In this document: in pieces, positions 1 to 64,000 of the stretch
Position numbering within the stretch: position 1 is the stretch's first letter
Layout: each line of letters starts with the position of its first letter
Source of the DNA: an uncultured Dysosmobacter sp.
GTDB taxonomy: Bacteria; Bacillota; Clostridia; Oscillospirales; Oscillospiraceae
Length of the DNA: 64,000 nucleotides
NCBI GenBank assembly: GCA_947625655.1
Contig: CANQPD010000005.1
Span: 1 to 64,000 of the forward strand
Direction of reading: 5' to 3'
Notes under the pieces: model-generated
The model's input: the letters and a program-made list of their open reading frames with translations, nothing else
Databases searched by the model: none
Told to the model about the DNA's origin: nothing
Translations under genes and position numbers: made by a program

Positions 1-73
1 GATGAGCTGAAAGGTTCATGTCCGGTGCTAACCGGGGGAAAATCCAGAGATTACTTCAAAGGATTACCTATCG
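1..73 (+). mobile_element. Group II intron 3' end (domain V, cut by the window edge, plus domain VI)
   Basis: GATGAGCTGAAAGGTTCATGTCCGGTGC matches the 3' part of a domain V hairpin (consensus-like GAGCCGGATGAGCTGAAAGGTTCATGTCCGGTTC). It is followed by a domain VI-like stem ATCC...GGAT and a ...CCTAT end. Confidence 0.65.
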
Positions 74-221
74 GAATTAATTATTCATTCCATAAAACTC
101 TCCTTTGTATATTTTACGATAACATTTTTTTCAGCGGTAGACAACCTACGCATCGTAGAGTATCTTTATTTACGAAATAGTAGGAATGGCAATCCATGTA
201 AACAATATTTTCACTTCTTTA

Positions 222-359
222 TCAAACCTGAGCATTTGCCGCGGGGTTGTCGGACCCGTAACCTTCCAGCAGGTTGATGACGCCCCACACCGCCAGACCA
301 GCGCCCAGAGCCATGACCAGAATCTTGAGAATGTCGATAGCAGAGTTGAAAAATTCCAT
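222..359 (-). pseudogene. Maff2-family small membrane protein, C-terminally truncated
   Basis: MEFFNSAIDILKILVMALGAGLAVWGVINLLEGYGSDNPAANAQV. Matches the Maff2 N-terminus but stops where family members continue for about 25 more residues. Confidence 0.6.
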
Positions 360-444
360 ATACGTTCCTCCATTTTGTTTGTTGGTTTTGGGTACAAAAA
401 AAGCCGCCCACATTGGCGGCGCTTCGGGCCATCATGGCCCGAAG

Positions 445-1960
445 TTACACAAACTCGTCGCTGTCCAGATCGTCAAAATTCAACAGGTCAGCTTCTTCGT
501 CTGTGTCGGAGCCGTCCACCTCGTACACCGTGTATTCGTCCTCCGGCTTTAGTCTCAATGGCCGGTGGCGGAACAGGCTTTCCAAGTGGAAGGCGTTTTT
601 CTTTTTGTCAAACTCGGCTGTGTACTTGTAGTTGGGGTGCTTTTTCAAATCGTATTTGGGAGAAAAGAAGGGCGGAAGCCCTCGAAGCTGCAAGATGCAC
701 TTGTCTCCCGGCATGGTGGTGATCTCGCTGGTCGTCATCAGCTCCCGGCCAAGCCGCTGCATATTCTGGCTGTAACTCTCGGACTGACCCCGGCTGCGGC
801 CTTCGGTCTGCATGGAGATAGTGGCCTTGCCCAGCCAGTTTTCCGAAATATCCTTTAGGGTGGAAGCCTCCCGGCCTCCGAGGAACACGATACTGTCCAT
901 GTTTCCCATGATGGTTTCGGAATGGTCCTTGTACAGCGCCTTGCATTGGCTCATGGCCTGATAAAAGAGCGTCAGGCTGATCTCCCGGGAACGGATAACG
1001 GCAACGATTTTTTCCAGCCCCGGCACCTGTCCCGTGTTGGCCGCCTCGTCCCACAGCACCCGTACATGATGGGGCAGGCGTCCGCCATAGGTGTTGTCGG
1101 CCCGTTCACACAGAAGGTTGAACATCTGCGAGAAAGCGAGTGCCACAAGAAAGTTATAGGTGGTGTCCGTATCGCTGATAAGGAAAAACAGCGCCGATTT
1201 TTCATCCCCCAGCCGGTCAAGCTCCAGCTCGTCATAGGACATGATCTCCCGAAGCTGGGGAATGTCAAAGGGGGCAAGTCTGGCTCCGCAGCTAATCAGT
1301 ATGCTCTTAGCTGTCTTGCCGCTTGCCAGCTTGTACTTCTTATACTGCCTCACAGCGAAGTGCTGGGGACTCCGGCGCTCCAGCCCGTCAAACATATAGT
1401 CCACCGCGTTTTTGAAGGTTTCATCATCCTCCCGGACTTCCATGCTGTTTATCATTTCCACCAGCGTATTCATGTTGCGTTCTTCCTCCGGCCCCTCAAA
1501 TACGATGTAGGCCACAAGGGCGCAGTACAAAAGGGTTTCGGCTTTAGTCCAGAACTCGTCGCCCTCCTTGCCGTCGCCTTTGGTGTTGGCAATCAGGGCG
1601 GTAACGAATTTCAGCACGTCGCTTTCCGTTTTGATGTAGGCCAGCGGATTGTAGTGCATGGATTTGGAGAAATCGATACTATTGAACACCCGCACCTTAT
1701 ATTTCTCCCGTTGCAGGAACCGTCCGCATTGGTCGAGGGTGCCGCCCTTCGGGTCCACCACCACATACGAGGAATGGGCTTGAAGGAGCTGCGGGGTCAG
1801 CCAGAACCTTGTTTTGCCCGAACCGGACGAGCCGATAACGCAGGCGTTCAGGTTGCGGGCGTTGGCGGGTATCTTCGGGCGTGTGTTCATGGTAAGGAAC
1901 TCCGTCCCGGTCAGAATGACATTGTTCTGAAATTTGGGGTCTACAAACGGCTTTATAAGA
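445..1960 (-). pseudogene. VirD4/TraG-type coupling protein, N-terminally truncated
   Basis: Retains FQNNVILTGTEFLTMN, Walker A GSSGSGKTRF, DPKGGTLDQCG and LWDEAANTGQVPGLEK. The N-terminal membrane domain is missing and the reading frame runs into the end of an upstream HTH ORF. Confidence 0.75.
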
Positions 1961-2188
1961 TCAGTCTCCTCTCTCTGACTGCTGCTGATCCGGTATAAAC
2001 TCCACGATGTCATCCAGTTTGCAGTCCAGAGTTGTACATAGTTTTTCCAGTGTCGTAACCCGTACATCTTCATTCCGACCAAGTTTGGCCATGGCATTGG
2101 TGCTGAGTCCAGCAATGCGTGTCAATTCCGTTTTGCTCAAGTCTTTGTCGATAAGCATCTTCCAAAGTTTCTTATAGCTGATTGCCAT
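1961..2188 (-). CDS. XRE/Cro-type HTH regulator
   Basis: 75 aa, LSKTELTRIAGLSTNAMAKLGRNEDVRVTTLEKLCTTLDCKLDDIVEFIP is a typical small HTH_3/HTH_26 protein. Confidence 0.8.
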   Translation of the reverse strand: MAISYKKLWKMLIDKDLSKTELTRIAGLSTNAMAKLGRNEDVRVTTLEKLCTTLDCKLDDIVEFIPDQQQSERGD

Positions 2189-2258
2189 TTTATAACTCCT
2201 GTCTCAGTAGAAAAATGATTAAGCTTCTTATACCAAATCATACTATAGCAGATAAAAT

Positions 2259-2299
2259 AATTCAAGCAGATCTTGAGAAACTCAAAATCTGCTTGAATT
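2259..2299 (-). terminator. Strong stem-loop, probable terminator downstream of the recombinase gene
   Basis: AATTCAAGCAGAT / ATCTGCTTGAATT perfect 13-bp arms, extended to about 19 bp with one mismatch, AAA loop, and a T-rich flank on the minus strand. Confidence 0.55.
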
Positions 2300-2398
2300 G
2301 TTTTGGGCTGAGATATAACTACACAAATCAAGGGTTCTTCTGCGAACAGGAAGGCAGCCATCTCTTGGCCATGCGAAAGAAACCATAATTCTATTGGT

Positions 2399-3082
2399 TC
2401 ATGTCCCATGCTCTCCCTTCAGTTCGCGCTTATACTTGTAATAGGTATTCCGGGCCAGACCGGTCAAGCGCATAATCTCGGCATCACTGAGATTACCGCC
2501 GAATTCCTTGGAGAGTTTTCTGACCACTTCTTTCGATTCAATGCTTTTCCTCGTGACGACGACACTGTTCTTCTGACGACCAATCTGCTTCCCATTCAGG
2601 CGTGCGGTTTCAATTCCTTCTCTGGTGCGCTGGTGCAGATCCTGGACTTCCTTTTCGGACTGCTCAAAGGCCAGTCGAATCTGCTCCTTGGCCAGTTCCA
2701 ACAGGTAACGATTGACACCTTCCAAGATGTAGTCCACATTGCTGCCGGTCAGTTGAACGTTGTTTTCCAATGCCTTCTTATAGGTCTCAGTATTGATGTG
2801 GGGTTCTTTCAGGTAAACAAGGTTTACCCCTTTTTGATATAGCTCTTCATAGGCGGCAAACCTTTCTTTGGCATCTCCACTCATACGGGAAACACTGTCA
2901 AAGACGATCTCATCCCCAGGCTGGATCCTGCGCATCAGTTTCAGCCATTCCGGCCGATCCAGCCGCGTCCTGGTAAAGACCTCTTGCACAATAACGGCGT
3001 CAGGATAAGCCGCCTTGATATTTCGGATCTGCCTCTCGATGCTTTGCTTGGGTTTCGATGTCCGACAGTAGCCATACCGCAT
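2399..3082 (-). CDS. Small serine recombinase (resolvase/invertase family)
   Basis: MRYGYCRTSKPKQSIERQ..., FTRTRLDRPEWLKLMRRIQPGDEIVFDSVSRMSGDAKE, and a C-terminal HTH (SDAEIMRLTGLARNTYYKYKREL). Confidence 0.9.
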   Translation of the reverse strand: MRYGYCRTSKPKQSIERQIRNIKAAYPDAVIVQEVFTRTRLDRPEWLKLMRRIQPGDEIVFDSVSRMSGDAKERFAAYEELYQKGVNLVYLKEPHINTETYKKALENNVQLTGSNVDYILEGVNRYLLELAKEQIRLAFEQSEKEVQDLHQRTREGIETARLNGKQIGRQKNSVVVTRKSIESKEVVRKLSKEFGGNLSDAEIMRLTGLARNTYYKYKRELKGEHGT

Positions 3083-3120
3083 CTTTATCTACCTCCGTAC
3101 AGCGTATTGTTGTTAAGACT

Positions 3121-3144
3121 CGATGGTCTCAATATAGACCATCG
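3121..3144. promoter_or_regulatory. Perfect 9-bp inverted repeat upstream of the serine recombinase
   Basis: CGATGGTCT-caatat-AGACCATCG lies 39 bp upstream of the recombinase start codon. Confidence 0.4.
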
Positions 3145-3352
3145 TTTTAACTAGTACTATGATTTACGCCAAGATCGATCTTTCAGCAACAAAGATTGAG
3201 ACACTTCAAAGGCAGGTTTATTTTGATACTGTGAGGGAGCGATTCAACCAGCAGTTCAATGACAAACGCGTGTGGATGCAGTACGATTGGAGCAACGGTG
3301 AAGCACTTTTGGTGTTAATAGTAGTCTGATGTCGTTCAAGGAGGTATGCACT

Positions 3353-3994
3353 ATGAACATGAAAGATGCATTCCGTTTTCAAAACAAACTCAAAAACCTG
3401 ATGTGTGAGGCCACCAGCATCCTGCAGGACCGGCGCAACATTGTCAAAGTCAAAACCACCCATCTGCGCAGTAAGGTCATGTCGGATGCCCTGGATGCCG
3501 TGGTGGAGGAGACTGCGCCCAGCGAGTATGCCGGGCACGCCAACGAGGTGGCGGCCTTCATCATGCTTTTGATGGAGGAGCGGGAGAATCTGAGCAAAGC
3601 CATTCATGCGGCCAAGAGCGGACTGGATCTGGATATGGACAGCGAGGTCGGCCTGAACCGGCAGCGCCAGGAACTGGCCGAAGTTTTCCGGCATATGACC
3701 ACGCTCCGCAACAGCGAAAAGACCATCGCCAGCGGCGGATCCGGATTCCGCTTCAATGGTGAGGGCAACCAGGTTTCTTATCGGTGTGACGCTACCCAGG
3801 TCACCACCATCGACTTCGACCGGAACAAGATCCGGGGCATGGCCACGGCGCTGAGCAAGAAGGCAGACGAGATCTCCATGGCCTTGGATAAGTGCCTGGT
3901 CAATACCGAGGTGGCCTACGAAGCTCCTTTTGATATCAACGACAGCTTCGAGGAGATCCTCAACGACTTCATTGAAAAGGCGGCAGTTGCATAA
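3353..3994 (+). CDS. Conserved hypothetical protein, about 213 aa
   Basis: MNMKDAFRFQNKLKNLMCEATSILQ... preceded by an AAGGAGG ribosome-binding site. No motif I can name. Confidence 0.6.
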   Translation: MNMKDAFRFQNKLKNLMCEATSILQDRRNIVKVKTTHLRSKVMSDALDAVVEETAPSEYAGHANEVAAFIMLLMEERENLSKAIHAAKSGLDLDMDSEVGLNRQRQELAEVFRHMTTLRNSEKTIASGGSGFRFNGEGNQVSYRCDATQVTTIDFDRNKIRGMATALSKKADEISMALDKCLVNTEVAYEAPFDINDSFEEILNDFIEKAAVA

Positions 3995-4357
3995 CTTTCC
4001 GAACCACACTTTCGGGTGTGGTGGGCGTGGCAGAATGGATAGGTCGTGATGATCGGTTCAGGCGCAGATGAATTATGAGGCTGCGCAACTCCGGCAGATT
4101 ACGGACAGCATTTGCATGAATGTGAAATGAGCTCATAACTCATGATGAAAGGAACGCCAGGCGTTTCCCTCCGCGTTCAGCGCATTGCCGCCATTTCTTC
4201 CACACGTTTACCCTTAAATGCAGAATTCAATCTTACGCTCCCTTGGTACACATAGTAATGATGTGAAAATCTTTTTTCAAGTCGCTTGCTCACCTGGGGC
4301 AGGGCAGTGGCCTGGTTGGGCCACTGCAGGACCGAGGATGGACAGGCGGATAAGGGT

Positions 4358-4711
4358 CTAAGCGGTTTTGAAGTTCTGCCATGCCCACTGCACCTGAAGA
4401 AATTCTCCGATAAAATGACCTGAGCAGCAGACGGCTGCCTGCTGCTCGAAAGAGACGATATGAGAAGTGGGGATGATGATTTCATTCATTGGCACCTGGA
4501 ACAAAGCGCTCAGTGCGTAGAGATTATCTACGCTGGGAAGACTCTGCCCGCGCTGCCATTTGTAGATGGCCTGCGGCTCCTCAAATCCGAAATAGTGCTG
4601 GAGATCTCGGACTGTCAGGCCGCGATCCTTTCGGAGCCGGCAAATATTCGCTCCGGTGGCCACAGGATCGATCACAGGAAACTGAATCATGGACATATGG
4701 ATCGCCTCCAT
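4358..4711 (-). CDS. XRE-family HTH regulator
   Basis: GANICRLRKDRGLTVRDLQHYFGFEEPQAIYKWQRGQSLPSVDNLYALSALFQVPMNEII. Confidence 0.8.
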   Translation of the reverse strand: MEAIHMSMIQFPVIDPVATGANICRLRKDRGLTVRDLQHYFGFEEPQAIYKWQRGQSLPSVDNLYALSALFQVPMNEIIIPTSHIVSFEQQAAVCCSGHFIGEFLQVQWAWQNFKTA

Positions 4712-4794
4712 TCATCAGGATGATTTCCGCCGCAGCGGAGTATTTCAGAATACCCGATATATTTCGGAATGGCAAGCGATTTTGAACATTTGTA

Positions 4795-5181
4795 ATGAGA
4801 TTGTCATATAGGAGGCGTTCGTTGAAACAAACAGACTTTTATCAGGATATTGAGCGGTTCTCACTGCTGAATGCCTACTACGCATACATGGATACAGATG
4901 CGTATCTGGCTGACCAGCTTTTTATCAAGCACCAGGTGCGGGTCCATTTTCGAGAGGAATATGCGCGGGATGGTTTTCCATACCGGGTCATCTTCTGCCA
5001 TGTACGAAAGCGGGATCAGGAGCGTTTCCTTGCGGCACTGAATGAATTACCAGGTAAAATGATGCTGCTCGGCTATACAGACTATCTGGATGCCTGCCAT
5101 GCCATTCGGGGGAACCGAAAATCGCATAATGAGAAGGAAGTGACAGACTGTGATGCAGTTCGTACCACTGAACAAGCGTAG
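4795..5181 (+). CDS. Hypothetical protein (mobile-element accessory)
   Basis: 128-aa ORF with a coherent sequence (LSLLNAYYAYMDTDAYLADQLFIKHQVRVHF...). It is followed closely by small co-directional ORFs. Confidence 0.5.
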   Translation: MRLSYRRRSLKQTDFYQDIERFSLLNAYYAYMDTDAYLADQLFIKHQVRVHFREEYARDGFPYRVIFCHVRKRDQERFLAALNELPGKMMLLGYTDYLDACHAIRGNRKSHNEKEVTDCDAVRTTEQA

Positions 5182-5326
5182 CAAGAAGGCGCAGCGGGAA
5201 TTTTACGCCCAAAAGCGCGGCTCCTGGCATGGAGTGAACCCAATTTCCCGGACTGTACAGAGCAGGAAGGCTTATGACAGAGCAAGAGTTAAACAATCGG
5301 ATTACCGAAATCCTGAAGGTATCTGA
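5153..5326 (+). CDS. Small basic protein of 57 aa, not in the ORF track
   Basis: MQFVPLNKRSKKAQREFYAQKRGSWHGVNPISRTVQSRKAYDRARVKQSDYRNPEGI. The composition matches a small basic protein I recall from Clostridia conjugative elements. Confidence 0.55.
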   Translation: MQFVPLNKRSKKAQREFYAQKRGSWHGVNPISRTVQSRKAYDRARVKQSDYRNPEGI

Positions 5327-5695
5327 AAAAGATGCGCGGCTGTGTCAGACCTCGGGTGGACGTCGGACTGGCAGGCAATACCGGCGCATACAAAGGGTCA
5401 GACACGATGATCGACTTCTGTTTCTTATTCAACACAGCGGATATGCGCCAAACATAGGGTATATCATCGGAGATTATGAAGAGAAAACGACTCTGCTTCA
5501 TTCCGGCCTTCACATCAAGTACATGAAATCCAGCAGTCGGCAGCAGTATCTGAAGCGGAGGGCGAATCGCAAGGTTCGTAAATATCACACTCTACCAAAG
5601 AAGGGCAACCAGTATCGCAAAGTGTTCGAATACTGGTGGACACTCTATTGAACAAGCAATGACACCGACAAAAATGAATGCGAAGTAAATATCCG

Positions 5696-6943
5696 CTATT
5701 CTTTTTCGATGTCCTCCGCTTCATTTTTGGGCTTCAGGCTCAGTACAAAATCCGTCAATAGAATGGCATTGAGAGCCGCTTTCTGCGAAGGGTACTTGAT
5801 GTACCAGCTATGGGCCACTCCGTTTCTGTTGGGAATACCATCCACGACATCATTAACACTGTAGCATTGGCCAAAAATCAGATTATTAAAGAAGTCACTG
5901 AACACCTCATCATAGCCGTTTTCATCCACTAAATCCTTACATTTTTCTTTGAATTTCTTCTCGTTTTTTCCTACCTTGGACTTGATAATCCCCTCCCACA
6001 TGGTAGCCAGAAAGGGTATCACTAAGGCATACTCCTTTCGGAGATAAGCATCAAGAGTCTGGCCAAGTGCCTTTTTGAAATAAGGTTCGATCTCCGAATC
6101 GTTCCATTTCTTCTTGATACGCTTGATTTCGGCCTTGGTGTAGTGGGATAGGATGGCCGTATCTATCCGTTTTTCACATCGCTTGCTTACAGTTGCACCT
6201 ATTTTACTGGAAGCGATGATTTCGTTTATCTCGTCAAACAGCATATCACCCGCCAGGGTAGAGGCGTATGGGAACCATCTGGCCTGATACATGACCTGCA
6301 GGTGCAGTTTTTGAAGCTCCCTGTATCGCTCCTCCTCCAGCCGACGTTCTGTGTCCCAGCGTTCCCAAATGCGGGTCAGCGGGGAGATGTCCACCGTCTG
6401 CAACCAATCCAAGAAGGGAGATTGAACAGTGGCAAGGGCGGAAGAATAGGCATCCAGCACACCTTGGATATTTGTCATATAGTTGGGGGGCTGAACTCTT
6501 TCGATGTTATTGGCGAACTGGAGTGCCGCTGTGTCTAACTGTAAGTTGGACATTTGAAGTGCTGCCAAACCCATCGGCTCGGCAAATCTTGTGGCTACTT
6601 CTGTGGCTGCCATAACTGTTGGATTCTGAGTAGCATCGAGTGCAGCAGTCAGTGTTCCTTCCGGCTGACGAGCCATCTCGGCTGCAGCTATTACTGTGGG
6701 GTTCAGCACGCTGTGAGCCGGAATCTGGCAATTCATGATTTGGCTGTTAATTGCGTATAACCGCTCCAGAGGCATCACCATGGCTTTGATGCGTTCCTGC
6801 GTCTCAAGAATAGGAGGTATATGTTTGGTGAGCCTTTGAGTTAGCTCAACTTGTTTTCTGAGTTCTTGAGGAATAGGATTGTATGGATTATGCTTACTCA
6901 AAGATTTCACTTCATTTCTTTTTATAGTTACCAGCATAAACAC
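5696..6943 (-). CDS. Putative abortive-infection-like protein with a C-terminal HEPN-like domain
   Basis: C-terminal DGIPNRNGVAHSWYIKYPSQKAALNAILLTDFVL contains an Rx4H motif (RNGVAH) in the usual HEPN context. Helical N-terminal region. Confidence 0.45.
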   Translation of the reverse strand: MFMLVTIKRNEVKSLSKHNPYNPIPQELRKQVELTQRLTKHIPPILETQERIKAMVMPLERLYAINSQIMNCQIPAHSVLNPTVIAAAEMARQPEGTLTAALDATQNPTVMAATEVATRFAEPMGLAALQMSNLQLDTAALQFANNIERVQPPNYMTNIQGVLDAYSSALATVQSPFLDWLQTVDISPLTRIWERWDTERRLEEERYRELQKLHLQVMYQARWFPYASTLAGDMLFDEINEIIASSKIGATVSKRCEKRIDTAILSHYTKAEIKRIKKKWNDSEIEPYFKKALGQTLDAYLRKEYALVIPFLATMWEGIIKSKVGKNEKKFKEKCKDLVDENGYDEVFSDFFNNLIFGQCYSVNDVVDGIPNRNGVAHSWYIKYPSQKAALNAILLTDFVLSLKPKNEAEDIEKE

Positions 6944-7336
6944 TGTATCTTTGTGCTTAGCTGCTTCTAGCTGCGGGCTCGCACTTCCGGCTTTTCAAGG
7001 TAAATATGACTTTACGATACTAAGTTTCATATTCGAAATGAACGATGAAGACAAAGACGATCAACTGTAACAAGTTGGTCGCTTTTGCCTTGATTGTGTT
7101 CGAGAGACAGTTAGTGTGCTGCCCGATGATGTTATTAGCATAGCGCTCTTATCTTGAGTATGTCAATGCCTCTATGCAGACGAAGCGTTCTCTCTTCATT
7201 GTGATTGATGGTAAACGATATATTGTATGATGAGAGGAAGATGCGAAACACATTGTAGAGGAATTGGAACGGCAGACCTTGCTGCGTGCGAACACGTTTT
7301 GCTGGAAAGAAAAAACTTAATCCTCCCCATGGATGC

Positions 7337-7471
7337 CAATATTACTCTAGTGCAGTCATTTGGGCCGCCAGTAACCAAATCACTGCGAGAACCAGTGCGA
7401 CTACATTTAGTCCCGAGGCGGTGGTTTCCCGTGCACAGGCTATGACCTTCCTGTATCGAGAACGGACTTGA
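7337..7471 (+). pseudogene. SLH (S-layer homology) domain gene fragment
   Basis: QYYSSAVIWAASNQITARTSATTFSPEAVVSRAQAMTFLYR matches the SLH signature (AVxWAxxxGITxGTSxTTFSPxxxxTRAQxVTFLYR). There is no intact ORF around it. Confidence 0.6.
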
Positions 7472-7492
7472 TCAGCAAAACAAAATGATGAT

Positions 7493-7521
7493 GGGAGGGA
7501 TCGGAATTTCCGATCCCTCCC
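7493..7521. terminator. 14-bp near-perfect hairpin, bidirectional terminator candidate
   Basis: GGGAGGGATCGGAA-t-TTCCGATCCCTCCC lies between the SLH remnant (+) and the end of the 198-aa gene (-). Confidence 0.5.
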
Positions 7522-7542
7522 ACTTGCTTTCATATTGTTCGT

Positions 7543-8139
7543 TCAGTCCCCCCACTTTGCATCAGCGATATTACCGTGTTGGTGCGTACAAGCTTTGTAC
7601 TCCCTCACAAACCGTTGCATGCTCGGAGGCCGCTGGCCATCGGCTTTCCCCGACAGTTGGCCTTCTGATACCTTTCCGTCGAAGGCAGCCAATTCAGGCA
7701 TAGACAAGATTATCCTCAATTCTTCAGATGCAATACCGAGAGGGTCATTTTCACTTTGACTAGTCAGGGAGCCTTCATACTTGAAATTCTGCCCAGCTTC
7801 ACTGAGTAGGCACAGCCTCCACATACCTACATCTGTAACAAGCGCAGATGATTGGGGGGAGGTAAATACCATCGCGATCAATTTAAGGATATAATCCGCA
7901 TCTGTGGGTGAAATCGTTGAACATTCTTTTCGATGAAGTTTCTGCTTTACCCCATCCCCATATAAGTAATTGCTGAACCAGATCTTCCCTCTGGAATTGA
8001 GCGTCAACCGCTGTTCGACCTCACGATCTGGAGCAGGCATCGGTCCAAAACCGATCATCTCTGAAATCAGACGCATTGATTTAATCTTACCCTCGAAGGC
8101 AACATTTGAATCATATGCGGGCCTTCTCATAATGCTCAC
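7543..8139 (-). CDS. Hypothetical protein, last gene of the R-M/GmrSD operon
   Basis: 198-aa ORF, 18 bp downstream of the DUF262 gene on the same strand. Confidence 0.55.
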   Translation of the reverse strand: MSIMRRPAYDSNVAFEGKIKSMRLISEMIGFGPMPAPDREVEQRLTLNSRGKIWFSNYLYGDGVKQKLHRKECSTISPTDADYILKLIAMVFTSPQSSALVTDVGMWRLCLLSEAGQNFKYEGSLTSQSENDPLGIASEELRIILSMPELAAFDGKVSEGQLSGKADGQRPPSMQRFVREYKACTHQHGNIADAKWGD

Positions 8140-8156
8140 CTCATAAGTTGCCGGGC

Positions 8157-10700
8157 CTATGGAAGAAATGGTGTCACAGCCTTGAGGAGTCTTGCCCCTC
8201 GCTCAACGTGAAATTTAATCATCGCAGGCCAGTCATCATGGTTCGTCACGCTGACATCGAGAAGTTCATCATATAATTTACAAGAACGATTGCCTTCTTG
8301 GTTGTACCATTTCAGTGGTCGGCCGTAATCCTCCTCAATTTGAGAGCGATGACTTTTCAGCGAATCATAGATCATTTGGTTCCTTCCTGCATTCCCGGTA
8401 TCGATATAGATTTCTATACGGGCTTGATCGTAGTTCGCCACGCAAGATAGCTGGACACCAGGGCAACTCGTAGAGCCAGACATATAATTGTTTTTGGTCG
8501 GGGAGACATAATTGAAAGTGCCTGTCTCGGTACGAATTGCTGGAAGGACCTGCGACCAGTACTCTCTACGTACCTTATGCCGCAGACTAGATTCCTCATC
8601 GTTGCATTTCTTTTCGTTGAGGAAAAACACCAAGTCAGATGGGTCTTGATCGTAATGCTCAAACAGCCGTCTCAGCATATTCAGCTTGTGTTGCGTGGAG
8701 GTCCCGGTATTAACATAGATACCTTCAACGACCAGTGCAGATGCCTCAAACCCATCTCCTGTCCTAAAGAATTGGCTGGCCAGATCGACGCTATCATCGG
8801 CGCCGGCAAGATAATTCAGATACGCCGTATCGATATTGTGGAGTTCCTTCAGCATCTGGACATACATATCAACCCAAGTTGTGGCTTCATGTTCAATTCC
8901 ACGAAAACGATACTTCATCAGTTGACGCCCAGTCAAGGAGGCATCATCATCTAGCGCAATTTCGTCATACTGCTTCTGCGGTGGAACATAAGTAGTATCC
9001 TTATTTGGCCAAAGGGCAATGCACTGATTTACCAGCATACTGCTCCGCTGCTCCAGTTCTGGAAGGCCCCAATGATCGGCTTTGGCGATTTGTTGGGTCA
9101 TTTTCAGTCCGCTCTGCAGATAGCCGTCTTTCATTGTTTTCTTATCTTGGAAGGAGGCATTGCTGTACCTGATATTGTAAGAGGAGGCTGCCAGGGTCAG
9201 GTTTGCGAGCCGGTGGAGCCATTGGCCGTGGATATTTTCAGCATCGTCACCGAGCTCGCTGGCCCAAGCAGGAGTTAGATGCTGGGGCATGATGTGCTCA
9301 ATGGTGTACTCACCACTGTCCAGACGATTATAGATCTCTTTGTACTCCGAGCTATCTCCATTCTCTATGCGCTCGAAGATGTACGCCTTATATCTGGCCG
9401 GCATTGTGTAGATATTCTTGTTTTTGAGACCTTCAGCAAAATCTTCGTCTGTTGGGAAGGCTGCCTTCTCCTTCTTGTTTCCAAAAACATACCGCAGTTT
9501 CTCAATGAAATCATCATAGGTACCATCGAGACGCTTGATGTCATTGCAGAGCGTAAGGAATACTTTGCTCTGGGTGTTGGATGGCAAATCGCAGATGAGG
9601 CGGCGAAGTAGATAGGACTCCACAATGCGGCAGACCTCACCCACATCCTCTAAGGTAAGCACATCCTCCTCCTGTAGTCGGAAGACTTCCATTAGAAACG
9701 GCCTGCAAACACTGCTTTCGAAACGGTTCAGCCGATATAGCGAAGCCCGGAGTTTAATTGGAAAGTTCGGATTCCCAACCCGGATCTTGTTATACCTCTT
9801 CGCATAGTCCCGGAGTTCTTTAAGAACATCCTCTATCTGGCCGCGCTTTTCAACATAATCCTTGAACTCCTGGTAGATCTCCTTCATTGCGGTCAGACGT
9901 CGCTCCTTAATCCCCAGATAGTCACGGATGAACGGACTCACGTCGTAAGAGTTCGTCTGTTTGTCGTAGCCAGCGTTTTTTTCAATGGGGCACCAGTAGT
10001 CATCATAGAACTGCTCCTGCTCCTCCATAGATCGTCGCATAAGAACAAAGTTCCGGATTTTGTCGCCCTCATTCAGATCAAGGCCGGTCGAATTGAGGCT
10101 CTCAAACACTAGTTGTGGATCGTCGTCGGGTGGTGTTAGCGTGATGTCGATGATCTGGAGCTTCTCTACCGCCGTAAACAATTGGTCTACGCTGATGTCC
10201 TCACGCTGGATCTGATTATAGAAGAATAGGTAATTCTGTGTGATACGGGAGCTGAAATTGTACTCAGACGGATCGCCCCAGAGCCTGTCATAAGCGTCCT
10301 GATCTCCTTTGATGGGCTTTAGCTTCATCTTCCTCTGCTTAGGATTGATTTCATCAACGAGATATTTCTTCGTGATGACGTCATACAGGTTTGGATCATT
10401 AGGGGTAACGAGTCCATCCTTGATCAGATTAGCAATCGCCAAGAGGAGAAGCGAAACTGTGGTAATCCGCTGCTGGCCATCGATAACCAGATAGTCTGAA
10501 CTGCTGCCCATAGGATCACTGACGGAGACTATACCACCGAAGAAATGCCACCGTTTGTTATCTCGGATCGTCTTTACAAGGTCGGAGTAGAGTTTCTTGC
10601 AATGTTCTTCCTTCCAGTCGTAATTTCTCTGATAGACAGGTATTACGAGCTTGTCCGCATTCTTCAGAAAATGTGTCAGTAGCTTTCCTTGACCATTCAC
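8157..10700 (-). CDS. DUF262/DUF1524 (GmrSD-like) protein with an additional C-terminal domain (DUF4268-like)
   Basis: DUF262 motif VIDGQQRITTVSLLLLAI, HNH motif TIEHIMPQHLTP...LANLTLA, and about 230 aa of additional C-terminal sequence (IEIYIDTGNAGRNQMIYDSLKSHRSQIEEDYGRPLKWY). Confidence 0.85.
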   Translation of the reverse strand: MNGQGKLLTHFLKNADKLVIPVYQRNYDWKEEHCKKLYSDLVKTIRDNKRWHFFGGIVSVSDPMGSSSDYLVIDGQQRITTVSLLLLAIANLIKDGLVTPNDPNLYDVITKKYLVDEINPKQRKMKLKPIKGDQDAYDRLWGDPSEYNFSSRITQNYLFFYNQIQREDISVDQLFTAVEKLQIIDITLTPPDDDPQLVFESLNSTGLDLNEGDKIRNFVLMRRSMEEQEQFYDDYWCPIEKNAGYDKQTNSYDVSPFIRDYLGIKERRLTAMKEIYQEFKDYVEKRGQIEDVLKELRDYAKRYNKIRVGNPNFPIKLRASLYRLNRFESSVCRPFLMEVFRLQEEDVLTLEDVGEVCRIVESYLLRRLICDLPSNTQSKVFLTLCNDIKRLDGTYDDFIEKLRYVFGNKKEKAAFPTDEDFAEGLKNKNIYTMPARYKAYIFERIENGDSSEYKEIYNRLDSGEYTIEHIMPQHLTPAWASELGDDAENIHGQWLHRLANLTLAASSYNIRYSNASFQDKKTMKDGYLQSGLKMTQQIAKADHWGLPELEQRSSMLVNQCIALWPNKDTTYVPPQKQYDEIALDDDASLTGRQLMKYRFRGIEHEATTWVDMYVQMLKELHNIDTAYLNYLAGADDSVDLASQFFRTGDGFEASALVVEGIYVNTGTSTQHKLNMLRRLFEHYDQDPSDLVFFLNEKKCNDEESSLRHKVRREYWSQVLPAIRTETGTFNYVSPTKNNYMSGSTSCPGVQLSCVANYDQARIEIYIDTGNAGRNQMIYDSLKSHRSQIEEDYGRPLKWYNQEGNRSCKLYDELLDVSVTNHDDWPAMIKFHVERGARLLKAVTPFLP

Positions 10701-10778
10701 GCTGACTCCTCCAAATTTTTCTCTCTAAACCCATTTCAAGTTGTGCATTGCCATGGATCAGTACGTCTTATACCCATA

Positions 10779-13700
10779 TTATCCATTCCGAAGTTCCCGA
10801 TACAGTTCCTTTGCCAAGGCGACCATGATGGCTTTATACTTGGCGGTATCCTCAAATAGCTTCGTATAGGTTTCCGTGCTCTCGATATAGGAGGCCTGGG
10901 CAGTCTGGTCGAAAATCTTGGGGAACACATTTTTTTCGAAGATCTGCTGTCCATCCACTTTAGCTGCTTTGCGAAGCTTTTTATCCGCCAGTAGTTTCTC
11001 ACGCAAAGTCCCAATCAAGACTCTGTCTGCTTCAGTAAAATCGCCTTTATAGGTCTCATTGATTCGATCAATGACCTCGTCCAGCGGGTCTTTCTTGGCG
11101 TTCATGTTGACCGCCTTCTTCGTCTTCGCGGGCTCCAGGGCCGTTGCCTTATCTTCCAGTGTGATTGCTCCCTCAAAGGTTTTTTCCAGACGGTAGTACT
11201 CCAACTTCACCCGGTTCTCCAGGTCCCAGGGGGTGGAAGGCTCTGCAGGGATCAGTTTGGAGAGATAGGAACAGAAGAGAAACTCCTTATGAAGGTCCTT
11301 ATCGAACATCCGCACGATCTGAGAGATGTAGTTATACCACTTCACAAACGCTCGGATTAGGCGGCGGAACTGGTAGCGGTCCTCCTTGCTCAGTTGATTG
11401 TAAGCCTTGGCCACCGGGAGCAGAGCGTTGGAGATCTTCGCCTGGACGGAGGTGGCCTTTTTCGCATCTGGAGCGAAGTAGATTTTGCTGACCACCTCAA
11501 TATCACTTTCGTTATACAGTTTGAATTCCCGGAGCTGCTTCTGAGTCTTGTAAATCAGGTCAACATTGATTTCCTCGGTGAGGCTAGTCTCCTGGTAGTA
11601 TGGCTGGAAGGCCTCCAGAATTTCTTCCTTGGTATTCACAAAGTCCAGAATGTAGGTATCTTCTTTTCCAGGATAAGTACGGTTCAGACGGCTCAAAGTC
11701 TGGACTGCCTTCACATCTCGTAACTTCTTGTCCACAATCATGGTGTGGAGCAACGGCTCATCAAAGCCAGTCTGGTACTTCTCCGCCACGATCAGCACAT
11801 CGCCCTCGTCGTGGAAGACCTGCTTGGTCTGGGCCTCGCTGACGCGGTTTCCCTCCCGGTCTCGGTTCATGCCGCTTTCAGTGTACTCTGTGCCGTTCTC
11901 CTCGTCTGGGTCCCTGATACCTCCAGAGAAGGCAATCAGGATCTCTACATCGTCGTAGTGATTTGCCTCCAGATATGCCTTGATCTCGTGGTAGTAGCGC
12001 ACCGCCGCCAGACGTGAGGCCGTAACCACCATCATTTTACCCTTTCCGCCGATTTTGTGCTTGGTAATGTCCCGGAAAGTCTCCACAATGATGGCGGCCT
12101 TCTGCTGCAGGTTGTGGGGGTGAAGCTCCTCAAAACGCCGGATAGTCTTGATGGCCTTGATAGTGGGGACCTCCGGATTGTCCGGGGTGTTCTTGGCGAT
12201 TTGAAAGCAGGTCTTATAGGTGGTATAGTTCTCCAGCACATCCAAAATGAAGTGCTCCTCAATGGCCTGTCGCATGGAGTAGATATGAAAGGGGTGGAAA
12301 GAGCCATCCGCATACTCATCCCCGAACATCTCCAGGGTCTTGTTCTTTGGCGTGGCAGTAAAGGCAAAAAAACTCAGGTTCTTGTGCTTGCCGTGGGAGA
12401 CCATCTCTCGCACCAGCTTGTCCTCCGCATCCTCCAGTTCGTCCTCGGCCTTACCCTCCAGCTCCGCATATTCTTTGAGTGCATCATGGGTATCCGCCAG
12501 GGCAATTTTCAACTTCATGGCGCTCTGGCCAGTCTGGCTGCTGTGGGCCTCGTCCACGATGACGGCAAAAGCCTTGCCGGATGTGTCGTCTATCTGTTCA
12601 TAGATCACGGGGAACTTCTGCAGAGTGGTGACGATGATCCGCTTGCCGTCGTTCAAAGCGTCCCGCAGATCTTTGGCGGACTTCTTCTTGTCGATGGTCA
12701 CTACAGAACCCAGGGTGTGGTCGAAGCCAGAGATAGTCTCTTGGAGCTGGGCGTCCAGCACCGTGCGGTCTGTGACGATGACCACGGAGTTGAAGATGGG
12801 CTTGTTGTCATCGTCATGGAGGCTGGCCAGACGGTAGGCGGTCCAGGCGATAGAGTTGGACTTCCCGGAACCGGCGCTGTGCTGCACCAGATAGTTTTTG
12901 CCGGGGCCGTTGGTTCTGACATCCTGGATCAGCCGACGCACCACATCCATCTGGTGATACCGGGGGAAGATGACTGACTTTTTAGTGATTTCCCTTTGTG
13001 CGCCATCTTTCTGAGGTGCCTTCTCTTTCTTCACTTGGAGGTTGACGAACTTTTGGATGATGTCCAAAAAGTTGTCTTTTCGCAATACGTCCTTCCAGAG
13101 GTAGGAGGTCACGTAGTCTCCATCCGGTGAAGGCGGATTCCCGGCTCCGCCGTCCCTGCCGGGGCCGTTACTGCCCTGGTTAAAGGGGAGGAAGTAGGTC
13201 TTGGCCCCATCCAGCTTGGTGGTCATCACCGCCTCATAGAGATCCACGGCGAAGAACACCAGGACGCGGTGGTTCAGCCGGAACGCTGGTTCCTTGGGGT
13301 CCCGGTCAAACATCCACTGCCGCTTGGCATTGTCCACGCTTTGGCCGGTGAGCTGGTTCTTAAGCTCGATGGCTACGACCGGGATACCGTTGACTGCCAA
13401 CATCATATCTACGCTGTTGTTGTTCTGCCCGGAGTAGTGCCACTGGCGGATACACTGGCAGATGTTTTGACCGTAGTGTTTGACAGCCACATCGTTGAGA
13501 GTGGACTCCGGCTTAAAGTAGCACACCCGGAACTCAATCCCCCGGTGCTTGAACCCGTGGCGCAGGACACTTATCAGTCCATCGTTCTCCACGGCGTTCT
13601 CAAAAGCCTTGTAGAACTTCTTCTCCGGATCGGAATTGCACTGTTTCTCGAAACGTTGCCACTGGATGGGCTGTGTGGCCTGGACAAAGCCCACCAGGGT

Positions 13701-13832
13701 AGCTAAGTCCAGGGCCATACCGGAGTCCATGGAAGCCCGATAGCCCGCGTCTGACGCCTTCTGCCAACCACCGACAGGAGAGATCAGGAAGGACTCGATA
13801 TCTTGTTCAAACTGTCTTTCGTTATCGGGCAT
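10779..13832 (-). CDS. hsdR: Type I restriction enzyme, R subunit
   Basis: Walker [70 protein letters not shown]. Confidence 0.95.
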
Positions 13833-13844
13833 GTCGTATCCTCC

Positions 13845-15761
13845 TTACGCTTCTTTCTGCAATGTGTGAACTCCAGAACCTTTGGGCACAAACCGATGTT
13901 CTCTCATTTTGAATAGAGTGTCCTGCCAAGTAGAATACTGAGGATTTGCCTTATTAGGAGTCCAATTCGTAACGACCTCGCCAATTATCTCTTTGTCAGT
14001 AGGATGGGATACCCCATCAATAATAAAGTCATTCCATGCAGCGAGCAAGGTCGCTACACGTTCAGCCTGAGAGGTTTTCATTGGCCTCAAAAAATCCACT
14101 ATTTTTTCGAGTTTCAGATCAATTTCAGAAAAAGTATCCATATACTCCCGCAAGCCCTCTTCGAATTGTTTTCCCTTTTGGTAGGAGACAGGCGATCCTT
14201 TCAGAACCGTGTACCAGCCTTTTGCGTTAATGATTTCTTCTATGTTTGGGAGATCTGGATCGTATGGGCCATGTTCGTATCGAATGAATTGAGTGTGAAA
14301 TGGCATATTTAGCAAACACTCTGCGGCAAACATACATTTCTGCAACTGAATTCGTCCCCGGACACCAGTACCAAGCAAGTCCAACACCCTGAGCATAAGC
14401 AGAGCCTTTCTGTACCGCATTATCTCAGGGGAAAGAATAGCAATCGTCATTTGATTGGTATCTTCTACTCTCCTTTTTCCAGTCACAACCTCATAAATGA
14501 GGGACTTTTTGTAGATTTCCAAGTCAGCAATAAGAGATTCTTTTTTTGCGATTAGTTCATCAATATGCAAACACTCTTTATCGAGATATTCTGCAATCAT
14601 GCATTGCTCTTGGTATGGGCACTCGATTGCATAATATGCCATTAGTTTTGTTAAAGTTGTTCTTGGCATTGCTGAACCAGCCATGGATTTTCTGATTTGG
14701 AATTGAAGAACCTCAGATTCAATTAACCACATTAAATATTCGCTTAAAACATTGTCTTTCGGGGTAAGCATCGCAACAGAAGACAAAAGAACACATGGCA
14801 TATCATCAGTCATCATTCCCACACGGCCTGTTGTTGCTCCGTCTTTAACCAGTAATACATCCCCAGATTGAGGCTGACACCCTGTCTTAACCAAGTTTTG
14901 AAAATTTTCTTCTGAAACAGTGCGACATTGAGAATAATCAATTCCTTTTCCATGGACATCTCGGGCTGTCACATAAGGAAATCCATCCACTGTTGTTTCC
15001 GGCGAAAAGTGGCTACCATCTTTAATCCTCTGGCAGATACGCTTTAGAGAGGTGATTCTCCAATGTGCAGGAATAGAACCGATAAATTCTACGCCGCTGT
15101 CCTTCATCTCCACATTCGGGTCCAGGCCCTTGGTGACAGCCCCGTAGATAATGGATGCCTTCCACTGCCTATAGTCCTCAATGCTGGCCTTGGCTTGGGT
15201 GATGATCTCGTCGATCTTGGCGCATTGGGCGTCCAGGTAGGAGGCGATGGCGGATTGGATTTCGTATGGAGGTACTGGGACATAGAAATTTAAGAATATT
15301 TCTGCTGGGAGTCGCCATCTCCCAAAGCCTGAAACCCCTTGCCCTAAGCCGTAGAAGATTCTTTGTTGATAGCAAGTTTGAAATACATATCGGTAAAAAC
15401 CCGGATAATATTTTTCGGGATTAGACGATTGAAATACACGGTAGTCAGGACTGGTTACACCATTCATACAAGAAATATCAACCCATCCGGTGAGTAAATC
15501 CATGTGATTCATTATAAAGTCACCTGAATCAACAAGTTGATACTTAGAATAATCCAGTGAAAATTGTCCTTTTTCGCTCATGTCTTTGGGCTTGATCCCT
15601 CTTTGTGTAACAGACAACACTGTATGTCCGAGTTCACCTGCAATCACTTTTTTAATCCTAAATGCATACTTTACCCGAATGGTACACCAATTGTTTGGAA
15701 TTTTTCCCAGCCATTCAATCCCGCTTTCTTTCATCTCCGTATAGCCCTTTGCCGGGGTCAT
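13845..15761 (-). CDS. hsdS: Type I R-M specificity subunit with an extra C-terminal (Panacea/winged-helix-like) domain of about 190 aa
   Basis: Two TRD/conserved-helix units (ESGIEWLGKIPNNW..., DSGVEFIGSIPAHW..., AYLDAQCAKIDEIITQAKASIEDYRQWKASIIYGAVTKG, EYLDKECLHIDELIAKKESLIADLEIYKKSLIYEVVTGKR), then RIQLQKCMFAAECLLNMPFHTQFIRYEHGPYDPDLPNIEEII in the same ORF. Confidence 0.9.
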   Translation of the reverse strand: MTPAKGYTEMKESGIEWLGKIPNNWCTIRVKYAFRIKKVIAGELGHTVLSVTQRGIKPKDMSEKGQFSLDYSKYQLVDSGDFIMNHMDLLTGWVDISCMNGVTSPDYRVFQSSNPEKYYPGFYRYVFQTCYQQRIFYGLGQGVSGFGRWRLPAEIFLNFYVPVPPYEIQSAIASYLDAQCAKIDEIITQAKASIEDYRQWKASIIYGAVTKGLDPNVEMKDSGVEFIGSIPAHWRITSLKRICQRIKDGSHFSPETTVDGFPYVTARDVHGKGIDYSQCRTVSEENFQNLVKTGCQPQSGDVLLVKDGATTGRVGMMTDDMPCVLLSSVAMLTPKDNVLSEYLMWLIESEVLQFQIRKSMAGSAMPRTTLTKLMAYYAIECPYQEQCMIAEYLDKECLHIDELIAKKESLIADLEIYKKSLIYEVVTGKRRVEDTNQMTIAILSPEIMRYRKALLMLRVLDLLGTGVRGRIQLQKCMFAAECLLNMPFHTQFIRYEHGPYDPDLPNIEEIINAKGWYTVLKGSPVSYQKGKQFEEGLREYMDTFSEIDLKLEKIVDFLRPMKTSQAERVATLLAAWNDFIIDGVSHPTDKEIIGEVVTNWTPNKANPQYSTWQDTLFKMREHRFVPKGSGVHTLQKEA

Positions 15762-15762
15762 C

Positions 15763-17547
15763 TCACTCACCTTCCTTCCCAAACAAGTCGTGGAGCTTCT
15801 GCATCAGGGCACGCTCATGCTCCTCGATACGCTTGGCAATCTGGTCGGCGGGCTCAATCTCTTTGTACTCGTAGAAAGTGCGGGTGAAAGGAATCTCATA
15901 GCCAACCTTAGTCTTGCTCTTGTCGATCCAGGCATCCGGGTTATAGGGCAGGACTTCATGTGCAAAGTATGCATCGATGTCCTCGTCCAGCGGCACATTC
16001 TCCGTGTCCCGCTTTTTGGGGTCGGCCACAGGCTTGCCCTTTTTCAGGACCTTCTTCCCGTCCTCATCCAGCAGGGGGCTTTCCACGGTGATCTTGTTAT
16101 AGCCCAGGGCTACACTGTCCAGCACCCGGCTCTTGCAGACGAGTTTTGCCCCGGACTCCAGCTCCCGCTCACATGTCTGGTCCCGGTACTCCCCGTAGGC
16201 CCTGACAATCAACTCCCGGCAGGCCTCGGTGATGTCCACTCGCTTGTTGCCGATGGGCTTCCGGCGAGACTCATAGCACTTGCTGGCATCAATGAGCTGG
16301 ACCCTCCCGATATGCTCCGAAGGCTTGTCCTTGGTGATGATCCAGATGTAGGTGGCGATGCCGGTGTTGTAGAAGCTGTCGTTGGGGAGTTGCACGATGG
16401 CGTCCAGCCAGTCGTTTTCGATCAGATACCGGCGGATCTCCGACTGGCCGGAACTGGCATCCCCGGTGAACAGAGAGGAGCCGTTCTGGATGATGGCCAT
16501 GCGGCCCTCCGGCTTCAGTTTGGACAGACCGTTGAGCAGGAACAGCATCTGCCCGTCGCTTTTGCTGGGGAGGCCGGGACCGAAGCGACCAGCGGAACCC
16601 TTCTTATGTTCTGCCTCCACCGCCGTGGCCTCCCGCTTCCAGTCAATTCCGAAGGGAGGGTTGGAAATACAGTAATCGAACTGATAGCCGTCGAACTTAT
16701 CATCGTCCAGGGTGTCACCGAACTGCATATTGTCCGGGTCGCCCCCACGGATCAGCATGTCAGCCTTGGCGATTCCAAAGGTGAAGGGGTTCAACTCCTG
16801 GCCAAAACAGGTGACATCTGCATCGGCATCCAGTTGCTTCAGCCGCTCTTCCATGCAGGTGAGCATCTGGCTGGTGCCCATGGTCATGTCGTAGACCGTC
16901 TTTGTAATGCTCTCCCCGTGGAAGGTGTTCTGATCTCCCGTCACCAGCAGGTCGCACATCAGGTAGATGATATCCCGGCTGGTGAAGTGTGCTCCGGCCT
17001 CCTCGTTGTAGGACTCGGAAAACCGCTGAACCAGGTTCTCAAAAATATAGCCCATATCAACGGCACTGATCTTTTCCGGCTTCATATCCGCCTTGTCAGA
17101 GCAGAAGTCCACGATAACCTGATAGAGCAGTCCGGCCTCCTCCATGCGGTCGATCTGGGCGTTGAAGTTCATGCGTGCGAGGATGTCCTGCACATTGTCG
17201 GAGAAGCCATTGAGATAAGCGCGGAAGTTATCGTTGATGTTCTCTGGGTCTGCCCGCAGAGTCTCGAAGGTGAACGGGCTGGTATTGTAAAACTGGTATC
17301 CAGCAGCGGTCCGCAGGAAGCCCTCTTTGACTGCAAGGTGCTCTACCTTCTTACAGGTATCCAGTACCGCTTGATGGGTTGGCAGCAGGCAGTCGTGGAA
17401 CCGCTTGACCACCACCATGGGCAGGATCACCAAGCCGTACTCATGGGGTTTGAATGCACCAAAGAGGGTGTTTGCCACATTCCAAATGAGAGTGGCCTTC
17501 TCCTGGATATTCCGGCCCACAGAGGCCAACTGTTCATTTGCGGTCAT
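15763..17547 (-). CDS. hsdM: Type I R-M N6-adenine methyltransferase subunit
   Basis: GAHFTSRDIIYLMCDLL, YDMTMGTSQMLTC, YCISNPPFGIDWKRE (NPPF). Confidence 0.95.
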   Translation of the reverse strand: MTANEQLASVGRNIQEKATLIWNVANTLFGAFKPHEYGLVILPMVVVKRFHDCLLPTHQAVLDTCKKVEHLAVKEGFLRTAAGYQFYNTSPFTFETLRADPENINDNFRAYLNGFSDNVQDILARMNFNAQIDRMEEAGLLYQVIVDFCSDKADMKPEKISAVDMGYIFENLVQRFSESYNEEAGAHFTSRDIIYLMCDLLVTGDQNTFHGESITKTVYDMTMGTSQMLTCMEERLKQLDADADVTCFGQELNPFTFGIAKADMLIRGGDPDNMQFGDTLDDDKFDGYQFDYCISNPPFGIDWKREATAVEAEHKKGSAGRFGPGLPSKSDGQMLFLLNGLSKLKPEGRMAIIQNGSSLFTGDASSGQSEIRRYLIENDWLDAIVQLPNDSFYNTGIATYIWIITKDKPSEHIGRVQLIDASKCYESRRKPIGNKRVDITEACRELIVRAYGEYRDQTCERELESGAKLVCKSRVLDSVALGYNKITVESPLLDEDGKKVLKKGKPVADPKKRDTENVPLDEDIDAYFAHEVLPYNPDAWIDKSKTKVGYEIPFTRTFYEYKEIEPADQIAKRIEEHERALMQKLHDLFGKEGE

Positions 17548-17828
17548 AATATCGCCCTTTCTGTTTGTGGCATACATCCTTACTTAGTTACTTTATAATA
17601 CGATATAATATGGGATTAGTCAAAATCGCTTTGTGCCAATCCATGCCTTTAACCCATCACGAATTGCCGTCTAGGCAAAGAGCCTCGTTCAAGCCACTGT
17701 TACCTGATGTTGTTAGCTTTCTTCGAAATCCATGGCATGTTCAGTCTTCGCCCTCGAGATGACTTTGCGCAATTGCGAATATTATATCATCATTTAGACT
17801 TTATGCGCATTGTGCTTCTGATATTATT

Positions 17829-18956
17829 TCATGGATTACACCGCTTGCAGGGAACATATGCACGTTCAATTAGATCCTCGCGTGAGCCGTAATAGTCCTC
17901 ACGGTTGGAATCCTTGATATCGTCCGCACTGGCGCAAGATGGCAGGTGGAACTTCTTCGTGTTGTTGTTCAAAACATAGTGTGCCTCAGCGGTTGATGTT
18001 CCGGCTTGGGTATCGGAAGAGGGTTCATGGGCAACCGATGGTTCTGAAGTGGAAGCAGCTCCGTCTAGCGTGCTGTCTCCCGTTGCATAGTTGATCGTCA
18101 CCCCCGGCTGCACATTGTAGGCAAAGATACAAAAGCAGATGCCATCACCATCATCCTCAACGGAGTAACCTTCCATCAGGACTCCAGCAGCCAGTAGGTT
18201 GTCCCCTTCAAAGACGGGCGTGACGCGGTAGAGAACATGGTTGTTCGTTTCCTGAACATAGTCGGCAACCATATTCTCGAAAGGTAGCATTCCATCAATG
18301 TTCAAATATCTGGTGCCAGTGATCAAGTTCCTCTCATTCGCATTCTCTCCCGAGAGTTGGAAGCCGATCAAGTGACAGCGATTGTAGAGGTAATTCCCGT
18401 CAACAACACCATTATACCGCACAGTGTGCCAGCCGGAAGGCTTGACCGATCCAATAGATCCGCGTTCCTCGGTAGGCATCAGATCCTGCCCTATGCAGGC
18501 ATATGCGGTGCCGCACCGGCTGAGCGAGTCGAGAGCGCTATATAGCTCAAAAGAAGTTGTTGTCAGTTCAGAAGATGTGAAATAAGGAATATTTCCATTG
18601 ACTGCAACATAAGCCGATCCACTATAAGGCTCAACATCGGAAAGTGAAAAACTGGTGGCAGCAGTACTTTCACTTGGAAGAGTCGAGGAAACTGGTTGGT
18701 CAATCTCTTGGCCGGTCATGCTACCCTGTCCATTCGGCCCCGACGGCTTCTCAGCCTCTACGCCGGAGTCATCTGTGTCGGCAGATGACTGCTCTACACG
18801 ATCAGTAGATTGCGGACTTTCCACAATTCCAGAGGAAACACTGGATGGAGAATCATCCGGGTAATTGGAAGAGTTGCCTTCGTCTGTCGAACAACCAACT
18901 AAGAGGGAAAGGACAAGAGCTGCCAGCAGGAAAATGGATGTAACTTTCTGTTTCAC
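17829..18956 (-). CDS. Secreted lipoprotein with a DNA/RNA non-specific endonuclease domain and a C-terminal Cys motif
   Basis: Lipobox LLVGCS. DRGH-like nuclease region YLYNRCHLIGFQLSGENANERNLITGTRYLNIDGMLPFE. C-terminal HYVLNNNTKKFHLPSCASADDI...YVPCKRCNP. Confidence 0.85.
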   Translation of the reverse strand: MKQKVTSIFLLAALVLSLLVGCSTDEGNSSNYPDDSPSSVSSGIVESPQSTDRVEQSSADTDDSGVEAEKPSGPNGQGSMTGQEIDQPVSSTLPSESTAATSFSLSDVEPYSGSAYVAVNGNIPYFTSSELTTTSFELYSALDSLSRCGTAYACIGQDLMPTEERGSIGSVKPSGWHTVRYNGVVDGNYLYNRCHLIGFQLSGENANERNLITGTRYLNIDGMLPFENMVADYVQETNNHVLYRVTPVFEGDNLLAAGVLMEGYSVEDDGDGICFCIFAYNVQPGVTINYATGDSTLDGAASTSEPSVAHEPSSDTQAGTSTAEAHYVLNNNTKKFHLPSCASADDIKDSNREDYYGSREDLIERAYVPCKRCNP

Positions 18957-19366
18957 CGTTCAAATACCTCCATAGTGATTCTTTCGTGTGAGTATCCGGT
19001 AAAGTTGCTTGACAGAGCAAGATGCCATGTTCCTTCATGCAGCTTCAAATCAAAATACCGATCGGCTGGGTAGGTTCGGTTCCACTTGAAAATAATCAGT
19101 TTTTCAATGCGTTTCTCGACCGGAGCCAATGCGGCATCTTCGACAAAGCAGAAGTCCCCATTGCCGGCATCTCGCAAGAAAGTATCCGAAACAGCCAGAT
19201 CAGGAGGATTGAGGTCAGAAAATAATCTAGCGGAATAGTGGCTCATGTGTAAAATCGAGTGCTTCGTCAATCTTAAGATCTGCGCACACAAGCTCTTATC
19301 CCGACTCTGCCGACGGTGATTGAACATCATGCCGCCTTTATCGTCCAAACAGACTATTACAATCAT
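18953..19366 (-). CDS. Conserved hypothetical partner of the secreted nuclease
   Basis: MIVIVCLDDKGGMMFNHRRQSRDKSLCAQIL... overlaps the start of the nuclease gene by 4 bp (coupled). Confidence 0.65.
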   Translation of the reverse strand: MIVIVCLDDKGGMMFNHRRQSRDKSLCAQILRLTKHSILHMSHYSARLFSDLNPPDLAVSDTFLRDAGNGDFCFVEDAALAPVEKRIEKLIIFKWNRTYPADRYFDLKLHEGTWHLALSSNFTGYSHERITMEVFER

Positions 19367-19614
19367 CGGATTCCCCCTTCAGGTCGCACCCCCGTACTCT
19401 TTCTCCAGAGTGTCATTGCCTGGACTTGAGAGTATAATTGCAGGTTACCTGTTAAATAATACGGACAGCTATTTTACTAACAACAGTGGATTAACTGCCC
19501 TTTGGGCACACCGCACTTCATTATCCACGAGAATGCTCACGCTGTATTCGCCCGTCACTAACCAGATTTTACCATTCGCATTTGTGCCGTGTGCCTTCAT
19601 TTGCCCGCCAAAGG

Positions 19615-19688
19615 TTGACCAGTATCACGGACAATATTTGCCACCATTGTACCGTAGAATAGATGCGGTTGCAACCAATACTGGTCAA
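19615..19688. promoter_or_regulatory. Operator-like inverted repeat upstream of the HTH gene
   Basis: TTGACCAGTAT (19615-19625) and ATACTGGTCAA (19678-19688), perfect 11-bp arms ending at the HTH start codon. Confidence 0.4.
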
Positions 19689-19954
19689 TGGAGGACGCGC
19701 AGATGGAGCAAAAAATCCGTCGTGACCGCAACATGGGCTCTAACCTCAGGCGGCTGCGGGATCAGTATGGCATCTCCCAGGAGAAACTCTGTGCCGAATT
19801 ACAGCGAAGAGGCTGCGACATCGGGCGAACTGCCTATGCCAAATATGAGTCAGGGGAGTTGAATATCCGGGCGAGTGTGTTGATTGAATTGCGTAAAATT
19901 TACAGTTGCTCTTATGATGATTTCTTCGCTGGCTTGGATAGGAACATAGAATAG
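19688..19954 (+). CDS. XRE-family HTH regulator
   Basis: MGSNLRRLRDQYGISQEKLCAELQRRGCDIGRTAYAKYESGELNIRASVLIELRKIY. Confidence 0.85.
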   Translation: MEDAQMEQKIRRDRNMGSNLRRLRDQYGISQEKLCAELQRRGCDIGRTAYAKYESGELNIRASVLIELRKIYSCSYDDFFAGLDRNIE

Positions 19955-20134
19955 CAGTCTCATGCGTTTGATTTGCTTTTGCTAAAAAATGAAGTCATCC
20001 GCAAGCATAGATATAGACTATTCTCTGTATTAAGTTCTCCAATAGAGTGGGATCTTCTGGGGGGACCATAATGAACCCACCCTCGGTCCATCGTCAGGGC
20101 ATATAAACCCCTTGGCGGCAAATTATTTAAGAGA

Positions 20135-20171
20135 AAGTGGTTTGTATCAGAATATGGTACAAACCACTTTT
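20135..20171. terminator. Hairpin AAAGTGGTTTGTA...TACAAACCACTTT
   Basis: Perfect 13-bp inverted repeat with an 11-nt loop, followed by TTTT. The same stem recurs at 57484-57520. Confidence 0.55.
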
Positions 20172-20176
20172 TCGCT

Positions 20177-20434
20177 TTAGCGCACAGTATATAGATTTGA
20201 GGTATGGCTGCCATTTGCGCGGTATCTTGGGTTCTTGAGTAGGAAGCCTTTGCGTTCCAACTCGTTGATTGCTCTCTTCACAGTGCTGCGTGATAAGCCA
20301 AGATCTGAGGCGATTGTCTTAATTCCTGGCCAACAGGTGCCTGATGCATTGGCCCGATCCCGGAGGTAAATGTAAACGGTTTTGCACCGATGAGGCAATT
20401 CAGTATCAGCATAGATCGATTCAAAATAGCCCAC
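20177..20434 (-). CDS. Helix-turn-helix protein (replication/transfer regulator-like)
   Basis: MVGYFESIYADTELPHRCKTVYIYLRDRANASGTCWPGIKTIASDLGLSRSTVKRAINELERKGFLLK is a GntR/RepA-N-like winged helix. Confidence 0.75.
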   Translation of the reverse strand: MGYFESIYADTELPHRCKTVYIYLRDRANASGTCWPGIKTIASDLGLSRSTVKRAINELERKGFLLKNPRYRANGSHTSNLYTVR

Positions 20435-20449
20435 CATGTTCACCTCCAA

Positions 20450-22282
20450 TTATGTTCTCAGACTTGTATCGTCGGAAGCGGGAGCATGAGCATCTTCCTC
20501 TGCAGCTTTTTGACTTCCGTTTTGCTGTGGTGCTGCATCTGCCTTTTCCGATGCTGTATTTTTCAAGGCATGACATAGAATGCTTTCCTCCAGCTCCTTT
20601 CGCCCCGCGTAGTGGACTTGCATATTTTCATGTACCGGCACAGTGTATCCCTCTTTTTCGAAAGTAATGCCCCATTCTAGGAAGAGTCGGAGTCGGGTCT
20701 GCATTGGATGGCAACCAGTTTTCATAACAACGAAGTGCCCCCTGGGAATTGATTTTAACTCGTCTGGCGTCATCAAGGGCCGCTCTACCATCTGCAGGGA
20801 TTGACTGGGATCATTCTTGCTTTGGCTCACCGAGCCAGACTGCACCGTGCGAGTTCCAAGGTTCCTGGACAACACTTCTGCTGTCTGGCTGCCCGGTGCA
20901 AAGCCTCCGAAGATTGTATCCTGACAGTTATCCTGAATGATCTCGCTGCCCTCCTTGCCGTAGTTTTTTTCAAGCTGAGCCAACGATTGGATGATCGGCA
21001 CCAGGGTCAACCGCCTGGAGCGCCCGGCGGAGAATAGGGGCAATATATCAAAGGGCGGCATGGTACCAAGCTCATCACAGAACAACACCACACGGTTTTT
21101 TAGTTTTCCGCCGTTCTCATCGGCAACAGCAAATAGTTCTCGGCTCAGATTCTGAATCATCAGTCCGGCCATGAAGTTTTTGGTCGTGTCTTCTTCCGGT
21201 AGGATCAGGAAGATAGCGCATTTCTGGCTGGCGAATGTCTCCGCGTCAATGGCGCTGTCAAAGCAGATGACCTGCTCCAATTCACTGTCGAGAAACGCAT
21301 TCAGTCGGGACAAGACCGTGGACATGACAGACGCCATTGCCTGGTCCGAGGTGTTGAGTGCGGCTCCCGCAAACCATTTCGCTTTGTGATTATCGGGGAG
21401 TTTCCCCATTAGCTGCTGGAAGTAGTTTTTTTGCCTTGGACCAGGGGACTCCAGCAGATCCTGAATCAGTTTGAACACCGATACGATATGCCTTCTCTCA
21501 CTTGAATCTTCTTTTGTTGGTGGAAGATATTCTGCTAACAAAAGTACCACAGCAGTAAGCAATCCTTCTGCTGCATCATAGAAAAATGCATTTTGTCCAT
21601 AAGAGGAAGCGTCGCCATCTGGATTAACTATGGTCTTGGCGAGAATTTTGGCATACTTTTCGGCCTTGGCTCTGGCAGCCAGATTGCTGGGATCTTCCTG
21701 AGCCAAATCCATATAACGGTTGATCAACGTCAGAAGATTATTACCATCTGATCTGGTCGGATTGCGAAGGTCGATCACGGAAATCTTATAACCGTAATAC
21801 TTGCTGGCAATAGCACCGTAGTTCCTCGCCAAGTCGCCCTTGGTGTCCAGCGCCAAGAAACTCATACCACAGGCGCAGGCATATTCCAGATTGGGGTACA
21901 GGAAAAAGGCAGTCTTGCCAACACCGGATGCACCAATCATCAGGAAGTGAACATCGTCGCAGTCTACAAGAGCTTTCAGCCCACCATGTTTGGAATGCTT
22001 CTTGGCTTTGACAGACGCGCGTCCGATGCACCCTAAGACGATCCCCTGTGCCTCTGGCCGATTCTTGCCACGACGCCATTCATCGACTTGGAAAGGCACA
22101 TGCTTATAAGTCTGACGGATCTCTTTTGGGGTAGCCCATCGTGCGGTACCATGCTGGCCGTCACCAACGGTTTTGGATTTGATACGGTTTAGGGAATATC
22201 GCTGAGTGAATATGGAGGCAATGATCAACACCAGCAGCATTCCGCCGCACAATACAATCAGTCCCCATGCTTGTTCAGTCAT
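20450..22282 (-). CDS. VirD4/TraG-family type IV coupling protein
   Basis: N-terminal TM segments, GASGVGKTAFFLYPNLEYA, LALDTKGDLARNYG, VVLFCDELGTMPPFD. Confidence 0.9.
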   Translation of the reverse strand: MTEQAWGLIVLCGGMLLVLIIASIFTQRYSLNRIKSKTVGDGQHGTARWATPKEIRQTYKHVPFQVDEWRRGKNRPEAQGIVLGCIGRASVKAKKHSKHGGLKALVDCDDVHFLMIGASGVGKTAFFLYPNLEYACACGMSFLALDTKGDLARNYGAIASKYYGYKISVIDLRNPTRSDGNNLLTLINRYMDLAQEDPSNLAARAKAEKYAKILAKTIVNPDGDASSYGQNAFFYDAAEGLLTAVVLLLAEYLPPTKEDSSERRHIVSVFKLIQDLLESPGPRQKNYFQQLMGKLPDNHKAKWFAGAALNTSDQAMASVMSTVLSRLNAFLDSELEQVICFDSAIDAETFASQKCAIFLILPEEDTTKNFMAGLMIQNLSRELFAVADENGGKLKNRVVLFCDELGTMPPFDILPLFSAGRSRRLTLVPIIQSLAQLEKNYGKEGSEIIQDNCQDTIFGGFAPGSQTAEVLSRNLGTRTVQSGSVSQSKNDPSQSLQMVERPLMTPDELKSIPRGHFVVMKTGCHPMQTRLRLFLEWGITFEKEGYTVPVHENMQVHYAGRKELEESILCHALKNTASEKADAAPQQNGSQKAAEEDAHAPASDDTSLRT

Positions 22283-22286
22283 TGCG

Positions 22287-23204
22287 TCACCCCGTTTCCA
22301 GAAAAGGGACCTGTGCGTCCTCCAGAACACACAGGTCATCATTCCAGTCTTTGTTTTGGGGAGCCAGGCGATCCGAGGTGATTCCAAACTGTTCGGCAAT
22401 CTGTTCAGCCATACGGAGGCTTGCTGCCTGACCTGCTGCGTCATTGTCCAGGCATAAGAACACCTCCTGTGCGTGGGGCATACGGGAAAGCATTGACATT
22501 ACAGGGATCGCAGATGTTCCGCAGCAGGCAACATAGTTGTGCGATTTCCAATCTTCAGGATACAGGGTGATGAAGGAGAGCATATCGATGGGTGCCTCGA
22601 ACACATAGAGCTTTCCGTCAGTGCCAAGGTGATGAAAACTATATTTGGGATCGCTGCCCTCCACATTCTGCCGGAAGGACTTTCCAAAACTGTTGGCACT
22701 GCGTTTGTGCGCGTGGCGTGGAATGCCCTGTTCATCCGTCCCCACAAAGACGCAGTTGTGATATTTGCTGTCCTCAAAGAGTGTCTTTGCCTTCGCAAAA
22801 TAGGCAATCACATCACGGTCAATGTGCCGGTGCTTCATCAGGTAGGCAAAAATGCGCCGCATATTGGTATTCGCTTCAGGAAGTTCAAACGGTTTTTGTG
22901 GTGGCTTCTCCCGCTCAGCAGCAGATGGGTATATTGTACCCTGTTCACCACCCAGAAGTGCTTTGACGGCTTCTGGGTAACTGTAATTATAAAACCACCG
23001 GACAAAGCTGATCGCATTTCCACCCTGACGGCTGTCGTGATCGAACCATTCACAGCCACGGATGGTCACGCTGTGATCTCTATCGAGCCTCTTATCCCGT
23101 CCAGAAGGAAGGAGTTTTTCTCCTCTCTGGCGTAGGAATTCTTCCAGATCCACTTCAGCTGCTCGCTGTTTCTGCTCATCAGTGAAATGAATATACTGAG
23201 CCAT
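22287..23204 (-). CDS. DUF3991/TOPRIM domain protein
   Basis: GCEWFDHDSRQGGNAISFVRWFYNYSYPEAVKALLG, YVFEAPIDMLSFITLYPED, FLCLDNDAAGQAAS. Confidence 0.85.
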   Translation of the reverse strand: MAQYIHFTDEQKQRAAEVDLEEFLRQRGEKLLPSGRDKRLDRDHSVTIRGCEWFDHDSRQGGNAISFVRWFYNYSYPEAVKALLGGEQGTIYPSAAEREKPPQKPFELPEANTNMRRIFAYLMKHRHIDRDVIAYFAKAKTLFEDSKYHNCVFVGTDEQGIPRHAHKRSANSFGKSFRQNVEGSDPKYSFHHLGTDGKLYVFEAPIDMLSFITLYPEDWKSHNYVACCGTSAIPVMSMLSRMPHAQEVFLCLDNDAAGQAASLRMAEQIAEQFGITSDRLAPQNKDWNDDLCVLEDAQVPFLETG

Positions 23205-23219
23205 AGTACCTCCTTTCCC

Positions 23220-24650
23220 TTACATCGATGGCCCATTTTGCCATCCCTGCTCCTCATGATCATCCGCTTTATGCCCAAGGGCTAGTCGCTTGGCCATCAG
23301 CTTTTTCCTGCGCTTGGAATCAATTCGAAGGCCCAACGGACTAGTAGGTGCCATTGCATTGTCACGGAAAATCTGGCCCATGTGATAGAGGAGACGAGTT
23401 ACCGCAGCGATTACTGCTGGGTTGTGGTTGTTCACTGCCGGTGACTTAATTGGCTGTTGGGCGCTATCCGTTTTTGGTGGTGTCTCGGTCGAATCAATTT
23501 CTCCTGATTCTTCGTTCGCATTTGGGTTGGTGGAGTCCATCTCTTCCTGTTCCAATTCCAGACGTAGACAATCAGCCTCGCGGATAATGGAGTTCTTGAT
23601 TGCCTTGAATTCCTTTTGCTTTGAGAGAGGATTATGGACACGTGGTTTGTCCTTGTAGTAACCCTCCAATTTATCACGCAGATCATTCCAGACCTGATAG
23701 CACGCTGCCACATCTGGCTGCAGTGCCAGCTCATCAGTAATAGCATCTACTAGTTCTTTCAACTTTTTAGGCAGGTATCCATACTGCTTTTTCCCTTTGA
23801 CACTGCTCAGGGCATTGGCCAGTTCCACCATCTTTCTGGCAATCGAATCATTATCCAGCGAGGTGAATTCCATGTGCGCAATCAGTTCCGCCATAGCGGA
23901 GCGGGACTGTTTTACCAGGTTCTGATAAGCCAGATCTTTTTTGACATAGATGTTGTGCATCTCATCCTGGAAGATAGTGTTGGTCAGCGCAGAGCGCATG
24001 GCTGTGATTCCGGTCTTGTTCAGATACCCGTGTTTCTCATCTGCAGACCACACCATCATGTGTACATGTGGGTGGTACCCTTCATCGTGGAAGGCTGCAC
24101 ACCACCGGAAGTCATCCACCGGGATCTTCATGGCCTGCGCCAAACGTGTCCGGTGCTGTAGGAGGAGGGTGCGCCAGTTTTCAGCACTATCGTATCCAAG
24201 AGCAGACGCATCTTCTCGGCGCAGAGAAAGGATGACCGTCCAGACAGGGCCATGGTGTTCCGCGACCTCTGCCATCATATCCTGGAGCGACACATCCTGC
24301 GTGTCACTGAACAGGCCATGGTCACCGCGCTTTTCTACACGGGGACGGGTAGCGATGTATTTGAGGTAGCCATCGCCAGCTTCCATGGTGTGGACATTGG
24401 CATCCAGTGCCATAGTGATCAATTCAGAGGCGTTGCCAAAGGTGGGAGAGGCGCAGTAATCACTGTACTCGAATAGTTCTTTGGTATCTGGATAATCCTT
24501 GAGCAGTCTTTCGATGAGTTCTTTCTGAGGCTGTGTGACAGGACCCCGGCCATGAAGTTTCTCAACACCTTCTCTTGTGGCAATGTACCGCATGTACTTT
24601 GCTGCACTGCCATTGCAGATGTACCCACACTTCTGCACCAGCTTTGGCAT
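23220..24650 (-). CDS. MobP-type relaxase (MobP3-like)
   Basis: VQKCGYICNGSAAKYMRYIATREGVE..., and HDEGYHPHVHMMVWS (HxH relaxase motif). Confidence 0.85.
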   Translation of the reverse strand: MPKLVQKCGYICNGSAAKYMRYIATREGVEKLHGRGPVTQPQKELIERLLKDYPDTKELFEYSDYCASPTFGNASELITMALDANVHTMEAGDGYLKYIATRPRVEKRGDHGLFSDTQDVSLQDMMAEVAEHHGPVWTVILSLRREDASALGYDSAENWRTLLLQHRTRLAQAMKIPVDDFRWCAAFHDEGYHPHVHMMVWSADEKHGYLNKTGITAMRSALTNTIFQDEMHNIYVKKDLAYQNLVKQSRSAMAELIAHMEFTSLDNDSIARKMVELANALSSVKGKKQYGYLPKKLKELVDAITDELALQPDVAACYQVWNDLRDKLEGYYKDKPRVHNPLSKQKEFKAIKNSIIREADCLRLELEQEEMDSTNPNANEESGEIDSTETPPKTDSAQQPIKSPAVNNHNPAVIAAVTRLLYHMGQIFRDNAMAPTSPLGLRIDSKRRKKLMAKRLALGHKADDHEEQGWQNGPSM

Positions 24651-24653
24651 GGC

Positions 24654-25058
24654 TTACAACCTCTTTTGGAACCGGAAGATCTCCTTGAAGCTGATCATGC
24701 CATGGGTGCGCATCACATCCTGGACACACCGGCCACGCAGCTGTTCCAACTCATTGAGTGTTGCATCTGTATCGTGTGCCATGAGGTGCATCATCATGGA
24801 CATCTCCACCGACATTTTGAACAGCAGCTTGCCGAGCCGATCTCCCAGCGCGCCTAACGAGCCTTCCAATGTAGCTGACAGTGTGACTGGTAGATACGAG
24901 CCGTCCTGCTCCGCTTCAAGGTATCCGGTATAGAATTGAATGGCTTTTTCAATAAATTCGCTTTGACTCTGAGAGTTGTCAAGCTGATAGGAGCGCTCCA
25001 CCAGTTCTTTTGTTTTCGGTGTCAGCCAGAAAGCAAATTTTTTCTTTGTGTTACTCAT
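24654..25058 (-). CDS. Relaxosome accessory protein (RHH-like N-terminus)
   Basis: MSNTKKKFAFWLTPKTKELVERSYQLDNSQSQSEFIEKAIQFYTGYLEAEQ, immediately upstream of the relaxase gene. Confidence 0.65.
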   Translation of the reverse strand: MSNTKKKFAFWLTPKTKELVERSYQLDNSQSQSEFIEKAIQFYTGYLEAEQDGSYLPVTLSATLEGSLGALGDRLGKLLFKMSVEMSMMMHLMAHDTDATLNELEQLRGRCVQDVMRTHGMISFKEIFRFQKRL

Positions 25059-25071
25059 GACGTAGTTCACC

Positions 25072-25317
25072 TCACACTCTAATGAGTCTCTGGCCAATAC
25101 GAAACGCTTCCAGGTCATCGATGATGAAAAGGTCGCTGCGCCAATGGCCGGGCCATACCGCAAAGAGTTTGCTGATACCCGACTGGGCGTGTACGTATCC
25201 TTCGATCTTGTCATGATATGTGGTGAGCTGTTTGATCTCGCCAGTGGCAAACAACTCGATATAGCAGATTCGATTGCTGTCGTAAGGAAAGCCGTCTGTC
25301 TCCTTTGCGCTTCTCAT
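25072..25317 (-). CDS. Conserved hypothetical conjugative-element protein
   Basis: MRSAKETDGFPYDSNRICYIELFATGEIKQLTTYHDKIEGYVHAQSGISKLFAVWPGHWRSDLFIIDDLEAF. Start codon chosen by inspection. Confidence 0.55.
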   Translation of the reverse strand: MRSAKETDGFPYDSNRICYIELFATGEIKQLTTYHDKIEGYVHAQSGISKLFAVWPGHWRSDLFIIDDLEAFRIGQRLIRV

Positions 25318-25384
25318 CTTTGGTACCTTCTTTCTAATCAAATTTGCGCTGGGTACGTCTTCGTCCCCGGAAGAAAGCCTGATA

Positions 25385-25665
25385 CGGCGGGGCTTACGGG
25401 GATTCACGACCCCGTAGGCGTGATTTTTTTGCTTTCACGACCCCGGTGGGAAAAGCCTGAAACTGCCCGCACTGCGGGCAGAAGTGAGAGAGCCGGGGCG
25501 TTCACGACCCCGGCTCTTTCTGCCTGCTTTTTTTTCGTCCTCCGTCCCCTGGTGGAAAAGCCCCCCAAACGGGGGCTAACCTTCCCGATTGGGGTAGGTG
25601 GTCTACCCCCACCCATAGGAGGGCACACAGGGCCTCACAGCGGCCCACACGGGGCCGTTATCAGG
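25385..25665. repeat. GC-rich hairpin and direct-repeat cluster (candidate oriT or leader region)
   Basis: TTCACGACCCCG occurs at 25403-25414, 25434-25445 and 25501-25512. Hairpins include TACGGGG-attcacga-CCCCGTA, CCCGCAcTGCGGG, AGAGCCGGGGc..gACCCCGGCTCT and CCCCCaaaCGGGGG. Confidence 0.6.
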
Positions 25666-25675
25666 TGCCCAGCAT

Positions 25676-26200
25676 TCACCCCATCTGCATTCCCGTCAAA
25701 TCCTCGTTTTCATGCTCCTGAAGGGGGACCTGCGTCAGATCTTCCATGTCGGCAATCCACATAGACATACTGTCGAGCAGCGTTTCTAAGTGATCAGACA
25801 CAACTTGGAAAGAGTTCTCCAATGTTTTGCTTGAGGAGAACTCCTCTTGTTGCGTTTTGTGAATCACTTCCATCTGACGCTGCACAACAAACAGGATGTC
25901 CAACAGATCATAGGCAGAGGGAGTGTGGCAACCAACCGATTCCTGCTGCACAGGAGACTGTTCTGTCTTTTGGTAGATGCCATGACTCACTCGTGCATAG
26001 GGGAACGCAGGATCTTCAAGTTTTTTACTGATAGGCAACACAAGGTTGTTCTGTTCAATGGTTCCTTCGTACTGCGTTCCTTTGGCCTGTTCACGCACAT
26101 AGTCGATGATCTCGCGGTATCGATGTGGCTCACCGTCATCCAGGAGTTCCCGGAAGCAGTTGAGCACGAATTCATTTTTGCTGTTGCGATCGATCAACAT
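25676..26200 (-). CDS. Hypothetical conjugative-element protein
   Basis: 174-aa ORF with a winged-helix-like N-terminus (FVLNCFRELLDDGEPHRYREIIDYVREQA). Confidence 0.6.
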   Translation of the reverse strand: MLIDRNSKNEFVLNCFRELLDDGEPHRYREIIDYVREQAKGTQYEGTIEQNNLVLPISKKLEDPAFPYARVSHGIYQKTEQSPVQQESVGCHTPSAYDLLDILFVVQRQMEVIHKTQQEEFSSSKTLENSFQVVSDHLETLLDSMSMWIADMEDLTQVPLQEHENEDLTGMQMG

Positions 26201-26219
26201 CTTTCACCTCCTCACACTA

Positions 26220-27275
26220 TTACATGCTCTGGCCATCCGGGAATGAGGAAGCGCACATCTCTTCGTCAAGATACTGTGCGCGATAATCATCCAGACTCAG
26301 TCCCGTCTGCTCCATGCAGTAGTCATTCATTTTGGAGCGTAGGATTGAGCGATCCTCTTCGGTCAGGGGGTAGCGGTAGGTTTCCTCAGAACCATCTCCA
26401 CAGACCTGGATCACAGTGAGTGCGTCACACACTTCACCAACATCCAAATCAAAATCTGCATAGACATTGAGATAGTCATCATTGGCATCAGTAGCCACAT
26501 TGGTTCCGAACACAGCGTCAGGATCAAATGTGACTGGCACATAGAAATTCAACAGACTTCCGCACTCGCTCATGTCATCCTGGAAAGAAATCTCATCCAT
26601 ACAAAGCCGCCTGGATCCGGTCAGCACCATAGCCTCTGAGCTTGGTGTGAGTTCCTTTCCATCGAGTTTGTCCAGCAGTCTTTCCCACCTTTGATCTGTA
26701 GAGATGTTCTGTTTTCGGAATGCATGATAGGCTGCCACACTCACATCATGGATACGGTAGGTGTGCCAGCCGTCCATAGCATTGGCTGCGGAAAATGTAT
26801 CTCTGTCAAAGTCCATTTCGAATACTCCAGATACCTTTCCGGTATTCTGCAGCCGTTGGTCCAGGAGTTGATCGTACTCTGCCTGAGTGATTTCAATGCG
26901 GTCTTTGAGCACGGCTGCAAAGGAAGCTGGCTGAGGATTATCCTCAGCAGTGAGATATGTACGCAAGCGCTTTGCAGCGACGAGCAGTGTATCTGCTTTA
27001 GATGTTTTGAAATAAAGATCCTCTCCACCGCCGGTGATATGGTAGGCTGCCCAGGTGGTGTTGGCCATTTGTTCCGCCACCGCCTCGGCATGTTCAGCGT
27101 CAATGCGCTCCCGGATGGCTTGCTGCTCCTCGAACGGAACGCACTCAGAATATAGATCGATCAGCATCTCCTGCATTGCTTTTTCAATGTCACGCCCGTC
27201 CTGGGCAAGCCGATTCTCCAACGCTTGGTATTTGTACTCATGAAGCCAGAGCACGATCTCAACGGAGCCGCTCAT
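26220..27275 (-). CDS. Conserved hypothetical conjugative-element protein
   Basis: 351-aa ORF in the minus-strand operon. Confidence 0.65.
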   Translation of the reverse strand: MSGSVEIVLWLHEYKYQALENRLAQDGRDIEKAMQEMLIDLYSECVPFEEQQAIRERIDAEHAEAVAEQMANTTWAAYHITGGGEDLYFKTSKADTLLVAAKRLRTYLTAEDNPQPASFAAVLKDRIEITQAEYDQLLDQRLQNTGKVSGVFEMDFDRDTFSAANAMDGWHTYRIHDVSVAAYHAFRKQNISTDQRWERLLDKLDGKELTPSSEAMVLTGSRRLCMDEISFQDDMSECGSLLNFYVPVTFDPDAVFGTNVATDANDDYLNVYADFDLDVGEVCDALTVIQVCGDGSEETYRYPLTEEDRSILRSKMNDYCMEQTGLSLDDYRAQYLDEEMCASSFPDGQSM

Positions 27276-27406
27276 TGGGACACCCCCTATTCCGCCGCTT
27301 GGCAGGCTTTTGCTTGCTGTAGGTGCTGGGTGCTGGACAACGGATATCTTTGTGGTGGCGAAGACTTAACAGCCGATTGGACGAACGAAGATCCTGGTTC
27401 AAAAAA

Positions 27407-27728
27407 TCACACTTTTTCATTATGTCTACCTCCCATGTCATAGCCGGCCGAAACATCTTGGCCGGGATTGTTCTGGTCAATGTTGTTATCCTGTGTCTGT
27501 GCAGTGCGCCCGCCTTTTGCTGTACGCCTGGGGCGTGGGCGAACTGCAGGCTTGTTCTTACTGTCCAGATACTCCCGAGTATCCGCTGGCACATATTTTT
27601 CATAGAGCTCTTCCAGCAACCGCTGCAGTTCTTTCTCTGGTGTTCGCTTTTCCTTTGCGGACAAAAAATACCGAAGCGCATCCAATCGCTCCGGCTCCAT
27701 CGTCACTTTCAATTCAATCTTGTCCATT
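27407..27728 (-). CDS. Small conserved protein (DUF6103-like)
   Basis: MDKIELKVTMEPERLDALRYFLSAKEKRTPEKELQRLLEELYEKYVPADTREYLDSK. Confidence 0.6.
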
Positions 27729-27737
27729 CTGACCTCC

Positions 27738-28106
27738 TTACATTGAGTAGAACTCAATCCGCAAGGCATCCTCTACCTCACCTGGTTGGAAGGTATCCGG
27801 CTTAGCAAACACTTCACCAAAGTGTTGTATCTGCTCTTGGGTAAGAGAACAAAGATCACCGGATCGAGTATCGCCAGCCAGAAAGAATGTGCCGACAATG
27901 ATGTCGTTGCCTAAGCGCCGGTTTCCTTCCAGCCCCATCAATTTGCCATCCTCATTGCAGACCAGGCAAACATCGCTCAGGGGGAGCACCTCGATGTAGC
28001 CACCCACCATTTTCTGCATAGCGTCCAAAGTGTTTGGCATGGTTACCGTTTCTGGTGACTTACCAGGTTCCACCTTCAAGACAGTAATCTCTTTTTCTTT
28101 CATCAA
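27738..28106 (-). CDS. DUF3846 domain protein
   Basis: ITVLKVEPGKSPETVTMPNTLDAMQKMVGGYIEVLPLSDVCLVCNEDGKLMGLEGNRRL. Confidence 0.75.
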   Translation of the reverse strand: MMKEKEITVLKVEPGKSPETVTMPNTLDAMQKMVGGYIEVLPLSDVCLVCNEDGKLMGLEGNRRLGNDIIVGTFFLAGDTRSGDLCSLTQEQIQHFGEVFAKPDTFQPGEVEDALRIEFYSM

Positions 28107-28116
28107 ATCGCCTCCT

Positions 28117-29199
28117 TTAATTTGTGGGCAGGTAGGAGCGTGGATTTACACGCTGACCATTGACACGCACTTCAAAGTGTAAATGCGGACCGGTTGATCG
28201 CCCCGTGGAGCCGGACAGAGATACGGTGTCACCTGCCTCCACGGTATCTCCAACACTGACCAACAGTTTCGAATTGTGAGCATACAGTGTTACCATTCCA
28301 TTGCCGTGGTCAATCATTACATAGTAGCCATAGCCACCAGCATTGTAGGTTGCCTTTGTAACGACTCCGGGCAGAGCTGCACGAACTGGTGTGCCTGTGG
28401 GCACAGCGATGTCGATACCGGTATGACCTTTTGTCTGGCCGGTAAAGGGATCGGATCTGTATCCAAACTCTGATGTGACTCTACTTTCCCAGCTGGAACC
28501 CACAGGAGAACAAAATCCATCCGCACCGATAAACGGCACTTCGGCACCGGGTATCCAGCCCTCTGTTCCAGTAGCAGAACCGTAACGGACCAAGTTGTAG
28601 ATACTGTCTGCGTTGTTTCGTTGTTCCTCTGTAACTGTTTCTCCTAATGCCGTTTGAATGTTGGACCATATTGTGGCGGTGTCTGTGATGGGAATTGCAA
28701 CGGTGTAGGTTTCCTCCTCCGGTTCTCCTGCACTTTCGTCTTCGCTATCAGTTGAATCGAGCGGGCGGGTACGTTCCTCATAAGTGACAAAGCAATCAAC
28801 AAATTGTTGGTGCGCTCGGCTGCTCGGTGACTCCGCGCCGAAATACAGAGCATAAAAAAATGCCTTGACACGTATTGCGTCAAGACTTTCTCCATCCTCT
28901 GTCATGCTATTGATTTCCGCAATTCGCTCATCCAACAATGCAAAGCTTGCCTGCATGTCTTCGATGTAGGCTCGGTATTCTGCAGGGATATCTGCTGGTA
29001 ATGTGCCACCATAGAAACACAGGTCAAGGATGCTGCTGTTGTGATCAGCGGAACCGCCCAAGATAGAACAGAATGCAGCGATGAGGAGAATGATTGGGGA
29101 TAGAATCGCTACCAGAACCCAGCCTGCAGCCTTGCGTGTCTTCTCGTTTGAGAGGACACCAATTGCGGCTTTTGCAATGGCAGCAGCAGGAATTGCCAT
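28117..29199 (-). CDS. M23 metallopeptidase, conjugation-associated cell wall hydrolase
   Basis: TKGHTGIDIAVPTGTPVRAALPGVVTKATYNAGGYGYYVMIDHGNGMVTLYAHNSKLLVSVGDTV...GPHLHFEVRVNG. Confidence 0.92.
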   Translation of the reverse strand: MAIPAAAIAKAAIGVLSNEKTRKAAGWVLVAILSPIILLIAAFCSILGGSADHNSSILDLCFYGGTLPADIPAEYRAYIEDMQASFALLDERIAEINSMTEDGESLDAIRVKAFFYALYFGAESPSSRAHQQFVDCFVTYEERTRPLDSTDSEDESAGEPEEETYTVAIPITDTATIWSNIQTALGETVTEEQRNNADSIYNLVRYGSATGTEGWIPGAEVPFIGADGFCSPVGSSWESRVTSEFGYRSDPFTGQTKGHTGIDIAVPTGTPVRAALPGVVTKATYNAGGYGYYVMIDHGNGMVTLYAHNSKLLVSVGDTVEAGDTVSLSGSTGRSTGPHLHFEVRVNGQRVNPRSYLPTN

Positions 29200-31043
29200 C
29201 AGCGACCACCTGCCGATCCAAAGAGCTGCTCCTTATGGGAAGGCGCATGGACCGCCAGCAAATGTCTGTCTGTCCCGCATTTGTAGAGGCAGACGCCTCT
29301 CTGGGGGTAACGAATCAGTTCGTACTCCGCTTCCTCCAACTGAAGGTTTTCCATGTAGAACTTTTTATCGATGGCACCTGCATTAAAAACAAATTGATGG
29401 GTAGGGATTGCAAAAAGGGGGCGAGTCAACTCCCGGACGCCCGGCTGGTCAAAGTCTTCCAGGTTTTGACTGGCGAGAAATAGGGACGATTCTTTCTTTC
29501 TTACTCGTTTCAGGCAGTTTCGAATGTAGGTGACAGCTACTGGATTGGTGAGCCACAAGTACAGCTCATCAATCGCTGCCACTGTATTTCCGGCGCTGAG
29601 GAGCTGATCAGACATATATGAGAGCACACTAAACAGCAAGGTGTCCCGAAGGTTTTGCGCGACGCTGTCCAAGCCTTTGACACAGAACACAAGGAAACGC
29701 GCAGACGAGATATTCGTATGTCCGTTAAAGAATCGTGCATCCGCACCTTTGCACATAGAGTGGAGGCCCAGCAGCAGATCCCGAAGCATTTCGGGAGGAT
29801 AGAGTTTCAGAGCTTCCTCGTCTTCATAGTTCTGGTAGGCATCCTCAATGGTGTCATAGAGGTCTGATAAGATAGGATAATCGGTAGGAAGCATACGTGA
29901 GAAGTCCGTCTTATCATTGATGCCCCATTTGCGGTAGAGCCGTTCTATCATCAGCTCCAAAGTGTCAATGTGGGGGACATCGAAGTCCTTATAGACACGG
30001 AAGATGTCACGAAGGAATGAGATGTGCTGGGCCAAGAGAGTACCGTGGAAGGCAGGAGGCGCGTCTGGATCATCAGGCTCACTACCATCATCCCACCGGC
30101 GCGGCTCCAATAAATTGATGCGATGTCTGCCGTCCATGAAGTCCAGAAAGCAACCTCCCAGATTTCTGCAGAGATCCTCCATTTCATGCTCCGAGTCCAG
30201 AGAGATGGCACACTTACCTGCCTCCAAGACATTGCACAGTAGGAGCCGGAGCAGATATGTTTTTCCTTGACCGCTGTTGCCAAGTATCAAGGCGCTGGCA
30301 TTGGTTTTGTCGTCGGCTCGTCGGTCCAGATCCACGATAACATTGGAGCCATATTTGTCCCGGCCCACATAAAAGCCCATCGGATCCGTCTTTCCCGAAT
30401 AGCTGATTGGGTACAGATTGGCCACGCTGGATGCAGGCAGCACACGTTCAGTAAAGGAGCCAAACGCATTTTGACCAGCAGGATTGGAGGAAAGAAATCC
30501 GTCTCTCTGACGTAAGAGTAGAGGATCTGTTCCCAATTTGGAGCGGATGAGAATTGCGTTGACCTCATCGCGCAGGGAGCGGAGCTCTTCCATGGTCGGA
30601 GCGGTGAACTCCAAAAAACAGGAACAATGGATGAGGGGTTCGGTTTGCCGTCGAGTTGTTTTGATCAGGGTTTCGACATCCTGGATTTTTTCCTCTGCAG
30701 TCACGCTTTGCTTGATGTTACTGAAATTACTGCGCTCCATTCGGTTCTTGTTGGTGGCTGCATGAATAATAGCATCCTCCTCAGCTGTGGTAACTCGCCT
30801 GGCGGAAAGGCGCAGGGTGACACCAGCCATTTCGCCAAGTCTACGGAGTAGAGCCAGTTCCTCTGTTGTGGGGGGATAACTTCGAAGTGCAACAACACTG
30901 CGATATGTACCACCCAGAATGAAATGGTCCGTATTGAACTTAACTGCAGCCGGTGCGATCAGATCCAGGAACTCCTTGGGCCGGGATACTACGGGTTGTT
31001 TCGAGGGTGTGTTTTTCTTCTTCTGTTTTTTCTTCTTAGCCAT
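29199..31043 (-). CDS. VirB4-family conjugation ATPase
   Basis: LILGNSGQGKTYLLRLLLCNVLEAGKCAISLDSEHEMEDLCRNLGG, AIDELYLWLTNP, FLASQNLEDF. Confidence 0.92.
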   Translation of the reverse strand: MAKKKKQKKKNTPSKQPVVSRPKEFLDLIAPAAVKFNTDHFILGGTYRSVVALRSYPPTTEELALLRRLGEMAGVTLRLSARRVTTAEEDAIIHAATNKNRMERSNFSNIKQSVTAEEKIQDVETLIKTTRRQTEPLIHCSCFLEFTAPTMEELRSLRDEVNAILIRSKLGTDPLLLRQRDGFLSSNPAGQNAFGSFTERVLPASSVANLYPISYSGKTDPMGFYVGRDKYGSNVIVDLDRRADDKTNASALILGNSGQGKTYLLRLLLCNVLEAGKCAISLDSEHEMEDLCRNLGGCFLDFMDGRHRINLLEPRRWDDGSEPDDPDAPPAFHGTLLAQHISFLRDIFRVYKDFDVPHIDTLELMIERLYRKWGINDKTDFSRMLPTDYPILSDLYDTIEDAYQNYEDEEALKLYPPEMLRDLLLGLHSMCKGADARFFNGHTNISSARFLVFCVKGLDSVAQNLRDTLLFSVLSYMSDQLLSAGNTVAAIDELYLWLTNPVAVTYIRNCLKRVRKKESSLFLASQNLEDFDQPGVRELTRPLFAIPTHQFVFNAGAIDKKFYMENLQLEEAEYELIRYPQRGVCLYKCGTDRHLLAVHAPSHKEQLFGSAGGR

Positions 31044-31620
31044 TTCCGATCACCGCCTTTTCTCCATCCACATCTTGAAAGAAGTCTGTGGTTATATCGT
31101 GCTGGTAATAAACGGCCAGCAAGCGTTTTACATCTTGCTCATCGGCTAGGCGGACGTGCAGGCCATGATCACAGATACCTTTCTCCAATTGGCGCAAGGT
31201 GCCTTCGCTCATGTCCGACTTCAGATCCCGCCGCAGAATCAAAACAAATTCTCGAGCAGAAGCGGAAGATGACAGGATTTCATCCAGATGACGCATATCC
31301 TCAATCAGCAGTTTCCGAATGGCAGGGGTCGTTTCCTCTTCCAGTCTCTTCTGATAAAATTCTTTGTTTCGTTGGAAGGATTCCCTGGAATCGACAACCA
31401 AGAGCTCCACAGCGGGCTCTGCCCGCAGGAGGTTGGCAAGCGCCGTTACCCTGGCACGGATTCCCTCGGATGATAGAACGGAAAGGTTATCGGGTCGGAT
31501 GAGAAAAAAGACCAACTCCGAATTGGAAGTCGTAATTCCATGTGATGCAATACCCTGCATACCCATGAGCTGTCGTGTGGACTGGTGTTGCCGAAGAGCC
31601 AATTTTTCTTTGCGAGTCAT
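31036..31620 (-). CDS. Conserved conjugation-operon protein
   Basis: 194 aa, between VirB4 and VirB3-like genes with overlapping ends. Confidence 0.65.
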   Translation of the reverse strand: MTRKEKLALRQHQSTRQLMGMQGIASHGITTSNSELVFFLIRPDNLSVLSSEGIRARVTALANLLRAEPAVELLVVDSRESFQRNKEFYQKRLEEETTPAIRKLLIEDMRHLDEILSSSASAREFVLILRRDLKSDMSEGTLRQLEKGICDHGLHVRLADEQDVKRLLAVYYQHDITTDFFQDVDGEKAVIGNG

Positions 31621-31880
31621 GGGTCAAGCCTCCATTCGTAGTATTGCTGCTGCAGGATTAGGAAACAGGCGGCCCTCCGTAAAAAGTCCAAGATGCTGGA
31701 GCCGTCCACCCGAATAGTTAGGAAGGAGAATAGGACGGTAATCACGAGTGGTATCATCCCGGCCCCCTGACTCAAAGCCAGAACAGAGAGGAGAAAACCA
31801 ACGCCGATAATACCAATATCCCGCAGTTCCCAAAGCCATAGCATTGGTTTTGCTTTCAGGTTTTCAGGATAGATAAACAC
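31617..31880 (-). CDS. VirB3/PrgI-like small membrane protein
   Basis: MFIYPENLKAKPMLWLWELRDIGIIGVGFLLSVLALSQGAGMIPLVITVLFSFLTIR, just upstream of VirB4. Confidence 0.65.
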   Translation of the reverse strand: MFIYPENLKAKPMLWLWELRDIGIIGVGFLLSVLALSQGAGMIPLVITVLFSFLTIRVDGSSILDFLRRAACFLILQQQYYEWRLDP

Positions 31881-31923
31881 ATCTTCACCTCCTAGATGTC
31901 ATTTCGGTCTGAAGAAAACAAAA

Positions 31924-31944
31924 CCCTGCCAATTTCCGGCAGGG
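31924..31944 (-). terminator. Hairpin CCCTGCC-aatttcc-GGCAGGG with a minus-strand T-rich tail
   Basis: 7-bp GC stem followed by TTTTGTTTT on the minus strand, downstream of the 31958-32260 gene. Confidence 0.6.
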
Positions 31945-31957
31945 CATTGTTGAGCAT

Positions 31958-32260
31958 TTATTCCAACTCATCTGCAAGGGCTCGTTGGATGCAGTCCAAG
32001 AAGAATGCGTTCTGCTTGATGTGATTCTTTTCCAGATACGCCTTGAACTGTTCGAACAGGTCTGCCGGAACTTGGAAGGCCACCGTTCTTTTGTTGTCTG
32101 CCATACTTGCATTTCCTCCTTTTTCGTACTCATAGAATTGTGTGATCAACCAAGCCATATACTGGCCAAGGGTTTTGCCGGATGCTTCCTGATGTTCCCG
32201 TACCTTTGCGTGCAGATCTGATGGGATTGGCGCACAGAGATTCTTAATATCTTCCGCCAT
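31958..32260 (-). CDS. RHH-like small protein with two similar halves
   Basis: MAEDIKNLCAPIPSDLHAKVREHQEASGKTLGQYMAWLITQFYE... and NKRTVAFQVPADLFEQFKAYLEKNHIKQNAFFLDCIQRAL. Confidence 0.6.
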   Translation of the reverse strand: MAEDIKNLCAPIPSDLHAKVREHQEASGKTLGQYMAWLITQFYEYEKGGNASMADNKRTVAFQVPADLFEQFKAYLEKNHIKQNAFFLDCIQRALADELE

Positions 32261-32335
32261 AACCTGACCTCCTTCTTCTGTAATTGCAAAGCAAGCATAC
32301 CCAAAAGCAAGGTAAAAAGCCATTCACAAAAGGAA

Positions 32336-33970
32336 CTAAAAGTAACCTTGAAAGCCAAGCATAAGGCACATAGCGATGCGCTGGATCAGGTATTGCACAC
32401 ATGGAATTGCAACGCTGTTGCCCAAAGCCTTATATCGATTGGAGTCCGACACATTTGGCATATTTGTCCAACCATCCGGGTACCCTTGTAGCCGTTCACA
32501 TTCCATTGGTGTGAGTCTGCGAATGAGGTATACCATTCCCATCTTTTCAGGTAACTGTTGATAAATTAGATCTGTAGCATCCTTGTACTGGCGCGCACTT
32601 TGGGTCCCTACAACTGTATCGCTCTGAAATAGATCGACACGCTGCCGGCGAAACACTGCATGATGATCTGTTGCGGTCAAAGTATAGGATAGATTCGGCT
32701 GATATCCAATTCCGTTCCCACCATTATGTGGCTGCCGGTCAATTGCATTTCCTGTAATACAATAGGTTTCCTCTGGTGCTGCAACCAAAGGCAAATTGTT
32801 TCCACCAGTTCCAGCCCTTGCAGAGAGAGTAGGTGACACAGCATGTGGACCAGTATAGCGGGCATCAATTCCGTGGTTCTCGTATAGGGCCGGTTCTTGG
32901 GGCGAATCAACTACCAAAGGATGATTCAGTAAGCTTGCGGATAAAGTTGGTGAACATTCGACTGGCCCACGGTATCTGGTGTCCTGACCGTGGGCATCAA
33001 GAACCAAAGGTTCATGTCCGTGTGTCTGAGCGCGGAGCGTTCCTGTCATCTCTTTGGTTACATCCATTACACGGCCGCCCTGATCATTCAGGCAGAAAAC
33101 AGTCGGCATACAATTTCCGCTGGCACTACCTTTGAGAGTAGGAGCGATTTCTTCATCGTAGCCAATGCTACCGGCAGTTGCACCAGCCCCTGCGGAGAAT
33201 CCTGCGGCAAAAATGCATGGGTATCCCTGACCCGCTTGACCTCCACCAGTGCTTAAAGTGGTGTGTTTTTCTTCTGTAATAAAGCAATCGCCGCTTCCTT
33301 TTGTTATTAGACCCGATACATGAAGGCTTTCCGGGGGCAATAGGGCGAGGTCGCCGTCTATGCCGCAAGTAAATCTGGCCTCATCCTGCTGGTTATTCAC
33401 AAAAGGAGTTGGATCCAGAACACCATTTCGTCCTGTGGACATACCGCAGTTGGTTCCAAGTGTGGCAGACACGTCGCCCGTTAAATCACCGTTATAACCA
33501 TCGACCCCAGTAATTTCTCCGTGCAGATTAGTGTCCTCCGGTTTTTGTATCCCAGCCTGAACCCTCAGTGCTGCCGCAAGTGCTGTCGGAAGATCTTTCC
33601 CCCTCTCCTCCGCTCGCCGCAGGATACCCATGCAAGCTGTCGGGGATAAATAATATTTGGATGGGACTGTATCCTGCAAAATCTGTGATAAGGAAGATTC
33701 GACGACGGCGCTGGGGCACTCCGAGGTATTGAGCGTCCCAAGTGACCCAAGCCACACAGGATCGTACTCCCAGCACGGCCCCAGCATATTCCCAGCGCCC
33801 GGTCTCAGGTCTAATAACATGAAGGTATGGTTCTTCAACTTGGAGGAACGATTGGAGGACGATTTTGAAGTCTTCTCCGTTTGCGCTGGAGAATGCTCCT
33901 GGGACATTTTCCCACACTCCATATCTTGGCCGAACAAGGATATCTGGCCGTCCTCTTTGCTTATCTGCAT
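32336..33970 (-). CDS. C5-cytosine methyltransferase second subunit (repeat region plus motif IX/X C-terminus)
   Basis: YLIRRLTPMECERLQGYPDGWTNMPNVSDSNRYKALGNSVAIPCVQYL. Repeats DTRYRGPVECSPTLSASLLNHPLVV and DARYTGPHAVSPTLSARAGTGGNNLPLVA. AAGGAG ribosome-binding site 7 nt before ATG at 33970. Confidence 0.8.
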   Translation of the reverse strand: MQISKEDGQISLFGQDMECGKMSQEHSPAQTEKTSKSSSNRSSKLKNHTFMLLDLRPGAGNMLGPCWEYDPVWLGSLGTLNTSECPSAVVESSLSQILQDTVPSKYYLSPTACMGILRRAEERGKDLPTALAAALRVQAGIQKPEDTNLHGEITGVDGYNGDLTGDVSATLGTNCGMSTGRNGVLDPTPFVNNQQDEARFTCGIDGDLALLPPESLHVSGLITKGSGDCFITEEKHTTLSTGGGQAGQGYPCIFAAGFSAGAGATAGSIGYDEEIAPTLKGSASGNCMPTVFCLNDQGGRVMDVTKEMTGTLRAQTHGHEPLVLDAHGQDTRYRGPVECSPTLSASLLNHPLVVDSPQEPALYENHGIDARYTGPHAVSPTLSARAGTGGNNLPLVAAPEETYCITGNAIDRQPHNGGNGIGYQPNLSYTLTATDHHAVFRRQRVDLFQSDTVVGTQSARQYKDATDLIYQQLPEKMGMVYLIRRLTPMECERLQGYPDGWTNMPNVSDSNRYKALGNSVAIPCVQYLIQRIAMCLMLGFQGYF

Positions 33971-34301
33971 ATCTCATCTCCTTAATGATGCGGATCTGTT
34001 CCAAAAATAGGCCGGAGCGTTCACCGGCTAACCCGGCACGCGCTCCGGCCACGGAAAGATCCTGACACGGAGAGCCACCGCAGATGATATCCACCGGCGG
34101 TAACTCTGCTCCATCTAATTGTGTGATGTCTCCGACATGAACCATGTTGGGAAATCTTTTTTGTGTTACTGAGATTGGAAACGCCTCAATTTCGCTGGCC
34201 CACAGCGGTTCTATACCACTGCGAACAGCAGCCAAAGGGAATCCACCAATTCCATCAAAGAGGCTGCCCATCGTCAGGACACGGCCTGTGGGTGCTATCA
34301 T
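33528..34301 (-). CDS. C5-cytosine methyltransferase catalytic subunit (motifs I-VIII)
   Basis: MGSLFDGIGGFPLAAVRSG, VDIICGGSPCQDLSVAGARAGL, YGVWENVPGAFSS, YLGVPQRRRRIFLITDF. Lacks motif X. Confidence 0.88.
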   Translation of the reverse strand: MIAPTGRVLTMGSLFDGIGGFPLAAVRSGIEPLWASEIEAFPISVTQKRFPNMVHVGDITQLDGAELPPVDIICGGSPCQDLSVAGARAGLAGERSGLFLEQIRIIKEMRYADKQRGRPDILVRPRYGVWENVPGAFSSANGEDFKIVLQSFLQVEEPYLHVIRPETGRWEYAGAVLGVRSCVAWVTWDAQYLGVPQRRRRIFLITDFAGYSPIQILFIPDSLHGYPAASGGEGERSSDSTCGSTEGSGWDTKTGGH

Positions 34302-35188
34302 TTTGTTGCCGCCTGTACAAGCGTACGGGTGGTGTTGACAGCTGCTTGAGCTGTGTACACCGCAGACATGATGTTGGCTCTGGTGGTGGTGTCCAGACCA
34401 AATGTTCCTGCAATCCTGGGCACTTCGCCAGCAGAAAGCATCAGACCTAATCCCAGCAGAGCATGCTCGCTGAATACCATTAGCCCTGCCACCAATATGG
34501 TGGCCTGCAGGAAAGCGGTAAGGCATAAGCCAATCACTTGCTTCATCCACTGGGTAAAACCATCGGTGTATCCTCTAGGGATTGAAAACATATAGAGGCT
34601 TCCGACCGCAATCTGAATGAGGAGGATTCCGCCTCTTTTTAGATTTGCGAAAAACACCTTGATCACAGCATAGGCCATCAAAATTATGCAGAAGATCAGC
34701 ATGAGTGGGTTGGTGCCAATTCCCCAGTGGCCAGCAGCCGCGATCTCCGTTAAGGAAGTAGACTCCATGTTTTCCAAAATTGCCGCGCCAAGATCTCCAA
34801 TGCCTGAACCGGCTCCGGTGATACCTTGTGCAAAGGTCCCTTGCAGCGCAACGGATAACGAATATAGGCGAACTGGAACAACGGTAAACAGGTTCACTGC
34901 CAGAAAACCCTTAATGGCATTTAATGCAGCCTGTTGGATATTGCCACGGCCAGAAATATATTCTATTCCGCACTCAAAACCAGAAACGACCAGACTGACG
35001 CCATACAGAGCCCAACCGAGTTGGGAGAAGAATAGGACAACAGCTTGCACCCATTCCAATTCAAAAAGTTCCGCACCCATATTGCCCATCTGGGCAAAAA
35101 ATGCGCCGAGAAAGCCAACGACCTGACTGTAAAACCAATCCATAAGAGCATCCATAATGGGATTGGCTACAAAATCCCAAATAAACAT
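34298..35188 (-). CDS. VirB6/TrbL-like conjugation membrane protein
   Basis: About 6 hydrophobic segments. MFIWDFVANPIMDALMDWFYSQVVGFLGAFFAQMGNMG... Confidence 0.8.
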   Translation of the reverse strand: MFIWDFVANPIMDALMDWFYSQVVGFLGAFFAQMGNMGAELFELEWVQAVVLFFSQLGWALYGVSLVVSGFECGIEYISGRGNIQQAALNAIKGFLAVNLFTVVPVRLYSLSVALQGTFAQGITGAGSGIGDLGAAILENMESTSLTEIAAAGHWGIGTNPLMLIFCIILMAYAVIKVFFANLKRGGILLIQIAVGSLYMFSIPRGYTDGFTQWMKQVIGLCLTAFLQATILVAGLMVFSEHALLGLGLMLSAGEVPRIAGTFGLDTTTRANIMSAVYTAQAAVNTTRTLVQAATK

Positions 35189-35219
35189 TAGGCACTAACA
35201 CCTCCTCTCTAAAAGGTAA

Positions 35220-35252
35220 CCGCACCCCTTCCTAATTAGGAGGGGGTGCGGC
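35220..35252 (-). terminator. Hairpin CCGCACCCCTTCCTAATTAGGAGGGGGTGCGG
   Basis: Long, near-palindromic stem between the VirB6-like and VirB2-like genes. Confidence 0.5.
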
Positions 35253-35261
35253 CTTCGATTC

Positions 35262-35597
35262 TTAGATGCCGATGATGCCCCAGATGTAATTGGGGGCCAG
35301 CAGTACGAAGATAAGGCAAACAAAGAGGATTGCAGGACCAGTCCATTCGAATTGTCCCCTCGTGCGGTAATCGAAGTACGACATTCCTAGCTTCACAAAG
35401 AATGCAATGGCAAGGATCATACTCAGGGCAGGAAAAACCACATTATCCACGACAGTCTTGATTTGCGTTGCGGCATCATCCCAGGTCTGTTCCACTGCAC
35501 CGGCCACATCACCGCCAGCTGCGAAAGCGGGGACAGTGAGTAAAATCGCCATAAGGGAAATCACACAAAAGGCACATAAGTATTTTTTCAACTTCAT
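35262..35597 (-). CDS. VirB2/TrbC-like pilin (DUF3852/Maff2-like)
   Basis: Signal peptide plus two TM segments: MKLKKYLCAFCVISLMAILLTVPAFAAGGDVAGAVEQTWDDAATQIKTVVDNVVFPALSMILAIAFFVKLGMSYFDYRTRG. Confidence 0.7.
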   Translation of the reverse strand: MKLKKYLCAFCVISLMAILLTVPAFAAGGDVAGAVEQTWDDAATQIKTVVDNVVFPALSMILAIAFFVKLGMSYFDYRTRGQFEWTGPAILFVCLIFVLLAPNYIWGIIGI

Positions 35598-35770
35598 GTT
35601 AATCACCCTTTCTTAAAAAATATCGAGCTGGAACCGGTGTGCCTTTCCTCCGAGCTGAAACCAGCTGAAAGGCCTTTGAACCTTTTGTTCTCCTCTGCTC
35701 ATAGGTAGTTCCTCCTCAAAGTGGGAGGGCCGCCCAATTGGGCGACCCTCCTGGATGTAATGAAATTGGA

Positions 35771-38700
35771 TCAATATCCCGTTCTGGGAAGGGGCTCGGA
35801 AGGCTTATAAACCTTGGTTACCCAACGGCTGGTTGCCATAATCCACTGTCCGTCATAGACACCGCCCACATCTGCCTGGTTAACGAACTGGGTGCCACCA
35901 GTGAGCCAAGAGACTACATTGCAATAGACTCTCGGTGCCTCCACCTGTCGGAAATTGGAGGGCACCACGCCGAAGGACACCATAAACTGGGTCACATACT
36001 CGTTGGAAGCCAAACCAAGTGCTGCAGGCGAGGCATCCAGCGTATAGTTCTGCATGGTGCTCAGGTTGTCGTACATGGTGCGCCATGTACCGCCGCTCAG
36101 GTTGGTCTGGTAGACCACCTTGTAATTTCCAGGCACATTGTAGGTGCCGGTGATGATCTTATCCAGCCGTACCGCCTGGGTAGGCAGGGTATCCCTCCAG
36201 TAGAAGGAGGTGAGGCTGGTGGTGGAGTTGTTGCCGATGCCAGAAAAGTCATAGCGAATCTGCTGCCCAGGCATGACCTCCACATATCCGGTCTTTTTAA
36301 TGCTGACGTTGGTATAGAGGCTCTTATTTGTCATGGCCGTCTTAACGATCTGACCGGCAAATTCGATCTCCGCCTCAATGGGAGTCTTGTCCAGGCCATA
36401 GAACTCGGCTGCCTGGGCTTCCACAACTTTGTACCGGCCCAGGGGCAGCGGCTTAGAGACTGCCACGCCATTTTTGTCCGTCTTGATGGTATCCACCAGC
36501 TTGCCGGTCCGATAGTTGTAGATCTCGAAGACGGTGTTGGGAATGGGGGTTCCGGCAGGCCAGCCGTTCATCGAGTTATAATCTGCCGAAGTTTTGGTAA
36601 TCTGGATCTGTCCGGTAATGGGAGTGTTTTCCCGCTCAACCTCGGTGGTCTCTCCAGACTTCACATAGACGGTTTTCTTCTGGGTGTCCGGGACATACCC
36701 CTCATTTTCCAACTCGCGCAGGTAGTAACGGCCTGCCTCCAGATCTTCGATGTAGACATAGCCCCGGTCATCACTGGTGTACTGACCGATGGGGGTGTTG
36801 CTGCTGTCATAGAGGAGGAAGGTCACCCCGTAGATCCCTTCGCCGGTAGTGCTGTCCGTCTTATGGATCAGGATACCGGACACGGCCTTATTGGTAATCT
36901 TGAGGGGTTCTGTCTTTCCGTTCTCCACCTCAAAGTAGTAGGGGGTGCTGTCCAGCTTGAAGCCATCCGCTGCCTCGACCTCCACCGCATAATAGGCACC
37001 GTCTTCCAGGGAAACGAAGACTCGACCGTTTTTGTCCGTGGTGACGGTATCAATCAGTTCGTCATCTACCTTACGGATCTCGAATGTGGTGCCAGGAATG
37101 CGCTCGGTCTGATCAGCTTCGTTGACCTTGATAATCTCAACCCCTCCGATGGGATCGTTATAAAAAGTCAAGGTCTGCGTATCTGCCGGGTTTACCACCA
37201 CGGTCTGGGACTGAGTGGCCGGATCAATGGTGTAGCCATCAATGGTTTTCGTTTCCTTTACCACGATCGTGCCGGTCACACCACTGATTCGAATCTCACC
37301 ATTGGCATCTGTGGTATAAAGGCCCTTGCTGGACAGGTGGCCGTTGTCAGCGTCCACATAGCCACCATCGGCGTAGGTCAGCTCAAATTCCACACCAGCC
37401 AGAGGCTTTTTAGTCACGGAATCGAGCTTTCGAATGACCAGAGTGCCCTTCGCCGCATTATAGAAGCGCAAGGTCTGTACCTCACCGGCCTTAATCTCAA
37501 TGGACTTGGGAGAAGTGTCCAGCACATAGCCCTCCACTGTTTTGACCTCTCTGGCGGTCACCGTGGTGCCGGGCTCCAAATCATCAATAACAATGCGGCC
37601 ATTCTCATCGGTAATGTACTCTCCATTGCTGGAGCCAACGACCGCGCCGGAACTATCTGTGACCAAGAAAGTCACGCCCGCCAGCGGCGTTGTGGTACCC
37701 TCGATATATTTTTCGATGACCAATGTGGTACTGGGCGTGTTGGTGAAGTAGAGCGTCTGCGTATCATTGGGGTTGACCTGGACGGTCTGGGTCTTCTTTG
37801 CGGGATCAATGCTGTATCCCGGAATGGTTGCGGTTTCGGTCACTACCAGGGTGCCCACTACACCGTCAATCTGGATCTTTCCGTCCTTATCGGTAAAGTA
37901 AAGACCGTTGCTGGAGATGTAGCCGTTCTCGTCCGGCACGTACTCACCGGTAGATGTGGTCACCTTAAATGTAACTCCCTCGAGAGGTTTACCAGTAAGA
38001 GAGTCCCGCTTATCGATGATCAAACTTCCGGCCTTAGAGTTCTTGATGACCACTGTCTGTGTATCGCCGCTCTCGCCGATCACCACATTGGTGGTGGGCT
38101 GATCGATCACATACCCAGACGGAGCCTTCAGTTCAGAGATTACATAGGCACCTGGGGCCAGATTCGTGATGTGAATTTCACCATTGGAGTCCGTGGTGAA
38201 GATGCCATTCTGGGTGAGAGTGGAATCTCCAATGACACCATCTAGCCCAACTTCACAGCCTGCTGCCGTAGTCACTCGGAATTCAGCACCAGGAAGAGGT
38301 TTGTCGGTGGCGCTATCGCGTTTCTGAATAATGAGCTCGCCCTTGGGCTGGTTCTTGAAGGTAAGCGAAACAGTTCGCCCCTCCTTGATCTGGATGGTCT
38401 GGGACTGGGTGTCAATCAGGAAACCTGCCGGAGCCTTCGTTTCAGTGACGACCACGCTTTTACCGGGAGCCAAGCCCTCGATGCGGATCTCACCGTTCTC
38501 GTCCGTGCGGTAGATTCCATTATTGTCCCCGATCAAAGTGCCATCGGCATACATGTCCTTAAACTCGGCGTCCTGGAGAGTCACGCTGGGATTGACAGAA
38601 CAAACCTTGCGAATCAGCAGGTTGCCATCCGGCATATTCTTAAACCGGACGGTGACAACCGACTGTTCTCCGCTGTCGGCCAGATAGACGGTTTCCGAAG

Positions 38701-41359
38701 ACTGGATGATACTATAGCCGTCCGCAGGGTCCACTTCCTCCAGAATATAGGTGCCGGGTTTGAGGCTGGTCCAAATAGCGGTGCCGTTTTTCCCGGTCAC
38801 CTTCTGGCCAATAATCGTTCCACCGGTGCCAGATGTCCCGCCAAGGTAACGCAGCTGGAACGTGCAGCCCGGAAGGGCCTCACCAGTGACGCTGTCGTAT
38901 TTCTCGACGATGATGGCGTTAAGGGGAGTATTCTGGAAGGTAACGGTTTTCTTTTCTCCGCCATGGAGAATGATCTTCTGAGTTGTGGGCTCTACCATCT
39001 GGAACCCAGGAGCAGGCTCTACCTCAGTGATGGTGTATTCGCCGGGATACAGCCGCTTTCCCTGCTCGTGAAGTCGGATCTCGCCGTTAGAATCCGTCAG
39101 GAACTCGCCAAAATCAATGGTGGCAGGTGCGTCAGCGGCCTCACCATTGCTGGTATAGGTTACATGGAATCGCGCTGCCTCCACGGGGGCACCGGCAACG
39201 CTATCCTCCTTGTAGATGGTGAGTTCAGGGCTTTTGCTGTTCTTGAAAACAAGCTTCTTTTCGTCCCCTGCATTCAGAGAGATCGTCTGGACCCGATCTG
39301 CGTCTTTATCGGGGAGGAAGTAGGGGGCCGGTACGGACAATTCAGTGACACGGTAAGTACCAGGTGCCACACGGAGGGTAACAGTACCATCCTGGCCGGT
39401 GGTGACATCATTCTGGTAATCACCATCAATGGCTTCAATCCGGAAGACGGTGCCGGAAATGGGGGTGGTGGAGTCTGCAGCATCGACTTTGGCGATGGTG
39501 AGCTGGGGCTGCTTCAAGTTATCAAAGATCAGCTGCTTCTCATCGCCGGGACCCAGCCAGATCGTCTGGGTGGGTTCTGCAGCCACCACATAGGGGTCAG
39601 GTACGGAGATTTCAGTCACTTCATAGCTGTCTACGGGAAGGCCAGTCAAAGTGGCCGTGCCGTCTTCACCAGTAGTAACATCCGTGTGGTAGCCGTGATG
39701 AATGCCCTTTACTTCAAAGACGGCTCCGGGAACAACCTGTCCAGTCTGGCCATCTCGCTTAAGGATGGTAAGGGTAGGAAGTTCTTCATCTACTGCGGAG
39801 ACCGAAATCGTGCCGCCACCGTCCACATCTTCCTGATCCACATGGACGGTAACAGGCTCTTCGAGTCGGGCATAGGGAGCCGGGACATAGACCTCAACAA
39901 AAGCGTAGAGGCCCTCAGTGATATTGGTAACGGTAATAATTCCAGAGGCATCGGTTTTCTCTGTGGCAATGATCTGCCCATCTTTCAGGACATTGAATAC
40001 TGCGCCTTCGATGGGCTGGTCGGAGTCGTTTACCTTCAAAAGTTCGAGCTTTACTTTTGCGTCGTTCTCGAACACAAGGTCAACATCGCTCTTGCCGTCC
40101 CAATAGAACTCCTGCCGGACCTTATCAGGATCTTTGCTGATGGTGTACCCGTTCGGAGGGGTGACTTCAGTGGCTACATAAGAGCCGATGGGCATCGTAT
40201 CCCAGGGTACATCCTGCAGATATCCTCCGACACCAGTGGTGTAGGTGCCGGTAAAGCTGTTATCGACACCCTCGATCTTAATCACAGCACCAGCCAGCCC
40301 CTTGCTGGGATCGTCGGAATCCACTTTGCGGATGCTGCCCTCACTGGTGATGACAGGAGTATCAGTAAAGGTAACTGTGACGGTGGTACCGCTCTCGTTG
40401 GGGAGAACAACATACTGAGGTCCTGCGTTATCAATTTCGTACCCCTCCGGAGGGGCCATTTCAGTTACGGAATAAGTGCCTGCATCCAAAGACGACAGCG
40501 TATAGGTTCCATCGCTCCCGGTGACAAACTCCTTGGAATAGGTGCCATTGGCGGACTGGATGAGGAACCGAGCACCGGAAAGGCCCTTGCTGGGGTTGGT
40601 AGAGTCTACCTTCTTTACGGTAAGCTCGTACTGCTCGCGGGTGATGGTGAGTTCGCCAACGAATACAGCCTGAACATCATTGGCGGGGTGGTAATTGGAG
40701 CCGGGACCAGCATATTTGTATTCATATACTGCGCAATCACCCCAAACACCCTCTGCACCGAGGTCGAGAGTGTACTGGGCCCTGTCGCGGAAAGACCAGC
40801 CATCCAGTTCCTCATCAATGCTGGTGTAGTTGGTGTGTTTGAGGTTGTTGAAAACATACATCAATTCTTCCGCGCAGGCGACCACAGGATCAGAGAGCAG
40901 ACCGGCCTTATACCGCCAAACTACTGCCTGCACCCATGCATTCATAGTCCAGGTATAGTCGGAGCCCCATACTTCATCCAGGCCCAGTGCTTGTGCCCGG
41001 TCAGTGAAAATACCTTTGGTATGACAATAGAAATATGCCATCATAATTTTCACTGTGGAGTCGTTGATTTCTTTGGGGCTGTTCCACTCATGACCTTCCA
41101 AAGACCAGCCCATGCCTTTGCCTTTTTCGGAGCAAAAGCCCATGACGCTGTCGCCGTTGAAATCAAACTGCATCTGGTGCATATAGCAAATCCCTAATGC
41201 GGGAGAGTCATAGTGGACCCCGTTGTAGGTGCAGTCCTCCAACTTAATGGTGTTGGGGCTGGCAGCCAGCGCACTGGCAGGGAACAGGCCCACAATACAC
41301 AGAACAGCGAGCAGCAAGGACATCATGCGAATATATACGGAATGCGTTTTCATCTTCAT
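35771..41359 (-). CDS. Giant SpaA/CnaB-repeat surface adhesin with an N-terminal thioester-like domain and C-terminal LPRTGY
   Basis: Signal peptide; FCSEKGKGM...NAWVQAVVWRYKAG (thioester Cys/Gln-like). About 15 tandem CnaB-type units (e.g. LTIAKVDAADSTTPISGTVFRIEAIDG...YRVTELSVPAPY). Ends KPSEPLPRTGY-stop. Confidence 0.92.
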   Translation of the reverse strand: MKMKTHSVYIRMMSLLLAVLCIVGLFPASALAASPNTIKLEDCTYNGVHYDSPALGICYMHQMQFDFNGDSVMGFCSEKGKGMGWSLEGHEWNSPKEINDSTVKIMMAYFYCHTKGIFTDRAQALGLDEVWGSDYTWTMNAWVQAVVWRYKAGLLSDPVVACAEELMYVFNNLKHTNYTSIDEELDGWSFRDRAQYTLDLGAEGVWGDCAVYEYKYAGPGSNYHPANDVQAVFVGELTITREQYELTVKKVDSTNPSKGLSGARFLIQSANGTYSKEFVTGSDGTYTLSSLDAGTYSVTEMAPPEGYEIDNAGPQYVVLPNESGTTVTVTFTDTPVITSEGSIRKVDSDDPSKGLAGAVIKIEGVDNSFTGTYTTGVGGYLQDVPWDTMPIGSYVATEVTPPNGYTISKDPDKVRQEFYWDGKSDVDLVFENDAKVKLELLKVNDSDQPIEGAVFNVLKDGQIIATEKTDASGIITVTNITEGLYAFVEVYVPAPYARLEEPVTVHVDQEDVDGGGTISVSAVDEELPTLTILKRDGQTGQVVPGAVFEVKGIHHGYHTDVTTGEDGTATLTGLPVDSYEVTEISVPDPYVVAAEPTQTIWLGPGDEKQLIFDNLKQPQLTIAKVDAADSTTPISGTVFRIEAIDGDYQNDVTTGQDGTVTLRVAPGTYRVTELSVPAPYFLPDKDADRVQTISLNAGDEKKLVFKNSKSPELTIYKEDSVAGAPVEAARFHVTYTSNGEAADAPATIDFGEFLTDSNGEIRLHEQGKRLYPGEYTITEVEPAPGFQMVEPTTQKIILHGGEKKTVTFQNTPLNAIIVEKYDSVTGEALPGCTFQLRYLGGTSGTGGTIIGQKVTGKNGTAIWTSLKPGTYILEEVDPADGYSIIQSSETVYLADSGEQSVVTVRFKNMPDGNLLIRKVCSVNPSVTLQDAEFKDMYADGTLIGDNNGIYRTDENGEIRIEGLAPGKSVVVTETKAPAGFLIDTQSQTIQIKEGRTVSLTFKNQPKGELIIQKRDSATDKPLPGAEFRVTTAAGCEVGLDGVIGDSTLTQNGIFTTDSNGEIHITNLAPGAYVISELKAPSGYVIDQPTTNVVIGESGDTQTVVIKNSKAGSLIIDKRDSLTGKPLEGVTFKVTTSTGEYVPDENGYISSNGLYFTDKDGKIQIDGVVGTLVVTETATIPGYSIDPAKKTQTVQVNPNDTQTLYFTNTPSTTLVIEKYIEGTTTPLAGVTFLVTDSSGAVVGSSNGEYITDENGRIVIDDLEPGTTVTAREVKTVEGYVLDTSPKSIEIKAGEVQTLRFYNAAKGTLVIRKLDSVTKKPLAGVEFELTYADGGYVDADNGHLSSKGLYTTDANGEIRISGVTGTIVVKETKTIDGYTIDPATQSQTVVVNPADTQTLTFYNDPIGGVEIIKVNEADQTERIPGTTFEIRKVDDELIDTVTTDKNGRVFVSLEDGAYYAVEVEAADGFKLDSTPYYFEVENGKTEPLKITNKAVSGILIHKTDSTTGEGIYGVTFLLYDSSNTPIGQYTSDDRGYVYIEDLEAGRYYLRELENEGYVPDTQKKTVYVKSGETTEVERENTPITGQIQITKTSADYNSMNGWPAGTPIPNTVFEIYNYRTGKLVDTIKTDKNGVAVSKPLPLGRYKVVEAQAAEFYGLDKTPIEAEIEFAGQIVKTAMTNKSLYTNVSIKKTGYVEVMPGQQIRYDFSGIGNNSTTSLTSFYWRDTLPTQAVRLDKIITGTYNVPGNYKVVYQTNLSGGTWRTMYDNLSTMQNYTLDASPAALGLASNEYVTQFMVSFGVVPSNFRQVEAPRVYCNVVSWLTGGTQFVNQADVGGVYDGQWIMATSRWVTKVYKPSEPLPRTGY

Positions 41360-41387
41360 TTTTTGTCCTTTCCTCGAAAAAAGAAAG

Positions 41388-41447
41388 GGCCGCAGGGATG
41401 GAGCATTCCAGTCAAAACAGGCTGTCGGGTCCTGTATCCCTACGGCC
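41388..41447 (-). promoter_or_regulatory. Structured leader or attenuator upstream of the adhesin gene
   Basis: Minus strand GGCCGTAGGGAT...ATCCCTGCGGCC (12 bp, one G-U), with an inner ACAGG...CCTGT stem, followed by CTTTCTTTTTT and then the RBS. Confidence 0.5.
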
Positions 41448-41567
41448 TGTTGCTTCTCTCGATATTATTTTTTGCGGTTATTCTTCTTGAACTTGGAAAA
41501 TAGGCAGATATGCTATTGCATTACATCATTTCACTCACCTTCTTTCTTGTATAGGCACAAAAAAACG

Positions 41568-41591
41568 ACCCCTCCAGTTTTGGAGGGGCCA
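41568..41591 (-). terminator. Rho-independent terminator of the CAP gene
   Basis: GCCCCTCCAAAACTGGAGGGGTC followed by GTTTTTTTG on the minus strand. Confidence 0.8.
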
Positions 41592-41605
41592 CACTCTACA
41601 TGGAT

Positions 41606-42301
41606 TTATCCGTAGGGATTATTGGTATTAGGCTTTCCGAGAAACAGATAGCAGTACGTAACGCCATTGTCCTTGGTTACACCTACACCAAGACTTGTTG
41701 CGTCTGGATCCGTCATGGTTTGGAAGTGACCAGGAGACTTTTCCCAGTTATCCACTGCGCGCTGTGCAATATCTGCTATTGCCGCACCAGTGAATACGGT
41801 GAGATTTGAGCCGAAGCCATAGGGATATCCAGATGCCGCCACCGCTTCACACTCTTCTTTCGTGTGATGCCAGGTAAACTTTTGATCGCTGCAGTTCTGC
41901 GCTGCTGCCATCAGGCGCTGATCGATAGTCAGTTCCTGGAGACCATTCTCGCGTCGTACCTCGTTCACGAGGACGGCGATCTCTTCTCTCACCTCCTCAA
42001 GCGTGGAGGATGCTTCCGGTGCTTTTCCAGTGTAAGGAGCATCACTGTCCATGTACACCGCTCCGTCCCAATACACATTGAACCCGACCATCTTGCCCAC
42101 ATCTGCAAGTTTGACATAGTTGTTGCCGTTTATGATATATGCTTCCATCTGAACTTTTTCCCCATCCAGGAAGAACTGGTGGGAGCTGCGAACTGCAGTG
42201 AATAGTTCTTCAGCGGCGTGTGCTGTGGGGAATGCCAGAAACGCGCCGATTACGATACCTGCCGCTACCAGGGCCAGATTCTTTTTTGCCTTCATATTCA
42301 T
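41606..42301 (-). CDS. Secreted CAP/SCP-domain protein
   Basis: Signal peptide; VNEVRRENGLQELTIDQRLMAAAQNCSDQKFTWHH...WEKSPGHFQTMTDPDATSLGVGVTKDNGVTYCYLFLG. Copper-amine-oxidase-like N-terminal piece. Confidence 0.88.
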   Translation of the reverse strand: MNMKAKKNLALVAAGIVIGAFLAFPTAHAAEELFTAVRSSHQFFLDGEKVQMEAYIINGNNYVKLADVGKMVGFNVYWDGAVYMDSDAPYTGKAPEASSTLEEVREEIAVLVNEVRRENGLQELTIDQRLMAAAQNCSDQKFTWHHTKEECEAVAASGYPYGFGSNLTVFTGAAIADIAQRAVDNWEKSPGHFQTMTDPDATSLGVGVTKDNGVTYCYLFLGKPNTNNPYG

Positions 42302-42414
42302 TCCTCCTTTGCATTATGTGGATCTTTGCAAGCACACAATATCCAAGAAGGAGGTAGAAGTCAAGCAGAATCTTCCGCGTGGGCAGAGAACAAATGGCGA
42401 CGCAGCAGATCAGT

Positions 42415-43215
42415 TTACACAGCAGTCGCCTGGACGCACCAGCGGTAAGCACTCTGATTCATTACGCAGGTGTACAACACGATCCGGTCCTCGCCGGTAG
42501 GCGTCATGGCGCTGCGGTCCGTTTCGCTGACCTTACTGACGGAGGTAACTTTATAGGTGCGGGTGCCCAGCTTAGTGGTCAGGGTGATCTTATCCCCGAT
42601 CTCCAGGGTATGGATCTTGCCGAAATGGTTGTTGACACCCCGATTGTGGCCAGCCAGGGCAACAGTGCCGTCCCAGATACTCGTGTCTGTGAAGTGGCCT
42701 GCTCCCTTGGCCAGTGTGCTGCTCCCGGTGCCCTGATAGATCTTCACACTGAGGCCAATGGCGGAGATTTTCAGAGTTCCCAGATAACCACCAGAATAGT
42801 AGAGATCATCGGTCACATAGGTATAACCGCCAGAGGTACTGGATCCGCCAGAACTGCCAGAGCTGGTATTGCCTGTGTCTTCGCCAGACGTAGGCGGGAA
42901 TACGATGGGCATATTGCCGCCGGAGATAGTACCAACCGCCATGCCGCCAGGGGCCAAGTTGGGGGTAAGATAGGTACCTGTTCCAAGGGCATCTGCGCTG
43001 GGGCTGCCAAAGGAAGGCGGGATCAGGGCTGCATTTTTGCTGATATCCTCATTCTTCATTGCCCCACCATCAGCCGTGTGGACTACCTCGATAGAAGTAG
43101 GATCCCCGTAATCCGGATTACCGGGGGCGTCAATGCTGTAGTCCAAGGCGCTGGCAGGCAAGGCCAATGCCGCAGACAGGCAAAGCGTCAGGCAAGTGGA
43201 AATTACTCGTTTCAT
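42415..43215 (-). CDS. Sortase (class D-like)
   Basis: VALAGHNRGVNNHFGKIHTLEIGDKITLTTKLGTRTYKV...IVLYTCVMNQSAYRWCVQA (His, Cys, Arg catalytic context). Signal peptide present. Confidence 0.88.
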   Translation of the reverse strand: MKRVISTCLTLCLSAALALPASALDYSIDAPGNPDYGDPTSIEVVHTADGGAMKNEDISKNAALIPPSFGSPSADALGTGTYLTPNLAPGGMAVGTISGGNMPIVFPPTSGEDTGNTSSGSSGGSSTSGGYTYVTDDLYYSGGYLGTLKISAIGLSVKIYQGTGSSTLAKGAGHFTDTSIWDGTVALAGHNRGVNNHFGKIHTLEIGDKITLTTKLGTRTYKVTSVSKVSETDRSAMTPTGEDRIVLYTCVMNQSAYRWCVQATAV

Positions 43216-44129
43216 TCGCTCTCCTCCTCCGTTGTCTCGTGGCGACGCTTCATAAATAGAGCGGCACCTGTTCCTGCACCGACTAGGGCTACGATACCGA
43301 AGGGGACTGCAATGGCCAACCAATTAAACTGGGCGGGGCCAGTGCTTTCATCCTCCGTTGGCAGAATAGGCTCCAGCGGTGTTCCTTCAAAAATAGCCAC
43401 ATAGCGCACCTTATTCAGGGCGATGCGGCTGACGGTTCCGGTATAGTCCGCAGTCACGGTATAACCTTTCACATAGGAGCTGGTCGCAGTTCCGGTATAG
43501 GTGGCGACAGCGGTGAAACGGTCGCCAACGGCATATCCATCCATGTTTGCGGTATTGTCTGTCTGCCAATTGACCGTTTGAAGCGTCAGGGTCCGGCCAT
43601 CCTCTTCGATAGTCTTGGGGATGTACTGGGTATCCTGACCAGCCAGATTGGGGTAGGAGCGTGTGGCAGAGACTTCCTTGGTGGAGCTGCCATACCCAGC
43701 AACCTCCACCCGGACTGTGGACAGGTCCAGGCTCAGAATCCCGGTCAGACCGTCATCCGTAACGAATTCCTTTTCGGCGGGCAGCAGCGCCAGCACAGAC
43801 TCCATATCCTTATTTTTGCTGGGCAAGGAGACCGTTTCAGTGTGCTGCCGACTTTCGTTTTCGGGAAGCTCCTGTTTGAGCAGATCCGTCAGGGTATAGT
43901 GGAAGCCATCCTGCTCAAAATCAGAGCGGGGAATCCCTGCGGGGTCATCCTCCGGCCCCAGATCATAGATTTTTTTCAGTTCTGTGCCGTCCTCGCTGCG
44001 GCTGATAGAAGTAGGGTAACATACCTGGGCTGCAGTAGCCGCACTCCCAAGATCCGCTGCCAGTGCTGCGGGGCAGAGCGCCATTGTCAGTGTCAGAACC
44101 AGGACGCAAAGGGTCATTACTCGTTTCAT
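43212..44129 (-). CDS. Cell-surface protein with signal peptide and C-terminal TM anchor
   Basis: MKRVMTLCVLVLTLTMALCPAALAAD...FNWLAIAVPFGIVALVGAGTGAALFMKRRHE. Confidence 0.7.
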   Translation of the reverse strand: MKRVMTLCVLVLTLTMALCPAALAADLGSAATAAQVCYPTSISRSEDGTELKKIYDLGPEDDPAGIPRSDFEQDGFHYTLTDLLKQELPENESRQHTETVSLPSKNKDMESVLALLPAEKEFVTDDGLTGILSLDLSTVRVEVAGYGSSTKEVSATRSYPNLAGQDTQYIPKTIEEDGRTLTLQTVNWQTDNTANMDGYAVGDRFTAVATYTGTATSSYVKGYTVTADYTGTVSRIALNKVRYVAIFEGTPLEPILPTEDESTGPAQFNWLAIAVPFGIVALVGAGTGAALFMKRRHETTEEESE

Positions 44130-44142
44130 GAACATTACCTCC

Positions 44143-44490
44143 TTACATTGCCATGGTGGGGCCGTTTTCCTCTTGACCCTCGGGGTCCGGGGACTTCTGA
44201 GCCTCCTGAACCTGTGCCTGCTCATAGGCCTCCAGGACCTTCTGATCAAACTGCTGCTTGAAATCTTTGGTGCAGGGATAGCAGATGTCTCGATACTCAC
44301 CCTTTACCTTTCTGCGGGGCATGGAAACGAAAAGCCCATTTTTCCCTTCCATGATCCGTACATCCCGCACGGCAAAACAGCCGTTCAGCGTAACCGAAGC
44401 GATTGCTGCCACGGGGCCGTCCCCTCGATAGGGAAAGATCCTCACATCCATCTCCATAGGGGACACTGCTGCTTTCATGTCGTTCTTCAT
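44143..44490 (-). CDS. SpoVG-family protein
   Basis: MDVRIFPYRGDGPVAAIASVTLNGCFAVRDVRIMEGKNGLFVSMPRRKVKGEYRDICYPCTKDF. Confidence 0.85.
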   Translation of the reverse strand: MKNDMKAAVSPMEMDVRIFPYRGDGPVAAIASVTLNGCFAVRDVRIMEGKNGLFVSMPRRKVKGEYRDICYPCTKDFKQQFDQKVLEAYEQAQVQEAQKSPDPEGQEENGPTMAM

Positions 44491-45143
44491 GTCTTCATTC
44501 CTCCTGAATTTGATGTATTTTGGTTAAGCCGCTCTAAAGTGCGGCGGACCAACAGGTCATACTCCCAGGGCTCAACTTCCAGAGATACAAAAGCGCCGCC
44601 CTCCGTCAGACCATCCGCCATAAACTTAAGAATCAGCGGATGCTTCGAAGCGCAGCGTTTCCATTCTCTCAAGGGGATCCAGCCTGTACCGGCGCGATAC
44701 GCCAGCGTAATGGCGGATTCCTTTGCCCGGTTTGCATTCAGCCAGAGATATTTATCCTTTAATTTTGAAGATAAGGAGTCACCTTTTGGAATTGGTACAA
44801 TCGCATCAGGATGGAGGACATACCGAAGCCGCAAGGCGGAAATACATGCCTGTGTTGCAGTATTGACCTCCTCCACATCGGCCCAGAGCGGAAACTGCTT
44901 GTAGTCAGAGGCCAGGATGTCTTCGCCTTCTCTGTCATATTCAAAGAGCGGGACACATCGAGCGATCTCCAGACAATGCACTCCATCCGTCAGCCCAAGA
45001 GATTTTACTCCCGTAGCAGGCAGACTCGCATAATGCGTTAACGCATCATCCAAAGATAGAAAATGGGACATCCGCCACCCGACCACGCCTTTCGGATCAT
45101 GTCCCAGACGAAGATCATCCACCGTGTAATAACTCAAATTCAT
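44487..45143 (-). CDS. Hypothetical conjugative-element protein
   Basis: 218-aa ORF, overlaps the SpoVG gene start by 4 bp. Confidence 0.6.
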   Translation of the reverse strand: MNLSYYTVDDLRLGHDPKGVVGWRMSHFLSLDDALTHYASLPATGVKSLGLTDGVHCLEIARCVPLFEYDREGEDILASDYKQFPLWADVEEVNTATQACISALRLRYVLHPDAIVPIPKGDSLSSKLKDKYLWLNANRAKESAITLAYRAGTGWIPLREWKRCASKHPLILKFMADGLTEGGAFVSLEVEPWEYDLLVRRTLERLNQNTSNSGGMKT

Positions 45144-45155
45144 AATTCCTCCACT

Positions 45156-45887
45156 TCACTCCATCTTCATGCCTTCCATGCTGTGATCAACATTCTGGCC
45201 TGTCAGCTCGTTCAGTTTTTCCTCAGCCCACTCCGGAAGAAGATTCTCCTGCAGGACTCCGATGAAGTCGGATCGGTTCCATCTGGTATGTTCTCCATCT
45301 CCCAGGCAGGTACAGCGGATAGAACGACCGATGGCATGGGGACTGCACCCAAATCCATCATGGGCATACCAAAGCTGATTTTCCTGTGTCCAGCAGGATT
45401 CTCTCAGAGTGTCCGGACTCAGTACCAGCACCTTTCCTGTGTAATCTAAATCCTCCCATGAATTGGGTTCGCAGTGTTCTGGGCCGAAGAGGTTAAGCTT
45501 CTGATAGGCCTCCCGTATTTGGTTCACAAAACCATTCACAACCTCGGAGTGTGAGTTAACAATAAACTCCACCTTGTGGCCCATATCTTCCGGAATGAAG
45601 GTGCGCTGTGCCCAACTTCTGTTGTCGGGGCGGAATCGGCCATCGCCACTCTTTTCCTGGATGGTGTTTGCCAGCGCCCAGTTCACCCGCTTGAAACCGA
45701 ACTCCTCCAACACCTCTTTGGCGCAGTCCTCTTTGAGATGCACGCCATCAAAGCCTTGGCGGATACTATCCTCAATCGCTTTTTTACAGGCGATGTTGGC
45801 CTGATGGCTGGCCCGCCATAGGGCTATCTGCCCGCTGCGCCTGGCTGCGTCCAGACCGTCTGTGTAGAGGTAGGTATCATTCCTCAT
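45156..45887 (-). CDS. DUF3849-like protein
   Basis: MRNDTYLYTDGLDAARRSGQIALWRASHQANIACKKAIEDSIRQGFDGVHL. Confidence 0.65.
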   Translation of the reverse strand: MRNDTYLYTDGLDAARRSGQIALWRASHQANIACKKAIEDSIRQGFDGVHLKEDCAKEVLEEFGFKRVNWALANTIQEKSGDGRFRPDNRSWAQRTFIPEDMGHKVEFIVNSHSEVVNGFVNQIREAYQKLNLFGPEHCEPNSWEDLDYTGKVLVLSPDTLRESCWTQENQLWYAHDGFGCSPHAIGRSIRCTCLGDGEHTRWNRSDFIGVLQENLLPEWAEEKLNELTGQNVDHSMEGMKME

Positions 45888-46245
45888 CTGCTTCGTCCTC
45901 CACCGCCAGAAGCAGACGCAGACCGTCCGGGTTGGCTCCGCACTCCAGAAGATCATCCAGCAGCTCCTCATCCACGGTCTCGAGAGGGTCGGGGATATCC
46001 AGGACATCGACGATTTCATTGCTGGCATCCACCAGCTGGAGAATCAAGGAGTCGATCACCTCGTAGAGATGGGTGATGGTGGTGATGGCCTGCCGCGCCG
46101 TGATGTCCTCCCGGCTGATCAGGATACTGCCTGCATCTGCCTGGATAGTCAGCTGCTCCGCGTCAGCCAATTCAGCCATCTGCATGGCGGGGAAAGGAAT
46201 TTTCTGGTTTCTGTTCTCGGGATTACGATGTAATACAAACTTCAT
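45877..46245 (-). CDS. Hypothetical conjugative-element protein
   Basis: 122-aa acidic ORF in the operon. Confidence 0.55.
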   Translation of the reverse strand: MKFVLHRNPENRNQKIPFPAMQMAELADAEQLTIQADAGSILISREDITARQAITTITHLYEVIDSLILQLVDASNEIVDVLDIPDPLETVDEELLDDLLECGANPDGLRLLLAVEDEADEE

Positions 46246-46258
46246 TTCAAATTACCTC

Positions 46259-47233
46259 CTAGTCTGCTTTTAAGATTCTGCGAGGCCGGTGCAGGATGAC
46301 GGGTTCCCACATGGCCTCAGTTGCCTGCCCAAAGATATCAAGTTGCTTATTCAGGTAGGGGCTGGGATCGTAGTTGGTGATGATCAACTCCCTGAAGGTG
46401 GAACCTTCGGTCTGTGACAGCGGATTGGTTCGTTTCAAGGAGATGATGAAAAAATCATCTTTGTACAGATCAATGATCCGGTCATCATAGCCGTAGGAGA
46501 TGATCACATACCCTTTACATGAACGTGCCCTGTCGTGAAGGATGATGTGGTGTTCCGGAAGGAATCGCACATCATAGACCTTTTCTGTCAGCATATAGGG
46601 TGGATCTGCATAGATGATTCCGTCCGGACGGTCCTCCTTGGGGATCAGCACAAGGGCATCCTGATGTTCCAGGAAAATGCTGTCCATTCGTCTTGAAACC
46701 TGGGGAAGTTTATCCACGATTGCCTGCGGGTCCACAGTTTTAATGCCAACAGAATTTCCTGTCCCACTGAAGCTGCCGTAAGTGGTGAACAGAAAAGCCG
46801 CTGCCCGCCGCACATCAAAAAGTTTTGCGTTGCCATCCAGGATCGTGAGCAGTTCGCGGATCTCTTCTTCGGTAAAACAAGTGGACTCCGCTACAACTCG
46901 TTTCTCCTCCTCAATATGCCGATAGAAGTCCGGCTCATGAGCGGCCATATCGCGGTAGAAGGCGAAGGGTGTCCTGCCATGCACCGGCAGAAACTTCAGT
47001 TCTTTGGCCAGTGAGAACGATTTTTCTTTGACGCAGCAAAACACATTGAACAAATCGTCGTTCAGGTCGTTATAAATGTCCAACCGGCCCTTCTTTGGCT
47101 GCAGACCTAAGATGACGGCACCGCTTCCACCGAACACCTCTGTAAACTGTTTCATATGGGGCGGTATCAGCTGGTGGATGTAGGGAACAAGTTTCTCTTT
47201 GTTCCCCATCCACGGAAAGAAGGGCTTAGCCAT
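46259..47233 (-). CDS. Dam-like DNA adenine methylase
   Basis: PFFPWMGNKEKLVPYIHQLIPPHMKQFTEVFGGSGAVILG...IIYADPPYMLTE (FxGxG and DPPY). Confidence 0.9.
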   Translation of the reverse strand: MAKPFFPWMGNKEKLVPYIHQLIPPHMKQFTEVFGGSGAVILGLQPKKGRLDIYNDLNDDLFNVFCCVKEKSFSLAKELKFLPVHGRTPFAFYRDMAAHEPDFYRHIEEEKRVVAESTCFTEEEIRELLTILDGNAKLFDVRRAAAFLFTTYGSFSGTGNSVGIKTVDPQAIVDKLPQVSRRMDSIFLEHQDALVLIPKEDRPDGIIYADPPYMLTEKVYDVRFLPEHHIILHDRARSCKGYVIISYGYDDRIIDLYKDDFFIISLKRTNPLSQTEGSTFRELIITNYDPSPYLNKQLDIFGQATEAMWEPVILHRPRRILKAD

Positions 47234-47540
47234 TAGCAGCACCGTCCCTTTCCGAGTAACCATCAAGGCACCCTCGCATACTGCGGATATCTTCCATCAG
47301 GCCATCCGCCATCCCCTGGAGAAAATCCATGCTGTCACAGAGTTCCGCAGCGGTGGCGGCATAGTAATAGCCGTACTGGTCACTAGCGATGGGGTTCTTT
47401 TTCTTTCGCAGTCGTTTTACCAACTTTTGAAGATCCTTAACATTGATCCCCAGTGTCCGAGCCAACTCCCTGCCGCTTTTCCGGTTTTCACGGCCATGAC
47501 AGGAACTTTTCAAATAGTCCAACAACTTGTCATCTCTCAT
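47226..47540 (-). CDS. HTH/winged-helix small regulator
   Basis: MRDDKLLDYLKSSCHGRENRKSGRELARTLGINVKDLQKLVKRLRKKKNPIASDQYGYYYA. Confidence 0.65.
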   Translation of the reverse strand: MRDDKLLDYLKSSCHGRENRKSGRELARTLGINVKDLQKLVKRLRKKKNPIASDQYGYYYAATAAELCDSMDFLQGMADGLMEDIRSMRGCLDGYSERDGAANG

Positions 47541-47590
47541 AAATGCCTCCTTTTCCGGACACGTTTTACCGAAAAAGGGCGCAAAAAAGA

Positions 47591-47626
47591 AGGGGCCGTT
47601 TTGTCCCTTTCGGAAAAACGGCCCCT
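47591..47626 (-). terminator. Rho-independent terminator
   Basis: AGGGGCCGTTTT...AAAACGGCCCCT, with TTCTTTTTTG following on the minus strand. Confidence 0.8.
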
Positions 47627-47643
47627 AATTTGGTGTGAGATTG

Positions 47644-48672
47644 TTACATGGTCATCTCCGGTTCATGTTCTGGCTGGCTGTATTCGTAGATGACCTCTTG
47701 CCCATTCCTGGCTGCATAGCCATGGTCTGTTGTGGACAGGCCATATTTTGCCATATGATGCTGGGCGTAGGCTACAGAGTCAAAGCACTGGTTGAGCAGC
47801 GGATCCTGGCCAAGTACACCCTCCTTTCGGGCCAAGTCCATGCCATACTGCGCAAGATCAACCCCGCGGGGAATATATTCGTAGCAATGGAGGTTTTGGG
47901 CGAGATCCAGTGCCAAATCCAGGCGGTGACAGTCTTCCAACTCCATGACACACATCCATTTTTCCAACCAGTGGGGTTCTCCCTGCCCCTGTTCCGCCCA
48001 GACATAGCCGAAGTCAATGGCGTGGCGAACCAATTCTCCTGCGGAGTCATATTGGCTGAGGATGTCGGTAATCTGGGGCAGAGCGCAGTCCACATCCACC
48101 GCCATGCACTGATCCAGTGTTTCTGCTTGCAAGGCATCCAGCCCGAGAAGCAGTTCATCCGGATGGACTGCATCCATGTACTCTCCTGTGTCGGGGAATC
48201 CAATCCAGACACCCTCCATATTGTTTCTGCTTACCAGTTTGATCCGAATTGCATACTCACCGGTGTTAGGCAGCGGCATGTTGGGATTTACCTCCGGCAA
48301 GGGACGATCGGGGTTCAGCCGCTCTACATAGTGGTTCTCAACAAAACTGCCTGAACCATGTTCCCGATAGGCTGCCCCAACAATTTCCGGGTCAAGGTAG
48401 CCCCGTGCCGCGTGTGTGGGGGTGTGAATATGCTCCATGACGAATCGTCCCAGTAGCACATCGTCCTCTGCTCCATAGAGGAGCTGGTAGTGATCCAATC
48501 CCTGAAGAATTTGGATGGTCGTCTGAATGTCCCTTGGTGATTCAATCTGCATGGCACCTCGGAAGAGCAGTTCTTCCTTTGCTGTCATGCTTTCCAACCG
48601 TTGTTCCAGCCAATCATGTTCCGATTTGCCCATCTCCATCCCCTCCAAAAGAGGGGCAAGGCGGTGTTTCAT
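47644..48672 (-). CDS. Antirestriction (ArdA-like) protein
   Basis: Acidic, ArdA-style segments (TDILSQYDSAGELVRHAIDFGYVWAEQG, RGVDLAQYGMDLARKEGVLG). ArdA homology inferred by eye. Confidence 0.55.
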   Translation of the reverse strand: MKHRLAPLLEGMEMGKSEHDWLEQRLESMTAKEELLFRGAMQIESPRDIQTTIQILQGLDHYQLLYGAEDDVLLGRFVMEHIHTPTHAARGYLDPEIVGAAYREHGSGSFVENHYVERLNPDRPLPEVNPNMPLPNTGEYAIRIKLVSRNNMEGVWIGFPDTGEYMDAVHPDELLLGLDALQAETLDQCMAVDVDCALPQITDILSQYDSAGELVRHAIDFGYVWAEQGQGEPHWLEKWMCVMELEDCHRLDLALDLAQNLHCYEYIPRGVDLAQYGMDLARKEGVLGQDPLLNQCFDSVAYAQHHMAKYGLSTTDHGYAARNGQEVIYEYSQPEHEPEMTM

Positions 48673-49274
48673 GGACTCATCACCTCCATCTGCGGCCCAC
48701 AATGGGACTGCGAGTAACTCACATCCAGGTCGGTGTGCTGTACCACATAGCCTTCGGAGGTGAAGACTCCGCCCTCCTCCATTCTGGCCTTTCGGCCAAT
48801 GGCTGCATAGTCCAGAACCTCATACACCTCTTCCGGCAGGCCGGGCGGAATTACCGGGAAATCATTGTCCACATAGAAGTGTCCCAGCTGCTCGTCATTA
48901 CCAACTCCTGGAGCAACATGACAGCAATCCGCACTGTTGGCCAGGTCGACCAGCCGACACAATGGCAGTTCCGTCATTCCTTTATCCAGATCCATGCGGA
49001 CAAGGCCCTCGAAGGCCGCTTCCTGGACAGGTTCCAAGGAGGCCAGTTTCTCAGCCAGCAGATTCAACTCTGTCAGATCCATATCCTCTGGCAAATGCTC
49101 CTCAAGGTATTCCCGCCCACAGAAGTCCGATACTTCGGTATAGAGGGGGGAGCCGGTGTTCAGTTCCAGCTGGAGTGCATCCAGTTTTTCCTGTTCCATA
49201 GGCAGTTCTACCAACCGGTGAGCTGTACTGTCCATTTCCAAAGGACTTACATATACGGTGAATCCTTTATTCAA
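48669..49274 (-). CDS. ArdA-like antirestriction protein
   Basis: LNLLAEKLASLEPVQEAAFEGLVRMDLD...LVDLANSADCCHVAPGVGNDEQLGHFYVD...LDYAAIGRKARMEEGGVFTSEGYV. Confidence 0.65.
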   Translation of the reverse strand: MNKGFTVYVSPLEMDSTAHRLVELPMEQEKLDALQLELNTGSPLYTEVSDFCGREYLEEHLPEDMDLTELNLLAEKLASLEPVQEAAFEGLVRMDLDKGMTELPLCRLVDLANSADCCHVAPGVGNDEQLGHFYVDNDFPVIPPGLPEEVYEVLDYAAIGRKARMEEGGVFTSEGYVVQHTDLDVSYSQSHCGPQMEVMSP

Positions 49275-50250
49275 GCGTCATTCCTCCCGTCTCCTGGTTC
49301 TGATGTTCTTCATACCACTTGGGATCCGCACCAGGTACATCCCAACCGCACATGCTGCCAGTGAGCATCGCCTGTTCCTGTGCCGGTGTAATGCCCCGAC
49401 GCTGGTTGTTATAGTCCGCCAGGTAGCGGTTCTGGGCCCTGTCGCCGGTACTCCAGTCGCTGGGGTAGTAGCCGCTCTCACCTTTTTTGATGCAGATAAG
49501 TGTTCCTTCACCGGGAAGCACAGACCAGCACATATCCGGCAGGCGGGTGAGAGAATCGGGGGAGAACTTTTCTTCCTCGGTCTGGATTGTCCAGTTGCTG
49601 GAGTTCCAGAGACTCACATAAAGTTCCCCCTCTTCCAGATCGATGGCCCGCTGCTCAAATCCCTCGCCCCAACCGTCCGACGCCTGACCTGAAATGTAAT
49701 CAGCCAGGGCTTCTTTTTCCTCCGGCAGAAGGTCACCCACTACCTTGCATTCCGCTACGCACCACAGCTGCCCATCGCGACTTTCTGCGTCAAACACGAT
49801 GGACTGAACTTTTTCATTTACCCCATCCTGTTTATCATACCAGCGCATAAGGCCGCGACTTTTTTCCTCCGGCACCTGGTTTTCCAGAAGCGCCTCGTGA
49901 ATGCACGACTGATAGTCTCGCAGATCACGACCATTCAAATCGTTGCCGTACTCCTCCAGATCTCCACAGCTGTCACGACCGTAAAGTTGAGCGGTGAGAG
50001 GCATGTAGAATTTCAGAGTCTGGGGTTCCGGTAACAGAACGCGGAATCGGTCTTCGCCAATCCGGAGGGCAAGGCCACTGCCGTTGTCCCAACTGATATG
50101 AAACTGTGCGTCATCATCGATATATTTGAGCGTCCCCATACTTCCAGGGGACAGTGCGTAGGGATCATCTTTCATTTCCGTCAATCGAATGCGAGACCCC
50201 TTGGGATATTGCTCCCGGAGAAAGTCCAGCCACTCTTTTTGTATTTGCAT
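49267..50250 (-). CDS. DUF4314-containing protein
   Basis: FLREQYPKGSRIRLTEMKDDPYALSPGSMGTLKYIDDDAQFHISWDNGSGLALRIGEDRFRVL. Confidence 0.75.
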   Translation of the reverse strand: MQIQKEWLDFLREQYPKGSRIRLTEMKDDPYALSPGSMGTLKYIDDDAQFHISWDNGSGLALRIGEDRFRVLLPEPQTLKFYMPLTAQLYGRDSCGDLEEYGNDLNGRDLRDYQSCIHEALLENQVPEEKSRGLMRWYDKQDGVNEKVQSIVFDAESRDGQLWCVAECKVVGDLLPEEKEALADYISGQASDGWGEGFEQRAIDLEEGELYVSLWNSSNWTIQTEEEKFSPDSLTRLPDMCWSVLPGEGTLICIKKGESGYYPSDWSTGDRAQNRYLADYNNQRRGITPAQEQAMLTGSMCGWDVPGADPKWYEEHQNQETGGMTLE

Positions 50251-50260
50251 CTTGCACCTC

Positions 50261-51298
50261 CTACATGGTCATGCCCTGATCTTGGGACATATCCTCCAAT
50301 TCCTGATGGAGTTGTTCTACTGCCTCGAAAATCGTTGGATCGTTCTTGAAACTCTCCAGTTTCTGATAGTCACCGAAAAATGTCTGCTCCCCGTCCACCA
50401 TTCGGACAAAGTCGACTGTTGCGAAGTCATCCTTGGTGACACCAAGCCGTTTCTCAGGATGGTCGCTGTTCTGATAGAGCTCGACCGCTTCGTCCAGGGT
50501 AAGGTTACGGTGGAGCTGCTCCTGCGGGGTGTTACAATCAGTCATCACAAACCACGCATAGGAATGGGGGAGGGACGGGTCTGCCACATCTTGAAGGGCT
50601 TGCAACCCTTTCTCGGTCAAGCCGTAGTTACAGGTTCGTCGAGGATTTTCCTCGCCCGCAAAATCCAACAGAATATCATCCACTGCTTTCTTGATCTCTG
50701 GATCTTCAGAAAGCGTTTCGTGCTTGAATCCGGTCGTATTGCGGAGTGGAAGTTCTTCTTTGATAGTTTGAAGATACTGATGTGGGTCTGTGAACTCCTG
50801 AGCCGTCCCATCTGCAAAGGTCACTCGCCCCACTATCTTGTCCTTTTGGGCCATTTCCTGCTGCCGCTTATCATAGCAGTATAGGTAGCCCTGATAATCA
50901 CCCGGAGTGGGGGTACAGCGGAGACAGTAGCGGTATTGGTCTGTTTCTGCCACATATCCAAAACTTCTGCTGTCCTCTGTGATGGTCCCGCCGTTTTTGT
51001 GACAGTAGTTGCTCATGGAGGCCAGATCTTTTAGCGGCCCGTTTGCTCGTAAGGTGTCAACGATAGCTTGGAGTTCTTCCTTGAATTCCAAAGTATTGAA
51101 TCGATCCTCGTTGTGAGGCCACCAGGTATGCCAAAATTCCTTGCCACCAGAACCAAAGTCCGTGCGGATGTGACCAACTGTGCCCAGAGCTTCATCCTGT
51201 TTCTGGTCCAGTTCTGAATAGAAAAGGCCCGCCTCCTCAATGGAAGCGGGCCTCAGCTGAACACCGTTTTCACATTTTTTCGTAGGTTTCTGTTTCAT
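50261..51298 (-). CDS. Large conjugative-element accessory protein (YodL/LPD-like)
   Basis: 345 aa, ...LHRNLTLDEAVELYQNSDHPEKRLGVTKDDFATVDFVRMVDGEQTFFGDYQKLESF. Confidence 0.55.
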   Translation of the reverse strand: MKQKPTKKCENGVQLRPASIEEAGLFYSELDQKQDEALGTVGHIRTDFGSGGKEFWHTWWPHNEDRFNTLEFKEELQAIVDTLRANGPLKDLASMSNYCHKNGGTITEDSRSFGYVAETDQYRYCLRCTPTPGDYQGYLYCYDKRQQEMAQKDKIVGRVTFADGTAQEFTDPHQYLQTIKEELPLRNTTGFKHETLSEDPEIKKAVDDILLDFAGEENPRRTCNYGLTEKGLQALQDVADPSLPHSYAWFVMTDCNTPQEQLHRNLTLDEAVELYQNSDHPEKRLGVTKDDFATVDFVRMVDGEQTFFGDYQKLESFKNDPTIFEAVEQLHQELEDMSQDQGMTM

Positions 51299-51352
51299 GG
51301 TTTTTCACCTCCTTCGTTTGGTAAGTACACAACATACCACAGTTTAGAGAGA

Positions 51353-51463
51353 TTAGCCATGGTCAAAAACATTTTTATAAGAGAAGTGAAAATAGCCTAC
51401 AACAGCAGCTCCCAGTACGGCCAGCAAAGCCACCGAGATCATGAGTTTCTTTTTCATTTGCAT
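51353..51463 (-). CDS. 36-aa single-TM peptide, not in the ORF track
   Basis: GGAGG ribosome-binding site followed by MQMKKKLMISVALLAVLGAAVVGYFHFSYKNVFDHG. Confidence 0.5.
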   Translation of the reverse strand: MQMKKKLMISVALLAVLGAAVVGYFHFSYKNVFDHG

Positions 51464-51560
51464 TCCTCCTAATCCATCAGGTGATGCTGTTCAGTATTCT
51501 TTACTTTAAGCAACATATAAGCCATCAGTTATACCAAGAGAAAATTGACTGCCCGAGTCA

Positions 51561-52682
51561 TTATGAAAGGTATTCCATCTCTAACGTATGTGTTTCCTCA
51601 GAAAAAGGGCTGCTGCATCGGCGGATCAGGCCGAACTCGGTTCGCCGGACTCCTTCCTCTGCCATAATGTCCTCGCCCAGCTTCTCAAAATCCATATACC
51701 CGTCGATGGTATCGATTAGCTCGTCATCAGCGCCAATGCGCCGAAGGACGGTTTGGCCATATTCATAGGTGTCCTCCGTGATACGCTCATAGTCGTCCAG
51801 ATTCATGGCATATCGAAGAGCATCCTGCATGGTTTCCGGCTGCTCCACAGAAAGAACCGACAGGTATTTCATCAGCTCGCTGTCTTCAAGCTGCATCCCC
51901 TCGATTGCCCAAGCCAATTCGTTTGCATCTTCCACGCATACTCCCGTGGTGGGAATATACTCGTTCAAATTGGGAACAGCAAAAGAAACCTTGGTAATTG
52001 CGGCCTCTGCAAAACAATCGATCCCCAGCAACTTTTTTACTCGCTCCAATTCCTCCTTCAATGCCGGAAGCGATACACTCGCCTGCGCTTGGGAGGAGGA
52101 GAGGTCAAGCCGGATCTTTGCCGCCTTCTCTCTGACGGGTTCGGCATCCTGCTTGAGAAGCACATAGCCAGCATGGGTGTACGCACCACCATGCTCGGCA
52201 TAGTACTCCGCACCGATTTTCGCGAAGTCCAGGTAGGGCCAGGCCGCTTCGGGGAACCTGGGATCGCCCTGAATCTGGCCGGCAACAGCGACATACCGGC
52301 CAAGCGTCACATCCGAATTGACATTAGGGATGAGAATGTAGTCCGATACCTGTTCCGCCACACGGATCATATCGTTCAGATCATTGATGCTGTTGCCATC
52401 CAAGGCGCCGGCATAGATGCTCCGTTCACGAGAGTCCATTTTGGCAATGATGCTCGAAAGCAGATTCAGCTGTGCAAGCTGCGTTCTGGAATCAGGGTCG
52501 AGTCCGCCGAGATATGACGGCAGGTTGGCAATCACACTTTTGATCTCAACGATCTCTGTTTTTCCTGTTCTGTTAGCTTGTTCAAGCTGGCTGTACGCTT
52601 CTGTCATAGCGCCATGAGATGCGGGCAAATTGAGCGGGACAATGACAGAACTCCCGCTGCGGCTCATAAAGAGTTGGATCAT
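51561..52682 (-). CDS. ArdA-like antirestriction protein
   Basis: LAQLNLLSSIIAKMDSRERSIYAGALDGNSINDLNDMIRVAEQVSDYILIPNVNSDVTLGRYVAV...LDFAKIGAEYYAEHGGAYTHAGYVLL. Confidence 0.7.
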   Translation of the reverse strand: MIQLFMSRSGSSVIVPLNLPASHGAMTEAYSQLEQANRTGKTEIVEIKSVIANLPSYLGGLDPDSRTQLAQLNLLSSIIAKMDSRERSIYAGALDGNSINDLNDMIRVAEQVSDYILIPNVNSDVTLGRYVAVAGQIQGDPRFPEAAWPYLDFAKIGAEYYAEHGGAYTHAGYVLLKQDAEPVREKAAKIRLDLSSSQAQASVSLPALKEELERVKKLLGIDCFAEAAITKVSFAVPNLNEYIPTTGVCVEDANELAWAIEGMQLEDSELMKYLSVLSVEQPETMQDALRYAMNLDDYERITEDTYEYGQTVLRRIGADDELIDTIDGYMDFEKLGEDIMAEEGVRRTEFGLIRRCSSPFSEETHTLEMEYLS

Positions 52683-53881
52683 GTCATCCCTCCCATCTGA
52701 AAGTCCTGCTCCCGCTGATAGGACTCTGCCGGGTCGTCTGCCATCAGTTCCTCCAGACTTACTGTACCGACATAGGCGATGTAGCCGCGGTCGGTAAACA
52801 CGCCCGACTGATAGCCCATGTGTTGCAGGCCATACCGCTCGTAGTCATAAAACTCGTCCAGATTGGGGTCATACTCAAAATGGCCGGATCTCTGAATCAT
52901 GTATTTCCCATATTCCTCGGGGGTGTGGGCGCCGGGGGCGAATTCAAACAGATCCAGGTTTTCCGCCAAGCGGCGGATCTGGCTGGCGCATTCCGGTTTA
53001 GCCATACTTACTGCTGCTCCCAGCTTTCTGCGGTCGTCACACGAGAGTTTATCTGCGACCAGCGCCAGCTCATTGAGCTCGTAGATGTTGTCGCACCGGA
53101 AGTCCAGTGCTACATCCACTTCCTCCGGGAATGAACTGTCTGCCATAAAAAGGCGCATATCCTTTGGGTCAGCAATGCCGGAACGCTGCATGGCGCGCTC
53201 AATTTGTCCTTTTGAGGCAGGGAGATAGATCCAGGTCACATTCCTGCTGTTCTCCGGCTCCCACCGGGAGGATATCCCGACAGCAGTCATATCGGCCTCA
53301 TAGTGATAGCAGGGCAGGTGCTTCCCATCATAGAGCTGTGAAAGCTGCATGCCGTTGTCATAGACCACTCCGTAGCGGGTGATAGTCCCCTCATTGTCCT
53401 CAATCAACAGGACAGCGGTTTCCACTCCGTCCAGCTGTTCCAGTTCTTCCATGCTGGCACACCCGCCATGGATGTTCATGTAGTGATCACGGCCAACCTC
53501 TTTCAAATTTGTGAAGTCCGTGATCACCGTCGCCTGCTGGCAGCAGAAGGTCAGGTTGATGAGATCCTTCATGCTGGTGAGATTCAGCTTTTCAGCCATC
53601 GCCTGAAATTGCGAAAACTCGCCCACAGTAAAGCTGTCCAGCCGCTTTGCCAGATAGTCCAACTCATCAAGGTTGACCTTGGTGCATACCAGCCGATTCA
53701 GCACAGGCCAGGCACTGTCGAGCGAGTCCAAGCGGCAGTCGGCTTCAGAGGCATCGCCGATCTCCAGTGCCTCCAACAGCGAAACACAGTGGTCGTACTG
53801 ATTTCTGGGAATGGGAAGAGGGATCGTCGCAACACCGTATTCCGGGTGGTCAGCGTTGCTCAGAACTGCTTCCATCATCAC
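52679..53881 (-). CDS. ArdA-like antirestriction protein
   Basis: LDELDYLAKRLDSFTVGEFSQFQAMAEKLNLTSMKDLINLTFCCQQATVITDFTNLKEVGRDHYMN...YERYGLQHMGYQSGVFTDRGYIAY. Confidence 0.7.
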   Translation of the reverse strand: MMMEAVLSNADHPEYGVATIPLPIPRNQYDHCVSLLEALEIGDASEADCRLDSLDSAWPVLNRLVCTKVNLDELDYLAKRLDSFTVGEFSQFQAMAEKLNLTSMKDLINLTFCCQQATVITDFTNLKEVGRDHYMNIHGGCASMEELEQLDGVETAVLLIEDNEGTITRYGVVYDNGMQLSQLYDGKHLPCYHYEADMTAVGISSRWEPENSRNVTWIYLPASKGQIERAMQRSGIADPKDMRLFMADSSFPEEVDVALDFRCDNIYELNELALVADKLSCDDRRKLGAAVSMAKPECASQIRRLAENLDLFEFAPGAHTPEEYGKYMIQRSGHFEYDPNLDEFYDYERYGLQHMGYQSGVFTDRGYIAYVGTVSLEELMADDPAESYQREQDFQMGGMT

Positions 53882-53960
53882 ATTGCATCACCTTACTATT
53901 ACAATAAATTTGGACAGGAAAGCCGGGCAGCCAGTCCGGCTTTCTTTCCATCTCGTGCCT

Positions 53961-54052
53961 AAGCTACAATAAGAGGAGCAACTGGCTGACAACACCTCAC
54001 TTGGGCTAACAAGTCCGCAGGAAAGACTGTCAGCCATCCTCTTGTTGCAGCG
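53961..54052 (+). ncRNA. Candidate IS110 bridge RNA core (structured 5' noncoding region of the IS)
   Basis: Nested stems: AAGAGGA (53971-53977)/TCCTCTT (54037-54043), TGGCTGACA (53983-53991)/TGTCAGCCA (54028-54036), and inner ACTTG (53999-54003)/CAAGT (54010-54014). Sits upstream of the transposase. Confidence 0.6.
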
Positions 54053-54170
54053 TTCGATTTAAGCAGGTTGAGCCACCGGATGCCGGAGAGTTCGCGTCAC
54101 CCAATAGATTGAATCGGCAGCGAGAAAAGATGGATTCCGGTTGCAGATTCGTTGTATTGGAGGAATGTGG

Positions 54171-55379
54171 ATGAACTGTGTTGGCATCGATATTTCCAAA
54201 GGGAAAAGCATGATCGCCGTCATGCGGCCCTTCGGAGAGGTAGTGGTTTCACCCTTTGAGGTGCTTCACACCGACAGCGAACTGAGTAAGCTGGCAAGGC
54301 TGCTCAAAAGTCTGGACGGTGAGACCCGTGTGGTGATGGAGTCCACGGGCAATTACCACGCGCCGGTGGCCTGGCTGCTCCACGACGCGGGGCTTTATGT
54401 CTCCGTAGTCAATGCAATGCTGGTGCATGACTACGGGAACAACAGTTTAAGACGGGCCAAGACTGACAAGAAGGATGCCGTGAAGCTGGCCAACTACGGC
54501 CTTGACCACTGGATCACGCTGCCGAGATATGTCCCGGAGGAGGATACCCGGCTCATGCTGAAGACCTGCTACCGGCAGTACCAGCAGTATTCCAAAGTAC
54601 AGACCATGATGAAGAATAATTTAATCTCCCTGCTGGACACTGCTTTCCCAGATGTAAACCGCCTGTTTACCAGTCCGCCCCGCGCCGATGGCAGCGAGAA
54701 GTGGGTGGACTTTGTAGCTGCTTTTTGGCATTGCGAGTGCGTCTGCGGCCTGTCTGAGAAGGCCTTTACCACCAAGTACCAGAAGTGGTGCAGAAAGCAC
54801 GGCTACAATTTCAGTGAAGATAAGGCGCTGGACATTTATGCCTCTGCCTGTGGACGCTTCGGTGTCATGCCGAAAACGGATACGGCAAAACTTTTGGTAG
54901 AACAGGCCATTTCCCAACTCCGGGCAACTTCCGCCGCGTTAGCTGCCCTTAAGCAGGAGATGCAGTCTCTGGCGACTTCTCTACCGGAGTATCCTGTGGT
55001 GATGGAGATGTTTGGTGTTGGCCCCACCCTCGGTCCCCAGCTCATGGCCGAAATTGGCGATGTGCGCCGTTTTCATTCCAAGAAAGCGCTGGTGGCCTTT
55101 GCGGGCATTGACGCCCCACCTTACCAATCCGGACAAATGGATGTCCGTAGCCGCAGCATTTCCAAGAGGGGGTCTGCCTCGCTGCGCAGGACACTTTTTC
55201 TGGTGATGGGTGTCATCCTGCAATGCGCTCCAATGGATGAGCCGATCTACCAGTTCATGAACAAGAAACGCTCTGAGGGCAAGCCCTACCGTGTCTACAT
55301 GATGGCATCCGCCAACAAGTTCTTGCGCTTCTATTACGCCTCTGTGAAAGCCTACCTGGATTCTCTGGAGCACGACTGA
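54171..55379 (+). mobile_element. IS110-family transposase
   Basis: MNCVGIDISKGKSMIAVM (DEDD N-terminus), RRAKTDKKDAVKLANYGL, EMFGVGPTLGPQLMAEIGDVRRFHSKKALVAFAGIDAPPYQSG...SISKRGSASLRRTLF. Confidence 0.93.
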
Positions 55380-55496
55380 TTTTCCGGCTCTATACTGTCT
55401 GGCTGGCCGCCATTTTAGTTTTGAAATGCGCAGCGGCTTGATTTTGTATTGCCTTTTTCGCCTCCCTAAAAATCTGAATTTTCTACTTGACTTTTA

Positions 55497-56183
55497 TTAG
55501 CAGGTCTTTCCTTCAAAATTCAAAATCGCATCTCCGTACTTGGCCAGAAGCAGAGCGCAGACAATCAGGTGGAACGCCTCATCTGTGACCAATTCGGGGG
55601 ATGCGAGATCGGCAAGAGTGATATTGGGGCTACCGGTGGAGATGGCTTTGGCCGCCTGATAAACACTGTACAGCTCCGGCTGGATGCCGGAAAGCTGGAC
55701 GGACTGGAAGTCAAATCCGCGGGCATCAAACTTCCAGATCATCCTGCGCCAGATATCCTCATACGCCGTGAGGAGAAACAGCGCGGCCAGATTACGGCCT
55801 GACATTCGATAGTAGCGCTCGCGCCAGTGCTGCCAGCGCTCACGATGGCACTCATTCAGAAAAAAGCTGATGGAGCAGCAAGTGAAATTCCTCTCTAAGC
55901 GGGCCAGAAGCTGTACCCCCGCTTCAGGGAAGAAGCAATCCCTGACGAACTCATTGAGATTCAGTGCGCCGGCCGCGATCCGTTCATCCAGGCAAATGCA
56001 CAGTTTCAGCGGACAAGGCTGATTGCGCCTGAAGTTTATACAGTATGGGCACTCCGTGTCCTCGCTGCTGTATTGGAAACCGGGAGAATACCGGCCGTGA
56101 CCTCTGACCTTGAAATTGGGCGGGGTCATCATCTGCTGTTCCAGCTGGCACAGCGGTGTATCTCGCATGAAATAGCGTGTCAT
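55497..56183 (-). CDS. Hypothetical conjugative-element protein with Cys clusters
   Basis: 228 aa, ECPYCINFRRNQPCPLKLCICLDERIAAG. Confidence 0.65.
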   Translation of the reverse strand: MTRYFMRDTPLCQLEQQMMTPPNFKVRGHGRYSPGFQYSSEDTECPYCINFRRNQPCPLKLCICLDERIAAGALNLNEFVRDCFFPEAGVQLLARLERNFTCCSISFFLNECHRERWQHWRERYYRMSGRNLAALFLLTAYEDIWRRMIWKFDARGFDFQSVQLSGIQPELYSVYQAAKAISTGSPNITLADLASPELVTDEAFHLIVCALLLAKYGDAILNFEGKTC

Positions 56184-56623
56184 AAGGTCATGTTCATCCC
56201 TTCCTGCTTGATTTCGCCATTGTCTTCTCTGATATCCGCATTCTCCTCCATGTCGTTCTTCTGACCGAGGACAAGGTATTCGCCCGGATAAAGTTCCATT
56301 TCGTAAAGCACGCTGCCATCACTGCTTCTGCGGTCAAGGACCTTGATGGTCGTGCCCTCAAATAAATAGTTGGATGCCTTTTCGAAATCAGAGCGGAATC
56401 CCTTCCCGTAATTACAGGTCGAATATTGATGAGTTGGCTGATCCTTGACCACGGAATAGTAAGCGTTGGTCTGAACCTCAGTCACCACCCGTACAAGCCC
56501 GACCAGGGCAGGGTGCTTGCTATGGCTGGTTGCCACCAACTCTGTCCCGGGGCGGATACAGCGTTTCAACTCAGCCAGATTTTTGATGCGCAGCGGCGCT
56601 TTTTGTTCGTTCTTTTGCTCCAA
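56180..56623 (-). CDS. Hypothetical conjugative-element protein
   Basis: 147 aa, overlaps the next gene by 4 bp. Confidence 0.6.
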   Translation of the reverse strand: MEQKNEQKAPLRIKNLAELKRCIRPGTELVATSHSKHPALVGLVRVVTEVQTNAYYSVVKDQPTHQYSTCNYGKGFRSDFEKASNYLFEGTTIKVLDRRSSDGSVLYEMELYPGEYLVLGQKNDMEENADIREDNGEIKQEGMNMTL

Positions 56624-56660
56624 TCTTCAATCCTCCTGTCTGGTTTGAGGCAATAAAAAA

Positions 56661-56692
56661 GCGCCGGAGTCTTATTTCCAAAACTCCGGCGC
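56661..56692 (-). terminator. Rho-independent terminator
   Basis: GCGCCGGAGT...ACTCCGGCGC, with a TTTTTT tail on the minus strand. Confidence 0.8.
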
Positions 56693-56699
56693 CTGAATA

Positions 56700-57374
56700 T
56701 TACAAGATCGGTTCTTGGTTGTAGGATTCCATGGGGTGCTGCTCCTGCTCTCTTATGCGCTCCAGAGTATCGGGAGCTGCAATGGCAATCTGCTCCTGAA
56801 CACTCCGGATGCACTTTTCCTGCTCGGCAGTCAAGTCAAAACCAGCGTCCAAGGTGTCAGAGCAGCACCGGTAGATTTCAACAAGCTGCTCCTGATTGAA
56901 AATTTGCTGTTTGGAAATGAGGCCAGCGCGGATGGCGAAGTCCTGCTTGGCACCTACATAGTTTTCTTGAAAGTAATTGCCCTGGTTGAGACCTGTGCGG
57001 TCGAAGCTCCAGCCCCATGTGACGAATTGGACGCCAAGCCGGGTGGGATGGGCAGCCAGCACGGCTCCGTTGAAGTCAGCCAGCAGGCGGTAGTCACCGG
57101 TCAGGCTTTGGGCTTGCAGGGGCGGAGCCTGTTCCAGCAGCGTCATGTACTCACGCACGGTACAGGCCAGATCGGTGGCTCGCTCACAGGCTCGTTCCCG
57201 TTCCGGCGTCGCTACATCCTCCTGCCAGTAGCGAACGCCTCCGTCCGCTGTAATCCGGCAGAGGGGGAGACCATCCCACTCCACAGGAAGCAATTCGTCC
57301 TGCTCAGGCTGGGAGGTGAAACCCTCCCGCGTGAGCGCAATATGTAGTTCTTCAAAATACTGTTTTCGATCCAA
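56700..57374 (-). CDS. Conserved hypothetical conjugative-element protein
   Basis: 224 aa, DYRLLADFNGAVLAAHPTRLGVQFVTWGWSFDRTGLNQGNYFQENYVGAKQDFAIRAGLI. Confidence 0.7.
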   Translation of the reverse strand: MDRKQYFEELHIALTREGFTSQPEQDELLPVEWDGLPLCRITADGGVRYWQEDVATPERERACERATDLACTVREYMTLLEQAPPLQAQSLTGDYRLLADFNGAVLAAHPTRLGVQFVTWGWSFDRTGLNQGNYFQENYVGAKQDFAIRAGLISKQQIFNQEQLVEIYRCCSDTLDAGFDLTAEQEKCIRSVQEQIAIAAPDTLERIREQEQHPMESYNQEPIL

Positions 57375-57440
57375 GTTAATTTCCTCCTGTGCGTAATGCC
57401 CTTTGGGCTCTCATTTTGATTTTATCTGAAAAGAAAAAAG

Positions 57441-57467
57441 GCCGTCACCTTAAAAAAGTGACGGCCA
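57441..57467 (-). terminator. Hairpin with T-tail upstream of the 57374 gene (terminator or leader attenuator)
   Basis: GGCCGTCAC-cttaaaaaa-GTGACGGCC, followed by TTTTTTCTTTTC on the minus strand. Confidence 0.65.
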
Positions 57468-57483
57468 AGATGTGTGGAATAGA

Positions 57484-57520
57484 AAAGTGGTTTGTACTAC
57501 ATTTTAGCACAAACCACTTT
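57484..57520. repeat. Hairpin AAAGTGGTTTGT...ACAAACCACTTT, same stem as 20135-20171
   Basis: Perfect 12-bp arms, direct inspection. Confidence 0.7.
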
Positions 57521-57686
57521 GTTCACAAAAATTTAACAAAATAATTTTCGAAGAAACAGAAATTTTTCCGTGTTGCTCACTCAAAATTGGGCGCAAAAGC
57601 CCTCAGTTTTAGTTCAAGTCCTCACCGCACGTGGAAGAGGTGGGAAGATATCTTTTTTTCGTGCAGTCAAAAATGGACGCGAAAAA

Positions 57687-57716
57687 ACCCCGAAACCGTT
57701 GCGGCTTCGGGGTTTT
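57687..57716. terminator. Terminator downstream of tRNA-fMet
   Basis: AACCCCGAA-accgttgcggc-TTCGGGGTT, T-rich on the minus strand. Confidence 0.65.
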
Positions 57717-57747
57717 CCGGTGCGATATCTTTTTTGGTCGCACAATG

Positions 57748-57823
<76 letters not shown>

Positions 57824-57876
57824 ATGTTAAGTTGTCCGCGGTTTCCGGTACTGCCCCGGAAATGATGGTAACTACT

Positions 57877-57920
57877 CGGGTTATGAGCCCGACGAGCTAC
57901 CAACTGCTCTACCCCGCGAT
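57877..57920 (-). pseudogene. Partial tRNA-fMet (5' half duplicate)
   Basis: 44 bp identical to 57782-57825 (acceptor 5' strand, D-arm, anticodon arm), followed on the minus strand by unrelated sequence in place of the T-arm and 3' acceptor. Confidence 0.85.
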
Positions 57921-57931
57921 ATTTCGTTTTG

Positions 57932-58019
57932 TGGTGCCGGTGACCGGACTCGAACCGGTACAGTATTGCTACCGGGAGATTTTAAGTCTCCTGTGTCTAC
58001 CAATTCCACCACACCGGCA
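57932..58019 (-). tRNA. tRNA-Leu (anticodon TAA)
   Basis: TGCCGGTGTGGTGGAATTGGTAGACACAGGAGACTTAAAATCTCCCGGTAGCAATACTGTACCGGTTCGAGTCCGGTCACCGGCACCA, with class II variable arm. Confidence 0.95.
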
Positions 58020-58113
58020 GCTTGTCGGCAATGGTTAGAATACCACAAACCCCCCGGTTCTGTCAAGAGCGTGGGAGCAAAAACCGAAAAGAATCTTCCG
58101 ACACCCTTCGTCT

Positions 58114-58131
58114 TTGCACGCCGGCGTGCAA
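58114..58131. promoter_or_regulatory. Perfect 18-bp palindrome
   Basis: TTGCACGCCGGCGTGCAA, upstream of a TATACT -10-like element at 58151. Confidence 0.5.
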
Positions 58132-58190
58132 TTTTCGCCGCCCGCGCGCATATACTGAGTGAAACCCCAAACGCAAAGGAGGATACCGCG

Positions 58191-58268
58191 GTGAAAGCGC
58201 AGATGCCCAATATCGGTGATGTAGACGACCTGATCTTCCAGGACTGCTGGCTCGTCAGCGACCGGTAA
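58191..58268 (+). CDS. 25-aa small ORF with strong RBS and own terminator
   Basis: AAAGGAGG, GTG start, MKAQMPNIGDVDDLIFQDCWLVSDR, stop, then the hairpin at 58273-58296. Confidence 0.45.
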   Translation: MKAQMPNIGDVDDLIFQDCWLVSDR

Positions 58269-58272
58269 CATA

Positions 58273-58302
58273 GCGGGACGCCGCCTTCGCGGCGTCCTTT
58301 TT
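58273..58302 (+). terminator. Terminator
   Basis: GGACGCCGCcttcGCGGCGTCC followed by TTTTT. Confidence 0.8.
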
Positions 58303-59381
58303 CATGCCCAGCCGCAGATGGTCCCGCCGCCCACGACCGTCTCCCCGTCGTACAGCACCACCGCCTGTCCCGCCGTAATGGCCCGCTGGAGCTCATCAAA
58401 CACCACGCGGACGCGGCCCTCCGGCAGCGGCTCCACTACGGCGGCGGCCTCCCTCTGGCTGTACCGGGTCTTGGCGGTGACGGCCATGGGGCCGCTCAAT
58501 TCCGGAATGGAGATCCAGTTCACCCGTTCCGCCGTCAGGGTCCGGCTCCACAGCGCGCTGTCCGGCCCCAGGCGGATGGCGTTGTGCGCCGTATCTTTCT
58601 CCAGCACATACAGGGGCTCCTCTGTGGAGAGCCCCAGCCCCTTGTGCTGGCCCCGGGTATAGCGGATGAGGCCCTTGTGCCGCCCCAGCACCCGGCCCTC
58701 CTGATCCAAAAACGGACCCGCCTCCGCGGCATGGCCGCAGGCCCGCTCAATAAAATCCGCGTATCTGCCGTCCGGCACAAAGCAGATATCCTGGCTGTCG
58801 TGCTTCCGGGCGGCCGCCAGACCGTATTCCCCGGCGATCCGGCGGACCTCCGTCTTGTGGAAGCCCCCCAGGGGGAACAGGGTGTGGGCCAGCTGATCCT
58901 GGGTCAGCATGTATAAAAAGTAGCTCTGATCCTTGCTCCGGTCCACGCCGCGCTTTAAGAGATACCGCCCGGACGCGCCGTCCCGCTCCACCCGGGCGTA
59001 ATGCCCGGTGGCCAGAAAGTCGCCGCCAAGCACGCGGACCCTGTCCAGCAAGGCGCCGAACTTCACCGAGCGGTTGCACTCCGCGCAGGGATTGGGGGTG
59101 CGCCCCTGCTGATATTCCTCAATAAAATTCCGAATGACAGTATCCCGGAAAACAGGCGCAAAGTCAAACACATAGAAAGGAAAGCCCAGCCGCCGGGCCG
59201 CCTGGGCGGCGTCCTCCGCGTCTTCCAGGGAACAGCAGGTTTTTTCCCGCCGCTCCCCCAGGTCCTCATTGTGGAACATCCGCAGATTCACGCCGGAGAG
59301 CTGGTGCCCCGCCTGCTGCAGCAAAACCGCCGCCACAGAGCTGTCCACGCCGCCGCTCATGGCGACAAATACATGCGCCAT
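58302..59381 (-). CDS. mnmA: tRNA-specific 2-thiouridylase
   Basis: MAHVFVAMSGGVDSSVAAVLLQQAGH, TPNPCAECNRSVKFGALL, ATGHYAR, RKHDSQDICFV. Confidence 0.95.
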   Translation of the reverse strand: MAHVFVAMSGGVDSSVAAVLLQQAGHQLSGVNLRMFHNEDLGERREKTCCSLEDAEDAAQAARRLGFPFYVFDFAPVFRDTVIRNFIEEYQQGRTPNPCAECNRSVKFGALLDRVRVLGGDFLATGHYARVERDGASGRYLLKRGVDRSKDQSYFLYMLTQDQLAHTLFPLGGFHKTEVRRIAGEYGLAAARKHDSQDICFVPDGRYADFIERACGHAAEAGPFLDQEGRVLGRHKGLIRYTRGQHKGLGLSTEEPLYVLEKDTAHNAIRLGPDSALWSRTLTAERVNWISIPELSGPMAVTAKTRYSQREAAAVVEPLPEGRVRVVFDELQRAITAGQAVVLYDGETVVGGGTICGWA

Positions 59382-59478
59382 CTGCCCGCCTCCTTCCTGT
59401 ACCGATGGTATTGTAGTCCGTCTCCGTGAAAATGACAACAAAAATTTGGCTGTGAAGGCCCCGTTCCCACAGCCAGGC

Positions 59479-60288
59479 TCAGTCCTGGCTCCGCAGCAAA
59501 AACGCCTCGGCAGGCAGGGCGTCCGCCAGGGCCAGCAGCGTCCGGTTGAAACCGCCGGCATAGTCGAAGGGCAGATCCGACACGCCGCCGCCCACCTGCC
59601 GATCCGGCAGGGAGAGGGTAAACCGGCTGCCCTTGCCGGGATGGGACTCCGCCATCAGCGTCCCGCCGTGCCCCTCGGCGATGCGGCGGCAGATGGGCAG
59701 CCCCAGCCCCAGCCCGTGGGGCGGAGGATCCATCAGCCCGGCGTGGAGATAGCGGTCAAACAGGGTGGGGAGCCGGTCCTCCGGGATGCCGCAGCCGGTA
59801 TCCGTAACGGAGAGCAGGATCGCCTTCCCGCTTTTCCGCAGCTCCACCGTGACGCTCCCCCCGGCGGGCGTGAACTTGAAGGCGTTGGACAGCAGCTGAT
59901 ACAGAAGCTGTTCGATGGCCTCCGGCGCCACGGCGCAGATCTGGCGCTCCAGGGCGCAGACAAAGCGCAGCTCCAGCCCCCGCAGGGGGGCCAGCGCCGC
60001 CGCCTTTTCACAAAGCTCGCCCACCAGATCCACCAGATCCCGGTCCTGCAGCTTCAGCGGGGCGTCGTCCAGCAGGGAGCCCGCGGCGGAGAGACTGTTC
60101 ACCAGCCGCAGCACCTGGTAATAGCTCTGATCCATCAGCGCGGCCTTGGCGTCCAGGGCGGGATCCGCCTCCCGGGCGGCGGCGGGCGCAAGCTGGGCAG
60201 CGGCCAGATGGAGGTTTCCCAAGGCCCCCCGCAGCTGGGCTGCCACATTGGGGAACAGGGATGCCAGTTGGTTTTGATCCGGCTCCAT
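59479..60288 (-). CDS. Sensor histidine kinase-like ATPase
   Basis: EQLLYQLLSNAFKFTPAGGSVTVELRKSGKAILLSVTDTGCGIPEDRLPTLFDRY...HGLGLGLPICRRIAEGHGGTL (N, G1, G2 boxes). Confidence 0.85.
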   Translation of the reverse strand: MEPDQNQLASLFPNVAAQLRGALGNLHLAAAQLAPAAAREADPALDAKAALMDQSYYQVLRLVNSLSAAGSLLDDAPLKLQDRDLVDLVGELCEKAAALAPLRGLELRFVCALERQICAVAPEAIEQLLYQLLSNAFKFTPAGGSVTVELRKSGKAILLSVTDTGCGIPEDRLPTLFDRYLHAGLMDPPPHGLGLGLPICRRIAEGHGGTLMAESHPGKGSRFTLSLPDRQVGGGVSDLPFDYAGGFNRTLLALADALPAEAFLLRSQD

Positions 60289-60503
60289 GAAGATCTCCTT
60301 TCCCGCGCCGGCGGCGCTGGGTCTAGCATTTGCGGCAGGGGCCGGCCCAAACCCAGGAAAACCCTGCCTGCAGCACCAATAGGATATCAAAAACCCCGGG
60401 CAAACACAAGGATTTTGTTGGATTATGCCGAATCCTGTCGAACCCGGCGCCGCTTCCGCCCCGCGAAAAACCGGCCCGGAGGTGCTCCTCCGGGCCGGTC
60501 CCC

Positions 60504-61091
60504 TTATTCGCTGGCTTTTTCCGCCCCGGTTTTTTTCCGGCGGTAATTCCGCCGGGGGCGGGCGGGCTTGGCGACCTTCTCCGGCTCGGCGGGCTCCGGG
60601 CTCTGGAAGACAGCCTTCAAATGGTTGTAGATCGCCCCGCCCTGGGCGGCGCCGTACTCCTTCACCAGGGCGTTTTGCAGCTCCTGGCGGGTCCCGGCGC
60701 GCAGCACGAAGGGCAGATGGAGGCACTCCTCGATAGACGGCCGCAGGGCCACCTCCTGGAAGGCGTCGGCGTACCGGGCCCGCAGGGCGTCGATGGACGC
60801 CTCATAGCCCTTGTCCTGGCTGATGACATAGGCGTAGTCCGCCTCCCGCTTGCCCACCAACACCCCCAGCTCCGTGATGATCTGGAAGTCGATGGAGTTC
60901 TTGCCGCCCCGGACGCTCTCCACATACTGCACGTCCGCCCTGGTCCCGGCGCAGAGCTTTTGGATCTTGCTCAGGGCCAGGCCGCTTTTTTGATAAAAGA
61001 CCAGGACGGCATCTTCTTCGGAGAGCATGTCGATGCCCTTCAGCCCGGTGCCGATGTTGTTGTCGCCGTCCACTAAAAAAATCATTTTCAT
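60504..61091 (-). CDS. PIN-like domain protein
   Basis: MKMIFLVDGDNNIGTGLKGIDMLSEEDAVLVFYQKSGLALSKIQKL...KNSIDFQIITELGVLVGKREADYAYVISQDKGYEASIDAL. Confidence 0.8.
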   Translation of the reverse strand: MKMIFLVDGDNNIGTGLKGIDMLSEEDAVLVFYQKSGLALSKIQKLCAGTRADVQYVESVRGGKNSIDFQIITELGVLVGKREADYAYVISQDKGYEASIDALRARYADAFQEVALRPSIEECLHLPFVLRAGTRQELQNALVKEYGAAQGGAIYNHLKAVFQSPEPAEPEKVAKPARPRRNYRRKKTGAEKASE

Positions 61092-61289
61092 GAAAATAGT
61101 TCTTTCTCTCCTCAAATTTTGGCCTGTCTGTGACAAAAGCCGGTTGTAGTATAACAAACTTTTCGAAAAAGCACAAGGGGGCACAACAGAAGTCCCTTTT
61201 CCCATGAATGCCGCCGGGGCTCTGTTGCGGGCAGTTTCACGGCATGATATAATAAATTTAATAAAATTCAAACCTACAGAGGGGGCACT

Positions 61290-61691
61290 ATGCAGAAATA
61301 CAGCCTTGACCTTGATTATTTCAGTCTGCTCAGTTTGCATCGGGCACTGTTAGAGGCAAAGTTTCATCCAGCGCCGGAGGATGAGTCGGTTTCGGGCAGT
61401 CCCTTAGTCGCAAACATATCCATACAAGTTCGGGATCTGCTGATAGCGAGCGAGCAAGGGAGCCAATGGCGGGATTGGTTTCAGCTAAGCAACCGGCCTG
61501 ACCGCAAAAAGCAGGCCGTCCTTTTGATGAAGCACTGCAAGCGCTGGAAAAAAGCGGCCGCTGATGAAAAGCGCACGATCGCCGGCAGCTATTTATCTCC
61601 CTTTATTTTTGATGATGTGGATCGGGCCCCCTGGTTTTATGGCTGCCCGTTGATATCCCAAAGGACGCGCAGGGAACCGTGCCCGCGATAA
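61290..61691 (+). CDS. Hypothetical protein
   Basis: 133-aa ORF preceded by GAGGGGG. The only larger plus-strand ORF here not antisense to another gene. Confidence 0.5.
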   Translation: MQKYSLDLDYFSLLSLHRALLEAKFHPAPEDESVSGSPLVANISIQVRDLLIASEQGSQWRDWFQLSNRPDRKKQAVLLMKHCKRWKKAAADEKRTIAGSYLSPFIFDDVDRAPWFYGCPLISQRTRREPCPR

Positions 61692-61717
61692 ATGCGCAGC
61701 ATCCATGCAAAAGGAAA

Positions 61718-61745
61718 AGCGGGAGGCCGTTTTCGGCCTCCCGCT
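61718..61745 (-). terminator. Bidirectional hairpin terminator
   Basis: AGCGGGAGGCCG-tttt-CGGCCTCCCGCT. Confidence 0.65.
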
Positions 61746-61757
61746 CAGTCGTGCGTT

Positions 61758-62306
61758 TTATTCCTCTTCGTCGGTGACGATCAGGCCGTAGCCGCCGTTC
61801 TTGCGCTGATAGACGATGCACAGGCTGTCGTCCTCGCTGCTGCGGAACACAAAGAAGTCGTGATCCAGCAGGTTCATCTGCAAAATGGCCTCCTCCGGGC
61901 TCATGGGCTTCACGGAGAAGCGCTTGGTGCGGACGATGTTGAATTCCTTCTCCTCGGCGATCTCAAAATCACCGGCGGGGACAGGCGGCGGGAAGCCCTC
62001 GCTGCGCAGGCGCTTGGCCAGGCGGGTCTTGTTCTTCAGGATCTGGCGCTCGATATAGCCCACCGCGGCGTCGATGGCGCCGCGCATATCCCCATCCGGC
62101 GCCTGGGTCTGGGCGCGAAGCAGCGTGCCGCCGCCCCGGATGGTGATTTCCACCGTGCACAGGTGGTCCTTCTCCACAGAGAACGTCACAAAGGCGGTGG
62201 TGTCCTCCTCCCGGAAATACCGCTCCAGCTTGGAGATCTTCTTCTCGGCATATTCCTTGATCGAGTCGTTCAGGGAGACCTTCTTGCAGGCATAGGTATA
62301 CTTCAT
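61758..62306 (-). CDS. hpf: Ribosome hibernation-promoting factor (long form)
   Basis: MKYTYACKKVSLNDSIKEYAEKKISKLERYF... and C-terminal FSVKPMSPEEAILQMNLLDHDFFVFRSSEDDSLCIVYQRKNGGYGLI. Confidence 0.95.
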   Translation of the reverse strand: MKYTYACKKVSLNDSIKEYAEKKISKLERYFREEDTTAFVTFSVEKDHLCTVEITIRGGGTLLRAQTQAPDGDMRGAIDAAVGYIERQILKNKTRLAKRLRSEGFPPPVPAGDFEIAEEKEFNIVRTKRFSVKPMSPEEAILQMNLLDHDFFVFRSSEDDSLCIVYQRKNGGYGLIVTDEEE

Positions 62307-62626
62307 CGAGATCGCTCCTTTCGTGTGGGAGAGAGGCGTTTCCTCTCTTTTGTACAGTATAGCACATAAATTTGGGTTTGCATAGAGATTCCTGTGCGGA
62401 TTTTACAATTTGTTCAAGGGTGACATCTTTCGCCAAAAGAAGTCCCCGGGCGACAAAAGCTCCCATTTACAAATCCATGGGAAACGTGCTACTATGATCT
62501 AGGAAGCTTTCCAATATCCCACCCGCTTGGGCCGCACGGCGCGCGTCGCCGGGCGGCTCCTTTTTATCTGTCCGGGCGCCGGATCAAAAGGGGAGGCCGT
62601 CCCCGCGGACGGCCTCCCGGTCACCT

Positions 62627-63097
62627 TTATCTTCTTCTGCGGCCGCCGCCCCGCTTGCCGTCGATGCTGCGGTTCAGGTCGGCCATCTTGCCCTCGGAGG
62701 AGCTGAGGAACTGCTTGAGCTTGTCCTCAAAGGACTGATCCCCGGAGGGGGGCAGCGGCTGCTGGGGCGCCCGGGCAAAGGACCGGGGCTGCGCGGGTCT
62801 GGACTGCGCGGGCCGGGGCGCGCCGCCGGCGGGGCGGGCGGGCCGGGGAGCGGGGCGCTCCTCCCGGGGCAGGGCCTTTTTGATGGAGAGATTGATCTTC
62901 CCATTTTCCGCGGACAGGACCAGGACCTTGACGGTCTGCCCCTCCTGCAGGAAATCATGTACGTCGTTGACGAAGGTGTTGGCGATCTCCGAGATATGCA
63001 CCAGTCCGGACCGGCCGCCCTCCAGGGCGACAAACGCGCCAAATTTGGTGATCCCGGTCACCCTGCCTTCCAAAATGCTCCCAACCTGAGGCTCCAT
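62627..63097 (-). CDS. S1 RNA-binding domain protein (YabR-like)
   Basis: VGSILEGRVTGITKFGAFVALEGGRSGLVHISEIANTFVNDVHDFLQEGQTVKVLVLSAENGKINLSIKKA. Confidence 0.93.
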   Translation of the reverse strand: MEPQVGSILEGRVTGITKFGAFVALEGGRSGLVHISEIANTFVNDVHDFLQEGQTVKVLVLSAENGKINLSIKKALPREERPAPRPARPAGGAPRPAQSRPAQPRSFARAPQQPLPPSGDQSFEDKLKQFLSSSEGKMADLNRSIDGKRGGGRRRR

Positions 63098-63228
63098 ACC
63101 CTAATTTGTTTCTCCTTCCGATGATTTGGGCCGCAGCCGCCGGCGGGGCGGCGCGGCTTTTTGCAAAATAAGAGCGGTGCGGGCTCCGGCAGGGGAGACG
63201 GATGTCCCCCCTCGCCACCCGGCACCGT

Positions 63229-63534
63229 TCAGTTGCTCGTATCGTAAAACACATACTCGCCGGGGGTGACATAGCCCAGCTCATCCCGGGCGATCTCCTC
63301 GATCTTCTCCGGGGTGACGCCCTCGGCGATGTCCTCTTTCAGCGCGTCGTTCTCCTGCTGCAGCTCCGCCACCTGGTCGGCGTAACTGTCCCGCTGGGCC
63401 CGGGCGCTTTCCACCTGGCCCTGGAGCCCGTGCAGCTGCCAGCCGATGGCCCCCAGCAGCGCCAGGATCACCAGCTTGGTCAGAAGGCTGGTGCGGTGGC
63501 GGGGCCTTTTTCCCGCGGGCGCCTTTTTTGCCAT
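63229..63534 (-). CDS. divIC: Septum formation initiator, DivIC/FtsB family
   Basis: LLTKLVILALLGAIGWQLHGLQGQVESARAQRDSYADQVAELQQENDALKEDIAEG...IEEIARDELGYVTPGEYVFYD. Confidence 0.88.
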   Translation of the reverse strand: MAKKAPAGKRPRHRTSLLTKLVILALLGAIGWQLHGLQGQVESARAQRDSYADQVAELQQENDALKEDIAEGVTPEKIEEIARDELGYVTPGEYVFYDTSN

Positions 63535-63994
63535 CTCTGCCGCCTCCTTTGTAAGCTGTCCGATGCCCAGTTTTTCTTATTGTATAGCATTTTCCCGCAA
63601 AATAAAAGAGATTTTTTCCGTGCCGGGCCATTTTTTTGCAAAAATTTTTCAGCCGCAGCAGGGGAAAGGACAGCAAATGCACCAAGCAGGCCAGGGTATC
63701 GGCCCAAAAGTCCCACACCGGGCGCAGCGGCTGGGACAGGGCGCAGAAGAACAGCACCGCGCCGCCCAGGGCCCCCAGCACCGCGAAGCCCCGCAGCTCT
63801 CCGCCGCACCGCCGCAGAAGAAAGCGGAAGGCGGCGCCCCCCACGGCCAGGCAGTAGGCCGTGTCCAGCGCGCCGGTAAAGCGGGGAAACCGCAGCCGAA
63901 AGGGCCGCAGCAGGTCGTACAGCACCCCGGCGGACAGCCCCAGCAGGATGGACTGGCAGAACACCAGCATCTGCTGGGAGACCTGGGCCCCCAT
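63281..63994 (-). CDS. yabQ: Spore cortex protein YabQ (3' end uncertain)
   Basis: MGAQVSQQMLVFCQSILLGLSAGVLYDLLRPFRLRFPRFTGALDTAYCLAVGGAAFRFLLR. Gene order yabQ-divIC-S1 is conserved in Firmicutes. The ORF reads through into divIC out of frame. Confidence 0.8.
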   Translation of the reverse strand: MGAQVSQQMLVFCQSILLGLSAGVLYDLLRPFRLRFPRFTGALDTAYCLAVGGAAFRFLLRRCGGELRGFAVLGALGGAVLFFCALSQPLRPVWDFWADTLACLVHLLSFPLLRLKNFCKKMARHGKNLFYFAGKCYTIRKTGHRTAYKGGGRDGKKGARGKKAPPPHQPSDQAGDPGAAGGHRLAAARAPGPGGKRPGPAGQLRRPGGGAAAGERRAERGHRRGRHPGEDRGDRPG

Positions 63995-64000
63995 CCCTAT

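Follow-up and report, generated by a model that had tools for sequence, protein, structure and literature searches.

The window, that is, the whole 64,000-nucleotide stretch of DNA analysed here, carries on its minus strand two genes that read 443 bp of the same DNA in different frames. We consider it likely that the product of this locus is a two-polypeptide C5-cytosine methyltransferase of a clostridial integrative conjugative element (ICE), that the overlap codes for two proteins, and that the arrangement arose from a nested state of a single-chain methyltransferase gene. The initial annotation had proposed a split enzyme and dual coding from this copy alone. Comparison with relatives added three points: the N-terminus of the second protein (ORF2) is older as a nested gene, the split is derived, and one sub-clade has become de-overlapped. 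The genes and their parts are placed as follows.

33528 to 34301, minus strand: ORF1, N-terminal (catalytic) half of a C5-cytosine methyltransferase with motifs I-VIII, 257 aa (PF00145, phrog_116, phrog_363)
32336 to 33970, minus strand: ORF2, comprising an N-terminal extension, a post-motif-VIII segment, a variable/target-recognition region and motifs IX/X, 544 aa
33528 to 33970, minus strand: dual-coding overlap of ORF1 and ORF2, 443 bp, with ORF2 in the +1 frame relative to ORF1
33978 to 33983, minus strand: AAGGAG ribosome-binding site of ORF2, read from the sequence, inside Lys-Glu codons of ORF1
34059 to 34079, minus strand: motif IV GGSPCQD with the catalytic Cys, ORF1 residues 75-81, intact in the window copy
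33687 to 33722, minus strand: motif VIII GVPQRRRRIFLI in ORF1 and ECPSAVVESSLS in ORF2, read from one DNA stretch
33695 to 33970, minus strand: ORF2 residues 1-92, conserved N-terminal extension (LDLRPGAGNMLG..WE..LGTLNTSECP)
33587 to 33694, minus strand: ORF2 residues 93-128, nested core SLSQILQDTVPSKYYLSPTACMGILRRAEERGKDLP, putative counterpart of the in-frame post-motif-VIII segment of other C5-methyltransferases
32544 to 33523, minus strand: ORF2 variable region with repeated '..TL.A....G..PLV' modules, inferred target-recognition array
32402 to 32527, minus strand: ORF2 motifs IX/X (LIRRLTPMECERLQGYPDG..RYKALGNSVAIP), with C-terminal matches to PF00145 and TIGR00675

Sequence and profile matches confirmed what the initial annotation had said of this layout, namely the positions and overlap of the two ORFs, the presence in ORF1 of motifs I, IV, VI and VIII without motif X, the motif IX/X C-terminus of ORF2, and an AAGGAG of ORF2's own (33983-33978), which lies 7 nt before its ATG. 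The motifs of ORF1 read GSLFDGIGG (I), PCQD (IV), ENVPG (VI) and GVPQRRRRIF (VIII), and the full ordered set of C5-methyltransferase motifs I, IV (PCQ), VI (ENV), VIII (QxRxR), IX and X is present, divided between ORF1 and ORF2. Pfam PF00145 (DNA_methylase) matched ORF1 only over profile positions 2-159 of 324 (E 9.9e-34) and ORF2 only over positions 253-322 (E 2.3e-10), each half being above the Pfam cut-off. For TIGR00675, ORF1 scored 100.3 against a cut-off of 100.65 bits, and ORF2 fell below the cut-off. The ATG of ORF1 overlaps (ATGA) the end of the upstream TrbL_5 (TrbL/VirB6-like) gene at 35188-34298. Four stretches of the ORF2 variable region matched phrog_38038, and modules of about 35 residues ('..PTL.A..G.GGNN.PLV') in this region were gained, lost and reordered among relatives (alignment A5). 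We infer that these modules resemble a shuffled array of target-recognition units; the target sequence likewise remains an inference.

A scan of GTDB genomes yielded 34 loci with relatives of ORF2, and wherever both parts were readable, motifs IX/X lay in the nested frame and never in the frame of motif VIII. More loci with motifs IX/X in the nested frame came from an additional Oscillospirales sample, and the split was found in total in about 30 related loci of clostridial genomes. The two-polypeptide layout proposed for the window copy is kept in these loci, with assembly and activity inferred. The window copy might instead be a recently frameshifted pseudogene, in which a single-chain gene has been broken and the overlap is accidental. 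Single-chain relatives do exist (L015 and phage enzymes), and some ICE copies are truncated: in L131 and L132, the latter from Oscillibacter valericigenes Sjm18-20, ORF2 ends before motifs IX/X, and these are probably dead copies. However, about 30 loci share this split, and both of its parts are under purifying selection; this conservation refutes a lone frameshift or pseudogene, to which we give hardly any credence.

In a tree of motifs I-VIII, 29 split rows and one single-chain row (L015) made up a starred set of 30, which sits within a broad range of single-chain enzymes, and one or two changes on the tree explain the split. The de-overlapped rows formed one starred clade inside this set. 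The order of events was read from this quick tree without bootstraps, and as far as these sequences indicate, the split state is derived from the nested-ORF state of single-chain methyltransferases. At locus L209, in a genome of another genus (G607), the matched part was 100% identical to ORF2 of the window, which suggests that the element was transferred recently.

Using our own script, which follows the idea of OLGenie, we sorted substitutions in the overlap according to what each does to the two frames. Over 37 independent pairs, dNN/dSN of ORF1 was 0.27 (0.22-0.31) and dNN/dNS of the nested frame was 0.35 (0.29-0.42). A control stretch upstream of the nested ORF gave 0.62 (0.51-0.73) for the corresponding fake frame and 0.08 for ORF1. 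Both frames are under purifying selection across the 443-bp overlap, which meets the criterion for an overlapping gene pair and bears out the earlier suggestion of a genuinely dual-coding stretch. For the nested core the ratio was 0.25 in phages and 0.30 in ICE loci against controls of 0.64 and 0.44, and for the N-terminal half of the nested ORF it was 0.65 and 0.51; the evidence that this ratio gives for selection on the frame is therefore strongest for the core, since the N-terminal half differs little from its own controls. Past motif VIII, the rate of substitutions that are synonymous in ORF1 and nonsynonymous in the nested frame (SN) was 0.09-0.18 against 0.36-0.58 for the reverse class (NS), and the nested frame is the constrained one there. 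The N-terminus of ORF2, described in the initial annotation as looking like conserved protein, was indeed kept in alignments of 53-68 rows and in the de-overlapped loci. Of 105 loci, 104 had no stop in the alternative frame from ENV to the end of the core, where shuffling of synonymous codons predicted 15.9, and 61 of 103 loci had an in-frame ATG with a Shine-Dalgarno match of at least 5 bases, compared with 11.4 predicted by such shuffling. These data demonstrate that the nested open frame and its start signal are more than chance. That both products are made is inferred only from the conserved Shine-Dalgarno sequence and ATG, without expression data.

The de-overlapped sub-clade provides a natural experiment. 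In its members (L067, L102, L104, L107, L108, L119, L124 and L125), ORF1 stops about 20 codons past motif VIII and is followed by ORF2 with almost no overlap, and ORF2 retains its full N-terminal domain. The synonymous divergence of ORF1 between ENV and motif VIII was 0.36 in the overlapped group versus 0.62 in the separated group; for the upstream part of ORF1 it was 0.54 and 0.55, respectively, and the nonsynonymous divergence of ORF1 was equal in both groups (0.133). The pairs in this comparison were not independent, so no interval is given. Synonymous suppression in ORF1 vanishes once the genes are separated, and residues 1-135 of ORF2 without overlap showed a pN/pS of 0.31, indicating purifying selection.

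Relatives of the ORF2 N-terminus were found in 127 phage records. At more than 70 phage loci, an intact single-chain methyltransferase gene contains the complete nested ORF of 130-190 aa in its +1 frame. This nested state was seen in the phage records that were examined closely and in the majority of 80 IMG/VR loci, with phage hosts including Streptococcus, Mycobacterium, Vibrio and Akkermansia, and none of the annotated phage records inspected had a separate CDS for the nested ORF. In these phage methyltransferases motifs IX/X stay in the ORF1 frame and the nested ORF terminates on its own; its product is a free small protein with a Ser-rich N-terminus that is probably disordered. The nested core also occurs, with its relative frame unchanged, in a second, distant family of clostridial C5-methyltransferases. 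Because distant C5-methyltransferase groups share a related +1 nested ORF, the overlap probably predates the phage family. In such distant groups, a nested ORF of the form CSLSDILE..VPEKYYLS was observed in the +1 frame of L151-L156, L160, L161, L203, L206, L207 and L235-L243. The source genome of the window (G000) also holds weak, diverged nested ORFs of 170 aa at C1:381372-381629 and C12:27119-27409, both inside other single-chain methyltransferase genes. Neither Pfam nor the PDB yielded a relative of useful significance for the nested protein, and PHROGs gave only weak matches (E 0.077). A viral scan with the nested protein of the second family returned nothing, its relatives coming from genomes instead. 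No description of the nested ORF was found in a literature search limited to open papers.

A programmed +1 frameshift near motif VIII could also join ORF1 and ORF2, with the internal start being minor, and such a shift within the overlap would yield motifs I-VIII, the post-VIII segment, the recognition region and motifs IX/X in canonical order on a single chain. However, the N-terminal extension of ORF2, which lies upstream of any useful shift, is conserved with its Shine-Dalgarno sequence and ATG, and the de-overlapped relatives are consecutive genes with separate starts. Moreover, the phage nested ORF terminates itself, so that a single shift would truncate the enzyme. We regard joining by frameshift as very unlikely and favor independent initiation of ORF2.

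The nested core follows the pattern SLSQIL..KYYLS..GIL. Its profile matched the canonical enzyme L200, in frame directly after motif VIII (PLKKVLEKHVPEKYYFSAKAVQGMLK), with 24.9 bits, against 8.6 bits for the best of 6600 shuffled controls. Weaker in-frame matches were obtained for L196, L173 and L166, and the comparison rests on one strong and these few weak canonical sequences. A profile-profile alignment of nested and canonical forms put the core at the expected place without reaching significance. On this evidence, the nested core resembles, and may be the counterpart of, the in-frame post-motif-VIII segment. In our sample the core was nested in 94 phage, 9 second-family and 3 other matches and in frame in 4 enzymes, and no enzyme in the sample had it both ways. 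Because the core is either nested or in frame and never both, the nested product would supply in trans what other enzymes hold in cis; in phages it probably supplies the post-VIII segment in this manner, the need for it in activity being inferred. The AlphaFold model of the nested domain had a mean pLDDT of 64 with confident helices only in the core, as expected of a piece predicted to fold on a partner. The model of full ORF2 (pLDDT 40) was too poor for a fold search.

The nested protein could alternatively be a separate factor, such as a regulator or an anti-restriction or anti-defence protein, that lies within methyltransferase genes by chance. The phage form, being a free small protein with a Ser-rich and probably disordered N-terminus, would suit such a factor, as would the absence of a Pfam match. 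On the other hand, the nested protein was found only with C5-methyltransferases, in the ICE lineage it is joined to the C-terminal part of the methyltransferase, and its core is similar to a segment of the enzyme. We consider a separate factor unlikely.

In the model that we prefer, that of a two-polypeptide enzyme, ORF1 would provide the catalytic domain with motifs I-VIII, and ORF2, initiated independently inside ORF1 in the +1 frame, would bring the N-terminal extension, the post-VIII segment, the target-recognition region and motifs IX/X. These chains would then assemble into one enzyme. Counting against this model are the low confidence of the structure predictions, the motif IV frameshift in eight ICE relatives and the small number of canonical sequences behind the core match. 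The putative origin is a single-chain methyltransferase gene with an ORF of 130-190 aa in its +1 frame, a state that persists in many phages. Along the ICE lineage, the portion of this gene downstream of the nested ORF would have moved into the nested frame and become fused to that ORF, and this fusion of the core to the recognition region and motifs IX/X would restore the canonical order on the second chain. The surroundings are those of a conjugative element, with a MobL relaxase, a TraG/VirB4-like ATPase, an M23 peptidase, TrbL, a sortase and a D12 adenine methyltransferase. A likely role would be to methylate the DNA of the element against host restriction, which is inferred because the gene is placed among transfer genes. 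More broadly, we see even chances that a large share of the C5-methyltransferases of phages and mobile elements are obligate two-protein enzymes, in which an unannotated +1 second protein returns the post-VIII segment in trans; the same even chances apply to separation of the overlap by duplication in one ICE branch, as part of this joint reading.

The closest relatives of ORF1 are the phage single-chain C5-methyltransferases (phrog_116, phrog_363), which share the nested ORF in the same +1 frame but differ in having motifs IX/X in the ORF1 frame and a nested ORF that ends independently. M.EcoHK31I, the nearest precedent, has its beta gene in a different frame within the alpha gene. In that enzyme, motif X and the recognition domain stay on the large chain and only motif IX is on the small chain, whereas here ORF2 carries motif IX, motif X and the recognition region, an arrangement that is not of the M.EcoHK31I type. 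M.EcoHK31I is a natural two-chain C5-methyltransferase (PMC3404938, PMC3439449). In M.AquI, the larger chain carries motifs I-VIII and the smaller chain the distal variable region and motifs IX-X (PMC3404938). The window pair and its approximately 30 relatives divide the motifs in the same way; unlike in M.AquI, the C-terminal chain is the larger one and, besides a conserved N-terminal extension, carries a post-VIII segment of its own. The overlap here comprises 443 bp under double constraint; the overlap length of M.AquI was not compared. For M.SssI, the best complementing C-terminal fragments begin between motif VIII and the recognition domain (PMC3404938). Complementation is thus known for fragments of C5-methyltransferases divided in this region, and by analogy the separate chains of ORF1 and ORF2 could assemble.

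The overlap can be seen both arising and dissolving among these loci, from nested to fused to separated, with the synonymous rate rising after the genes part. To our knowledge, bacteria rarely have long same-strand overlaps in which constraint on both frames has been demonstrated. Should the nested product prove to be a genuine subunit, many phage genomes would gain a gene family that has been overlooked, and assays of phage C5-methyltransferases cloned from recoded synthetic genes could use the wrong form, since recoding removes the second protein hidden in the gene.

In addition, eight ICE relatives (L100, L105, L114, L122, L126, L127, L128 and L129) have a frameshift at motif IV, with one base missing at the identical point behind PCQD (TGCCAGGAC-T), by which ORF1 is broken at the catalytic loop. 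This frameshift requires 4 changes on the tree, and in most copies a GTG follows AGGA. Recoding or re-initiation rather than decay is suggested, because the parts on both flanks are under purifying selection (for example, L105/L127 with dN/dS 0.06 and dS 1.2), and some of the eight copies may be inactive or dependent on recoding. One form of this frameshift was sought in viral contigs and none was found, with a pattern that misses some of the observed forms. Elsewhere in the window, open frames of 835 and 744 aa on the plus strand (35738-38245 and 38963-41197) run antisense to a repetitive protein of 1862 aa (41359-35771). This is probably a surface protein, and the two antisense frames are probably a by-product of its repeats.
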